Assembly: GCA_015178975.1 (NCBI GenBank)
Contig: WHVD01000048.1
Location: 62,001 to 126,000 of the forward strand
Source of the DNA: Hysterangium stoloniferum
Lineage: Eukaryota > Basidiomycota > Agaricomycetes > Hysterangiales > Hysterangiaceae
DNA length: 64,000 nt
Direction: 5' to 3'
The notes under the pieces were generated by a model. That model made no database searches. It saw only the letters and a list, made by a program, of their open reading frames with translations, and was not told the DNA's origin. The position numbers were made by a program, and so were the translations under genes. Shown here piece after piece: positions 1 through 64,000 of the stretch. Numbering within the stretch: position 1 is the first letter of the stretch; the number at the start of each line of letters is the position of its first letter.

Positions 1-399
1 CTTCCTAATACTCTCAGAGACATTGTCAGCAAGCCACAACTCTTTACCCTATGACTCTTAGTATATCAGCCCTCCAGTTGATTGAGCTAAGTGTTACCTT
101 TAGTTCTTATCATACTATCTACTCTGTTTGAAATAATGGAGCACCTTAACAGTTTGTATGAGGGCACAACACATAAGTTGAAGCCAACCTCCACCTGTTT
201 TATAGAGTCAGACCTCCTGACTACATAGTACAATCTCTATCGTCAGCCCCCTGACATAGTGCCCCCTCCTCAACCCTTACTTAGATCTCAACACACCTGC
301 AGAATGTACTGAAGAAAATGGACTTCAAGTAGATTCATTCTGATCCCTCTGCCTAAATATATCAATGAGATTGAATCAAAGTTATTGTTCCAATATTTC

Positions 400-757
400 T
401 AGATGGTATCACCCTTGCAGGGCCATCAGAAAAAGTCCTGGATGATTTTATAGTTGAACTAGTTACATACTTCAAACTCAAGGATCTGGGACCTACATCT
501 TTCCTATTTAGCATTGAAATCACATGAAATCAAGAAAGGCAAATCATCTCCCTGTCACAATGCCAGTATATCTTGGATGAATGAAACATCCCGACATGTG
601 CTACTACTGGTTATGTGACATGGTAGAAAAGGAATTAATTAACTCCCCCCCCCCCATATACTTACAAACAGATGAAATGCCAACAGATATCCTAACCAAA
701 GCATTACCAAAACCAAAGGTGGAAAAGTTCAGATCCATGATGGGATTAGGCAATTGA
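400..757 (+). pseudogene. Ty1/copia pol remnant (reverse transcriptase and RNase H tail)
   Basis: Two separated pieces of a copia polyprotein lie in order on the plus strand. Around 405-525 the frame reads the RT stretch with FKLKDLGPTSFLFSIEIT, which matches the copia 'lkDlGxxxxflGIei' block. It then runs into stop codons. At 655-757 the frame reads DEMPTDILTKALPKPKVEKF, the usual C-terminal end of copia RNase H just before the 3' LTR. The part between them is deleted and the frame is broken, so this is a dead fragment. A run of 11 C (645-655) marks the junction. Expected neighbours (gag, protease, integrase) are absent. Confidence 0.75.
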
Positions 758-795
758 ACAGATATGGGATTAAAAAGGTGTTTCATCAAGGGGTG

Positions 796-1085
796 TGTTG
801 GAAATCATGATGAAACATCTCCTAGGGGCAGTTTGCCTATTCCTCCAACTTTTTATATGAAAATGCAAATTGTAGACCATGTTGTTGGAGGCCAATGGAT
901 GATTTAACCCATGTACACCTAAACTAGCACCAAACCTATCATGTCAGAAGGTGATTCACTAACTGACACATTGATTGACACATGAGTACTTCTATTACAA
1001 GTCTATTAAACACTTGAAGATTGTGTATTACAATAAGTCAACTCATACTATGTTTGATAGTCCTTCATGCCTCCTGTGAGAGCAA
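796..1085 (+). repeat. probable 3' LTR of the copia remnant
   Basis: TGTTGGAAATCATGATG follows the pol tail by about 40 bases and begins like the copia LTRs at 56.7 and 58.1 kb, which start TGTTGGAATTC. A purine-rich AAGGGGTG precedes it, as expected of a polypurine tract. The right end is not well defined; a CA around 1084 is only a guess. Confidence 0.5.
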
Positions 1086-1813
1086 AATATATTCGGGTGA
1101 ATACTTAATACCTGGGATGGTTGGAACGAGGCCGAACCTCAAAGCTGTGGTTATTCCATTTCGACCGTATTAAACAGCGTTCCGTTCACCACCGTCCAAA
1201 CATTAGTATACACTTTATTGGCGCGCCTACACAAGGCAGTCGTAAAGATAATCGAATGTTGCCCTGGCATATAACGATTGTGTACGTACTCGAATTTGGA
1301 CTCCTCATCATCATCCAGATGGTTATGAGAGTCTGCCTGTGTTCATGCTTTGGAGCAGTTGCACAAAGAATCTCGAACAACAAGTTGTAGTCGTTGCCAG
1401 CAGATGTCAGACCCAATTTTCCTGGCAAGGTTTTCGTCATTAGAAGGGACGCAAAGGGAACTTGATCAGGTTAGATGAGAAAGCTCCTGATATCTCGTAT
1501 ATTTGTAAGAGTAATAATGTTTAATATGGTCCAGTGTAGATTCTATGGAAGTACAGGTGGACGTTGAATACTGCAAATTTCTGACGTGCTGGTCTGGAAA
1601 TTATGGATATTACAGCCTGTTTTACCCCTCCCTCCGGTTTATAAAATGCACCCAAGTACCATGGATCGCCTCAGGGTGCTCTTATGTAGTGCTGCAGAAG
1701 GTCACCTACATCCTACATCTCCAGCTCCGGCTGCGGACCAGAGTTTTATTTCCTCTGCGAGTGCCCCAGGTTCCGACTCCTCTCCGGTTCGAGAAAGTTC
1801 CTGGGCTCTCCGT
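1086..1813. other. intergenic stretch with a diverged dispersed repeat
   Basis: No gene is supported. The segment 1388-1497 (…CCCAATTTTCCTGGCAAGG…) is clearly related to 5862-5982 (…CCAATTTTCTGACAAGG…), with matching blocks TAGTCGTTGCCA, CAGAAGGGAYGCA and GATTAGATG separated by substitutions and indels. The two are in direct orientation about 4.5 kb apart. Open frames at 1545-1931 overlap the opposite-strand coiled-coil exon and look like its shadow. Confidence 0.4.
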
Positions 1814-2060
1814 TCAAAGTGCCTCCACTCTCTCCTTGAGTGCTGCACATTCCTCGATTTCTTCCTGTCTAGCCCGGTCAGCTCTTTCGGTCGCCTGTAA
1901 AGAGAGCAAGGTAAGAAGGCAAGCGTGGTGAGTTGACCACGTTGGTTGCACTTACCGCAGCAGAGCTGTATCCCCTCCTCAACGCCATAGTAACACTTGC
2001 ATCGCGAACGTCAAACAACGGTGTAATGGCTTCGGGAGCACACTTTGCCTCATCTGGCAT
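1814..2060 (-). CDS. small two-exon hypothetical protein (coiled coil), possibly truncated
   Basis: ATG at 2060. Exon 1 is 2060-1956 (35 codons). The intron is 1955-1895 (61 nt, GTAAGT…TTTACAG, phase 0). Exon 2 is 1894-1814, ending in TGA, for 61 aa in total. Exon 2 reads ATERADRARQEEIEECAALK, a strongly charged heptad-like helix. Just past the TGA the coil continues in a shifted frame (RRAQELSRTGEESEPG), so the gene may have lost its C-terminus by a one-base frameshift. Function is unknown. Other upstream exons cannot be excluded. The clean phase-0 intron join favours a real, or recently real, gene. Confidence 0.4.
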
Positions 2061-2501
2061 AGGAGCAGCTTTCCGAGTGCCGTCAATTTTACAGGTACCC
2101 GCTTTTCGCGGGCAGGCCTTGAATTGACTATGAATTCCTGTGATCGCTACAATGGCGCGATGAGACAGTCCGCAAAACCCTGGCTAGGGAGTGGCATGAA
2201 TTCCGGCGCGAGCTGATGGACGAGTTCAACCAGTGTGGTGAGTCCCGAGAATGTGAGCGGCGTTTTTCGCCTTCTTGAGGTTCACAGACTCGACTACATC
2301 GAATCCTCGCGCCAATATTCCATAAACAGGGTAGAGCCATGCCGAGGGAAGAGAAATCTATCCATTGTTGGGGGGGGGGGGGGCACATAGGTAGAACCGC
2401 AACAGCTTAGGGGGTCGTACAGGGAGGGTTCCCTTTATATGAATATCACGGTAAGGACCGTGAGCAAGTGGGTCCATGGGACCGCATACTTGACTGGCAC
2501 G

Positions 2502-2867
2502 TCATGCATTCGGAAGTGGAGCATCGACTCGTTCTACAACCACCACGGTTCTTCGGGGGAAACCCTTTGAATCATCGGGCACCTCTACGAAGTGACATGT
2601 GAGGAACTCGTGCTCCGCACCACGTCTCCTCTTCATCCAGTCAATTCTCTCGACTCTAATTTTGTGATGCCTAACCGTCCCCATCGTCACGCCCTCCATG
2701 AACTGAACTTGAACGACAAAGCCATGTTGTCTTCGATACCAATTTGCCGGCCAATTGCCCCCAAAATGGCGAGTATTGTATAGGAACCCATTGTTGCGGT
2801 TACCTCTCTTGAGCTGCCAAAAATGAATGGCCAAGTGAAGTGCATAACGAATATGGGATCCAGGCAT
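2502..2867 (-). CDS. hypothetical protein, 121 codons
   Basis: An uninterrupted frame from ATG at 2867 to a stop at 2502. The sequence is rich in aromatic and basic residues (HFWQLKRGN, RRQHGFVVQVQFMEG, HEFLTCHFVEVPDDSKG) and has no signal peptide or membrane helix. I do not recognise the family. The flanks hold no obvious promoter or matching exon, so this may be one exon of a larger or decayed gene. A run of 14 G (2370-2383) lies just beyond its 3' end. Confidence 0.35.
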   Translation of the reverse strand: MPGSHIRYALHLAIHFWQLKRGNRNNGFLYNTRHFGGNWPANWYRRQHGFVVQVQFMEGVTMGTVRHHKIRVERIDWMKRRRGAEHEFLTCHFVEVPDDSKGFPRRTVVVVERVDAPLPNA

Positions 2868-3185
2868 TGAGGTATCAGCTATCAGATATAGAGTTCACAC
2901 CAAACAGCAGGAGTAAGAGGCATAGGTGGTTAGTAGACAACGATCAAAGCTGTATGGATTTTTCTACTGTAGCGTTAGGCTGTGTGATAACGCCTCGGTA
3001 GAGATACATTCGTGGCGGCTCTTATGATGTAATGGCACGAATAGTACTTGGATGACATTGCAGGCGTTCCCCGTTCACCACTACGATGATGCCTCAACAC
3101 AGAGATGCATTAGGCTGTGCTTGTGCCATGCATTTCGACCGCATTGCAGGAATCTTCCGTTCATCAACACAACCGCGCTAGCTCC

Positions 3186-4471
3186 TTATTCCCCAAACAC
3201 AATCGCAACGTCCCCCAAGCGTCCCTTATTAACCCGCCGCCTCAGCTCCCTCAAATACTCGTCCTCATCCTGCCCCGCATCGACTCCATAATCTATCCCA
3301 AGGCCACACCCTCTCAACCCAAGCACCCTCAACCCGCCCCATTTCCGCCATTCGATACGGTGTAATAGCGGAGGCAGCGCGACTATACCAGACGCTGTAA
3401 GCGGCCCTGTGCTGCCTTTAATGTCCTCCCCAAGCCAAGCATTAAACGACAGATCCAACACCTCGATAAACGGCACCTGGGCCGGCAGGAGATGGACTGG
3501 CACCCGCGGCACATTGATCAATGCGAGGTGGCTCAGCGTCGTGGGGAGCTGCGAGAGATGCGTCGGAGTAAAGGTGGTCGAGAGCGCGATGAATGTATGG
3601 GGTAAAGTGGGAGTGGTGTCGAGTGAGACGTCGTCTGCGTCTGTGTCGATATCATCGAGCGACGCGGCGTCCCAGTCGGGCGGTACTGCTTCTGCCGTCG
3701 CCTTTGTGGTTGTGGTTGTGGCTGTGTCTGTGTCTGTGTCTGCGATCGATGACCCAGCCGAACGCGCCTTCGTCGCCTCCAATGCCGCACTCGGCGACCC
3801 CGGACCAATAACCATGACCTCGCCATCACATCCCATTCCCCACAGGACTTCCATCGCTTCTTTAGGGAGCGGGAAATGCACGGCGCTGAAGCGCACGTAC
3901 TCACGGAGGATATGACGCGGGAGAAGACGCAGAAGAGAGGGGGGGATGCCATCGTGGTGAAAGAGGAGGACGTGTAGTGTCAGATGAAGTAGGGAGGGGA
4001 TCCGCGGGGGAGATGTGGGCAGGCACAGCGGTGACGTGGACAACGACGCCGTCGTTGGAGAATGGCGGAAAATCAGCTCCAAAGCCTTCCCCCTCCACTC
4101 ACTCGACGATCTAGAACCATTCCCTTGCTCTCCGCCAGTTGTGGAAGGGACCCAGCTCCTCGGGGGTGGTGGACCTGCAGCTTTACGAGGGGAAGGGATG
4201 GAAGCAAGGTTAGCGTTTGCGTTATACGGCAAGGACACTTCCGGATCGTCGGTCTCACTGGTATAAGTGTACAAAGTTGGCGGGAGAGATGGCCCACGGT
4301 GTGTGCTTGCACTCGATGACGATACTCGGATGTTTTGAAGATTGCGTTGATGGCGGTATGCTTCTCCTCTGTATTATAATGAATATCAAACAAATATTGA
4401 GAAAACAAGCAGGATATATACCGTAAAGTATGCAATCGAGACGTTACTTGATCTGGATTCGAGGAGGACAT
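3186..4471 (-). CDS. leucine-rich-repeat-like hypothetical protein (two exons, 410 aa)
   Basis: The long minus-strand frame has no ATG near its 5' end (first candidate codon TTG at 4274). Joining it to an upstream exon solves this. Exon 1 is 4471-4422 from an ATG (MSSSNPDQVTSR…). The intron is 4421-4369 (53 nt, GTATAT…ATACAG, phase 2). Exon 2 is 4368-3186, ending in TAA, giving exactly 411 codons. The N-terminal half is Ser/Pro-rich. The middle has a low-complexity Asp/Thr run encoded by a GTGTCT microsatellite near 3720-3745. The C-terminal half has LxxLxxLxL-type segments (LSHLALINVP, EVLDLSFNAW, LRVLGLRGCGLG) resembling leucine-rich repeats. Family and role are unknown; protein binding is the usual role of such repeats. 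Confidence 0.65.
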
Positions 4472-5214
4472 TGAGAAGGAAGGGAGTATGGATTGGTATA
4501 TCCCACCAAAGTCCGAGTCCTTAAACAATCAACCTGTTCCATGGGTATTGTTCCTGCATAGCCAAAGCGTTTGCTGTCCGAGAGACGACTTGTGACTCGA
4601 CGTGGCGGATCGCGTTACGTAAGGGATCAAGACTCGTCGGCGGTAGATATATATGTTAGTGTCGACTCGAGTGCCTAACCGGGCGATGGATAGACGGGGT
4701 ACTATATAGCTCAGTCACGAAAGTTTATCGCCTTAGTTGGAACCGCTAATTAGTTGCTCGTCTAACTGTTCCAACTAAGGCGTATTTCCTATAATCATCT
4801 TGAGCTGCCTTCGAACAGATTGGCGCGAGTATATAATTGCTGCTAGGGGTTCTGTCGATTTATATGTGACCAGCCCATGTAATAGACCGTAGATCCTAAC
4901 TGTGATCGCGGAATGATCTTCTTCCCCTAGGTACATAAAGGCTTTTTAGCACAATGGTGCCCCCTTCTCCAACCCCCAGCCTGCGTTGGAGTCTTGACAT
5001 CGCTCCAGAGATTATCCCCCTTATGCGTTGAAAATCACACCGACTTTGTCATGTCAAGTACAGGCCGAGGCAGTGGCATCAGCAACATTCCCTCCCTGAG
5101 GCGGGGTTTTCATCGTTATATCGAATATCTACACCTTGGTTATCGTTGGACTCCGTGACACGGCGGGCGATCCCAAGTGTCGGCCACTCGGACAATCTCT
5201 TTGACAAGAGGAAT
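4472..5214. other. intergenic region with a perfect 15-bp hairpin
   Basis: No gene is supported. The region upstream of the leucine-rich gene contains a perfect inverted repeat (listed separately at 4729-4782). A possible start of the decayed kinase lies near 4955 (ATGGTGCCCCC), but its frame soon closes. Confidence 0.35.
4729..4782. repeat. perfect inverted repeat, 15-bp arms
   Basis: CGCCTTAGTTGGAAC (4729-4743) is repeated as its exact reverse complement at 4768-4782, with a 24-nt loop. Symmetry stops at the arm ends. It lies about 260 bp upstream of the leucine-rich gene's ATG. Confidence 0.85.
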
Positions 5215-5810
5215 TCACCAAAGAAGAAATGTGCTATTATATTGGGTAAAGGCGCTTTTGGAAGCCTGGTATTACACCCTGAGCTCGTGCCCACTTGTTA
5301 AAATAACTTGGTGGACCTATGATCGCATTGATTCCCATTCAAGCAGCCGATAATATATTAGACACATATAGGAGGATTATAAGAAGTTTGTACGGACGAT
5401 CCTCATGAAGCCGACAGTGCTTCGGTCCCTTGATTGGAGTGATATCGGAGACGACATCTCTAGAGAGCTGACCACACTCCTCTTACTGAATCACCTTCGT
5501 TGCGTTAGAAGGGTCCTATGTAAGCAGCTCATGGAACTTACGAATCATGGTGCCTCCCAGGGTTTGCACACTGACAATTATCATCGCTTAACCACTCCCT
5601 TGTTCACATATACAATTTCCCCACGAGAAATTGTCTAAGTTTGAGGTTGCCTCCTGTGACTGGTTGCAGGCACGGAAGATCGCTCATCCTAATCTAGGAA
5701 AAAGTATGAAACTTGGTGATTTATGTATGTTCCCTAAAGGTAAAAGTATCAAATGCGCATTTCACACGACTCCCTGGACGTATTTGGCAAGGTACCACTT
5801 TAAACATTAG
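5215..5810 (+). pseudogene. decayed protein kinase
   Basis: Scattered kinase landmarks occur in the right order in different plus-strand frames. Near 5240 is a glycine-rich loop (ILGKGAFGSLV). At 5463-5500 is a C-helix-like ELTTLLLLNHLRCVRRV. Near 5700 a degenerate metal-binding motif (KLGDLCMF, where DFG is expected) is followed by CAFHTTPWTYLARY, which resembles the activation-segment end GTPWTYLAPE. Stops and frame changes separate the blocks and no catalytic-loop HxD is visible. Some breaks could be unrecognised introns, but loss of both DFG and APE argues for a pseudogene. Confidence 0.45.
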
Positions 5811-7290
5811 TCCTGCACCGTATTAACTCTGCCAAATGTAGAGAGCGAACGACACGGTAGTCGTTGCCATCCGGTGTCGCATGCTTTCGATCATCCAATT
5901 TTCTGACAAGGTTTGCATTATCAGAAGGGATGCAGGGAGGGCTTATTCAAGATTAGATGTGAAGGCTCTCTATGTCTGGCGTTGTCAGATAAGTAACGGT
6001 TCCGTGAGCTGCGGCTGGTGGAAATATTGGATGGAAATTTACGTGATGGACATTCGTCTAGAGTATTCGTAAAGAAGATGCCAGATTAAGCCTCCATTAC
6101 GATAGATGAGTAACTACCGGGTGATACAAATTGTTCTGCAGAAATCCGGGCATGGGCAGATCTGGCCTGGGAAATTCTAGAAGAAAACAATTATTAAACG
6201 TGTTTTGAATTCTTATCCTCCCCGAGTTAGCCTTTTATTGCATTTAGGTCGCAGAAACGTTTGACTTCAGGGGTGATCTTTGCTTCGAAGTTCAGTTTGG
6301 TAATATTTATTATTAGTCGCAAATATTTAACGGCAGATTCATTTCCCGTCAGAACTTTCGCATCCGGGACTGTTAGGCGTGCCGGGGCGGATCACACAAA
6401 ATAGACTGACTGAATTGGTCCGGGGCCGCTTAGTACTATCAGCCCAACAAGGCTGACACAACCATCCAAATGGGATAAGAAGACTTCAATGAGTCAATGC
6501 TAGAAGCCCATACTGACATGTAGCCAAAACCTGTTCTTTCAAATTAGTAATAGTCGTGACATGAAATACATAGTCCCAGTTGGTGTTGCTAGTGGGTTGG
6601 GGTACTCTTTCTCATATGTAAATCTTCCCTGGCCTAAATTGTAATTCATGATACGCCATTATTCATCTCTTCGGAGAGGCTATATGCCGCACCACCGGTC
6701 GCATCGGTCGGCCGCTGAGTAATTAGTACGCTTTCGTCTGGACGTTGATCAGCCACCTCTATCTAACTGAAAATATTACTTCATCTGGGCGGTGTGGATG
6801 AGAAGTGAACCTTCGATGTGGAATTTGTGCCCACCCGATGCGTTCCGGGAATTTTCATTAGTTCGAAATATATAAGGATTTCTTCGTAATTGAAAACGAC
6901 CAGAGTTCCATAGGGTCCATTTAGCTAACTCAATAAGCAACCCAAGCATGGAAGACATACCATGTCCCGCATCTTCTCTGACCAGTGCTACCGAGTTGTT
7001 CCGCGCCGCTGGTCACTGGCAAAGCATACGAGTCGCCAGATAGTCATTTCCGGGCTGCATATGGGGCTACCATGTCGCATGTCAATCCTGAATGCCCTAA
7101 AAATTTCCGAAAAAGACATTACAGACGCCCACCTTGGGACGGCATTGGCAGGAGGGATATGTTTCTATTTGATTAGATAATCCGCCGTTTTGCCCTGTGC
7201 CACTTTAATATTCAAAAGGCTCGTTAGTTAGTCGCACTCCACCACAAAGCTCTCCTACTGCCTCCCTTATCCTCCTAATTAAGGGGAAGT
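5811..7290. other. region without a recognisable gene
   Basis: Apart from the diverged repeat at 5862-5982, I see no supportable gene. Short frames at 6776-6958 (-) and 6962-7180 (+) have no recognisable motif and no convincing splice partners. Confidence 0.3.
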
Positions 7291-7567
7291 ATGACTCATC
7301 CTTTCACCATGGTGCAGCGGACTATCGCCCCCGGAACTATTTGTTTACTTCCACTTCAGAATATGACCCCACACGATACCATGGCGGTACGCTGCAAGGA
7401 AAACGACGCATCTTTATGTCGTTGTGCATGGCCGTCGGTAGACAACTTGACCTCAAGTCCTATTCAACCATTCAGATGGGACGCAGACCTGGACACGGAA
7501 AAGATGGACTGGTTTTTACCTGTCTGTGCAAGACCGATGGCTCCACTGCCGAAACGTGCTTTGAAAT

Positions 7568-8957
7568 ATGCACCATGTACCATGTCCAGCTCTTTCTCGA
7601 TGGTTCCTGCAGATTTACCCAGACCGGCCAACAAACCCGCAATCCCCATGCAAAACGCAGCGCCGTTGTATCCTGCTCCGCCACCTGTACGTGGCAAACA
7701 CGCAGCAAGTGCGCACATCAGGTGAATCCAGATTTGAATACATTGAACCGGGCATTAACAGACCCCACGTTGATAATAGGGAGTTTTTGGACGAGGATTT
7801 AGTTATTGGAAAAATTATTGGTGAGTGCTTCGCTCGCGGTCACGCCGTCTTTCCGCTCACGAGAAGCCAGGGGGCGGGGCAAATGGCCAAGTACGACTTT
7901 GCGAATCACACATACCGGGCGAAAAACGTCGTTGCTTCGCGATTAAAACCTTCACAATGATGGATATGCTGACGTACGAGTGTGACGTCTACGAGGAACT
8001 CGCACGGCGCATTCCCGATTCTATCGTGCCCTTCGTCGGGCGTTATTTCATGACCGTGGATGATTTCGGGGATGCACTAGAGCCGTCTCAGCGAGTGGGG
8101 GCGGAAGAAACGAGGTTAGCCGGTTTAGTCATGGAGCACATGCCATTTTCGGATCTTTTCGACGTCCTGGATCAGCTTCAAGAGTTGGGAGACGGCAGGT
8201 ACGCCGTCCACCCCCACGTCGCAAGGTGGTACATCATCGATATTTTAAATCGACTGCGAGCGTTCCACGTCTGGGGGTATTATCACGGGGACGTCAAGCC
8301 GGAGAATCTTATGATGACTGAAGACGGTCATATCTTATTTGCGGACCTTGGGGAAACAAGAAAAGACGAGCCCCCAAACTGGGACGGACGCGTCTTTGGA
8401 ACACCTGGGACCCAAGCGCCGGAATTCCGTCACGGATGGGCAGGGCCAAGACGGCATAGCGATATTTGGGCAGTAGGGATACTCTTGTTCGACATGCTGT
8501 TTGGAGTTTTGGTATGTCCCATATAAAAAAAGTTTCACGCCTGCCGCCCTATCTAACACCCTCCGTCCCGTCTTAGCCATTCGAGGGAGCAGAACCCCCA
8601 GAAATTCAAGACAACATCACCAATTTTTTCCAGGGTGACAATTGGCCACAAATATCGCCGTTGGATCCGTACAAAGGAGAGAGACTAGAAGGCCTCGAGT
8701 ACTTGAAGAGGTTCCTAGTTCCCGATCCCAGAAAGCGGATCCAATGGCCCGAGATTAGGCACCATGAGTGGGTCCGAGATCATTGGTCGACTGTCACTAA
8801 AAAGCGACGAGAGGTGCCGTCTTCAACCACTATATTAACGATTTACTAACTCTACCGCTAGGCTCCTTTGGTGCGACAGGGAGATAAATGGGCCCCTAGT
8901 GTAAGCTGGCGCCAATACATTACAATTCGGCGGGATGCACCCCATAATCTAAACTAG
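7568..8957 (+). CDS. protein kinase (four exons, about 408 aa, non-RD type)
   Basis: Exons 7568-7820, 7871-8511, 8577-8813 and 8862-8957 (TAG) join in phase, giving 409 codons. Introns are 50, 65 and 48 nt; the last has a TACTAAC branch site. Exon 1 ends in IGK and exon 2 supplies GGANGQVRL (glycine-rich loop), then CFAIKTF with the ATP-site Lys, HGDVKPEN as catalytic loop, FADLGE in place of DFG, QAPEF in place of APE, and DIWAVGILLFDML (subdomain IX). Exon 3 has the C-lobe DPRKRIQWPEIRHHEWV. The HRD arginine is Gly, so activity need not depend on activation-loop phosphorylation. The start is uncertain: 7568 is the first ATG in the exon-1 frame, but a further 5' exon is possible. Substrate and pathway are unknown. 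Confidence 0.8.
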
Positions 8958-9356
8958 ACAACCGCCTGTCCTGTGCCGTTCGGAGGGTGGGGAACCCTTT
9001 AAAGAGCGAGGATGATATCTGGAACAGTCGTCCGCTCGTGTACTGATTGAATCGACAAGGTTCAATGTCGTGTGCGAATTGTGATCTGCGGGAATAGGTG
9101 TATTACAACTGTGGCCACTATAGTATAGATTAATGTTTATGGGAAGAGATGCTAGAGAGAGTCTTCGAAGCAACATAACATCCGTCGGATAAATCCAATC
9201 ACATCATCTCACTTGACAGCAGGCAACAATGATGCTACAATTTTCAAACTTAATGTGGGTCGCGTGTATAATAAATTCTAGTCCCTACAGGATCGAGTCT
9301 ATCCTATAAACGCCCCATTGGCATTCTAAAAGGATTTATGGGTCAGAATCGCGTTC
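8958..9356. other. intergenic region between convergent genes
   Basis: About 400 bp separate the stop codons of the kinase (+) and the RTA1-like gene (-). It must hold both 3' ends. No further gene is seen. Confidence 0.6.
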
Positions 9357-10527
9357 TCAAAGCAGACGGGGATGCGCGATGTTGAGGGCAATCATGGCGA
9401 GCACTATAGGTGCACCGTCCAATATGTTGAAATACTTCTCAGTTGTGATAATACGGCCAGTCCATCCATTTATGAGCTCGATAGTACGATATACCGACCT
9501 GCACATCAAGTGAGCATAGTGTCAATTTCCTCAATAAGTCGCTTACCGAATTAGGACAAATAGGGTTGCGATCGCCATACCAATGGCCACCAGGCTCACA
9601 CCTTTCCCCACTATCCCACGGCCCTCTAGTACATTTTTATTCATTTTTTCTTCGTCGTCAGAAGAGGTCTCCCCGGTTGGTGCAGGGGCAGGACGAAGAG
9701 GCTTTTGAAGATGGAAACGGAGAAGAAATTCAGTGGCCAAGGCGGAATACAAAAGGATACCAACTGGATATATGGTGACCGACGTAAGAAAAATACACAC
9801 AGAGAAGCCCCACAAAAACGAAGCCACCTAGCTGGAATATGATCCCGCCTAGCATGATATGTCCACCAGGATTGGGATCCCTTCCATTCTGGAAAGCGAA
9901 TGATGCTTTGGCACCACCGATGGCTTGAATAACCAACGCAATGACGTCGGCAGTGATAAAGGTGATTAAATCTTCGCTGTGTCTTGAGTCATTGTACAAA
10001 CAAAATGATGCTATGGAAACTCACAGGCTTTAGGTGTTATACGGCTGTACTGAGAGCCGAGAGTACGGATCATATCTCCCAAAATCGTATACAAACCAGC
10101 TGTCAAGAATGTTGGAGCAATGATCGTGGTGGTGATCCTGGAATGGATATGGGCATGAGGTGTTTCCGTGAGCGATGGAAGTTACCTACTGCATCAAAAA
10201 TGCATTGATATTCAGCACGCTCCGACTACTCCACAACCTTGCTCCCCACCCAATGATTTCGCAAATGCCACAAGTCATAATAGTCGGAAGAACCCAGTAT
10301 AAGCGGGGTCTCTTATACAAGGCTTGTATTAAGTGTAGTACTGTCAGTGGAAACGTTAAATTCCATTCTATGGGAGGCCTTGTTTTCATACCTGTGGTAG
10401 TACTAAAAAGAGCGATATATAATATACAGATCCATTCCGTGGGCGTATATCCATACGGGGACCTGTGAGCCCTGTGTCCAGTTGGTGGTGGCGTCGCCAA
10501 CACCTCATCAATTGCTCGAGCTTGCAT
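9357..10527 (-). CDS. RTA1-like seven-helix membrane protein (six exons, 300 aa)
   Basis: Exons 10527-10392, 10340-10190, 10137-10025, 9971-9828, 9763-9547 and 9498-9357 (TGA) total 903 nt, exactly 301 codons, and every intron (48-64 nt) preserves the frame. The translation follows the RTA1 family throughout: YGYTPTEWICILYIALFST, GICEIIGWGARLWSS, MQITTTIIAPTFLTAGLYTI, TADVIALVIQAIGG, NPGGHIMLGGIIFQL, SVYRTIELINGWTGRII and FNILDGAPIVLAM. RTA1 proteins are fungal multi-helix membrane proteins linked to lipid movement or stress and drug resistance. All family landmarks are present, so the gene looks intact. A TATATA at 10633-10638 on the upstream side may be its core promoter. It is convergent with the kinase. 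Confidence 0.9.
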
Positions 10528-13500
10528 ATCTGTTAAGCAACGTCATGTTCAGTGTTCGTCTCCAAAAAAAACCGAGACATGATAACACACCTAGATGTCC
10601 AAAACACGGTTGGTAGAGAAGCCTCAAGGGGCTATATAACAGGCACTCTAGACCAGACGAGGGGCCAATGGGGGAATGTTGAAGCAAAACTCCGTCTATA
10701 GTGCGCAGCATCCTGGCATGGAAATAAATAAGGAAGAAGAAGCTGTGAAACCTGTTTGACGGAGGCGTTAATTATTGATATCATGATACATCTCGCAAAC
10801 CCGAAAATAAATAGTAAGCATGTGAATAGCTGTCCTGAAAAAGGTCAACATCAAGCAAATGGCATAACACCTTGTCACGGGTGAAATTCCTATATTCCTT
10901 ATAGATATGGTTCTCATATTGGCTAAGAAAATGAACCGCAGTATACAGACGGAACTGGTAGATACCATACTGGTCGTGGCTGTAAGAATCCCTTTGAGAT
11001 GTTTTGACTTCCGGATGTGGGGGTGTCGCGGTGTTTTGACAACTGGGGCTTACCAACGTGTTCCCCTGAGACCGAGAAGCCGACATTGCGTCTGTTCCGA
11101 TCTCAACCCTGGACCAATTAGAGCCACTTGCTTCAACTTTCCCTTTTCCCACCCATAATTGGCCTGAGTATAGTTCATAAGCACACGGCAACTCGACAAG
11201 CAACAGGCTCCTTTCCATTTCTTGTGACAATTCGGTTCAACACAGGAGCACAGCCTAGACAGTGCATGTTTGTTTAGCGCATAGATAATTATCCAGTGTG
11301 ATGACATCTGCCAGTGGCAGTGCTGGTGTCTCGATGTGTTGTCCTTATCCTTATTGTCATAAGGTTCAAGAGTATGATATCTTATATTCAGACTCATGGC
11401 AGAGCAGAATAACAGTCAGGTATTTTGTCAATAGACAACCATGTCAACATGTTATCCATGCGAATCAAAACCAGATGTTAACAGTCGTCTTATAATCGAC
11501 GTCGTGGTGGAATGTATTCGGACAAGCACTTTTTCAATAGACAACCATGTCGCAAGTGTCATCCACGAAGGAAAACCTGATGTCAACTGTTGAACCAATA
11601 AACAGTAGCCCTGGGATGACATGTAATAACATGAAACCGGCCCGGCTCTAGATTGTTACCGACCCGCGGAAACCTAACAACGCATTCATGTGTATGGTTA
11701 GAACCTGGCATCGTCTGGCGTTGGGGAATTTTATATCTATTGCCTGAGAAGTGACATACAAAAAACACCGCATACTATATTCAATTACATGGTAGAGTAG
11801 GATGATGGTTTAATATTTACAATTGGCAACCTCGTCAAAATTTTCTTTTTGTTAATCAAAACCAGAGGTTAACAGTCAAAAATGAATAAAACGGTAGCAC
11901 TAGGATGATATGTACTGTCATGACACCGCCCGGTTCATGGAAGATTGTTTCCGCCCGAGCAGAGTTAACAAGTTCCTCATCGCATTCACATGTTGGTTAG
12001 AACCTGGCATCCTCTGGCATCAGGAAATCTCGTTTCGCCCTGAGAACTGACAAAGGTTGAACAAAAATAATAATCCAATCTTTCAGAGATGGGGATAAGA
12101 TCGAATCTGAGCGTTCGAATGGCACAAGGAGTGGGCGGCCTACTGACACCCTATGTGCTGCGTACACCTTTGGAATCCGCAGATCATTTGCTTACACATA
12201 TTTTCAAATCGCTGGATTGCTATGCCCCTCGAAGCCAGCCACATAACATGCGAGGGTTTCCCCCTACGGTCAACTTAATGATACAGTATTTCCCGTAGAC
12301 ATTGTCCATATATTAATAATCCATCTTCTCCTGGACCTGAAGGAAGAGAAAGTCTCATGGAAAGAAAATGTTGGGGTGAGGCTCACTGCCATTTGCTTTT
12401 CCGTACACGAGCTCCCTTCCCGAAAATAGCTGCCATCTGTCTTGTACAGGAGTGGTAGCGATGTAGCGTATCGCATGAGGGATCATTTCTTAATTTCTCT
12501 TTGACTTCTATAGGGACTTTCCTGGGGTCCGAAGGACACTTTCAGCCGGAGCCCGATGCTTTTCGTGCCGTCTACATAGTATCTTGAGCTGTTTCTCCGT
12601 TTGCCTCTTTTATAGTCTACCGCCGGACAAATTGACGTTTCAACCCCCTGTCCAATTTCGAAAAGGTGGTTTCACAATGGCGTATATGATGTATTGGAAA
12701 CATTCTAAGCTACCAGTAGGCCAGAATCCTTGCCGTCGTTTTGTTTGGCTTCGCTACGAACGCCCGCACGCGCCGGATGGCATAGAATTATCTATACGTC
12801 TAATATCTGCGCAATGTGGCAAAGTCTCGAAATTGTTTGTGGATATGTGCTCCTTATTAAGTTTTTGGCGCTTGTTCCCTCTTCATGGTGAATATCTTAT
12901 CGGTAACGTTCAACGTAAGACATATGGTAAAGTTGCATGGCTCCCTCATCACTTTCACCATCTTCGTCGATTTATCCGCCCATCGATTACCCCGTATTTC
13001 CTCGGGCTAGACACAGCGTACTTCTTCGGCCAGATCCCCTTCTCCTCCTTTCACTTCTTCATTTAACTCTTTGTTAGGTAGTCTATCAAGTACTGTACTG
13101 CTATAGTTATACGTGCACCCTTAGGGAAATCTGCAGCAAAACTGGCCGTGCGCATTGTATCAAGTAGCATCTGGGCATTGGTTTCCAAAATTGTAAATTA
13201 AGTAAAGCCGTCAGTCCCGTGTGGATCATCCCAGCAGTTGAACATCAATATCATGATATGTCTCGCAAACCTAAAAATAGAAGGCATGTGAATGACCGTC
13301 CGGAAAAGAGTCAACGTCACGCTTTGTGATGTGTCAACACAGGTGAGGTTGCTGTATCCCATATACGCTCGTACAGCCACAGTAAATGAGCACAACGCCA
13401 CACACACGGAACCGGTAGATGCAGGTGATTGTGGCCATAAAGGTTGCTTCGGGATGTACAAGAGCACTCTCTTTGAACAATGGGACAACAGGACAACGTG

Positions 13501-15127
13501 ATTTATCTCCAACTCCCTGTCAGCGAGACAAAGCTCGAGCTCACGTCTGTCGAAATCCGACAGAGCTGTGTCTCTGTATCTACTCCTCCATTCTACTTAT
13601 TATACGGACCTAAGGTACAGCTCATAGGGCCGGTAGCATGGGTGATTGACAGGGGACCCAGTGCTCCTTCCATTTCTACTCACAACTTCACTTTCTCGGC
13701 GTATCAATGTTGTAGATGACTACCTATAGTCCAACGAAAATTAGTCTGTGCATGTCTGTTTAGTATACTTGTGGATACAGAGATAAATATATAGGTGTCT
13801 TGATCATCTAATAGGGCTAATATGAACGAACACGCTGTTCCAAAAGTCATCGTCGTTGAGGTAAAGGACATGCATGTACGCTATACGAGACTGTGTTATT
13901 ATTAGAGTTACTTTGCTAACAAAACATACACCGCCAAATGAATAACGGCCTGTGGGCCGTCCATTTTAGCTCGGCCTGCCAGACATACTTCTAGCGTCCT
14001 CCTTGGGGTGGTGTATACACGAAGACGATGTGTAATGACATGATGCACCACGCCTAAGATTGTCGCCGACACGAGCAATCTAATAGTCGCATTCATGAAC
14101 TGAATTTGGCATCGAATATTAGAGGAGCGTAAACAAAGCCCACAGCTCGTAAGCGTACGGCCTCTAATTCTGGAGTGGAAAATGACATATGAATATTCAC
14201 TTTATGTTGAGCTCTCTAGACTAGGTGGATCTGTAATATATGGAGTTTTCGCGGCGTTACGTTATTGAGGCGGGGGATACACTGTAGGAGAATTACCCTC
14301 TCGGTATCTTCCTTCACTGCCTTGTCACATCCGGACGACTCTATAGACAAGCGCCATATCAAGCGTCATACTAACATGTTAAAGAGACCACACTCGTTGT
14401 CTTGTACTACGACCGGGCCGCTATGTAAGCTCTGTACTACAGGTACCGCGGCATGATATCAAAGACAACCACATACTTTCCCGTGTCTTTGACCGCCCCG
14501 CTTTGAGCATCTTTTGACTGCTGATTTCACATCAATATAAGAGCTAATAAAATACAGTCATATTCCCAGACCAGGTTATCAGTGACTACTGACCAGTGCT
14601 TAGAATCGAAGACTCAATCAAGTAGTAATCAGTGGATATAATTTAGTTATACACCTCATTAAATCAGTGATTTAAGTGACCACGTAATTAGGTGAGGAAG
14701 AGAAAATTGAGAAAAATAGGGATTTAGAACAACATGGAACAGTGTAGAACAGCAAATGTAAAACACGGGACTCGCCCCAATAGGACCACAGAACACGACG
14801 ACCGCAACCCCACACCCCATAAGGTACACAACAAACATCCGCTGCCCTCGCTACTAATTGCAGTTTTCACATGATAAATGACGAGACTCCAGGCAAGAAT
14901 TTTGACCCATCACGACGAATAACAGTATACTGTTCCAAGTGGTAGTTATTGCACGACGAGGAATGGACGATGGAGGTAATGTGTTACAGAAGAATAAGAG
15001 AGGGCTAATGAGAACGTTTTCGAGGGCCTTCCACTCTGTATCACAACGACCTTTAAAAAAGTTGGGAAATCAGAGTGTGCAGCTGCAAAAACGCACAAAA
15101 TACTTACCATCCAATGCCCATGACTTT
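10528..15127. other. gene-poor region with diverged segmental duplications
   Basis: No confident gene. 10775-11290 is related to 13235-13775 in direct orientation; shared blocks include ATATCATGATAYRTCTCGCA near the left ends and CTCCTTTCCATTT further right. Direct copies of a roughly 260-bp unit occupy 11399-12060 with a further copy near 13990-14130. A plus frame at 12584-13066 (160 codons) and another at 13480-13719 look protein-like but have no recognised motif and no conserved counterpart in the duplicate. 14500-15100 is unremarkable. Confidence 0.4.
11399..12060 (+). repeat. three diverged direct copies of a roughly 260-bp unit
   Basis: Shared blocks recur in order: CAATAGACAACCATGTC (11430 and 11535; CAATTGGCAACCTCGTC at 11820), AACCAGATGTTAACAGTC or its variants, GGATGACATGTAATAACATG (11612; variant at 11906), and GGTTAGAACCTGGCATC (11696 and 11996). 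The first copy is partial. A further weak copy at 13990-14130 carries GTAATGACATGATGCACC and TAGTCGCATTCATGAACTG. Confidence 0.65.
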
Positions 15128-15378
15128 TCAAGTAGATAATCTATTCTCTAAAGCTGCATCCCGTTCTTTCCTTTCCTTGCGCCATTTATCTTGTTTCCAT
15201 CGTAAGAGTTCATACAGAGTATCCTCTTTCCGAGGCGCAGTGCGAGGATTTGTTTCGGATAGATAGTACGCAAGCACACCCGTGAATACGCCTAGAATGG
15301 GGTCTAGTGCACTGTGTGTGCTTTGTAACAATTTCCTAGTGGTGGAGCAAAGACAACCTACCGAGAGAGAAGTGGCAT
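15128..15378 (-). CDS. NCE101: NCE101 family protein (non-classical export protein 1)
   Basis: Exon 1 is only 17 nt (15378-15362, ATG CCA CTT…). The intron is 15361-15312 (50 nt, GTAGGT…ACACAG, phase 2). Exon 2 is 15311-15128. The joined protein is 66 aa and reads LDPILGVFTGVLAYYLSETN followed by PRTAPRKEDTLYELLRWKQD, close to the conserved NCE101 pattern of one membrane helix followed by ETNPRTAPPxExTLxxLLRWK. The length fits the family (about 50-70 aa). NCE101 was named in yeast for a role in leaderless secretion; its mechanism is poorly known. It is divergent from the 612-aa gene, sharing about 345 bp of upstream DNA. The tiny first exon is inferred from splice phase and start codon. Confidence 0.85.
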
Positions 15379-15723
15379 TTTAGGTCGGAGTTATGTGACG
15401 TCTGTGACGCTTTGATTGCGGTGTCGATGACACACGGTCGATCTACGGTGCAATTTTCCTGTATCTTTATTCGACCTTATTCCTTGGGTTCTTTGAAGCA
15501 GGCGTATGAGGTGGCCTTGCCTTACCAACTATGGACAAATAATAAGAAAGTCGCGAGGTCGCATTGTTTTTTATTGTCCCACGCTTGGATTGGGGTGGAG
15601 AGCCACCACTTTGACTTTCTGAAAATTTATCTTTTCTTTCTTCTACCACAACACTGTACCGTGCTCACGCGAAAAACTTATCTGACCTCTAACTACTCTT
15701 CACCCGTAATATTTCCATCTGTC

Positions 15724-17852
15724 ATGGTGCTCGAACATGCCGCAGTGTCACTGGTTCACCAGTCTGCCACAGTCCCAGAATGGATTATCTTAAAAGGAAA
15801 AGTTCTTTCGCAACGTGTAATGGCCGTTCCATCCCTCGCAGATTTAAAGCGCTGTATTGTGTCCACTGGGAGCCATGCTCAAGCAGTTACTGTCCAAATA
15901 CTCAAGGCACTTATCGAACGTGCTTCCGAAAACATATACTCACGGGATGTAAATGAAATTGAACGCTACTTCAAAGCTGTTGAACTAGTTTTGGCTGCTC
16001 GTACCTCGGTGAGTTTTTAGTGACAACACTGGCAGTCTTCGCGATGTCATGCCTTGGGAGCGACGTATTTAGTAAAAATTCAAGGTCAATGGTTCTGTTT
16101 CACCACTGCCAGGGTGGACCTCTTCAGATGAAGAGGCAACTGGTAGCGAGGCGAATGATCAGCCAACCGACCTACGAGGTATGATTTATTTCTCATGGTA
16201 GTGACTACGATATTAACATTTACTTCCAGGCCTATTTGCCACTTCGCCGACGTCCGATGAAGAATTCTCTCTCCACATGTGGTCTTCCCCTTCAAGATCG
16301 TCTCCCAGTTCTGCATATCGGCATGATCACGAGGATAGTTCTGAATCATCACAGGGTTCCTACACTTCCAGTCTTATGGCAAGTCGCAAAATGTCTTCTA
16401 ACCGGTCCGAAACTTCTTCAGGCAGTGATTCGAGCAATTATTTGTCGCTTGGGGCTTATTCGGCGTATCAAACTACTGAGAAATCGCAATCCATGTCAAT
16501 GTCCATTGATTACACTAGTCATCAATTCTCTGCAGCTGGATGGCGAGCAATTTTGCCTGTTCATGCACCTAAACCTCTTTACCCCTGGTCAAAGCCTTGC
16601 TTTATCGAGCCGTCACCACCATTACGTATATCTTTGGACGTTTTCGACACCTTGTCTGAAGCTACGGACAGCCTTATCTATACCATCATTTTTCCGGCCG
16701 TCGCGCGGCCGGACGCTGAAAACGTGCAGATGATCTCAAGGGGCTTGCTGAAAAAAGTTCTGCAAACGGGGAGTATCATACTGCCCGTTGCTTTCCTAAA
16801 GACTATAGCGCAAGATTGGAAGAAAGCTTCGGTGATAGCACCACAAGAAGGGATGGAATGGATCTCGTTTTTGGCCTCGGATCTTGCGGCAAATTTAGAG
16901 CAAGAGTTGTCTTCCTTAAGTTTACAGGTGAGTACCGTCCAGTAAAGCTGTTGCAAACACTTACATTATTATGGAGCAAAGGACGAGCGGTTTTGGATCT
17001 CAAGGCTTAGATCAATGGTTACGTTTATCGTAGAGCTTCAAAGCATTGCGGATCTGGCGATTCCAGTCGCTGCGTCGGTAAAAGCCGGCCTCGAAAACCT
17101 TTTTGCTTGCGCGTCACTTTTACCTGGGAAGTCTGAGACATCTCTATTTCGGATTGGCCATATCTCGGATATTATATGTCAGATCTTGGCTGATCCTACA
17201 GCTCAAGTGCTGTCTACCCACAGCGTTACTGTTCTGAATACATGGTTGGAGTTCATTTATGAACGCACTGACCAACTTGTGGGATGTTTCTTAAGAGATC
17301 AGATATCATGCGTACGTGATGATCTATATGATACCTAACTGTTCGCTGACAGTTTCTTGACATCTTTAGAACATGCTTCTCCCCCTAGCCAAAATGCTTA
17401 CTCACATACATTTGACCGAAAATATGAGGCTATTTCAACGCCCTAACTTCCTATCCTTGGTGACATTTGTCTTTGATAAGCTGTCGTCATCGGTGAATTC
17501 CACTACGCCATACAAAAAGGCCTTTGGGGTTCTTCTACTGCTAGCTTGTTTTCCATCGCTTGGTTTAGCCGGCGCTCTACCCGTAGAAGTATTCGTGAGT
17601 TTCCATGCGCATGGTGGCGCTATTTCTCCATATATGAGCTTTCTTGAGAGTGAGATGTCTGTGGCAAGAGGACATCGGGCTGAAATGAGATTACACGACG
17701 CATTGGCGGTGAGTAGAATAGAGTAGTTGATATTCCACTGTTCTGATAGCGTCCTTTGTTCATGTCAGGTGTTGATGGAAGCACAAGCAATCGAAGAGAC
17801 TCTCGATTTGCAGACCAAGCAGTTAATGCGGTATCAGGACATAGTTCAATGA
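15724..17852 (+). CDS. hypothetical protein, 612 aa, six exons
   Basis: Exons 15724-16008, 16085-16178, 16230-16931, 16977-17311, 17370-17708 and 17769-17852 (TGA) total 1839 nt (613 codons) and stay in frame. Introns are 45-76 nt. The exon-3 donor is the one uncertain point: the stronger-looking GTGAGT at 16928 breaks the frame, while GTACCG at 16932 keeps it. The N-terminal quarter is helical, residues about 95-190 are Ser-rich and probably disordered (SSPSRSSPSSAYRHDHEDSS), and the C-terminal 350 residues look all-helical (VTFIVELQSIADLAIPVAAS, FLSLVTFVFDK). No family is recognised. Part of exons 4 and 5 is repeated in inverted orientation at 18195-18815. Confidence 0.7.
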
Positions 17853-18194
17853 GGAGCAACTTGGATGCCATATACAGGGAACGTTCAACTGGAGTCAGAG
17901 TCGGGATTGGATCAATATGACCTTAGAAGCCCTTGTAAAACGAAAAGTGGCCTACCCACGTCACATGTATATCTTTCTGTTATTTTGGACCATTCTATAA
18001 ATTTTATCCTGATAGCCTGCCATTTATATTGTTGTACAACTAATTAAACTTGAAACTGGTCGAACTCCCAGGAAGCCTTCTATCATAGCTTCAACGATCA
18101 GGGAATCGACATGAGTACTGATCTTTAGCTCAAATTTATGCCCTATGGGAGAATGCCAAAAGTGGCGGTACCATGATGTTGATGTACTTCTACA
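17853..18194. other. spacer between the 612-aa gene and its inverted fragment
   Basis: 340 bp with no gene seen; it forms the loop of the large inverted duplication. Confidence 0.5.
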
Positions 18195-18815
18195 TTCGTA
18201 GCCACCCACCCTTACGAACCATCCCCTTATGGCCACAGATGCCACTTACTTCGAAAAGCCCACGTATGCTGAAATAGTGCCACCACGTGTATGGAAATCC
18301 ACGAAGAATTTTGAAGGTAGTGATCCCGCCAAACCAAGCGATTGAAAATCCGAACAAACTAGTGGCAGAAGAACCCCAGAAAGCTTTGTATATGGGCGTA
18401 GTGTAATTAATCGACGATGAGGGCTTTTCAAAGGCAAATGTCACCAATGACAGGAAGTTAGAGCGTTGAACTAGCCTCAGAGTTTCTGCCGAATGTATAC
18501 GAGTGAGCATTTCAGCCAGTGGGAGAAGGATGTCCTAAACCTGTCAGTGAACAGTTAGGTATCATATGGACCATCAGGTACACGTGATAACTGATTTCTT
18601 AAAAAACATATTATAAGTTCGTCCGCTCGTTCATAAATGAACTCCAACCATACTTTCACGACAGTAACGCTCTAAATAGACAGCCCTTGAGTCGTGGGAC
18701 CATTCAACGTTTGGCATATAAATATGGCCGATTCGTGATAGGAATGTCTCGGACTTCCCAAACGCGCAAGCAAAAAGGTTTTTGAGGCTGGCTATTACTG
18801 AGGGAGCGACTAGAA
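18195..18815 (-). pseudogene. inverted, decayed copy of exons 4-5 of the 612-aa gene
   Basis: The minus strand here matches plus 17040-17690. Matches include AAAACCTTTTTGCTTGCGCG, GGGAAGTCYGAGACAT and the translation RSNFLSLVTFAFEKPSSSIN against RPNFLSLVTFVFDKLSSSVN. The copy has lost sequence around the intron, carries frameshifts and has no start, so it cannot make the full protein. Together with the parent it forms an inverted repeat with a roughly 0.4-kb spacer. Confidence 0.8.
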
Positions 18816-18819
18816 CCGC

Positions 18820-19116
18820 TCACTGTAGGAAGAGAAGGGACTTCACATGCGCCCTTAAAAATAGTCGAAATAAAGTGATTTTCGCACTTAATAAAAGTAC
18901 CTTTGGGAAAAAAGGAACTTTATTCAAATTCTTCATGCAAAACAATGTTCTCAATTGATCAATTTGTACCTTTTCGAGAATGCACTGATTTCTAGTAGTA
19001 ATAATGTTCGAAAATGTGCAATTTGGCACTTCTCCAAACTCATTTGCATTTATATGTACTCCAACCGCATTTATTACAAGTGCAACCCACTTCAAAAAAG
19101 TACTTTTTCCACTCAT
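18820..19116 (-). pseudogene. possible MutS-family ATPase fragment
   Basis: The frame begins MSGKSTFLKWVALVINAVGV and continues INANEFGEVPNCTFSNI. This resembles the MutS Walker A block (NMSGKSTYLKQVALIxxxAQ) followed by GxxVPAExAxxxxxDxIFSRI. The residues before the loop (CKMSGKST in place of GPN/GCN-MSGKST) and the tail are degenerate, and no Walker B (DExxR) region is found nearby. Probably a relic exon of an MSH-type gene; chance similarity is not excluded. Confidence 0.4.
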
Positions 19117-19395
19117 TTTGCATGTATTCTGAATATGTATATCTTGTATAATAAACCGAAAAAATATCCTAGGGCTTTATTATCTGGAACATCCCAAATT
19201 GGAACGATAAATAGTCACATTCTTGAAGGCCAGAAGCCCTAGGCGATGATGTGTTTGTGACGAAAAAGTGGTGGAAATTGGACGCAACTGTTGACTAGCA
19301 TAGAATTGAGGCGGTTGCCAATCTTGGCAATGATAGGGAAGAGGGAATGAAACGGAACAGCACAATGAAAAATAAAAATAAAAATAAAACAGTCT

Positions 19396-19649
19396 TGTTG
19401 TAAGCCTGGCGCCCCAGTCTTACGCTTTCACTCATTGTTCCTGTTACGTGTTCACTCCTTTGTTATGTGTTCACCCTTTGTTTCTTGTTTCCTTTGTTCC
19501 ACTCCTTTTGTTCTGGCACGTGACCACATCATAGATGTATATAGCCTAGGTACCTTTCTCCCTCTTACCTTACTGTACGCTGTAACCTCCTGTATCCCGT
19601 CTCGGTTCTAGACAATACACCGTGGTCCTGTCAACTTGTGTGACCACCA
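19396..19649 (+). repeat. candidate solo LTR
   Basis: TGTTGTAAGCCTGGCGCC…GTGTGACCACCA has TG..CA ends, an internal TATATAGC (near 19540) and a pyrimidine-rich upstream part, like an LTR promoter. It directly abuts the truncated Tc1 copy. No target duplication was found, and no second copy in the window supports it. Confidence 0.35.
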
Positions 19650-20652
19650 GTGAATTCCATCAATCAATATCATCTCTCACCCAAAACAGTCAGAAGGACC
19701 TTAAAACAGCATGGTTTCAAAACTGTAGTCAAGACAAAAAGACGTTTGCTCACGGCTCAACATAGAAAGGCCAGATTAAACTTTGCCCTCAAGTACCAAA
19801 ACTGGACTGTGGATAATCAGAAAAGGGTCTTGTGATATGATAAGACAAAGATCAACAATATTGGGTCAGATGGACATCAATATGTGTTGAAGAAAGCTGG
19901 AGAACCACTTTCTGATAGGACAACCCAACTTACAGTCAAGTATGGAGTTGGAGATATCATGGTGTAGGGCTACATATATGGGTTGGAATGGAGTCAGAAT
20001 GCTTGCAGAGATTGAAGGAAGGAAGGATTTTGCACAATCTGTGGAGATCCTGGCTGAGCATTTGTCTCAGAGCATTGAAGATTTGGAGATTTCAGCAGAT
20101 GAGGCCATTTTCCAGGAGGATAATAATCTAAACACATATCCAAGATGGCACAAAAATGGTTGTCTGAGGATCATATTATGATGTTAGACTGGACAGCACA
20201 GTCTCCTGACCTGAATACCATAGAACATCTTTGATTCCCCCTGAAGAAACAGCTCCAGAAATATCCTTCACCATTAAAGGGAGTTTAGAAGTTATAGGAG
20301 AGGGTGGAAGTGGAATGGGCAAAGATTGAGCCTCAGGAGTGTCAGAAACTGATAGAAGGTATGCCCAGAAGAATTGATGCTATAATAAAGCCTAAGGAAG
20401 GTCATACAAAGTACTAGAATAACAAGATATCTGATTCAAAAAGGGTGGTTGCAAAACTGTCCCAATGATTGGTCATTTTCAAATTTCACTATGGAACCAA
20501 TATCCATCTATATTATGTAATATTTGGGTATATCAAAGCTAGTATGCTAAGGTATATGTGAGAATAATGTCACTATTGTAGAAAATTTATTTGGTAGGTT
20601 ATAAAGTGTTTATTGAGAATTACAAAAACATTGGGACAGTTTTGGAAGCCAC
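19650..20652 (+). pseudogene. Tc1/mariner transposase remnant with right terminal repeat
   Basis: From 19655 the plus strand encodes LSPKTVRRTLKQHGFKT, QNWTVDNQKRVL, TKINNIGSDG, QSPDLNTIEHL and CQKLIEGMPRR, collinear with the Tc1 transposase at 42.2-43.2 kb. The helix-turn-helix N-terminus is missing and at least eight stops or frame changes interrupt it. The first catalytic Asp region is altered (WTDETK is replaced by stop-YDKTK). The right terminal repeat lies at 20450-20652 and keeps the pattern ACTGTCCCAATG…CATTGGGACAGTTTT…CCACTGTA. The left end is lost at the junction with the preceding LTR-like sequence. Confidence 0.85.
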
Positions 20653-21688
20653 TGTATGCATGTATTCTGCACCTCCGGAAACCAACTAATCTCCAGACAT
20701 ACTGAAATTTGCCCTTGTTCCATATTTGGTAACTTGTCATTGACAAGTATTCATTCATTTGCTTATTATGTTCCCAATTTAGAACTTGTATCCTAATCTG
20801 TTCTTATTGTCATCTCAATTTTTAGTACAATAGCCAGAGAGTCTATATTAGTTTCTGTGCATTTGTACTTACACCTCACATATCTGATATTGACTTAGTT
20901 AGCTTATTCCTCTTCTCTCTTTTTATGCTTGATATTTGGAACTCTTCAGAACTCTGAATATCTGTAAGCTCTCTGACACTCATCAGTTCTCTGAAATTAA
21001 GGACATCTGAGTGTTTGGGTAGGGGTGCAGCACATAAGCTGAAGCCAAGTCCTGACCTTACCTGGAAGTATCCAAGTTGCAGGTTATTCCTGATAGTGTT
21101 ACAACCAGAAAACCCACTGGGACCCAGACCCCATCATACATACACCCGACTCTCTTGTTAAGAACAGAAAACTGACTGATGTTGGTAGACTGACAGGGAC
21201 TGAACAGAAGGACTTGGCTTCAGCTTATGTGCTGTGCCCTCACAAGTTACTGTTGGGTGTCCTTAAATTTCAGGCAGGTAAAAAACTAGTCCTATCGAAT
21301 TCCTCACAGTGAGTTACTGATCGGAAACTGAAGGATAAGTTGAGTGTTGGGCCAAGGGGTCAGAGACTGAGGGTGGGTGAGCACATGCAGAGGCAGAGAG
21401 CAGGATACTTAGAGCAAGACTTATGAGAGATGTTTATGGGTGTTCTGAGTTGATATTCTGATTGCCTAGTAACTACATTCATGGCAGGTTTATATATGAG
21501 TTATCAGCATCTAGAAACTACTAACTAAGGGAAGAGTGGAAAATACTATTGACAAATAAACTTGGCTAGAAACCAGCAGGTTACAATAAGATCAGAAGCC
21601 GTGATTAGCTGAGAGCAGGATTACAAGAAAAGGGAATAGTCCATGGGCTACAAGTATCTATGGGCATATGTGAAACTTAGAGTAGAAC
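20653..21688. other. old LTR fragments, no gene
   Basis: Contains two oppositely oriented copies of a motif also present in the LTRs of element A: GCACATAAGCTGAAGCCAAG (21030 region) and its complement ACTTGGCTTCAGCTTATGTG (21210 region). TGTTACAACCAGAAAACCC near 21098 resembles the start of the element A LTR (TGTTATGACCGGAAAACCC). A related motif sits at 156-176 in the first 200 bp of the window. Confidence 0.5.
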
Positions 21689-22441
21689 TGTTATGACTGG
21701 AATATTTGCCAGACTCTGTATGTCAAACCTGTCCATGCTCAACCTTCGTCACTTTATGTATCAGTCACTGGAATACCCGCTGGAACCCGCTCCTGTCTAT
21801 CTCCGACCATGTCCCATGTACCAGTCACTGGACTCTGCTCAGAAAACCTGACAGCTCTCTAACTGAGCCCCATTCCCGTTATGGTCAAATGACCTGTCAT
21901 GATTCAGACTCCATTTCCACCCCATTCCCATTATGGTTTAACTGCCTGTCATGATTTGGACTCCACTCCACTCCATTCCATTTCTAACACCAAATCTGGT
22001 GTTTACTTATCTTGTTTCATGTTTGTTAGTTTAGATTTCATTATTATTGGATTTGGTATGTTATATAGTCTGGCAGATGTTGTACATACAATCCAGTCAG
22101 AAAATCAGCTTAGATTCTCCCCAGTAATCTCAGTATATTTTCTGCTCTATTCTCCTCTTTGAAACACACTGCTCTTACTCGTCAGAGCCCACGGGCTCTG
22201 ACCCATCTATCACTCGACCTCCAACTCATCACCTCTCGACCTCTATGGACTTCCTGCAGTCGACCCTCCGACCTCTCAACCCACCAACTACTCCTAGACT
22301 CCCTGGGATTCCCATCTGCCCATCTGAAATTGGATGACATGATCTTGCAAGGGTGCAGCCTATAAGCTGAAGCCAAGTCCTACTGGCTTTCCCGCAGGTT
22401 TCTTTGGAAACCCTCTGACAAGCTCTGCACACAACTTAACA
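21689..22441 (+). repeat. 5' LTR of element A
   Basis: 753 bp, from TGTTATGACTGG to CAACTTAACA. It aligns with the 3' LTR at 41057-41920, which is longer because of extra sequence near its start and a small internal duplication (CTCATCACCTCTCAACCTC). Frames inside are not genes. Confidence 0.9.
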
Positions 22442-22474
22442 GTATTTTCTGACTAAGACTCACAGATTGTCAAT

Positions 22475-23440
22475 ATGCCACCAAGAAGAAAAGCACATGT
22501 ATAGGAATCATTACCTGGACCTTCAACTCTTCATTCCCCACTTACTTTGTATACCAGCCAGACACTTACAAACCAGCTGGACGCCATGGAAGAAGCCCAT
22601 ATTGAAGAAGTCCCGGAAAACCTGGACAAATCCGAGTATGAGGACGAGTCCATGGCCCCTGACAAGGGCAAAGGTGTTGAAAATTCCCCATCTAATGATC
22701 GACTGCCCCTTTCAAATCCTGCTTCCAAGTATTTAGCAATCACTTTAGAAAGGTTGATGAATCATATGCTCAGAGAAGGAAAAAAGAAGGATCTGGAACC
22801 TCCATGGTCAAAAGTCAATGCTCCGGAACCCTTCACAGGTTCCAACCCCAACAAACTATCCACTTTCCTCATGCAATGTCACTTCAATTTCCGTGATTGA
22901 TCCACTGCATTCTCCATGGACTGCCAAAAAGTCAATTACGCACTCCCCAATTCAATAATCTTACAGCTTGTTGTCAGTGGGGCGATCCCGCTCTCTGCCA
23001 CCAATTCGATGACAATCTGCCATCTTGCCTTAAAGATGAACTCTCAAAAGGAGAAGATGGCAAGCCAAAAACACTGTCCCATATGCACCTCAAGGCTCAA
23101 AATGCAGACACACACTATTGGGAATGTTGCACAGAAGTTGCCAGCGAGACCTCCATGGACCAGGACAACAAGTCCACAGCCAATAAAACAAACAACAACA
23201 CTTTGTCCACCAGCAACCAAAACTCCATGCAATCCAACAAGAAGAACGATAAAAAGTCTTCTAACAACAACAACAACAACAACAACAAAGGTCAGCAGTC
23301 AAGCAAACTGGAAAACCCGACCTTACAGGCAAGCTTGGACCCGATGGCAAACTGACACCACAAGAAAGACAATGTCGTATGGACAATTACCTTTGTCTCT
23401 TGTGCAGAAAACCTGGTCATCAAGTTTTCAACCCCAGTAT
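22475..23440 (+). pseudogene. element A gag remnant
   Basis: ATG at 22475 (MPPRRKAHV) is followed at once by a TAG. The frame then gives EPFTGSNPNKLSTFLMQCHF, the Ty3-type gag core (F-x-G-x-x-x-K-L-x-x-F-L-x-x-C). A deletion and frame changes follow. The C-terminal part has an Asn-rich tract (CAA/AAC repeat, 23260-23290) and a broken zinc knuckle ([10 protein letters not shown], with its final Cys lost) near 23400-23430. Confidence 0.8.
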
Positions 23441-23454
23441 CTGAATCTGAGGAA

Positions 23455-25143
23455 GCCGCTGACCTAGAAGGTGTCCCAGAGAAATATCATGACTTTGTGG
23501 ATGTTTTTAGCAAGTGGAAAGCTGACTGGCTTCTGCCCCACAGAGAATACGACCTAAAAATCAATCTTGAAGAAGGTGCCCAGCCACCCCTAGGACATAT
23601 TTACCCGCTTTTGTCCACGGAACTTTCCGCAATCCATGATTTCCTGGATGAACATTTGTCCATAGGTTTTATCAGACCCTCAAAATCTCCTTTTGGAGCA
23701 CCTGTTCAGTTTTTCAAGAAAAAGGATGGATCCTTTAGACTATGTGTTGATTTCAGAGGACTCAATGCTGTCACTAAAAAGGATAAGTATCCACTCCCAC
23801 TTATATCTGACCTGCTCGATGCTCCATAGAATGCCTGGATTTATACCAAAATAGACCTTAAACACACCTACCATGTGGTCCAGATCTCTGTGGGAGATGA
23901 ATGGAAGACCACTTTCAGAACCCATTATGGGGCCTTTGAGTGGTTGGTGATGCCCTTTGGACTCACCAATGCTCCATCTGTTTTTCAATGTTTTATTAAC
24001 GACATTTTCTCTGACATGCTTGATGTATGTGTGATTGTTTACTTGGACGACATTCTTATCTACTCCAAGGTCCCCACAGAACACAACAAACAAGTCCATG
24101 AAGTTTTCTGGAGACTCAGACAACATGGTTTATTTGCAAATGGTAGGAAATGTACTTTTGACATGGACTCCATGGAGTATCTAGGTTTCATAATGGGACC
24201 TGGCAGACTCTGCATGGATGAAACTAAAGTACAAGTCATCAAAGATTGGCCAGAACCCAGAAAAGTCAAAGATATACAATCTTTCCTTGGCATTGCCAAT
24301 TTTTACTGATGGTTTATCCACAGATATTCCAACATCATGGTGCCCTTTACTCATCTTATGCGCAAGGATACTCCATGGAATTTTAATGATAAGTGTCAAA
24401 AAGCTTTCAATCTTTTAAAAGATTCTTTTTCTTCAGCTCCAATTCTATCACATTGGAAACCGGACTTCCCACTCATTATTGAAACAGATGCCTCAGACTA
24501 TGCACTTGGAGCCATTCTGTCTATCCAGGACTCCAACAGAGAAGTCCACCCATGGCCTTTCTGTCCTGGACTTTCACTGGAGCAGAGCTCAATTATGATG
24601 TTCATGATAAGGAACTCCTAGCAATTTTTTCAGCTTTCAAAATGTGGTGACACTATTTGGAAGGCTTGGGAATTCCAATTGACATTGTAACAGATCACAA
24701 GAACCTGGAATACTTTTCTACCATGAACCTTTTGACCCACCAGCAGACCTGCTGGTCTGAATACCTATCAGCTTTCAATATGATTATCCACTTTCGACCT
24801 GGCCATCTCAGCAGCAAACCCAACATTTTAACTAGATGATGGGACATCTATCCTAAAGAGGGGAGCAATGACTATGCCACAGTAAACCCACACAACTTGA
24901 AACCTATTTTTACAAATCAGCAACTTACCGCATCAGTCTGCACAACTTTCCTCATCCATCCCATTGTCCATGGAATTATCATTATGGATATTGAGAAGTT
25001 ACATCAAGATATCCTATCAGCAATTCTGCTAGACCCAATAACTAAAGCACACCTTGACAATTCTATGGACCCCAGTCAACCCTGGTGGTCTCTTGATCAG
25101 CATGGTTTCATTAGACTTGACAATCATATATATGTACCGGACT
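23455..25143 (+). pseudogene. element A pol, first part (RT, RNase H, integrase N-terminus)
   Basis: RT starts with [20 protein letters not shown] and runs through [42 protein letters not shown] and the intact catalytic VYLDDILIYS (around 24036-24063). RNase H follows (IETDASDYALGAILS, then frame-broken). The integrase lead-in continues to YVPDST, where element B interrupts it. The gag zinc knuckle runs straight into RT, so the protease (present in element C as DSGST) has been deleted. Internal stops occur at 23827, 24307 and later. Confidence 0.85.
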
Positions 25144-25148
25144 CCACC

Positions 25149-25806
25149 TGTAAAGGGTCAAGTAGTTTACCACTCAATATATGATTGTTATCGACTAACG
25201 ATAGTACGAAATACAATCGACTAGTAGTTAAGATGTAGATTACGATCAACCCTTAAGGTATGATCGGTAGATAATGATTACAAGGGCGGATTGACCTTAC
25301 AGCACGATTCGATTGTGTAGCTAGCTGGGTTGATGACCGAGTAGATAAGAGAAGGTATATATGGCATGAAAGAGATAGAATATCCTAAGAAAGTGAGTTA
25401 CGATGGATATTCTTACCACGCTAGGCAAGAGCTTGAAGTTGAGTTGAATAATAGTAACTGACTTCGACTGTTTCAGTGCAAAGTGTAGTTACTGTAATTC
25501 TATGAAGAGAAATAGAGTAGAGGTTTGTTTTAGACAAGACCCTGAACCAGTACTTGCGTGTGCAGGTGATGGTTGTCGGGGTTGAAAGGTGTCTGAGTTT
25601 TATTGTGTGACTACTACTGTGACATACGCATACTTCTTGTGGGCGCTCTCGCCCACAAGCATACATGGACTCTCAAACTAATAAAAGTGTACTTATGAGT
25701 GATAAAGAGAGAAATAAAAATATAAAACGAAAAGGACATAATAGCATTATAAAGCGGCTTAAGGTCTAAGGCTTAAAGCCTTTAGTCGCGCCTCCTATCC
25801 TTCACA
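25149..25806 (-). repeat. 3' LTR of element B
   Basis: 658 bp with TGTAAAGGGTC…ATCCTTCACA ends on the plus strand. Includes a short hairpin CTTGTGGGCGCTCTCGCCCACAAG (25636-25659). Confidence 0.93.
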
Positions 25807-25832
25807 GTGCCCCCCCAGTTCAGAGGACCATG

Positions 25833-27998
25833 TCATGCAAAGTCTTGTAGCCTACTGGGGACTCCTCCCCATGCTTCCTTGTCGGAATCCCCTAGCTGTA
25901 ATATCGCTTGACCCCATTCCTCTCGCTTGTTACGGAGGGGACCTACAATCTCACAGAGCTTCGAGTCGCGAGAGTTGGGAGACAATTGTCCCGCTTTGTG
26001 CACCATAGATACCCAGCAGCCATAGGCTTTTTGTTGCATCCTGATGATGAGGCGAATCCTGTCAGCTGGGTCGAGGTCCAGTTGTGGGAGGAGATGAGGT
26101 GCCATCTGTTGGGGAGTAGTACTGTCCGCGGTCACACAATCAGGGTCTAACCGGCTGTCACTAGCAGGAAGTAACTCCTCAAGTAGATCGACAAGGTCGG
26201 TAAGGGGGGTAGAGATTGAAGGTTCGGGGGGGGTGCAAGGGAAGTTCGCTGACAGCTGTCTGAATGGTGACAGCTTGATTCCTGAAACGATGCTTTGCAG
26301 CTTCTCCGCCTCTGCCACGTTGTTTATTAGCAGGTAAAAGTCAACCATAGTCTCTTCCAGCGGTGCAAGTCCTCTGCAGTCATGTACTTTCCCCTCTAGC
26401 AAGGGTGGCTGTAGTGTGGGCAGTAGCTGACCCAGGACCCTGCTGACGGTGAATTGTGCTGAGTGGTAGTTGATTGCTATTCGCACCCAAACGTCGTTGT
26501 CAGCCTCGTTCCTGCTTATCACTGTCTCCCTGTTCTTCGGCTCGCTTGGATGGGAGACTCTTTGTGTCCCGCAGGCCTGTTCACTCGAGGGAACAGACAT
26601 GGAGGGTGGCTCGGTGATTGGAGGGTCGAGCATTACAACATCGCAGGCCTGTTCCGATTGGTATGGAGCTGGTGACAGCTCATGGGTAGTGGCAGGCGTA
26701 GAAAGCTGAAAGCTCGGGGGGTGGTCCAGGGTGTCCCGTAGCTGTGGTGGCACACACTCCTGTAACTCTGGGGTGGGAATGGGTAGAGGGAGAGGTATGG
26801 GAGAGGGTTGGATGGGGTTTTCCGTGGCGATGGCGGTCGAGGTCTTGTTTGGTCGATACCCACACCATATTCTGACAGTTGGTTTAAGTTCCCTTCTTTG
26901 ATTTGGATTGCTAGAGACAAAGTGTATGGGCTTTGCCAGTAAGAACCCTTCGAATGAGTCCTCCCCCAGATACTTCACTCCGTATCATGGATAGGTGGTA
27001 TCACTATCCTCCGAGTCTGAAGAAGAGTTAGTGGGGCCGACCCGAAACCGTTTCTGTGCTGGTCCCTGAGGAGGGTTGGACCCTGAGGGTGGTTCCTTTC
27101 CATCTCCTCGGGTCAGTTTGATACTTCAGAGTTTAATCCGTCTGACCAATTCCCAATCGTAAAAGGTAGTACCATCCTTCCCTTTCCAGCCTTTAGCTCC
27201 AACGGCACGTATGCAGGGGGTCCCATTATCACTCTCCTCGGTCTCTACAAAATCTGCCCATTTCTCCCCCGGGGGAGGGAGAATTGGTGTGATAGGAGCG
27301 TAGCCCCCCTGAATCCTGCTCTCTCTTCTTTGGGCCTTGGAGGGTACTCCTTCCATTCCTCCCCTGGCTATCCGATCTTGCACGAACTTCTCCCTCCTCT
27401 TTCTTTTAAGTTCCCTGAGTTCCTGTTGGTTTTGGGCGTGACGCTCCTCCTTTTCGCGATGTTTCTGGGCTACTTCCTCGGGTGGGGGGGATGGGGAGGT
27501 TCGAACAGGGGGTCCATTCCAAGGGAGGTCCTTTAGGTCCCAACATCTGGAGGGAGGGGCCTGGTTACAAGGAGTGGGTGTCTCGACCATTTCGTTGCGA
27601 GGTGGCCCTTGAGAATCATGGATGACCCTCGAGATAGTCTCTGCTGATCCCCAGGCGCGAGTGGAGGGTCCGTCCAAAGGGATGTCATTTCGGTTCCAAT
27701 ATCTGGAGGGAGGGGCCTGATTATGAGAAGTGGGTGTCCCGACCATTTCGGTGCGAGATGACCCCTGAGAATCGTGAACGACTCTCGAGGTAGTCTCTGC
27801 TGGTCCCCAATATATTGAGGAATAGCTTGAGGAATTAGAGGTGGAGGCCTTGTGGTAAGAGAAAGGGCGCTCGACTATTTCAGTGCGAGGTGGTCCTGAG
27901 GAGGTGGTGGCAGGGTTCCATAGATGCTCGGTGGCAGGTGTTTGTGGGATCCTTTTGAACTTGGGGAATTTGGACTTCGAGAGGGGTGGTTGGGACAT
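25833..27998 (-). pseudogene. element B accessory ORF (722 codons with two in-frame TGA)
   Basis: Two neighbouring open frames, 27998-27126 (290 aa, ATG start) and 26978-25833 (381 aa), are the same reading frame separated by a short bridge with two TGA codons, so the ancestral product was about 720 aa. The N-terminal part has three imperfect repeats (SSRTEMVGTPTSHNQAPPSR, PPRNEMVETPTPCNQAPPSR and a diverged first copy) and two GxAETxSRVxHDSQG blocks. A charged coiled coil follows (HREKEERHAQNQQELRELKR). The C-terminal part is Pro-rich and then helical. No signal peptide, envelope features or known domain is seen. It lies between the chromodomain and the 3' LTR, in sense orientation. Function is unknown. 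Confidence 0.6.
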
Positions 27999-29505
27999 GT
28001 TATGATTATGGGTTGTACAAACATCGTGTGGTGGTAGTGGTTGAAGGTAAAGAGAGGTCGGAGATTCTTAAGCGACTTTACATTTTTCATATCCTAGGGA
28101 TTAGGACTCTGCTCGGTTATTGGCACGAGGTGAAGAGGCGATAGGCTAGAGGTTGGTGGTCATGGAGTGAAGGCGAGGTGACTGGAGTTGAATTTTAGAA
28201 AAGGAAATAAAAGTTAAAATTAGAGTTGATTGTCGAGTAGAGTAAGGAAAATAGACTGCATATTCTCGGGAGGGAAGTGGTTCCCGGTTCTTGGTGAGAC
28301 TGCATATACCTGTCATCAAATCCGATGCAGTGTCTTGTACGCTCTTGTAAGGTATCCGGCTATTTACTCTCTCAAATAATTAACAAACGTTGACATGGCA
28401 AGGGATTCAAGAAATAAACAAATAAAGGTCCAGTAATTTAAATACTGATAGATTAATTAGCTGCGCTATTAAGCTTAAACAACTAAAGTCAATATTTGTT
28501 TGGTCTCTTGACAAATTCAGATGAACTTGTAGTGATGTGCTCTACGAAAGTTAAGTTCTCTTTGAGAATAAAGGTTTGGGAGCTGAATGTATGCGCAATA
28601 AGTTGGCGGAAACTTGTCGTAAGCCTTCGCTTTCTTGTAGCCTTTTAGTTTACTATTTATAAAGATTTAACAAGCTGTTAAATAATTTATAAATAGAGAG
28701 ATTGTCCGAGAGTCAAATATCCAAGCATTTGTTTAAAGATTGATTAACTGTGCTGTTAAAATGGGCTCTTGAATAACCTAAATGGGCAGGGATTTCAGTA
28801 ATGAGAATTTAGATTTACTTAAGTGATTAGTAAACCTAAAGGTTTTCCGGGAAGTTGAGGGAACTTAGATGAATTAGCTAAGTTCAAGAGAAAGAGTTCA
28901 ATATGCTGCAAGTGTAGGTGCTTGCAGTTAGATATCAGACTAAGGCTATTTTTGTCCTTAGGATGATTAGATAAGCTTTGAGCTGGTGCTGTTGATAGTA
29001 GTAAAATAGTAGTGATTTATTCAGTGATTTAGGCCTCCTTTTATACATGTAGAGATTTTTGCTTAATGATAGCTAAATAACTAATTAGGAAATTATTAGA
29101 AGCTTCTAAAAGTTTCTATAATTCCGCTATGATGTCATAGCTATCACCCGACTCGAAGATCCGAACCGAAGATCCGAACCGGTCGAGTCAGAGAATAAAC
29201 CCGGGATGGCCGAGGGTGGAAGCAAAATAAGCCGTGGCGCCGAAACGGAAATAAAAGCGGCCGGGCGGCTGCGAAAACTACTCGCGACGATTTGTAAACA
29301 CGTCGTGACGTCTTCGTCACGTGATGTCACGTGATCGCGCGATAATAATGCGCATATATGTACTAATATAATATAATAAAAAACCCGGTCTCTCGAAATT
29401 AGATAACCCGGCTTTATTATATTTATATTTCGACCGCTCTAGGCTTCGATTACATAATATGATGTCATTCGAAGCTTTGAGTATTCGAAGTTAAAAGGAA
29501 ACCAC
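27999..29505. other. non-coding part of element B, with a GC-rich block
   Basis: No gene. 29120-29340 is unusually CpG-rich for this neighbourhood and contains a direct repeat (GAAGATCCGAACC twice, 29153-29181) and two TCACGTGA palindromes (around 29317 and 29328). The rest is AT-rich. It might be a leftover of another insertion or a regulatory block for the downstream ORF. Confidence 0.4.
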
Positions 29506-32500
29506 CTAATTCTTGAAATAATAAATAAAATAAAATAGAATAAAATAAATTGAAATAAATTCGGGAAAATTAAGGGAAAATTCGTGAATATATACTAGAT
29601 ACATCACAGCTCTGAGTAGAGCTGGGGCATTTCGGAGGTCAGTGCTGTTTAGCCAGGAGTCCTCCTCAGGTCCATAGCCTTTCCACCTGATTCGAAAAAA
29701 CAGACGATTTCGAAGTTTCATGTGGCCAGTAATGGCTTCGACTTCGTATTCCTCCTCGTTTGAACTTAGCTCTCTAGGGTTTTTGAGTAGCTCCCTAGGG
29801 CCAAATGCTTCCGGGGATGAGTGATATTTCTTAAGGTGGGCTTGGTTGATGACAGGGTGCATTTGGTACTCCAGGGGTATTCTGAGTCTAAAGACTTGGG
29901 GATTAATTTTTTCCAGGACCTGAAATGGTCCGATGCGTCTTTAGATTAGTTTCCTTCCGCTACCCTTAATTTCTAGCAATTCTAAGGAATGGGGGTTGAC
30001 TAATACTAGATCCCCCTCTGAGATTTCTTCGACCAGTTTTCGATGCTTATTGTAGGATCGAGCTTGGGTTTCTTGAGCTTGGGCGATTGAGTCCCTCGCC
30101 ATTTGTCTGTGACTTTCCAATTCCACGATCCATGAGTCCACCATAGGACTTTCAGACAGTTCCCTGGGGACTACAGGATCGTCTCCCCCTAGTACCCTGG
30201 ACATTCCCCTCGGTAGGTATCCCATTAAGAGGAAGGCGGGAGCGTAGTTAGTCGAACTATGTATGGTGGAGTTGTAAGTGTTGGCTACTATCCCAATCCA
30301 TTTCGACCATTCTTCCTTGGCGGATGAGCAGTAAGCCCTCAGCATTTGTTCGAGGGTGGCATTCATATTTTCTGTCTGCCCGTCCATCTGAGGGTGGTGA
30401 GAAGAAGAGACGGCTAAAGTGGTTCCATATATCTTGCAAACTTCCCTCCAGAACCTGCACGTCCACCTTTTGTCTCTATTGCAGATAATCCTGGAGGGTA
30501 GTCCGAAAGGAGATGCCACTCGGTTTATGAAGATCTGTGCGAATCCTTCAGCGGACAAGTTAGAAAAGGTGCATTCACAGATAACAAAGCATGTCAGCTT
30601 GTCAACCACCATGAAAATGGCTGAGTAAGAGTCGCTGCCGGAAGTCGGTAATCCAGTTATGAGATCCATGGAGACCACTTCAAATGGCTTAGAAGGTACA
30701 TCAGCTGGTCTGAGGGCTCCCTGTGGCGCGGAGTGATCAATTTTTGTCTTCTGACAGGTGTCACAGCTGCGAGCATACACCGTGCAATCCTGTAACATTC
30801 TAGGCCAGAAGAAGTGGTCTTTCATAAGCAGGAATAGTCTACGTCCTGCAGTGTGAGCTCCTTCAAAAGGATTATCGTGTATCAGCTTTAGAATTGTGGT
30901 TGTCATATTGTGAATGCAGATCCGACTTTTCCAGTCCGAATCGCGAAAATACAACAACCCCTTTTCTCCAATGAAGAAATGTGAAGGGGTAGCTACGGCG
31001 TTTGGGGATTTTGGTTCCTCGATGTAGTAGCTTCTGAAGGCGGGGTCCTTCTGATACCCTTCCAAGAACTCTTTCAGGAATCTTTCATCGATGTTTACGA
31101 GCAGTTGAGGGTTTAGTGAACGGAATAGCGATTCATCCCCTTCATTGTCTCTGGGGAGGTTATACAAATCCCATTCGGTTTGTGGGGTGTCCTCTGGGGT
31201 TCCGATGGGTTCTACGAGTTCTTGTTGTGTGGCAAAGATGGCTCTCCTCGCGGGATTAGCTTCTTGTGGCTTCTCCTCAGTTCCTTTGCTGAGTGAGCTT
31301 GACACAATTGTCGGAATATCATCTCCAGCTGGACTCACTGAGTGGGGTACTCGTGGTAGTCTAGATAGGGGATCGACATTACTGTGTACTCGTCCAGCAC
31401 GATGTAGTATTTCGAGGCCTGGGTATGCTGCGTACACTGCCCCCCATGCAGCCAGTTGTCAATTGGTATTCTCATATGACCTGGCCCATTGTAAAGCGGC
31501 ATGGTCCGTGATGAGGAGTACGTGCTCTCCTTCCACGAATGGTTGGAAATGAACCAAACCTTCCTTAGCAGCTAATGCTTCCCTCTCTGTGGCTGAGTAG
31601 TTGCGTTCCGGTTTCTTGAGGGTATGACTCCAGTATGTGATGACCCGCTCTACTGTAATGCAGGTATCCTCAAATGTTTTTGCCCAGGAGTCCAAGTGAT
31701 CTCGGGAACCTTGGTCTTAAAATGGGTGACAAACGTTGGTACCGGTTTTGACTGCTTGAATGCTGATTTCACTTGGATATAGGTCTTCGTGTTCTTTAGG
31801 TCCCGTAGAGTCATTTTTTGTACTTGCTGCAGACAGCAACCTAGGGCGAAGTCAGAGGCATCCGTATAGAGACGGTAAAGCATTCCAATCACAGGATGTG
31901 CTAAAACTGGAGAAGAGCTCAGGGCTGCCTTGACGTTGTTAAAGGCTCGCTCCTGATCTACTCCCCAAGACCATCGCATTCCCTTTTTGAGTAGCGAGAA
32001 AAGTGGGGATACAGTCCATGCGTAGAAAGGTATATAAGCCGAGAAGTACAATACCATACCCAGAAAACGTTATTATTATTATAATACATTTAGAATATAG
32101 TTTTCCGCCCCTAAAACGTGGCAGTAAGCCCCGACTCGCGTTGTCCACAGACTGATGGCTCAATTTGACGCATATATCGACACCTGGTCTTCTTTAAAGG
32201 AGTTAAGAGGGCTGAAGTTCAGACACTTTAGCTGGGGTTGCTAGTTCCAATATGGCTCGTACTTTCTCTTGATGGGTCAAAAAACCTAGCCGTGACACCT
32301 TGTGTCCGAGAAGGAGAATAGAGTTGTAGCCTACATAGCATTTTTTGGGAGAAAGACCAGCCGAAATTATTGCTTGTAATACTCGGTCCAGGTGCTCGAT
32401 ATGATCTTCCCAGGTCTTAGAAAAGATTACTATATTGTCTATGTAGACTAGACAGAATATCCACAGATAGGGTGCCAGCGTGTTTTGCATGATTCGCTGG

Positions 32501-34458
32501 AAAATGGAAGGTCCGTTCCTTAATCCGAAAGGCATCCTTCTGAATTGCCATAGTCCTCGATGTGATTGAAAGGCCATTTTGTGTCGGTCTTCCTCCAGCA
32601 TTTCTAGTTGGGTAAAACCAGCTAGGGCATCGAACGAGGAGAGAACATTGGATCCCGAGAGTGCTTGCATAATTTCTGATTGCCGGGGCAACGGGAACTC
32701 ATCCGGGATAGTGAGGCTGTTCAGTTTTCGATAATCAATGACCACGTGAGGCTTATTATTACGATAGACTATGAAGGCAGGAGCTCCCCAAGGGCTTTTC
32801 GAAGGTTCAATGACTCCTTGTTGAAACCAGGTGTCCATTTGCTCGTCTATAACCTTCCTGTTGGCAGGGGAAGTTTGAAACATCGGTACAGACACTGGTT
32901 GTGCATCGGCTTTCAGCAGGATAGTGGCCTTACTGTCTACTTGGCCCAGTCTTCCATCAACTCCAAACGCTTGCACGTTCTTAGTCAATATTGAGCTAAG
33001 GCGAGGCATAATGTCAGGAGGGACATCAGGTCCTAAATTGACCAATTTATGCAGATCCTCTGAGGAAAGCTTCTCCAAGGAAGGAACTTCCGAAGTCTTT
33101 GGGCCTGTGGGATCAAAGTCATCTACTGCCTCGTTCCCTAAGGATACCATAGATGGTTGAGGACTGGAGGTATTGTCTTCTTCCAGCTTGGAGATGCTTT
33201 CTATGAAGTGGGCGATCTTCGAGCTTGCGACTCGCATCGATTCCTCTTCTGCTTGGGAACGAGGCTTTTGGGCCCATGCTCGGGCATCGTGAATTAGACC
33301 TATGATCTCTCCTCTTCTAATAGTTTGAGGAGTTAAGGTCAGATTAGCCAGTAGCACCATACTCTTTTCTTTAGAGATAGCGGTTGTGGGAGCAGCGAGG
33401 ATAGTCCCATCTTTGTTCTGTAGAACTATGCCCTCCACAATCCATTCCCCGTCCTCCAGGTCCCTGGTAAAGATGGGTATTAACCTAACTGACTCAGACT
33501 CTATCATGCAATCTTCTAGGGCTCTCACGACTCTCTCAGCACGCATGCCCTTATCGGGTTTGGATGTTAAATTAGTCGGCGGGATTCACTTGTCTTCCAG
33601 CGAGATCTTGTTAACTGAAAAGGCCAACGGGACAGGTTCATTGGAGGAGCTGGCAGGAATGAATCCTGCTCTCCCAGGGAGGATTAGTCTTGATCCCAGG
33701 GGTTGATCTCGCAACGTTCCTATCTCATAGTTGATATGGAAGTCTTCTCCTAAGAGGATAGGTACGGTCATCCCTCGTACTACATAGGTTTCTGCATTAA
33801 ATCGCAGCAGGGTTCCTTTGTCGTCCTTAAGGTAGACGGGAATGTTAATATAACCCAGTACTCGGGCACTCCCAGTAAGCTATATTAATTGCAGCTTAAG
33901 TCCTTGCTTCAGTTTAGGCTGATCCTTCAGTTCCCGGTAGAATTCCTCTGACATGAGGGACAAATCGGCTCCGGTATCCAGTCTAATTTTAATTGGTTCT
34001 TCCCAATCGGGACTTCCTACTCCTCCAAATATATGTAGTGCTGAAACGCCAACACTAGAATATCCTCCCGGTGGTTCCCTCTTTCGGTATATGATTGAGG
34101 CATCTTCTTTCATTAGCTTACTGGATCGGGGATATTGTATTCTAGGTCGTTTCACCTCCTTTCTAAGGGCTAATTCAGCATCCCAACGGAGTCGTCTGTT
34201 CAAGACAGTCACGCCTGTTTCCCCCTCAGAGTCCGATTCGTCACCGATCAAGAGGTCAGGAGGAAGTCCGGGGGCGAAGGGAAAGGTTTCCTCCTCCGTA
34301 TTGTTTCTTATGTCCTCCATCAGATGTTGCTCGTTAAGGCAGGCAACCCGATCGATAAACATTTCCTCATCTGCAATTTCTTCAATCGATGGCGGTTTGT
34401 TGTTGGAAGAGTTCTTAAATCCTGACAGACCTTCACGGTGCTGACAGTGCACTTCCAA
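29506..34458 (-). pseudogene. element B pol (protease, RT, RNase H, integrase, chromodomain)
   Basis: Protease: RLDTGADLSLM near 33950-33990. RT: FQQGVIEPSKSPWGAPAFIV, VIDYRKLNSL, FGLRNGPSIFQ and VYIDNIVIFS, where the second catalytic Asp of YxDD is Asn (AAT at 32436-32434). RNase H: LYTDASDFALGCCLQ, then NYSATEREALA. Integrase: a zinc-binding part with CDTCQKTK, the catalytic SMDLITG Asp, a second block degenerate as CNRDKRW, and GQTENMN with the Glu. The chromodomain spans about 29590-29770 (YEVEAITGHMKLRNR, FFRIRWKGYGPEEDSWL), the usual heterochromatin-targeting end of chromoviruses. Stops lie between domains (33893, 33591, 32203, 29941). Confidence 0.9.
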
Positions 34459-36878
34459 ACAATCTCCCTTTCAACAAAATCCTCATGAGATATAGAAATG
34501 TATACTTCCCCATGCTGGAGTTCCTCATCTCTGGGTGGCCTCTCAATTATTTTGTGATTTTCAGGGGTAGCATTATAAGTGGGAATGAAAATTGATTCGC
34601 TTTGGACATTATATACTCGTGTTCCTGTACTTAGTCCATAAACCGCCTCATATAGTCTTTGCTCCTCCGCTTCCTCTGACAGATTCTGCCTGGAGCATAG
34701 ATTCAACGAGACATAGTGAGCCATTTTACCTGAGTGAGGACAGTCAATTTTGAAGTGTTCTGCACTCCCACAAATCCAACACTCCTTGGGGGGTCTAGTG
34801 CTACTCCTTTTGTCGCTCCTCTCGAAGAAGAGCTTCCCGTGTTGTTTCCCTCGCGTAGGGTCGGTCCTTCCTGCTCTGGAAGTCTTCGTCATGCCCTTGT
34901 CATCTACTTCGCTGGCGAGGACCTGATGAGGGTGGATGGAATTGGGGGAAGTTGGGGTATGCTCCGGGGTTTCTATTTCTAATTCGTTTTTTTCCGCGAC
35001 CATGACCTGAGGTCTAATGGGGCGAAATCTATCTCTATGTGTCTGATTCCAAGCATTAATTAGAGCTTCCTGTAAGTTATTGGCATGTGCTTGGAGGCTC
35101 ATGACGTCCTCGATGGCTTGCCCTTGTATTAAGTATAACCATTCCGTGGGCAGGGTAAGTATCAACTGGCAAGTCTCCTCTTCCTTTTCTTGGTAGAATC
35201 CGTATAGAAATCTGTAGAGCTTAACTCTTCTTTGAATATATTGCATGGGGTTTCACGGTCGTGGTGGGGCTGGCGAAACCTCATTTCTTCCCATTCTAAG
35301 GACAAGGATTCACGCCATCGTGTACCCAATAACCCTTCGACTATGCTCCAAAGGAAGGACCTGTGTGATCGACTGAATTCAGTGTGGTGCTCATGATCCA
35401 AAGTAGCCCACCAGACTTTCGTGTTTCTTTTGAGTCGTCTGGGAAGAGCAATGCCTAGGATCATTGTCATGGATTCTGAGATTTCCGACAAACTCATAAT
35501 GTCCATTATATAGTCCAGTGCCTTAGATTGCGAGCCGTCATATTCTGGGAGATCTGACCATTTGATTTTGAGATCGTTGGTGTTCAAGGTCAGCTTCCCA
35601 GTGTCGGTCTCAGGAGCGGCGCTCCTAGTGTTCTTATTAGCACCTGTTGGGCCTCCTGGGTTTCTCGGGTTTCGCCTTCTCTCGTCCCAGTCTCTTCTGT
35701 GGTCTGAATCACTGGATCCATCAGAAGAATCTCTGGGCAGTCCTCCTGGGGGAAAGAAGGGGGCCCATGAAATTGGCAAAGGTGGGAGAGTGTTGTTCGG
35801 GTAAGAAGTTCCCCTCCTGGGTATTTGTCCAGTGATTCCTTCAATGAAGGTGGTAGCAAAGGAAGAACGGTTTCGATTTGCGACGGATCTAATAGGGACG
35901 TTGGAGTGACTAACCATTGTAAATGGGGAAGCTACTTCAGACCTGAAAGCAACTCGGCGGCGGAGGGTATCTGGCTCTTCTTTCCTTTGTGGTCTGTCTG
36001 AAGTTCCTGGTCCACAGTCGTCCTGGGGTGATACACCGAGAGTCTTGCTTCTGCTGGTCAGAAGGATGGGTGCAATAGATTTCTCGTGAAGTCTTCCCAA
36101 GATCTTCTCCCTCGTATCCTGGGGAAAACTCTCGAGGATAGATTTACGGTTGAGAGAGCGCAGAAAGCTAGTGCCGGGGGATCCTTGGAGATCTCGAATG
36201 AAGGTTTCAGACATGTGAGCCAGGGAAGCGGGTACTTGGGTACTATCATCATATGAGTGGAGAACTTCCATGAACAACTTTTCTCATTTCTCACGACAGC
36301 GAATGAGCCTATGTCACAGGCTGTGGTAGGCGAATGGGAGGTTCGAAGAGGCTTCATATAGGATCTTTCCAGTGTACGCATATAAAGATACCGGTAATCC
36401 ACCTTAGGTACTGTTCCACCCCGATCTAGGATCATGTGTAAGATCTGTAACGTGTCATCGTGCATGGCCACTAGGTCAAGAATCCGTTCGAATAATGCCA
36501 GCCTTATACATCCCCTTCCGGTGACGTCAAGAGTTGCTCCGCCAGCTGATCTAGAGTACCAGTTTGGGAAAAGAAAGAATCGGTGATCACAATGCTATTC
36601 AACCTGCCTAACCAGATGGATACCTCTTTAGGCATGTTGGGGTATCTGTCTAAGTAGTCCGCAGCTACTGCATCAACTTCCTTCTCTTCAATTTGTTCCG
36701 AGTAGCATTTGTCCCACTTGTCATTTGCTGGCTCAGCGAAATATACCTGACCCCTAAAGGGATTCTGCAGCATTACTTGAGGTGGTGGAAATTTTAGACC
36801 AGTGTTGTTTCTGTTCGCTCGAGCGGTAAGGAGTCTGAGAGTTTCTGACGACTTAAAATAAGAGTTATCCTTGCTCAT
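34320..36878 (-). pseudogene. element B gag
   Basis: ATG at 36878 (MSKDNSYFKSSETLRLL) opens a frame of 124 codons. Further gag sequence continues in other frames to 34320 with breaks near 36500, 36280 and 35245. It includes the core KIKWSDLPEYDGSQSKALDY and a good zinc knuckle CWICGSAEHFKIDC (CX2CX4HX4C, near 34740-34780). The final frame overlaps the start of pol by 139 bases, so pol was probably reached by frameshifting. Confidence 0.8.
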
Positions 36879-37134
36879 TCCAGCAGAAGACTTGCGGGAG
36901 GCACGTGTTCACCTTGTGAAGGCTCCAAAACGGTATCGGCTTCTTGAGTCATTAGAGATGACTTTCGTGTCGTGACATTACTGGGTAGCCCTAAGCTGGG
37001 ATATTCCTTTCTAGTCCGAGGGGCACCTACAGGTGTAGGGATTCAAGTGGTTCCGCCACTGGTTAAGGTCATAATACTACTAGCTGATTGTTCGTGCAGA
37101 TCGCAGTGAATGAGGGTCCGGCCTGGATCACCAC

Positions 37135-37791
37135 TGTAAAGGGTCGAGTAGTTTACCACTCAATAAACGATTGTTATCGACTAGTGATAGTACAAAATAC
37201 AATTGACTAGTAGTTAAGATGTAGATTACGATCGACCCTTAAGGTATGATCGGTAGATAATGATTACAAGGGTGGATCGACCTTACAGTACGATTCGATT
37301 GTGTAGCTAGCTGGGTTGATGACTGAGTAGATAAGAGAAGGTATATATGGCGCGAAAGAGATAGAATATCCTAAGAAAGTGAGTTACGATGGATATTCTT
37401 ACTGCGCTAGGCAAGGGCTTGAAGTCGAGTTGAATAATAGTAACTGACTTCGACTGTTTCAGTGTGAAGTGTAGTTACTGTAATTCTATGAAGAGAAATA
37501 GAGTAGAGGTTTGTTTTAGACAAGACCCCAAACCAGTACTTGTGTGTGCAGGTGATGGTTGTCGGGGTTGAAAGGTGTCTGAGTTTTATCGTGTGACCAC
37601 TACTGTGACATATGCATACTTCTTGTGGGCGAGAGCACCCACAAGCATACATGGACTCTCAAACCAATAAAATAGTATTTATGAGCGATAAAGAGAGAAA
37701 TAAAAATATAAAACGAATAGCATTATAAAGCAGCTTAAGGTCTAAGGCTTAAAGCCTTTAGTCGCGCCTCCTATGTGACCTATCCTTCACA
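37135..37791 (-). repeat. 5' LTR of element B
   Basis: 657 bp, near-identical to 25149-25806. Small differences include loss of GACATAATAG… near 37710 and a gain of TGTGACC near 37774. Just inside it on the minus strand, GTGGTGATCCAGGCCGGACC could serve as a tRNA primer-binding site (TGG two bases in). Confidence 0.93.
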
Positions 37792-37796
37792 CCACC

Positions 37797-39096
37797 AGCC
37801 TCCACCTCAGGATTCTCCAGTACAAACATGACCATCCACTCTTGGGACATTTTGGGTTCAACAAAACCCTATCAATAATAAGAAGAGAATATACTTGGTC
37901 CAGACTCCGAGGATTCGTTAAGCACTATTGTAAATCTTGCATTACTTGTCCATACTCCAAATTACAGTGTCACAAGCCATACAGCCTTTTGAAACAACTC
38001 CTGGTACTGGAATACCTGTGGAATTCCATCTCTATGGATTTCATTGAACACCTACTGGACTCTGAAGGCTTTTCCGCCATTCTAGTCATTGTTGACAGAT
38101 TCTCAAAACAAGGTATATTAATTCCCACACATGATACCATCACATCTGTGCAGTTAGCAGAACTTTTTATTATCAATGTATTTTCCAAGCACAGAGTTCT
38201 GTCCCATGTAACTTCCAATTGAGGATCAGAGTTCGTATCTCACTTCTTTAGATCCCTTGGGAAATCCTTGGACATGAAATTACACTTCATGTCTGGACAT
38301 CACCTGGAAGGTGATGGACAAACTGAGTGTGTCAATCAGACATTGGAACAATATCTCTGTAGACAATTGGAAATCCCTGTTACCATTTGCAGAATTTGCT
38401 TACAACAATGCACCTTCAGCCACTACTGGCATTTCCCCATTCTTTGCAAATAAAGGATACAATCCAAATATTACAGTACACCCAGAATGAAATCTTGCCT
38501 CCACCCATGCTCAAGAGTTTGTCATGGACCTCCATGAGCTCCACGAGGAACTCCAGACCGCAATAATGTCTGCCCAAGAGCAATATCAGCATTCAGTGGA
38601 CAAACACTGGATTCTGCCACCCAACTTCAAAGTTGGTGATGATGCTTTTGTCAAAGCTCAATTCTTCCAGACTACCCATCCATCAAAGAAACTTGCTGAA
38701 AAATATTTAGGTCCATTTGAAATAATAGCACAAGTAGGTTCAGTCTCATGGACCCTACAGCTTCCAGATAGCATGCACACAGTACATCTGGTATTTCATG
38801 TTTCTATGTTAGAACCTTGTACTGCTAACACTATCCCAGATTGTGTGCAATCTCTGCCTCCTCTGGTCATCATTGACGGAGAACCCAAGTTTGAAATCTC
38901 ACAAATTTTAGATTCAAAAATTGATAAGTGTCGATGCACTTGTAAACTGCTTTACTTCGTCAAGTGGGTGGGTTACAAGGGTACTGATGAAGAGACTTCA
39001 TGGATTTTGGCCATGGAACTCGGTAATGCCACGGAAATTGTTACTGAATTTCACACAGCTTACCCACTCAAACCTGGACCACTATCTTCTCTCTGA
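37797..39096 (+). pseudogene. element A pol, second part (integrase and chromodomain)
   Basis: Picks up exactly where B interrupted: HFGFNKTLSIIRREYTW, CKSCITCPYSK (zinc part), SMDFIEHLLDSEGFSAILVI (first Asp), then a stop where the second Asp block begins (TSN-stop-GSEF), GDGQTECVNQTLEQ (Glu) and the C-terminal LPDSMHTVHLVFHVSMLEPC. The chromodomain is at about 38880-39060 (FEISQILDSKIDKCRCTCKL, FVKWVGYKGTDEETSWILA). A deletion around 38350-38520 and several stops make it non-functional. Elements C, D and E encode the same C-terminal sequence with few changes. Confidence 0.88.
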
Positions 39097-39284
39097 CTGC
39101 ACTCTGCAGACCCCGTGTTACATTGGATTCATTTTCATTCTTCCCTGTCACCCTATGTCTCTCTCTGCTTTTACAGGTTTCTGACATGTCTCTCAAGCCC
39201 TAGTGGATCTTCCTGTGGACGTTTTATGCTTTTCACACTTTACTTTTATTTTCAAAAAAAAAAAAACTATTAATTTTATTATTT

Positions 39285-40853
39285 TCAATCTACATTTATG
39301 GGGCTATGTTTTTGCCCAACTTCAGCAATCTCCTGTGGGAGCTCTGCTATCTCCACAGGAACCCCATCCTCATCTGAGCTGGGCTCCTTGGAACTCCTGA
39401 TTTGTGGTTCCACATACACATACACATATTCACCATACTCTGCCAGGAATGTCCAGAACTCCTCATGGAGTCCCATGAGATTCTTAGCCACAACCCACTT
39501 GTGAGGAGTATGCTTTTACCACAGTTCATTATGGTAAAACACTCCTTTTATTTTATTCATATTTTACACATTTTATTCATATTTTTCTATCCTTTATATT
39601 CTTCGAATATTGCACCATTTTATTAGTTTGAAGCTTTGTGTATACTTGTGGGTGCACTCGGCACCAAATGAAACTCAGACACTTTTTACCCCGCAACCAC
39701 AACTTACACAGACACCCAGTTAGTGTCCCATAAGTTGTGATTGGGGTATCGTCTCGACCATTACATACGGGCTTCAACCATCCACGCAATCAGAGTTTTG
39801 AACTGTACCAGTTGAAACTCCATTTATATATCAAATCCGCGTGGACTACATCTGCGCTACTCTACCATTCAACTCTCTCGTTACTCTTTCTACACTGGAG
39901 CAGTCACTTGGAATCGCACTTGACAGTCAATTCTCTTTACTCGTTTTAGCTCTCTACCTTACTTTAGATAGCTACTTCACTCAATCGTATTGAACTAAGT
40001 AGTCAATACTTATTTGGCCTGTATTAGACTTAGACAGTCAATACATCTACATATCATACCTAAACGGTCGATATTCTTCATATATAGAACAGTTAGAACT
40101 TCCACCACTCTTCACACCACTGAACCTGGTTGCTATTCTCAAGCAACTCATTTTGGGCCTCTATGCCATCAGCTATCTGCACCAACACCTCCTCCAAGCC
40201 CGTGGGCCCACTTGCTTCCCATGCCACAGACCCCATGGGCTCGTGGACAAGTGAGCACCTCGCTTTGAGGTGTACACACTGTCAACAGCCCGGTCCCCAC
40301 CTCGATTTCCAATGGCAGTCAGTGTTCTGGTCATTACAACCAGAGCACTGCAGATTGTTCTTCACTTGTAGGCAGATTGGAGCCACTTTCCTTGCTTTCT
40401 GTTGACATGGTTGGTCCCCGGAATACCCACGGACCCGAGACTTACCTTTTTGGGGCTCTCTGGCTCCCCCTCAGACTCTGATTCAACCTCTACCACTTTG
40501 CACTAACAAGGAAAGTCAGTAAACACAAACCATGCAAATATTGGGGCTTATCTTTCCTGTGGCTCCCGCAGCCTTGTCCACAGCTGCCTTGGCTTGCTCC
40601 ATGGTGACCTGTGCAGCCTCCTCCTCATCCACTTCCTCTGCTCCTCAGCCTCTTGCTCTGCAACCAGTGCCACCTGGTATTCCCTATCCAGTGCCTCCTC
40701 GGCATCCTTGGCCTTTTTCTCTGCCTCCTCATTTTTGGTGCTGCTCCTCCCACTGCACCAGGATTTGGGCAGCAGTGAGCAGAGCCTGATATTGGGAGCC
40801 CATGGAGGCCTGGCAGTTGGCACTGGTTTACATGGCATTGGTTTGGGATCCAT
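39285..40853 (-). pseudogene. antisense accessory gene of element A (coiled coil plus Cys-rich domain), split by a solo LTR
   Basis: Runs opposite to element A. From 40853 leftward: a charged helix (STKNEEAEKKAKDAEEALDR, AEQEAEEQRKWMRRR); intron 1 at 40551-40503 (donor mutated to AT, TTTACTGAC branch, TTAG acceptor); an acidic linker ending GEPESPKK; intron 2 at 40445-40399 (GTAAGT…AACAG); then CSGCNDQNTDCHWKSRWGPG, C, stop, QC, which is the CxxC-x6-C-HWK…C…C finger with one stop. The solo LTR 39500-40116 follows, and the acidic C-terminal part continues at 39491-39285. Homologous genes occur in C, D and E. Function unknown; nucleic-acid binding is a guess from the Cys pattern. Confidence 0.6.
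39500..40116 (+). repeat. solo LTR (related to element B family)
   Basis: 617 bp, TGTGAGGAGTATGC…CCACCACTCTTCACA, flanked by a perfect CCACT target duplication (39495-39499 and 40117-40121). Its interior (TTTTATTAGTTTGAAGC, ACTTGTGGGTGC, AAACTCAGACACTTTT) aligns with the element B LTR read on the opposite strand, so it is a diverged relative left by LTR-LTR recombination. Confidence 0.88.
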
Positions 40854-41056
40854 GTGATGATGTGGGTAATAAAGAAGAAATTTTCATTTTTTCTATTTTT
40901 TATATAGGCTTGTTGTGTCTGAACCTTACCTTCCAGATCATTTGACTCTTTGACACATACATGTAACTGACATGACTTTCTGACACATACCCTTAACTGA
41001 CAAAACCTTATCAAGTTCTAGAGCCTCTTTGGGACTTCAGCATAAAGGGAGGGTAC

Positions 41057-41920
41057 TGTTATGACCGGAAAACCCGCCGGACTCCGTGCACTAACTTATA
41101 TGCACCCACACCCTGCACGCACCAGTTATCAGTTTACTGGAATCCCCACCAGACTCCATATGTCAAACCTGTCCATGCTCGACCTTTGTCACTTCATGTA
41201 TCAGTCACCGGAATGCCCACCAGAACCCGCTCCTGTCTATTTCTGACCCTGTCCCACATACCAGTCACCAGACTCCACTTGGAAAACCTGACAGCTCTCT
41301 AACTGAGCCCCATTCCCATTATCATCAAATGACCTGTCATGATTCAGACTCTGTTTCTGCCCCATTCCCTTTATGGTTTAACTACCTGTCATGATTCAGA
41401 CTTTGCTCCGCTCTGTTCCATTTCCAACACCAAATCTGGTGTTTACTTATCTTGTTTCATGTTTGTTAGTTTAGATTTCATTATTACTGGATGGGGTATG
41501 TTATACATTCCACAGTCTATATAGTCTGGCAAGATGTTGTACATACAATCCAGTCAGAAAATCAGCTTAGATTCTCCCCAGTAATCTCAGTATATTTTCT
41601 GCTCTATTCTCCTCTTTGAAACACACCGCTCTTACTCGTCGGAGCCCACAGGCTCTGACCCATCTATCACTCGACCTCCAATTCATCACCTCTCAACCTC
41701 CAACTCATCACCTCTCAACCTCTGCAGACTTCCCGCAGTCGACCCTCCAACGTCTCAACCCACCAACTACTCCTGGACTCCCTGGGATTCCCATCCACCT
41801 GTCTGAAATTGGACGACATGATCTCATGAGGGCACAGCCTATAAGCTGAAGCCAAGTCCTACCAGCTTTCCTGCAGGTTTCTCTGGAAACCCTCCAATAC
41901 GCTCTGCATGCAACTTAATG
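41057..41920 (+). repeat. 3' LTR of element A
   Basis: 864 bp, TGTTATGACCGG…CAACTTAATG; the terminal CA is changed to TG. The AGAAC target duplication follows. The purine tract AAAGGGAGGGTAC precedes it. Confidence 0.9.
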
Positions 41921-41936
41921 AGAACAGATCATCATA

Positions 41937-43543
41937 CAGTGGGTCAAAAAACTGCCCCAATGTTTGTGCATTTTAGAAAGATTGATATTGTGTGAAGGAA
42001 TGACATCAGCAAAAATTCTGAAAAATTCACATGATATACTAGCCCATGTTGGCTATCTACCAACTTAAGAAATCATGTGATTCCAATCAAAACTCATTGC
42101 TCAATAAATCAAACAAAATAATCACTCATTGGGGCAGTTTTTTGACCCTCTATTATTTTACAATCTAATACTTTGTATGACCCCCCTTTGCCTTTAAAAC
42201 TGCCTGTATCCTCCTAGGCATGCTTTCTATTAGCTTCTGACATGTCTCTGGTGGTATTTCAGTCCACTCCTTTGCCACCCTGTCCCATAATTTATGTACT
42301 CCTTTGGGTGATATGTCATATTGTTGGAGTTTGGCCTTGAGGTGTTGCCAGAGGTGTTCAATGGGATTTAGATCAGGGGATTGGGCAGGCCAATTCATAG
42401 GAATGATGTTATTGTCAGATAACCACTGGTCTGCCTTTTTTGAGGTATGTTTTGGATCATTGTCCTGTTGGAAGTACCACTTATCCTCAGCCATCTCCAA
42501 ACTTTCAATGCTCTCCTCCACTCCCTCCTCCAAAATCTCATAATACTGCACTGTATCCATGTTCTTCTGCACCTCTATCAGCTTCCCCACCCCATTCCAG
42601 CCCATACACCCCCAAACCATCAAGTTATTCCCCCCTCCATGTTTGATAGTTGGTGTGGTGGTCCTGTCTGATACTGGTTCCCCTTGTTGCTTCCAAACAT
42701 ATACCTTCCCATCTGACCCAATCCTATTGATTTTTGTCTCATCAGTCCACAACACCCTCTTCCAGTCCTCCATAGTCCAATTTTCATGGTATTGGGCAAA
42801 CTTTAGATGTTGCTGACGATGAGACCCCTTGAATATAGAGACTTTCTTCTTTGTTGCTGACCTAAAGCCAGCTTCCTTCAACACATTCCTAACAGTCTGA
42901 GGAGTGACAGAGGTAGATATGATGGAATTTATAAATTGGGTGGCTTGGACAGCATTGTCAAGCTTCCCAGAGCTGATTTAATGGATAATTGACTGTTTAT
43001 CATAAGGGGAAAGCTTGGAAGAATGGCCACCAGGATGATTTTCCTTATCCCCCTCTACCTCTCTACTGATCCTGCCAATAGTACCTTTCCCAGACCAGTC
43101 CTAGCTTGAATTTGACACTGGGAATACCCCTCATTGAGGAGAAAAATAACAGAAGAATGCTTTTCTGCAGAGATGGATTTCATAGTGGTGGTAAGGAGTC
43201 AAGGAGATGAATGAACAAAGTTCAGCATGCCAAATTGATACAAATAAGGTCACATGACATGTTGATGATTCATATGATCCACTCCTACCTTATACTGGTG
43301 TGTAATATTGAAAATCAGAGAAAATGATAGAGGGTCAAAAAACTGCCCCAATGAGTGATTATTTTGTTTGATTTATTAAGCAATGAGTTTTGATTGGAAT
43401 CACATGATTTCTTAAGTTGGTAGATAGCCAACATGTTCTAGTATATCATGTGAATCTTTCAGAATTTTTGCTGATGTCATTCCTTCACACAGTATCAATC
43501 TTTCTAAAATGCACAAACATTGGGGCAGTTTTTTGACCCACTG
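41937..43543 (-). mobile_element. Tc1-family DNA transposon with 214-bp terminal inverted repeats
   Basis: A 1607-bp element flanked by the TA target dinucleotide on both sides (41935-41936, 43544-43545). The terminal inverted repeats are 41937-42150 and 43330-43543. Each repeat is itself bounded by CAGTGGGTCAAAAAACTGCC at the outer end and the inverted version GGGGCAGTTTTTTGACCCTC at the inner end, so each end looks like a small palindromic element. It lies 11 bp outside element A. Confidence 0.93.
42165..43183 (-). pseudogene. Tc1 transposase (DD34E), nearly full length, with one frameshift and one stop
   Basis: ATG at 43183 (MKSISAEKHSS) opens the DNA-binding part. A one-base deletion occurs in the ARTGLGK region (around 43100) and an in-frame TAA in the following segment (around 42980). 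From 42884 the frame is open for 239 codons to the end. The catalytic triad is visible: WTDETKIN (Asp), FQQDNDPKHTS (Asp) and SPDLNPIEHLW (Glu), with 34 residues between the second Asp and the Glu, so DD34E as in Tc1. The C-terminus LIESMPRRIQAVLKAKGGHT is typical. Overall length (about 340 codons) fits an entire Tc1 transposase, so only two lesions separate it from an intact one. It would cut and paste at TA sites. Confidence 0.88.
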
Positions 43544-43643
43544 TAATAAAAAGTTGACATATCAAAGCATAACCAGATAGTACCAGTATAACTTGACAGG
43601 GGTGTAAATGGGGTTTGATCGCCATGAAGGTATACATCAGTGT

Positions 43644-44110
43644 TGTCACGAACGTACAAACTCAAATTTCGATAATATTCAATTTAATATTTCTTCGACA
43701 TTCCTTCAACTTTCCTTCAACTTTCCGACTTGACTTCCAACTCGACTATTCTTCAACAATCTTGAATATCTTTGACTTGTCTCAGTTTGATGTCATTGAT
43801 GATTTCACTTTGATATCATATTATCATCATAGGTAAATGATATATAGTATATAAGGGCAATGATAGGAATGAAGGAAGTCAGTCAGAAAACCTGTATTAT
43901 ATTATATTATTATTGTATTATATAATTGTCGAACTTTTTCTGAGCCTTTCTTCAACTTATTTATTCGTGAGCCTCTGTGTCCTATCTTTGCCTCATGCTT
44001 TATCAACAGGACAAATTAATACTTCGTCGAATGAGGCATCTTTATTCAATATTGTTGAATATTCTTCGATTGTTTATTCGACTTTATTGAGTAAAATTCG
44101 ATTTGTGACA
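43644..44110 (+). repeat. solo LTR, 467 bp
   Basis: TGTCACGAACG…TTTGTGACA (6-bp inverted ends TGTCAC/GTGACA) flanked by a perfect AGTGT target duplication (43639-43643, 44111-44115). A TATATAAGG-like promoter occurs near 43847. No internal element of this family is in the window. Confidence 0.88.
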
Positions 44111-44169
44111 AGTGTCAGGTGACCAACGGTTTCCAATAGGATGACTTGATCAATTACTAGTAATGTCAG

Positions 44170-45182
44170 TCACCTGTGTATCTTCTATTTCTGACCTAAT
44201 TAGCTTGCCGCATAGCCCCCTGAGCCCCGACCTAGTTAGAATGAATAAGCTGTTTTGCCACACCCTGCTGGATGGTCCTGCACTTCCCAGCTGCTAGACG
44301 AGTCAGCCTTCGCTTGCAATGCTCCACGTGACCTCTAGTTGTACACAACTGTACATAGCTGACATAATGTGTCTCCCTGCACTTTGCTTGTCCCACCTGC
44401 CGCCATTTCATTCCTGGGCTTTGCTTTCCTATCATTTCATGGGAAAGAAGTGCAAATTAGGGCTCTCTTCAAAGGTCTCTGTATCTAGTGTTGGGCCAAA
44501 TGGATGTTTTGTAACTTCTAGGATTACTACTGTGCACATACGTCAGAATGCCGCCAATTTTATTCAAGAACGTCAGGAAAGGTTGAAATGTAAGTAAATT
44601 ACACTTTATTACATATAATAACATAATGAATTTATGATGCCAACATCAAATTGTTTAGAGATATTTCGGGGATTTTGAATGCGGAATATTTGTGTGCTGG
44701 TGTACCACACCCATCATAAATTTATTATGTTATTATATGTAATAAAGTGTAATTTACTTACATTTCAACCTTTCCTGACGTTCTTGAATAAAATTGGCGG
44801 CATTCTGATGTATGTGCACAGTAGTAATCCTAGAAGTTACAAGACATCCATTTGGCCCAACACTAGATACAGAGACCTTTGAAGAGAGCCCTAATTTGCA
44901 CTTCTTTCCCATGAAATGATAGGAAAGCAAAGCCCAGGAATGAAATGGCAGCAGGTGGGACAAGCAAAGTGCAGGGAGATGCATTATGTCAGCTATGTAC
45001 AGTTGTGTACAACTAGAGGTCGCGTGGAGCATTGCAAGTGAAGGCTGACTCGTCTAGCAGCCGGGAAGTGGAGGACCATCCAGCAGGGTGTGGCAAAACA
45101 GCTTATTCATTCTAACTAGGTCGGGGCTCAGGGGGCTATGCGGCAAGCTAATTAGGTCGGAAATAGAAGATACACAGGTGAT
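44170..45182. repeat. large palindrome (two LTR copies head to head), 471-bp arms
   Basis: Left arm about 44169-44639 and right arm about 44712-45182 are near-perfect reverse complements around a 72-bp loop. Both arms show the same 92-codon frame (MLHVTSSCTQ… / MLHATSSCTQ…), which is a by-product of the palindrome, not evidence of a protein. The right arm continues outward to TGTTATGACC at 45248 on the minus strand, which identifies it as the 3' LTR of element C; the left arm is an inverted partial copy of that LTR. Confidence 0.88.
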
Positions 45183-45248
45183 GTCAGTAGACGGTAGTAT
45201 CCTCAGGGACCGTCAGGTTGCAACATGGTTGTGACATGGTCATAACAG
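44712..45248 (-). repeat. 3' LTR of element C (partial)
   Basis: On the minus strand it begins TGTTATGACCATGTCAC, like the LTR start of element A, directly after the polypurine tract AAATGGGGGGATAC (45249-45262). The far end merges into the palindrome loop and cannot be defined. Confidence 0.7.
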
Positions 45249-45567
45249 TATCCCCCCATTTGGCCAAAATTCGAAGGAGGCTGAAATCTAGATCTTGTAT
45301 GTAAACTTGTCAGGTATGGGTGGTGTGTCAAAACATCATGTGACCTGGTAAAAATTTACATATAAACATTTGAGGGGTGCTGGCACTTAAATTTTCAACT
45401 TTTTGCCTTCAACCACAATGACAATGGGTTTGGGATTGAAACCCTTCCCATTCAGGCCGACCGTCGCCCCCTTATCAGATCTGAGTGGACCCCCGAACAT
45501 GCAAGAGTGTCGATGACTTCTTGAAGAGAAGAGAAGGCGTGCAAGGAGGAGGAATGCAAGGAGAGGG

Positions 45568-45780
45568 AATGTTGAAATATATAGTCCCTAAGAAGAGCTC
45601 AGTCTCGTATAAGTATAATGGACTCATATATACCTAAGAAGAGCTATTGTATACAGTAAGTGCATATACTAAGAGAGAAAGGATCGTTCTGTGCTCACCT
45701 CAGTCTCGTATAAGTATAATGGACTGAGGTTAAGCTATGTAGGTTATCCCTTTATATATTCTACATAAACAAAAGGACCA
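45568..45780 (-). repeat. copia LTR-like fragment
   Basis: AGCTCAGTCTCGTATAAGT and CACCTCAGTCTCGTATAAGT, each followed by ATAATGGACT, match the reverse complement of the paired motifs in the copia LTRs at 56.7 and 58.1 kb. No target duplication was found. Confidence 0.45.
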
Positions 45781-45825
45781 TGTGCTCATATGTGAGACAT
45801 GTGGATGAGTGGAGCCTGATCGTGA

Positions 45826-46699
45826 TGACTGATCATGTTGTTACCACACCAGTATCACCGTTATTCAGACAGTCCCCAAATATGTTGACCTGCCACATAT
45901 ATGGGGTGCCTTTTGTCTTTAACAGGGAAGAGCTGAAGGTGATAGAGGTGGAGGAGAAGTGGTTGGCAGAGGAGGAGGCAGCTCACAAACACTGGGAAGC
46001 TGAGCTTACGAAGAAGAAGAAGCAGGAGGAGGCTGATCAGGTGTGAGAAGAGGAGGTGAAAAAGAAGTGGGAGGGTTAAGTAAGTCAGAGGTTTCTTATC
46101 CTTGTGACCTCACTGATATTCTTCTACAGCACAAGGCAGTGACACCATCAGATTCCAATGATGAAGAGGACAAGGAGGACAAGGAGGACATGCCAGGGCC
46201 TTCGAGTCCCAAGGTATGTTCAGACTCCTATTATTTTAATTTTCTAATTTTCTTTTGTTTTTGGTTATAGAAACAGAAATGTGCCTCCAAGGGGGGGCCC
46301 AAAAACAACCCAAAGTGCAATTGGTGCACCAAACATGGTTGGACTTGCCATCCACAGGCCAATGGTCGGGGCCAGACCTGTCAAGAGTGTGCCAACCAAA
46401 AACTTGGCTGCATCTTCCTGGATACTGATGGGAATGGGTCTTATCAAGAGCAGCAGGCAGATGCCTTAGAGGAGAAAAATCAGATTATGCACACCTACTT
46501 CTTGGAAATGACTCGGTTCCGATATGAGCAACTGCGACAACAAGGCCTGTTCACTGAACAATTGTGACTATTGGGCATGGAGCTGGAGAAACAAACCAGT
46601 GCCATATAGTCTCTCGGGAACAACTCAAACATTATTTGCAGGTGTCAAGTTCCGATGAAGTTGGGCCTGGAGTTGGGATATCAGGGAAAGTCAGTGAGG
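45826..46699 (+). pseudogene. antisense accessory gene of element C
   Basis: Opposite in direction to element C pol. A charged helix (EVEEKWLAEEEAAHKHWEAE, LTKKKKQEEADQ) leads to intron 1 (about 46075-46129, TTCTACAG acceptor), an acidic linker (NDEEDKEDKEDMPGPSSPK), and intron 2 (46214-46270, GTATGT…GTTATAG). Then comes CNWCTKHGWTCHPQANGRGQ followed by TCQECANQKLGC: the CxxC-x5-C-x10-C-xx-C-x6-C arrangement in its most complete form here. The C-terminal helix (EKNQIMHTYFLEMTRFRYEQ) ends in stops. Compare 60749-61838. Function unknown; the cysteine spacing suggests a zinc-binding module. Confidence 0.6.
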
Positions 46700-46792
46700 A
46701 GGTGTCAGTGGCTGTCTAGTTTTTAAAACAAAACAAACAGCAACAGAAAACATAAGACATAGTTGGAAAAGGGGTCGGGAACCGCATGAGAT

Positions 46793-49700
46793 CTATAGAT
46801 AACCTAAGGTACCGGGTTTATTTGGATATGCTTGATGAAAACCTAAGACGAGTTCTGATGCATTGCTGAGCTCTGTGGCTAGGATCCATGAAGTTTCTTC
46901 ATCTGTACCTTCATGGCCAACCCATTTGACCAAATAAAGTAACTTGCATGAGTGTTGGCGATTATTGATCTTGGAGTCTAGGATTTCCGATATCTCGAAT
47001 TTGGGTTCTCCATCAATAATCATGGGTGGTGGTGGTGGTTGTATGCAGTCCAGTATATTGTTAGAAACACATGGTTCTAACATAGATACATGAAATACCA
47101 GGTGCACTGCACGCATGTTGTCAGGAAGCTGAAGTGTCCATGAAAGCATGCTGGCTTGTGCTATAACTTCAAAAGGACCTAAATATTTTTCAGAGAGCTT
47201 CTTAGAAGGTCTAGTAGTTCAGAAAAACTTGGCTTTGATGAATACTCAGTCTCCAATCTTAAAATCAGGAGGTGGAAGTCAATTCTTATCTGTGGACTGT
47301 TGGTATCGTTCTTGGGCCATTGCAATAGTTTTACGAAGTTCTTGATGTATGAAGGATATCTGGAAAATATTAAGTATACCAAATTCTAATATACTCTAAA
47401 GGTCATTTAAACATCTGGGATGTGATTCAAACATAATTTGGTTTTTAAAACTTTCAAAAAGTTTTAAACTCTCTCATACATTACAAACTAAAGAATCTTT
47501 CCAGACACAAGTAGAGAATAAAAAAAATTAGTACTTTGAAACACTAATACTTTTAAAAAATAGATACCTTTAGATAGTCCATTCCATGCATATGTATATT
47601 ATTGGCACCTCTAAATACATATGTATTACTTCAGAATGGATCTGTCAATCTGAACAGATTTCTACTTGATTCAACATACCCAGAATATATAGGGGGTTTT
47701 ACTTAATAAAGACAGCTGTGGTATGAAAAATTTCCAATAATATTTTACATATTTTACAGGGAAATAACTACATTACAACTTTTAAAAAACAAATTAACAA
47801 CAAAAGTATTAGCAAGTATTTACATAATATACAATAGGTTCTATTAATTGACTCTGAATTGTTTAGGATGTAATATGGAGAATTGTTTCTTATGGTTGGT
47901 GGTTAACAATATAATAGTCTCAGAATAGATACTTCTATTTAAAGATGGAGTTTTGTAGCAATTTTGCTTTTATTAGTAAACATTTGATATTATAATGATT
48001 ACGGACAACCTCCTATGTAGCTCATCAAGGTTTGTAATGAAGTCTTGAGCACGGGTGGATGCAAGATCACATTCCAGGTGGATTGCGATATTGGGGTTGT
48101 AGCCTTTGTTTGTGAAGAAAGGTGAAATGCCAGTAGTGGCGTTTGGTGTGTTGTTATATGCAAATTCGGCTAGCGGTAGTAGTGATTTCCAATTATCTTG
48201 TTGATAGTTACAATATGAATGCACTGTTCCAAGGTTTGATTCATGTGTTTGGTTTGGCTGTCACCTTCTGGGTGATAGCCCAAAGTGAAGTGTAACTTCA
48301 TGTCTAGTGCTTTTCTGAGTGACCTACAGAAATGAGAGGCAAACTCAGATCCACAATCAGATGTGACATGCGATGGAACACCATGCTTGGAAAATACATG
48401 GGTGATGAATAGTTCAGCTAACTGTACAGATGTTATTGTGTCATATGTTGGAATGAAAATACTTTGCTTTGTGAACCTATCCACAATGACTAGGATTGCT
48501 GTATGACCTTCAGATGCCAGGTAGGTGCCCAATGAAATCCATAGAAATTGAGTTCCAGGGTTTTTCTGGTATCGGTAACTGTTTGAGCAGGCCACATGGT
48601 TTGTGTCACTGTGACTTAGAGTGTAAACAAGTTGTACAGGATTTGCAATAGTGCTTAATGAAATCTTGGATGCTGGGCCATGTATATTCTCTTCTAATGA
48701 GTGCAAGAGTCTTGTTGAGGCCGAAATGTCCCGAGATCGGGTGGTCATGCTTATGTTGTATGATTTGCAGCTGAAGTGTGTTGGAATCTGGTACATAGAT
48801 GCAGTTGTCAAGTCTAATGAAACCCTGTGAGTCTAGTGACCATTGGGGTTGATCGGGGTCGGACGGGTTATTGAGGTGTGCTTTGGTGACTGGGTCTAAT
48901 GGTATTGCTGATAGTATGTCTTGATGTAACTTTTCGGTATCCATAAGGATAACACTTTGCAAGACTGGATGAATGAGGTAAGTGGCTCAGATAGACGCAG
49001 ATAGTTGTTCGGATGAAAACATAGGCTTAAAGTTATGTGGATTAACTGTGGTGTAGTCACTACTCCCCTCTTTAGGATAGACATCCCATTGTCTAGTCAT
49101 AGCATCAGGTTTTCCCCCAAGGTGGCTGGGACAGAAGTGGATTACCATATTAAAGGTGGAGAGGTATTTGAACCATCAGGCTTGCTGATGGGTGAGTAGT
49201 TTTGTGGTTGAAAAGTAAATGAATTTTTTGTAGTCAGTTATAACATCTATCGGATGAGCTGATCCTTCCAGATAATGTCACCATGTCTTGAAAGCTTCAA
49301 ATATCACGAGTAGTTCCTTATCGTGAATATCATAGTTGAGTTTGGGTGCCGAAAAGGTGTGAGACAAGAAGGCTACTGGGTGGACTTCACCATCAGTGTC
49401 CAGAATGGACAATATCGCAGCAAGTGCATAATCTGAGGTGTTAGTTTCCACAATGAGTTGAACATCGGGCTTCCAGTGCGACCAAATAGGGGCAGATGTA
49501 AATGCACTTTTCAATTCTCAGAATGCCATGTGGCATTCTTCAGAGAAATTCCATGGGGCGTCTTTATGAGTAAGATGAGTAAGCGGAATGGTAATTTTTG
49601 AGTAAGTGTGAGTGAAATGACGATAAAAATTGGTGAAGCCTAAAAAGGACTGAATTTCCTTAACCTTTCAGGGTTCTGGCCAATCTTGAATGACTTGAAT

Positions 49701-51015
49701 TTTAGAGTCATCCATGTGGAGACCATCATGAAACCTAAATATTCAACTGTGTCAACATCAAAAGAATATTTTTTACCATTTGCAAAAAGACCATGTTTTT
49801 GGAGTCTTCGGAGAACTTCACGGATGTGTTTGTCATGAAGTGTAGGGTCTTCGTAAAACATGAGGATGTAGTCTAAGTACACAATGACATAGAGGTCGAG
49901 AAGGTCGGAAAAGACGTTGTTGATAAAATGTTGAAAGACTGACAGAGCATTGGTGAGGCTGAAGGGCATCACTAACCATTTGAAAGAACTGTAGTGAGTC
50001 CAAAAAGCCATTTTCCACTCATCGCCTTTGGCAATCTGAACCAAATGATAGCATGTTTAAGATCTATCTTTGTATAGATTCAGGCCTTCTGAAGGGCATC
50101 AAGTAAATCAGAGATTAGTGGTAATGGGTACTTATCTTTCCGAGTGATCACATTTAGTCCTCAAAAGTCAACACAAAGCCATAGAGAACTGTCTTTTTTC
50201 CAAACGAATAGGACAGGGGCTCCATAAGGAGACTTTTGAGGGTCAGATAAATCTTATAGCCAAGTATTTGTCCAAAAAATCTTGGATAGCTGATAGTTCA
50301 GACTGTGAGAGAGGATAAACCAGGCCTAAGGGTGGATGTGAACCTTCTTCAATATCAATTTTCAAATTGTAGGGCCTGTGAGGGGCAAGTCGATCAGCTT
50401 TTTGTTTACTGAAGACGTCTGCAAATTTGTGGTATTTTTTTGGAACACCTTCCAAGTCTGCAACAGGTTTGGCCACTGGGGTTGCGAAATGACCAGTGGC
50501 TTTGTCAACTTTAAGATTGACTGTAAATGCTCAGGAGCCTTCCAAACTGATGGCTCTCATAAAAGCTGTGGCATTTATTAGAGAGATGGGAGGTGGAGAG
50601 CTCAGATTTGCCATGGGGGCTGGAGGTGCCGTAGAGGCCATATTTGCCAAAACAGGTGGAGATGGACCAGTCGTGTCAGGTGCCAACAGGGTTCGGAAAT
50701 GGATACTGCCCAATACCCAATCAATCAACAGATTGTAGTGGGTGAGCTAGTTATGTCCTAGAACCACGGAGCAGCTTGAGTCCAACTGTGTTACAAAAAA
50801 TGTAACTGTCTGAAGGTTCCACACAGGAACCAAAGTCGGAGTTTGCAGGCTTGCAAGATTACAGAGTTTGAGGTACCATTGAAAAGTCGGAGTGGAATCG
50901 GATCTATTGCATAGGTTTTTAACTGATGCTTTTGGGAAAAACTTATATCTATGAAACAATAGGTTGAACCTGAGTCTACGAGAGCTCGAAAGGTAAGACT
51001 CCTGAAGGGTTCCAA
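46793..51015 (-). pseudogene. element C pol
   Basis: Protease ALVDSGSTYCFID (near 50960). RT: SKQKADRLAPHRPYNLKIDI, then DF-stop-GLN, FSLTNALSVFQHFINNVF and VYLDYILMF (second catalytic Asp changed to Tyr). RNase H: VETNTSDYALAAIL. Integrase: SGHFGLNKTLALIRREYTWP, CKSCTTC, DCGSEFASHF and the QTKHMNQTLEQ helix, where the catalytic Glu is replaced by Lys. Chromodomain: FEISEILDSKINNRQHSCKL, LVKWVGHEGTDEETSWILA. Many stops are TGA where relatives have Arg. Inactive on several counts. Confidence 0.88.
47350..48014. mobile_element. 665-bp AT-rich insertion in element C integrase
   Basis: Elements A and E show continuous coding across this point (LDELHQEL), while C is interrupted by AT-rich non-coding DNA. 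ATGTA is present on both sides (47345-47349 and 48015-48019), consistent with a 5-bp target duplication. The insert begins TGAAGGATATC and ends ACAACCTCCT, so it lacks a clean TG..CA LTR structure. No ORF or recognisable family. Confidence 0.65.
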
Positions 51016-51023
51016 AGTGAGAT

Positions 51024-51565
51024 TTATAACAATGAATTTGGATCATACAGGGTGGATGTGTTAAGATGACAATTTTCTGGTGTGTGGGGAGATTCAACAC
51101 AACTCTCCAACCACATGGAATCCAGAGAGTTGCTTAATCTTTTTTTTGACTCAGTGGCTAGCTTAGCCAGTTGTGACGTTGTAGCCATATTGGCCAATCG
51201 GGCTTTTGTGGCCTTTGGGCATGGAGTGACTTGGTGTCCAGGAACATGTGCACAACAAACAAAAGTTGTTGTCCATTCAGCATTGCTTTCCTTGTGGTAG
51301 GAGCTTGCCATCAGAGCTGAGTTTGCCAGTAAGCTCAGGTTTGTTTGTCCTTGTCTTGAGACTTATTCAACTATTTGCCCTTGCCTTTTTTGTCATTAGA
51401 ACCCTTGTTGTCAGACTTCTTATCAGAGTTCGAGTTGCTGGTATTGTTGGTGTTTTGATTACCAGACTTGTTGGGATTCTTGTTGTCCAATGATTTTTTG
51501 TCTGATGGGTTTTCGTGACTGATTTCTGAGCATTGTTCCCAGTATTGGGCATGAAGGTCCCACAC
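51024..51565 (-). pseudogene. element C gag C-terminal remnant
   Basis: An Asn/Lys/Ser-rich tract (NPNKSGNQNTNNTSNSNSDK) precedes a degenerate zinc knuckle (VPGHQVTPCPKATKA). This matches the equivalent Asn-rich tract and knuckle of element A. The upstream gag is lost at the junction with the foldback at 51552. Confidence 0.75.
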
Positions 51566-52258
51566 TGAACATGGTAGTATCCAAAATGTATTGCAGTTGT
51601 TAAAATTGCTATAAGCTTGGGAAAAATAAGATAGCTGGCCTGTTTGGGATGCTGTCAGGGCCAGCCGCCTTCAATGGGGTGAGGAGCTCGATGGCCCGGC
51701 TGATCTCTTCTTTGGTGACGCAGAATTGACGTCACGGTGAATGCTCAATAAACAGGAACTGGGAGCGAGGGGATGTATGACAAGATGCAAAACGAGAACG
51801 AGTTATTGGCCCGCAATGAGAAGAACAGCGAAGAGGATGATAATAACGGAGGAGATAGGATAAATGGTCGATGACGCCCAAGAAACTTTTCAATCCCCTT
51901 GTCCTGCTTGTCCTTTCCTTTCTTTCTTGGGCGTCATCGACCATTTATCCCATCTCCTCCGTTATTATCATCCGCTTTCGCTGTTCTTCTCATTGTGGGC
52001 CAATCACTCGTTCTCGTTTTGCATCTTGTCATACATCCCCTCGCTCCCAGTTCCTGTTTATTGAGCATTCACCGTGACGTCAATTCTGCGTCACCAAAGA
52101 AGAGATCAGCCGGGCCATCGAGCTCCTCAGCCCGTTGAAGGCGGCTGGCCCTGACAGCATCCCAAACAGGCCAGCTATCTTATTTTTCCCAAGCTTATAG
52201 CAATTTTAACAGCTGCAATACATTTTGGATACTACCCTGTTCAGTGTGGGACCTTCAC
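51552..52258. repeat. LINE-derived foldback (palindrome), about 335-bp arms
   Basis: Left arm 51552-51885 and right arm 51923-52258 are near-perfect reverse complements with a 37-bp loop. The right arm (plus) encodes VTKEEISRAIELLSPLKAAG then PDSIPN, the N-terminal block of non-LTR (LINE) reverse transcriptases (KAPGPDGIPN). The left arm encodes the same on the minus strand. Confidence 0.88.
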
Positions 52259-52370
52259 CACCATCACATTGGGGAAGCCTAACAAGCCAGATTACACGCT
52301 ACCAAAGGCCTATCGTCCTAAAGCATTGGAAAATACATTAAGTCTTATCAACATGGGAAAAAATCTTCAA
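52080..52370 (+). pseudogene. LINE reverse transcriptase fragment
   Basis: From the right arm the frame continues past the palindrome: AAIHFGYYPVQCGTFTTITL, GKPNKPDYTLPKAYRPKALE, ENTL, matching the LINE RT block (TvxLxKPgKxDYxxPkxyRPIxL). A small frame change occurs near 52195. The catalytic FADD motif and everything after it are missing. Confidence 0.8.
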
Positions 52371-52991
52371 TTTCGGTGAAGATGCTGGATAATTACTTGT
52401 ATGTAGTTATTAGAGCCTCTAGCTGGGTGATTGAAATCCCGGTGTATTATGCCTCGCACGGCCACAACGAGGCTGGCAGCTGTTGCGCCAAAATGGCATT
52501 CAAGATGCATCACTGACGGACAAGGGTGGTGCACTCGCCTCACACTCTGTCGCGGATCGGCTAGTCCAAATGTATCTGATGTTCGATAGTCGAAGGATAT
52601 AGTCTAATGTGTCCCCAAAATACGTTTATTAGTTGAGGTCCAAGTGAAATCGGACCATTACACTGCCCAGCTTGCATACTCAGAAGACCCGAAACGTGAA
52701 ACAATTAGTCCATGATGGAGAATGCATAGCTAAATACATGAGAAACAACGATTCGAAGGTTTTTGGAACCTTCAGGCGTTCATATTGGAACTCAGGGGAA
52801 GAATGCCGGTAACAAGATAAAAGCAGCGACTTTCCATACATAAATGCTGATAGCAATCCCTCACTCGCACCTCATGTGCAAATTTCGCCGTTCGGGCAGC
52901 AACCATCACTAACGCAAAAAAAACCGGGCGGACAACATCCTCCTCCTGAAGCTACGGCTAAGGGGATACTTGTGAGTGCTGTGTAAATCAA
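52371..52991. other. no recognisable gene
   Basis: About 620 bp of apparently unique sequence between the LINE fragment and the small secreted protein gene. Nothing supported. Confidence 0.4.
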
Positions 52992-53290
52992 TTATGCAAC
53001 AATAGACATACAACACACTGTGTCGGCTACGGGACAACAAAGATTATTTGGGATGCATTTGTCCCCATCTGGGCAAAACGCTGGGTGGAGAGAGATAAGA
53101 GGGAAAAGGAATAGTCTGATGACACTAGCAACTCACTGTTACCACCGCAAGGAACGTCACGAAGGTCCAGCAAGCTTCTTCTCTTTTTCTCAAGGGCGGG
53201 CTGATGAGTGCGCGGGGTGCTTTCAACGAGAGCGTTGGTAACAAGGAAAACCCCAAATGCAACGGTACAGAAAGCAAGGAGTCTAACCAT
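52992..53290 (-). CDS. small secreted cysteine-rich protein (two exons, 74 aa)
   Basis: ATG at 53290. Exon 1 is 53290-53143, the intron 53142-53069 (74 nt, GTAACA…TTGCCCAG, phase 1), and exon 2 53068-52992 (TAA); 75 codons in all. The N-terminus MVRLLAFCTVAFGVFLVTNA is a good signal peptide. KKRR at about residues 35-38 looks like a Kex2-type processing site, leaving a C-terminal peptide of about 36 residues with six cysteines (PCGDGDKCIPNNLCCPVADT, then VCC), including two CC pairs. Exon 1 alone would read on into intron sequence without these cysteines, which supports the splice. A TATAAG lies about 50 bp upstream. The family is not recognised; it has the features of a fungal small secreted protein. 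Role unknown. Confidence 0.6.
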
Positions 53291-53339
53291 TGTGGTAAGT
53301 GAGAAGGGGGATGGGAGTACTCCATAGCAAACCTCGCAG

Positions 53340-53346
53340 CTTATAA
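53340..53346 (-). promoter_or_regulatory. TATA box of the small secreted protein gene
   Basis: TTATAAG on the minus strand about 50 nt before the ATG, a plausible core promoter position with a short leader. Confidence 0.45.
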
Positions 53347-55014
53347 GTCATTGCGGCACCAGTGTGGTTATGATCAAAGTTCCGATTTCGATCGCGTCAG
53401 CTGGGGAGCAAAGTGAAAATTACGTGACCGAATTTACACACACAGTTGTCATTCTTCCGCCGGAGACCCTTTTGGGACGCAAAGCTTCTAGTTTCTTAAT
53501 GAAGGTTAGGGTCTTCGCTTGATCTGCTAACTTAGATGCGGCGACTCAATGCTTTTTGACGATCGGCGAGCATAGAAAATATTTCGTGATGTAGCATTAG
53601 TATACTACTAGTGGCACTAATCCACGATAATATCAAATAATCGCTTTCCAAATCACAATTGCATTTAATTTTTTAAATTTATTTCTCTAAACAAATATTT
53701 ATTAAACATATTATAAATACAACTAAAGCAACTAAAGTAATGAAAGTAGTGAGTAGTGAGAGAAAAATATTCGCAAGAGATGCTGTGAGCGTTCGCCGTC
53801 TTCATAGTGCGCTGAGAGCATTTGAAACCGGGCGTGCGGTCCTCTGACTACTCCGATGCCGCTGGAGCCGCCCAGAGGCTCCAGAGCACATGTTTATTTT
53901 ACTGATGAACATTGACAGTAATCACTATCATAGGCGCAATTATGGTTGATCATGGAATTACCGCTAGCATATCTATGATATCGCCGAAGGGCAAATCTTT
54001 GAGAACAACAGCTTTGAGCCTCGAATGGCCCAGTTCACGTTCATTGTGAGAATGAGAACCAGTCATAATTATAGATAGGATTCACGCCTATTTCTGTAAC
54101 TAGTGCGGGACTCATAACCACCCGATTACCGCTCAAAGACAATACTTTCCTGACAATCAATCTTCAAGCTTCAAGCTTAGTCTAATTTATTTTGATGCTG
54201 AATAAATTCTCGCTGGACTCGGACGATCATGTCTACAATTTGAAAATGGTCAAGTTCACAAGATTACGATATTCCAAAATAGCCCGGAACATTGACTTTT
54301 GTCGTCCTTGGAACTGCACTCCCAACTTAGGGATAATAGGTCTTTATGTAAAATTACTTACGAAAATCAGAAAATATGGTTCTTTGTCGGATGCTGTTCA
54401 AATTCTGTTACTGTGGCAATAACAAATCAAAGGTAGCGTGTTTGTCGATCATTTTGGCATAAGTCGATATAAGCTCCTAAAAAGATCTTCGGCCTACTAG
54501 TTCAAAACGAGCGCTTTGGCATGTTATTGAACTGTTCGCACCTAAACCTGATGTACTTTTGGAACATGCCAGAAGGATCCATAGACACATACTATATTCG
54601 TTCCTTACATTCTCACGTACGCGAGGTGCGACCTCGACAGCGTGAGCGCCAGCGAGGTTCATCAGGAAAGTGGGAAGATCAGTAAGTCTCCCGTCTATAT
54701 TGTCTAGAGCCGTCTAGGAGAGCTAGCTAGCTCGGCCAGACTCGGCTAGACACACTACTTTCGCGAGATCCCTATTTATTAGTCGGTGTAAAAGCTTACT
54801 CTAGATCTAGGGAGGCTAGGTAGGCTAGGGAGTCTACATGGTGGGTGTAGACATTCCCAAATCCCTGATGTTGTGAATTGTTGCCAGACGTTTCATGTGA
54901 CAAACCCTCTTCCCTCGACACATCGACCACGTGGTCAAAATTTAGAGTTGATGGGGGACTGAAATTATATAAAAGTGGTAGTTAGAAGAGTTGCCAAAGA
55001 TCAGTAGTCATTCG
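53347..55014. other. gene-poor spacer
   Basis: No confident gene. A plus frame of 76 codons at 54192-54422 has no motif. 54700-54835 is rich in CTAG and GGCTAG. TATATAAAAG at 54966-54975 precedes a short plus frame. Confidence 0.35.
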
Positions 55015-55137
55015 ATGTCGATTGAAGGTTGGGAGAATCATATCAACAGGAAAGCCTCAGAAATCATGCATATAATTCAAGTAAATGAAGGATTGGGGAC
55101 AAAACAGTTCGCTATTCCAAAAACTCCTGGCTAGCAG
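55015..55137 (+). pseudogene. possible truncated 5' exon
   Basis: ATG at 55015 opens 40 codons (MSIEGWENHINRKASEIMHI…), 40 bp after TATATAAAAG (54966-54975). It ends in TAG where gypsy-derived sequence (element F) begins, so it may be the 5' end of a gene cut off by the transposon. No family recognised. Confidence 0.25.
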
Positions 55138-55139
55138 AG

Positions 55140-55720
55140 CTGGAAACTTTAAAATAATGTAGACAGTTTTTTAATGAAATGATCTTGCAAAAATTATTTG
55201 TCTGACCTGTAAAACAAACAAAGACAGATAGTGTTAGAAAAGAAATATGGAAAATATGGAAAGTTGGAGAGAGGAAAGTTGTTAGAAATTAAGGTGATGA
55301 TAAAAGGCCAGGTTTGTTAGGATAAGCATTATGGAAATTAATATTGAAGCAATAGCATGACCAGAGGCAGCGGGCTTGAGTATAGCCTTGTGTATATTCC
55401 AGATACCAATGTATCAATGTTGGAGTAGTAGTGAAAGCCTTTTTCAAATAATTGAACACTTGTTAGCATTTTTCATCAAAATGCCATTGAACCTTTTTTT
55501 TCAAATTAATTGAGTAAGAGGTGGAACAATTTTAGAATAGCTCAGAATAAAGCTCTGATAGAAATTTGTGAATCCTAGAAATGATTTAATATCATGAACT
55601 TTTTGTGGTTTAGGCCATTCTTGAATAACTTTGATTTTTTCTTGATCCATAAATACACCATTAGGAGTAATAAAATATCCTAGAAACTCAATATTATTTC
55701 TGTTAACAGTACCCCCTTGT
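55140..55720 (-). pseudogene. gypsy fragment F (RT piece joined to pol 3' end)
   Basis: Minus strand 55712-55500 reads IEFLGYFITPNGVFMDQEKI, KVIQEWPKPQKVHDIKSFLG, FTNFYQSF, which is the thumb of Ty3 RT. It then jumps near 55390 to the extreme C-terminus and 3' non-coding part of the same family (AAAGGCCAGGTTTGTTAGG, compare 59065 and 61940). RNase H, integrase and chromodomain are deleted. Confidence 0.7.
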
Positions 55721-56690
55721 TAGGCTGAATTCCCATAGAGGTGATTAGGTACTGAGCATTGAACCATCAGTTATCCATTATGTGTTGTGAAAAATCATAT
55801 GTCTGGAAGTGGAGAGTTTCAGCAGCCAGGTCTGAGTATAAAAACTTGCCAAATATTCAATTAGTGATTTTTCTTTCTTTAACCACATCTCGTGTGTTCA
55901 TTCATCATCCTTCAATTACCACCACGCCCAAAAAATCAGAAACCAAAATTGCTGAAATGTCAAAAGTGGAGGAACTTCAATGCAAATGACAGATGTTGGA
56001 GGAGGTAAGGCAACAACAAGAGGAGGAGGAGAGGGAGTTGATGCAGGAGTTGAGGGAGGTGGAAGAGATGGAGAAACATGAGTTGGAGCAGGTTAAAGTG
56101 GAGAAAGAGATAGAGGAGCAGAGGAAGGAATGGTTACAGAAGATAACAGAAGATCAGACATTGCAGGATGAGGTGGAGAAGAAATGGCAGGATGCTGAAG
56201 TGGAAGAGCAGTGGCTACAGGAAAAACAGGAAGGAAAGGTGAGTGAACTGGTAAAATTCCATTTGTTTCCAATAATGATTCAACAACAGTGGAAATCCAT
56301 TGAAGTGGATGAGGAAGAGGTTGGGCCTTCAAGTCCAAAAGTAAGTGATTTTGTAAGAGTTCTGGAAAATGGCTAATATCTGAAACAAAAACAAAAAACA
56401 AGGGCCCTGGAGTGTATGGAGACTGCCCATGAGTTCCATGCCAGCAATGTGTGGACTGATTTGTAAAATGGGGTGGAACCTGTTTCCTGTGGTAAACAAT
56501 GTTCCATGCACTATTGCTGTAAAGTGAACTCCAAAAGCAAAGAAAATTCAGAGGGTCAAAAAAGTGGGGAAACTGGACAAAACAGAAAAGGTGGTGATCG
56601 TGGAAACCTCAGAAACAACCAAACCTTCAGAAACTGTATGGCTGGGCCTGGACAATGGTACCAGTATAGGACTTCACAGAGATACTGTAC

Positions 56691-58496
56691 TGTTGGAATT
56701 CAAGCATCATGGACAACATCAAATTCTGAGACAACAGAATCAAATGGTATGGATATTTTTAGCCACACAATGGGACCACTAACCCTTGTGCCTCTTGTCC
56801 TATTGTTCTTTTGACATATATTAACCGTGTTTCCTATCATGCTAGACCTCAGTCTGTTATACACTATCGTTATATGAGACTGAGGTGAGTAACTCTTTAA
56901 TATCAATACCTAAATATTTATACTAATAATCTATTAGCTACAATATTTAGGTACTTAATCTAGTCCATTATACACTATTGTTATATGAGACTGAGCTGCA
57001 TTATTTAGACCTTGCTTTCTAACAGGTTATGGGCCTTTGCTTTTAAGCAGGATCTTTTTTTTTTTAACTTATTACTACCCAAACTTCCACAGATGCTCTT
57101 GTGCCATCTATTACTCTCATCCATACCAACATTACCTACATAGGGCCCAAACTCAATAAACTTAAATCAAACTATCACCCTTGGCTCCATGCTGCTGACC
57201 TTTTTATTACCCTCACTGGACTCTCTGGCTATGTTGATGGTACAGTCTCAGAACCTAATGATACTGAACCTCACAGCAGGGCTAACTGGCTGGCAAACAA
57301 CTCTCTGGCTGCTGCTCTCATTATCTCCACTGTGGAGACATCTGAACAAGAGTACCTTGATCGCAAATTAGGTGCCAGGGCCTGTTGGGAGGTTATCCAA
57401 AACTGCCACCAAAGTGAGGGACCCATCCACCAGGTCCAATTACTGCAGGAAGCTCTTACAACTCAATGTGCCCATACTACTCCCCTGCCTGTCACAGCTG
57501 AGAAGATCTGTTCTATGGTTGACTGAGCCTACAAGATGGGCAACATTTCTAAGGACCTTCTCAAATGCATTGCTGTCTTGGGTTCTCTTGGCAATGACTT
57601 TGGGAACATGTGGTCCATTATCACTCGCCATATCTCTGCTGTCATTAACTCTACCCCTTTTACATCAACTCAACTTCATGTTTATGATACCTGTCATAGT
57701 ATTAGTGGTTATGCTTTTACTTCAGGTTCAGGCATTATCTCATAGGGCACCAAAAAGAAAAAAACCATTGCAGCTTCATCATGTGAGGCTGAATACATCG
57801 CCACTTTCGAGGCAGTCAAAGAGGCCTTACTCAATGGCATTTGCTTCTCTTGTATGACTTCCACAACTGTCTTTTGTGATAACAATGCTGCCATAAATTT
57901 ATCTGAGGATCCACTACTCCATTCCCATGTCAAACATGTCGATATTAAATATTATTTCCTCTGTGAGCATGTTCACACTGGTGATTTCAACCTTCAGTAT
58001 GTCAACACGAAGGATAATTTTGCTGACATTTTTACCAAACCCCTTGAACCATCGAAATTCATACGCCTTCGCAGCTTCTTGGGGCTATGCTAACTAAGAC
58101 CCTCCCATGTGTGAGGAGGAGCTGATGTTGTCCATGCTGAGGAGGGGTGTTGGAATTCGAGCATCATGGACAACATCAAATTCTGAGACAACAGAATCAA
58201 ATGGTATGGCTATTTTTAGCCACACAATGGGACTACTATCCCTTGTGCCACTCACAATGTCTTTACCACTCCTATTGTTCTTTTGACATATATTAACCAT
58301 GTTTCCTATCATGCTAGACCTCAGTCCATTATACACTATCATTATACAAGACCGAGGTGAGCAACTCTTTAATATTGATACCTAAATATTTATACTAATA
58401 ATGTATTAGCTACAATATTTAGGTACTTAATCTAGTCCATTATACACTATTGTTATACAAGACTGAGCTACAATATTTAGATCTTGCTTTCTAACA
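56691..58496 (+). mobile_element. internally deleted copia element, 1.8 kb with two LTRs
   Basis: The 5' LTR is 56691-57024 and the 3' LTR 58148-58496, both starting TGTTGGAATTC and ending TTTCTAACA. GATAC appears before (56681-56685, with five extra bases TGTAC before the LTR) and after (58497-58501). Just inside the 5' LTR is GGTTATGGGCC, a likely primer-binding site; a purine tract GAGGAGGGG precedes the 3' LTR. Only gag and the end of RNase H remain. Confidence 0.88.
57094..58093 (+). pseudogene. copia gag fused to RNase H tail by deletion
   Basis: From 57094: ITYIGPKLNKLKSNYHPWLH, SGYVDGTVSEP and LGARACWEVIQNCHQSEGPI form copia gag (UBN2-like), with a TGA at 57524. Immediately afterwards the frame changes to the RNase H tail TIAASSCEAEYIATFEAVKE, VFCDNNAAINLSEDPLLHSH, VNTKDNFADIFTKPLE. 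Protease, integrase and RT are absent, so this copy is non-autonomous and depends on others for movement. Confidence 0.85.
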
Positions 58497-59069
58497 GATA
58501 CCATGAATGTGATGCTTTTTATTGGGTTGGAGTTGATGAAGGCTTGAGAGACTCTAGAGTGCCATAACAATATAACAATATCCAAGAGAGGGGTTTCCAG
58601 ATGATGAATCAGAACTTCCAGAGATAGAACAATTGCTTGGAGAAGGTAATGGCTAGTACCAGTATAATTGCAGTTTCTGAAAGTTATGCAGGCAAGGAAA
58701 AAGGCAAGCTGAAGGGGCCATTGGCAGATATGGTTGAGGAGAGGTGAGCTTCAGGGGAAAAGCCAGAAAGTGAAGATGAGGAGGTGCAGGAAATGTTGAG
58801 GGGAGTGGAAATTGGGACAGAGATTGCAAATGAGATGGGAGTTGAAACAGAGGAAGGATTTGGAATACCAGAAACCTTGAAATAATTGTATCATTATTTT
58901 TAATAATTGACTTGCACAAACATTTCTTGGTGTGATCTTGAAAATCTTCTGTGAAAGAGAGCAAAGACAGGTAATTGTCAGCAATATCAGAAGTGTCAGA
59001 AAGGATTGGAAAAGGTTGGAAATAAGACAGGCAGAAAGGAAACAGAAATCAGAGTGCCAATAAAGGTCC

Positions 59070-60324
59070 AGGTTTACTAGGATAAGCAGTGTGGCAGTTG
59101 ATTAAAATTTCCATAGTATGTCCAAGTTCCATAGCCAATATCCATGAACCCACTTGACTAAATAGAGCAATTTACAAGTACATTGGCAGTTGTCAATTTT
59201 AGAGTCCAAAATCTCGGAAACATCAAATTCAGGTTCTCCATCAATGATGACTGGAGGAGGCAGAGGTTGTATACATTCTGGGATGTTGTTAGGAACACAA
59301 GGCTCTAACATGGAAATGTGGAAAACAGGATGAACTGCTCACATATTGTTGGGAAGAGAGAGGGAGAGTCCAGGAAATGAGCCAGCTTGTGATACTGTAT
59401 GATCTCAAAAGGACCTAAGAATTTCCTGGCAATTTTTTTGGGAAGTCAGGTAGTTCAGAAGAATTGAGCTTTCACAAAAGCATTGTCTCCAATCTTGAAG
59501 TTAGGAGGTGGGATTCTGTGTTTATCTGTAATGTTGATAAAGTTCCTGGGCAGAAGAAATAGCTTTCTGAAGTTCCTGGTGTAACTCATCAAGGTTGGTA
59601 ATAAATTCCTGAGCACAAGCAGATGCAAGATCTTGTTCAGGATGGACTGTGAGATTAGGATTGTCACCTTTATTGGTGAAGAAAGGTGAAATGCTGGTAG
59701 TGGCATTTGGAGAGTTGTTGTAAGCAAATTCTGTGAGCAGAAGAAGCGATTCCAATTGTCCTGTTGATAGTTGCAATAGATGTGGACCCATTGTTCCAGT
59801 GTTTGGTTGACATGTTCCATTTGTCCATCACCTTCCAGATGATATCCTGAGGTGAGGTGTAACTTCATATCAAGAGCTTTTCCAAAAGACTTGAAGAAAT
59901 GGGAGATGAACTTGGAACCTCAATCAGAAGTTATGTGATATGAACTTGGAACCTCAATCAGAAGTTATGTGATATGGAACACCATGTTTGGAGAATACAT
60001 GAATGATGAAAAGTTCCCCTAGTTGCAAGGATGTCCATCGAGATAGATGAAACCTTGAGAGTCTTGGGACCATTGAGGTTGATTGGGATCTTTGGGAACT
60101 TTGAGGTGTGACTTAAGAGCAGGGTCAGAAGTAGATGTGGAGAGGATATCTTGATGTAGTTGCTCAATGTCCATAATCATAACAGTATGCATAATTGGAT
60201 GGTAGAGAGAAGTCACTTGGATAGATGCAGAAAGTTGTTGAAATGTAAAAACTGGTTTCATATTGTACAGGTTAACAATGGCATAGTTACTTTACCCCTC
60301 TTTAGGATAAACATCCCATTATCA
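59070..60324 (-). pseudogene. gypsy element D pol remnant
   Basis: From right to left: RNase H/integrase lead-in (IEQLHQDILSTSTSDPALKS), a deletion that removes the integrase zinc part and most of the catalytic core, then KLHLTSGYHLEGDGQMEHVN, LLTEFAYNNSPNATTSISPF, and a chromodomain (FDVSEILDSKIDNCQCTCKL) truncated after KWVHGYW. Stops and frame changes throughout. Same family as A, C and E. A 34-bp tandem duplication at 59908-59975 adds to the damage. Confidence 0.8.
59908..59975 (+). repeat. 34-bp tandem duplication
   Basis: Two exact consecutive copies of a 34-bp unit starting GAACTTGGAACCTCAATCAG, within the element D integrase remnant. Confidence 0.95.
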
Positions 60325-60710
60325 TGTGAAGAGTTGTGGAAGTTCTGACTGCTCTATATACAAAGTATATCAACCATCTAGGTACAACATGGCTCTATAT
60401 ACAAAGTATATCAACCATCTAGGTACAACATGACAATATATTGACTATCAAAGTACAATATAGAAAGTAGAATAGGGTTAGTTGATTTTAGTAGCCCTGG
60501 GATAGTTAAGATGACTAATAGAGAATGGAATCAACCTTACAGTACAATTCTGAAGAAGGGAGGGTTAATGAGGTAATGAGTTAGAAGTGAGGTTGATACA
60601 AGCAAGACAATGTGCGAGTAGAAGCCAATGATAGATTGAGCTTCAACTATACAGTACAAAGCTAGATAGTGATTGTAAGTTCTAGTTGAGAGCTGTTCAA
60701 GATGGCTGAG
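60325..60710 (-). repeat. LTR-like sequence between elements D and E
   Basis: On the minus strand it ends CAGAACTTCCACAACTCTTC then ACA, like the right end of the solo LTR at 39500-40116 (AGAACTTCCACCACTCTTC then ACA). It may be the 3' LTR of element E inserted into D, or a solo LTR. The other end is uncertain (a TG near 60710) and no target duplication was found. It contains a 41-bp tandem duplication (60351-60432). Confidence 0.5.
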
Positions 60711-60748
60711 ACAATATGACCATTATTCATCACTACCCCAGAAGATTC

Positions 60749-61838
60749 AGATGCCGAAATTTCCATGCTTCAAAAAATGTCGAAGGTCAAAGAACTTCAA
60801 CGAAAATGACAGAGGATGGAGGAGATGAAATGACGACAAGAGGAGGAGGAAAAGGTGTTGATGTGGGAGTTAAAGGAGGCTGAAGAGGCGGAAAAGCGGG
60901 AGTTGGAGTGGGTGAAGGCAGAACAGGAAGTGTGGAAACAGAAGATGGCGGAGGATCAGAGGAAGAAGGAAGAGGCGGAGAAAAAACAGCAGAGGCTGAG
61001 GTGGCAGAAAAGAGGAAGGAGGTAAGGGAGGGAAAGGTAAGTCTAAACAATAAGTTTCCATGTTTTCATCCGATAACTATTGGATACAACAAAAAGCCAT
61101 GGAGGTAGAGGGAGAGGGAGAGGCTGGGCCTTCAAGTCCAAAAGTAAGTGACCTTGTAAACAATTGGAAGTTGACTAATTTCTGGGACAGAAACAAAAGG
61201 TCAAAGCTCCGGAATGGATGGAGGTCATCCACGACAGTCCGTGTTACCACTGTTCAATTCAGAAGATGACATGCTGGAAACAGAAGGTAAAATGGGGTGG
61301 GGCTTGTTATCCATGTGCAGCTCTCAAACTTCCATGCACTCTCACTGTGAAGAGAGTTTCCAAAAGTGAGAAGGCTCAGAGAGCTGATGACATGGAAAAT
61401 TCGGGAACAGCCAAGATTGTGGAAACTGGAGTGCCGAATACGGATAGTACTGGCATCGAGCTCCTTAAAGACACCATTGATGTATTGGTTTTTATCGGGA
61501 CAGAACTTATGAAAATGTGGGATGCACTGGAGTGCCATAACAATATCCAGGAAAGAGGTTTCTGTATGATGACCTGGAATTTCTAGAGGCAAAACAAATT
61601 CCTGGAGAAGGTAATGGTTAGCATCAGCGTTATCGCAGTTTCCGAAAGGTTTTCCAATAAGGCAAGGGACCAGCCAAATGATCTGTTGGCAGAATGTGTT
61701 GAGAAAAGGTGGGGGTCAGGAAAGGGGCCGGAAAGTGAGGATGAAGAGGTGCAGGATATGGTGGAAAGTGCAGAGATTGCAGATGATATGGGAGTTGAGA
61801 TGGAAGGTGGATTTGGGGTGTCAGAGACTCTAAGATAG
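60749..61838 (+). pseudogene. antisense accessory gene of element E (best-preserved copy)
   Basis: A coiled coil (VLMWELKEAEEAEKRELEWV, KQKMAEDQRKKEEAEKKQQR) with two TGA codons where Arg is expected is followed by intron 1 (61037-61096), an acidic linker ending AGPSSPK, and intron 2 (61144-61190, GTAAGT…GGACAG). The finger is CYHCSIQKMTCWKQKVKWGG then ACYPCAALKLPC. A helical region follows (DTIDVLVFIGTELMKMWDAL), with a TAG at 61585, and an acidic C-terminus (GPESEDEEVQDMVESAEIAD) ends at 61838. The whole would be about 320 aa. It lies antisense between E's chromodomain and its downstream end, and is collinear with the genes in A, C and D. Family unknown to me. Confidence 0.65.
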
Positions 61839-61930
61839 TGACAATAATATTTTTTTTTTAACTTGCATAATCCAAAACGAGTGTAAGATCAGAAGTGTTG
61901 GAAACTAAACAGAAAGAAAACAGAAAAAGG

Positions 61931-64000
61931 TTAAAGTGAGGATAAAGGTCTGGGTTTACTCAGATAAGCTGTGTGGAAGTCAGTAACAATTTCCATAGCG
62001 TGTCCAAGTTCCGTAGCCAATATCCATGAAGTTTCCTTGTCCGTACCTTCACAACCTGCCCATTTGACTAGATAGAGCAATTTACAAGTACATTGGTGAT
62101 TGTCGATTCTGGAATCCAAGATCTCGGAAACTTCAAATTCAGGTTCTCCGTCAATGATGACTGGAGGGGGCAGAGGTTGAGTATGTTCTGGGATATTGTT
62201 AGGAACACAAGGTTCTAACATGGAAAAGTTGAAAACAGGGTGGACTGCTCACATACTATCAGGAAGTCGGAGAGTCCATGAAAGTGAATCGGCTTGTGCT
62301 ATAATTTCAAAAGGGCCTAAGAATTTCTCAGCAAGTTTTTTAGAAGGTCGGGTGGTTCAGAAGAATTGAGCTTTTACAAAAACCTGATCACCAATTTTAA
62401 AATTAGGAGGCAGGATCCTGTTTTTGTCTGCGGAACATTGATAATATTCCTGGGTGGAAAAAATAGCTTTCCAAAGTTCTTGATGCAACTCGTCGAGATT
62501 GGTAATAAATTCTTGAGCACGGATAGAAGCCAAATCTTGTTCGGAATGTACTGTGAGATTCGGATTATAGCCTTTGTTGGAAGAAAAGGGAGAGATGCCA
62601 GTAGTTGCATTCAGAGAGTTATTGTAGGTGAATTCTGTGATCGGAAGAAGGGATTTCCAGTTGTCCTGTTGATAGTTGCAATAGATGTAGAGATATTGTT
62701 CCAGTGTTTGATTAACGTGTTCCGTTTGTCTGTCACCTTCTGGATGATAACCTGAGGTGAAGTGTAATTTCATGTCGAGGGCTTTTCAAAGGGCCTGGAA
62801 GAAATGGGAGATGAACTTGGAGCCTTGATCGGGAGTTACGTGAGATGGAACACCATGTTTGGAAAATATGTGAATAATGAAAAGTTCCGCTAACTGTAAG
62901 GATGTGATTGTATCATGAGTGGGCATGAAAATGCCTTGTTTCGAGAATCAATCCACAACAACTAGAATGGATGTAAAGCCTTCAGAAGTCGGAAGTTGTT
63001 CAATAAAATCCATGGAAATTGAGTTCCAGGGTTTTTCCAGTATCAGAAGTTGCTTGAGAAGGCCATACAGCTTATGTCGCTGGGTTTGAGAGCGTAAGCA
63101 GGTAGTGCATGACTTACAGAACTGGGTTACAAAATCTCGGAGGTTGGGCCAAGTATATTCTCTACGGATTAGACCAAGAGTATTGTTAATGCTGTAATGT
63201 CCGGAGATTGGATGATCATGTTTGTACTGAAGTATGCGTAGAGTCGGAGATTATTGGAATCTGGAATGTAGATATGTCCATTGAGATGGATAAAACCTTG
63301 AAAGTCTTGTGACCATTGGGGTTGGTCGGGATTATCAGGAACTTCTAGGTGTGGCTTGAGAGCTGGGTTAGAAGTGAGTGTGGAAAGGATATCTTGATGT
63401 AATTGCTCAATATCCATAATCATGATGCTTCACATAATTGGATAGTAGAGGGAAGTCGCTTGAATAGATGTGGAAAGTTACTGTGTTGTAAAAACCAGTT
63501 TCAAGTTATGCAGATTAACAACGGCATAGTTACTTTCCCCCTCTTTAGGATAGACGTCCCATCGTCGAGTCATCGCATCTGGTTTTCCACCAAGATGTCC
63601 GGGTCAGAAACGGATAATCATGTTGAAAGTGGAAAGGAATTTGGACCAGCGGGCTTGCTGGTGGGTCAAATGTTTAGTGGTAGAAAAATATTTGAGATTT
63701 TTGTGATCAGTAACGACGTCAACGGGAGTTGCAGAACCTTCGAGGTAATGACACCAATGTTTGAAAGCTGAAAAAATTGCCAAACGTTCCTTGTCATGAA
63801 CATTGTAGTTGAGTTTGGACATTGAAAGTGTCTGAGAAAGGAATGCAATCAGATGAATTTCACCATTGGAATATTAAATGGAAAGAATTGTGGCAATTGC
63901 ATAATCAGAAGCATCTGTTTCCACAATAATCAGAACATCAGGTTTCCAATGAGAAAGAATTGGGGTGGAAGTGAAAGCATTTTTCAAAGTCTGGAAAGCA
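61931..64000 (-). pseudogene. gypsy element E pol, running off the window edge
   Basis: From the edge leftward: RNase H (LNYNVHDKERLAIFSAFKHW, DVVTDHKNLKYFSTTKHLTH), integrase lead-in (MIMDIEQLHQDILSTLTSNP), zinc part and catalytic core in broken frames (62780-63170), KLHFTSGYHPEGDRQTEHVN with the catalytic Glu, SADKNRILPPNFKIGDQVFV, and the chromodomain at 62221-61931 (FEVSEILDSRIDNHQCTCKL, LVKWAGCEGTDKETSWILA). In-frame TGA replaces likely Arg codons at several points (FF-stop-TTRPSKK, RF-stop-PGHLG, SM-stop-AVHPV). The 5' half lies outside the window. Confidence 0.85.

Follow-up and report, generated by a model that had tools for sequence, protein, structure and literature searches.

What an antisense, intron-bearing gene contributes to a retrotransposon is the question raised by four Ty3/gypsy copies (A, C, D and E) in a 64,000-nucleotide stretch of the Hysterangium stoloniferum genome (contig WHVD01000048.1, positions 62,001 to 126,000; hereafter the window). 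H. stoloniferum belongs to the Agaricomycetes (Hysterangiales) and is described as ectomycorrhizal in an excerpt of PMC7550596. Our main reading, with a probability of about one in two, is that the gene serves a chromodomain Ty3 lineage as an accessory gene, spliced and expressed from its own TATA promoter, and that its product would be a nuclear Zn2Cys6 DNA-binding regulator of the element's transcription.

Gene copies in the window

The preliminary description had placed a homologous gene opposite pol, between the chromodomain and the 3' LTR, in all four copies, with a constant order of parts (charged coiled coil, intron, acidic linker ending in SPK, intron, cysteine finger, helix, acidic tail). 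Both the copies and the order were confirmed; the gene has three exons in A, C, D and E and lies tail-to-tail with pol.

In E (forward strand), homology to the family begins at about 60717-60720 and not at 60749 as described, whereas the end at 61838 agreed. By alignment of 37 rows and translation, exon 1 (charged coiled coil; homologous part only, with the family ATG lost) spans 60720-61036 and exon 2 (acidic linker ending in GPSSPK) spans 61090-61143. Splice-site alignment and translation placed intron 1 at 61037-61089 (GTAAGT donor, acceptor changed to CAA in E) and intron 2 at 61144-61190 (GTAAGT ... CAG). Exon 3, which includes the stop codon, runs from 61191 to 61838 and encodes the putative zinc cluster (six cysteines at 61242-61337, located by a six-frame pattern scan), the long helix and the acidic tail, with one internal TAG. 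The 3' part of pol, up to the end of the chromodomain, occupies 61934-64000 on the reverse strand (tblastn with the pol frame of locus L052) and runs off the window, its end lying about 95 nt from that of the gene. Because the sequence upstream of about 60717 is unrelated to the family, E lacks its own ATG and promoter. Given the stops in exons 1 and 3, an exon 1 length out of frame and the altered intron 1 acceptor, E is a decayed copy, a pseudogene.

The gene in C is likewise on the forward strand, as had been described, but its start is the ATG at 45418 rather than position 45826. An LTR edge (TAACA) with the polypurine tract complement (45243-45256; boundary by reading) and a TATA box at 45361-45366, 57 nt before the ATG, precede exon 1 (45418-46079), into which about 350 nt have been inserted (about 45570-45923). 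Exon 2 (46130-46213, by translation) encodes the acidic linker, again ending in GPSSPK, and exon 3 (46271-46720) carries the six-cysteine cluster at 46316-46411 (pattern scan); the end of exon 3 is approximate, the first in-frame stop being at 46565-46567 and the tail shorter than in relatives.

Copies A and D are interrupted. A (39285-40853, reverse strand) has a repeat inserted at 39500-40117 that is also present at many other places; its six-cysteine cluster, with one internal stop, lies at 40255-40347 on the same strand (pattern scan). When A was used as a probe with this nested repeat, 3855 first-look candidates were returned. Another copy, L010, also seems to contain an insertion. D (55890-58886, forward strand) aligns with E over 55955-56396 and 58496-58863 (69%), with nested sequence between 56396 and 58496, and its finger is decayed by reading of the sequence. 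The insertion in D, at 56691-58497, is bounded by 93-95% direct repeats; its plus frame resembles what we take to be the end of a Ty1/copia polyprotein, and a Pfam search of the frame at 57372-57857 found nothing.

Several other features were seen in the window. A Tc1/mariner-like DNA transposon (41935-43545) has 225-nt terminal inverted repeats (97%) flanking a frame with a DDE_3 domain. Two fold-back structures were found, one at 44170-45181, just upstream of the C LTR edge (470-nt inverted arms, 98% complementary, 72 nt apart), and one at 51552-52257 (281-nt arms, 98% complementary, 144 nt apart). A retroelement at 29941-33585 (reverse strand) has integrase and reverse transcriptase domains, with no Zn2Cys6 pattern nearby in the six-frame scan.

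Gene structure and promoter across the genome

The genome was probed with E, C and A, and 37 E-type copies were fetched with their flanks; the C-type sample comprised seven loci and the window's C. For the gene alignment, L037 (5' part rearranged) and L057 and L058 (near duplicates of L059) were dropped, giving 35 rows including E. Copies with an intact 5' part read, in order, LTR edge, polypurine-tract complement, TATA box, ATG, exon 1, intron 1, exon 2, intron 2 and exon 3. In L051 the exons comprise 111, 16 and 215 codons, the last followed by the stop; exon 2, which ends in SPK, has 18 codons in E, and both introns are in phase 0.

The TATA sequence AGTATAAAAA or a close variant was present in 31 of the 37 E-type copies, and in 28 of those 31 the matched decamer starts 58 nt before the ATG; a TATA box stands 56-57 nt before the ATG in 5/6 C-type copies examined. 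Since exon 3 proteins share 27-33% identity between the two types, the distance from promoter to ATG is conserved more strongly than most of the protein. Splice sites are also conserved among the 35 E-type rows: the intron 1 donor is GT in 33 and GC in two, with an AG acceptor in 32, and intron 2 has GT and AG in all 35. These introns may persist in a retroelement because the gene is antisense to the genomic RNA and would thus not be spliced from it, and they suggest that the gene entered the element unspliced.

All three exon lengths were in frame in 22 of 37 aligned rows and one row was free of both stops and frame changes, in a set picked by likeness to the decayed E and hence not representative of the youngest elements. 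In-frame stops in E-type exon 1 are often TGA where other copies read CGA, a CpG change, which suggests decay of methylated CpG.

Zinc cluster and protein anatomy

The finger had been described with intervals of five or six and nine or ten residues, and the gene as belonging to no recognised family. The six cysteines of the finger stood; C and E have the exact spacing CX2CX6CX10CX2CX6C, with X9 in the middle in A, which corresponds to the classical fungal Zn2Cys6 cluster (consensus CX2CX6CX5-12CX2CX6-8C) and suggests membership of that family for the gene product. Over the six frames of the window, the pattern occurs at three places only, namely A, C and E. The cysteines are kept in 204 of 210 alignment cells across the 35 E-type copies and are invariant in a 14-row alignment of E and C types. 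With the Pfam model PF00172, three of 21 sequences gave sub-threshold matches (highest score 11.6 bits, cut-off 21), and matches to Gal4-type structures (Gal4, Lac9, Put3, Ppr1 and Leu3) were weak.

A long helix is predicted after the cluster, and of 36 residues in the acidic tail of L048, 14 are D/E and none is K/R. Directly before the cluster, the spliced exon 2/3 junction reads SPKKxK, and 32 of the 35 E-type rows have the pattern K-K/R-x-K/R across it (A has SPKK, then KARK); motifs of this kind are typical nuclear signals. Gal4 itself has the order cluster, linker, helix and acidic region.

Proposed function

In the mechanism that we propose, the antisense gene would be transcribed on the strand opposite gag-pol, from a TATA promoter of its own immediately internal to the 3' LTR, and its transcript would be spliced twice. 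The protein would enter the nucleus through the basic motif PKKxK formed at the exon 2/3 junction and dimerise through its coiled coils, the Gal4-type Zn2Cys6 cluster would bind zinc and contact DNA, and the acidic tail may act as effector; its likeliest job would be control of the element's own transcription. Among the roles put forward in the preliminary description (chromatin- or DNA-binding cargo, regulator of antisense silencing, captured host gene), the cysteine spacing favours DNA binding.

More tentatively, and with rather less confidence than in the general reading, we consider that this Ty3 lineage may encode a spliced Gal4-type factor which, from a private antisense promoter, recognises its own LTR and controls sense transcription, the antisense placement preserving the introns. 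Enrichment of CGG in the LTR, a sign of such self-LTR binding, was not found (16.0 per kb vs 15.5 in gene plus pol). Of 36 copies looked at, 32 had an LTR edge that could be located, and 30 of these carry a tandem array of a 7-nt unit, RGTYRGA (3 to 14 units); in L041 the array is far from the edge. An example of variable length lies beside the LTR edge in L026 (4924-5018), and likewise at the LTR edges of related copies. The CGG triplets of this array resemble Zn2Cys6 half-sites, although the LTR overall is not CGG-rich.

The same anatomy would fit a nuclear or chromatin factor of the integration complex that anchors this complex on DNA or chromatin and, with the chromodomain, directs integration rather than transcription. 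We consider this unlikely: with its own promoter the product would be made apart from gag-pol, and cluster, helix and acidic tail follow the order of Gal4-type regulators. A role in retrotransposition has, however, been proposed for the antisense proteins of plant elements in an excerpt of PMC7264820.

Relatives elsewhere

Still more doubtful is that the product is a captured host regulator carried as cargo and aimed at host genes or rival elements. Zn2Cys6 regulators are typical of fungi, and the introns would suit a gene that entered as unspliced DNA or in antisense orientation, but no source gene was met. The whole L048 protein had no database relatives at E 0.001, and an exon 3 profile matched two H. 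stoloniferum protein fragments and nothing else up to E 1, in a search that needs shared 5-residue words and that distant relatives may escape. The captured host gene envisaged earlier thus found no homologue outside H. stoloniferum, within the limits of the searches made, and the presence of the gene in element types as divergent in exon 3 as E and C favours a long-standing function in the element. Other mushroom proteomes may contain hypothetical proteins that combine a coiled coil with a cysteine cluster. A search of IMG/VR with pol gave no confirmed relative, and with the cluster three 31-residue matches that we took as chance; GTDB genomes searched with pol gave two distant relatives.

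Copy number and association with pol

The E-type signature was found at 277 places genome-wide (up to two mismatches) and the C-type signature at 99, with no hit for the reversed control of either. Exon 3 was free of stops in 104 of 150 scored matches among 932 candidates, a list biased to well-kept copies. By coordinate comparison, the gene is in place beside at least 34 of the best 40 matches to the integrase region of E (E included, six undecided), so that it is present in most copies of the element family.

The L052 pol frame had 7916 database relatives at E ≤ 1e-20 among 7961 scored; of the 120 listed, 6 bear Agaricomycete names. The frame aligns over 93-100% with proteins carrying PF00078, PF17917/PF17919, PF17921 and PF00665 (most of the 120 listed), and PF00385 occurs in part of these 120. 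Judged by the domains of these relatives, pol would comprise reverse transcriptase, RNase H, integrase and chromodomain, as in a chromodomain Ty3 element.

Pol segments of the E-type frame are about 60-76% identical to those of A, C and C-type copies, so the gene, given its exon 3 identities, changes faster than pol. Distances between copies in gene and pol agreed at informative non-CpG sites (r 0.66; 0/2000 permutations as high), which indicates that the gene travels with the element; over all sites the correlation was 0.01 (28 copies; 805/2000 permutations as high), which we ascribe to CpG decay.

Selection on the antisense frame

Changes found in one copy (singletons) were read as mostly post-insertion mutations and changes shared by at least four copies as largely passed on by active elements; columns showing three or more states were left uncounted. 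In the gene frame (35 rows), nonsynonymous/synonymous counts over all sites were 102/31 for singletons (omega 1.24) and 109/100 for shared changes (omega 0.53; Fisher p 5e-6, computed on 101/31 vs 108/100). At non-CpG sites they were 93/29 (omega 1.07) and 32/52 (omega 0.23), respectively (Fisher p 5e-8). The pol set excluded L026, L029, L040, L042, L043, L057, L058 and one low-coverage row, which gave 29 copies including the reference L052. Here the integrase/chromodomain counts over all sites were 135/44 for singletons (omega 1.11) and 64/57 for shared changes (omega 0.59; p 6e-5), and at non-CpG sites 126/37 (omega 1.12) and 5/25 (omega 0.10). The antisense frame is thus under purifying selection and no stop-free conserved sense frame was seen in E-type rows, both of which support the earlier proposal that the conserved gene is useful to the element.

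These results bear on the idea that only the antisense RNA matters, pairing with genomic RNA and tuning silencing or copy number while the frame is incidental. Transcript and 3' part of the element would overlap, and an excerpt of PMC7264820 discusses antisense transcripts of plant elements as sources of double-stranded RNA. Selection acts on codons, however, shared non-CpG omega being at least 1.9 in four of the gene's five other frames (the fifth, the mirror sense frame, gives 0.33), and variation in the introns and 3' flank is about as frequent as in the coding exons, which makes this idea improbable.

That the antisense frame is a mere shadow of a sense-strand coding frame, for which the mirror frame's value of 0.33 would speak, can be dismissed as very improbable, since the third positions of the mirror frame coincide with those of the gene, the frame mirroring pol shows the same spurious low value (0.19), stops number 244 in the mirror frame vs 95 in the gene frame over the 35 rows (six positions vs one with a stop in at least half of them), shared columns silent in one frame only favour the gene, 9 to 3 (14 to 6 when minor counts of 2-3 are added; 4 gene vs 9 mirror for singleton columns), and the TATA box and splice sites stand on the antisense strand. 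The gene thus passed the sense-frame artefact test.

Comparison with known systems

HBZ of HTLV-1 likewise lies antisense near the 3' end of its retroelement and encodes a nuclear coiled-coil regulator; the protein belongs to the bZIP class and lacks a zinc cluster, and no relation is claimed. With fungal Zn2Cys6 factors (Gal4, Lac9, Put3, Ppr1 and Leu3), the H. stoloniferum product shares the cysteine spacing, the domain order and the weak structural matches noted above, but it falls below the Pfam cut-off, is borne by a retrotransposon and has a long charged N-terminal coil before the cluster.

Antisense extra genes are known from the plant LTR elements Retand and Grande (excerpts of PMC11963269 and PMC7264820), the former excerpt also mentioning antisense genes of HTLV. 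The H. stoloniferum gene fits the aORF-3R layout (between pol and 3' LTR, opposite pol) and, as far as those excerpts describe the plant genes, resembles them in position, orientation, presence in most copies and a suspected nuclear or DNA-binding role. It differs in the Zn2Cys6-spaced cluster, the two introns and the fungal chromodomain element, and no Pfam match to TRP28 (PF04195, of Retand proteins) was obtained up to E 10. The fungal chromodomain element Boty, of Botrytis cinerea and Sclerotinia, also carries an antisense extra gene, brtn, a likeness drawn from citing descriptions, not from sequence (as cited in excerpts of PMC7264820, PMC8365987 and PMC4227169). In the literature searched, which covered few subscription journals, we found no description of a retrotransposon that carries a Zn2Cys6 gene in antisense. 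The antisense extra gene is already known as a type; what appears to be new is the Zn2Cys6-spaced cluster.

Significance

The excerpts of PMC11963269 and PMC7264820 present the function of antisense extra genes in LTR retrotransposons as an open question. In the genome studied here such a gene occurs in hundreds of copies, many of which keep exon 3 open, and purifying selection is as evident on it as it is on integrase. An intron-bearing gene lives inside a retrotransposon, which its antisense orientation can explain, and the anatomy of its product points to a concrete function, which would be DNA binding by a zinc cluster.
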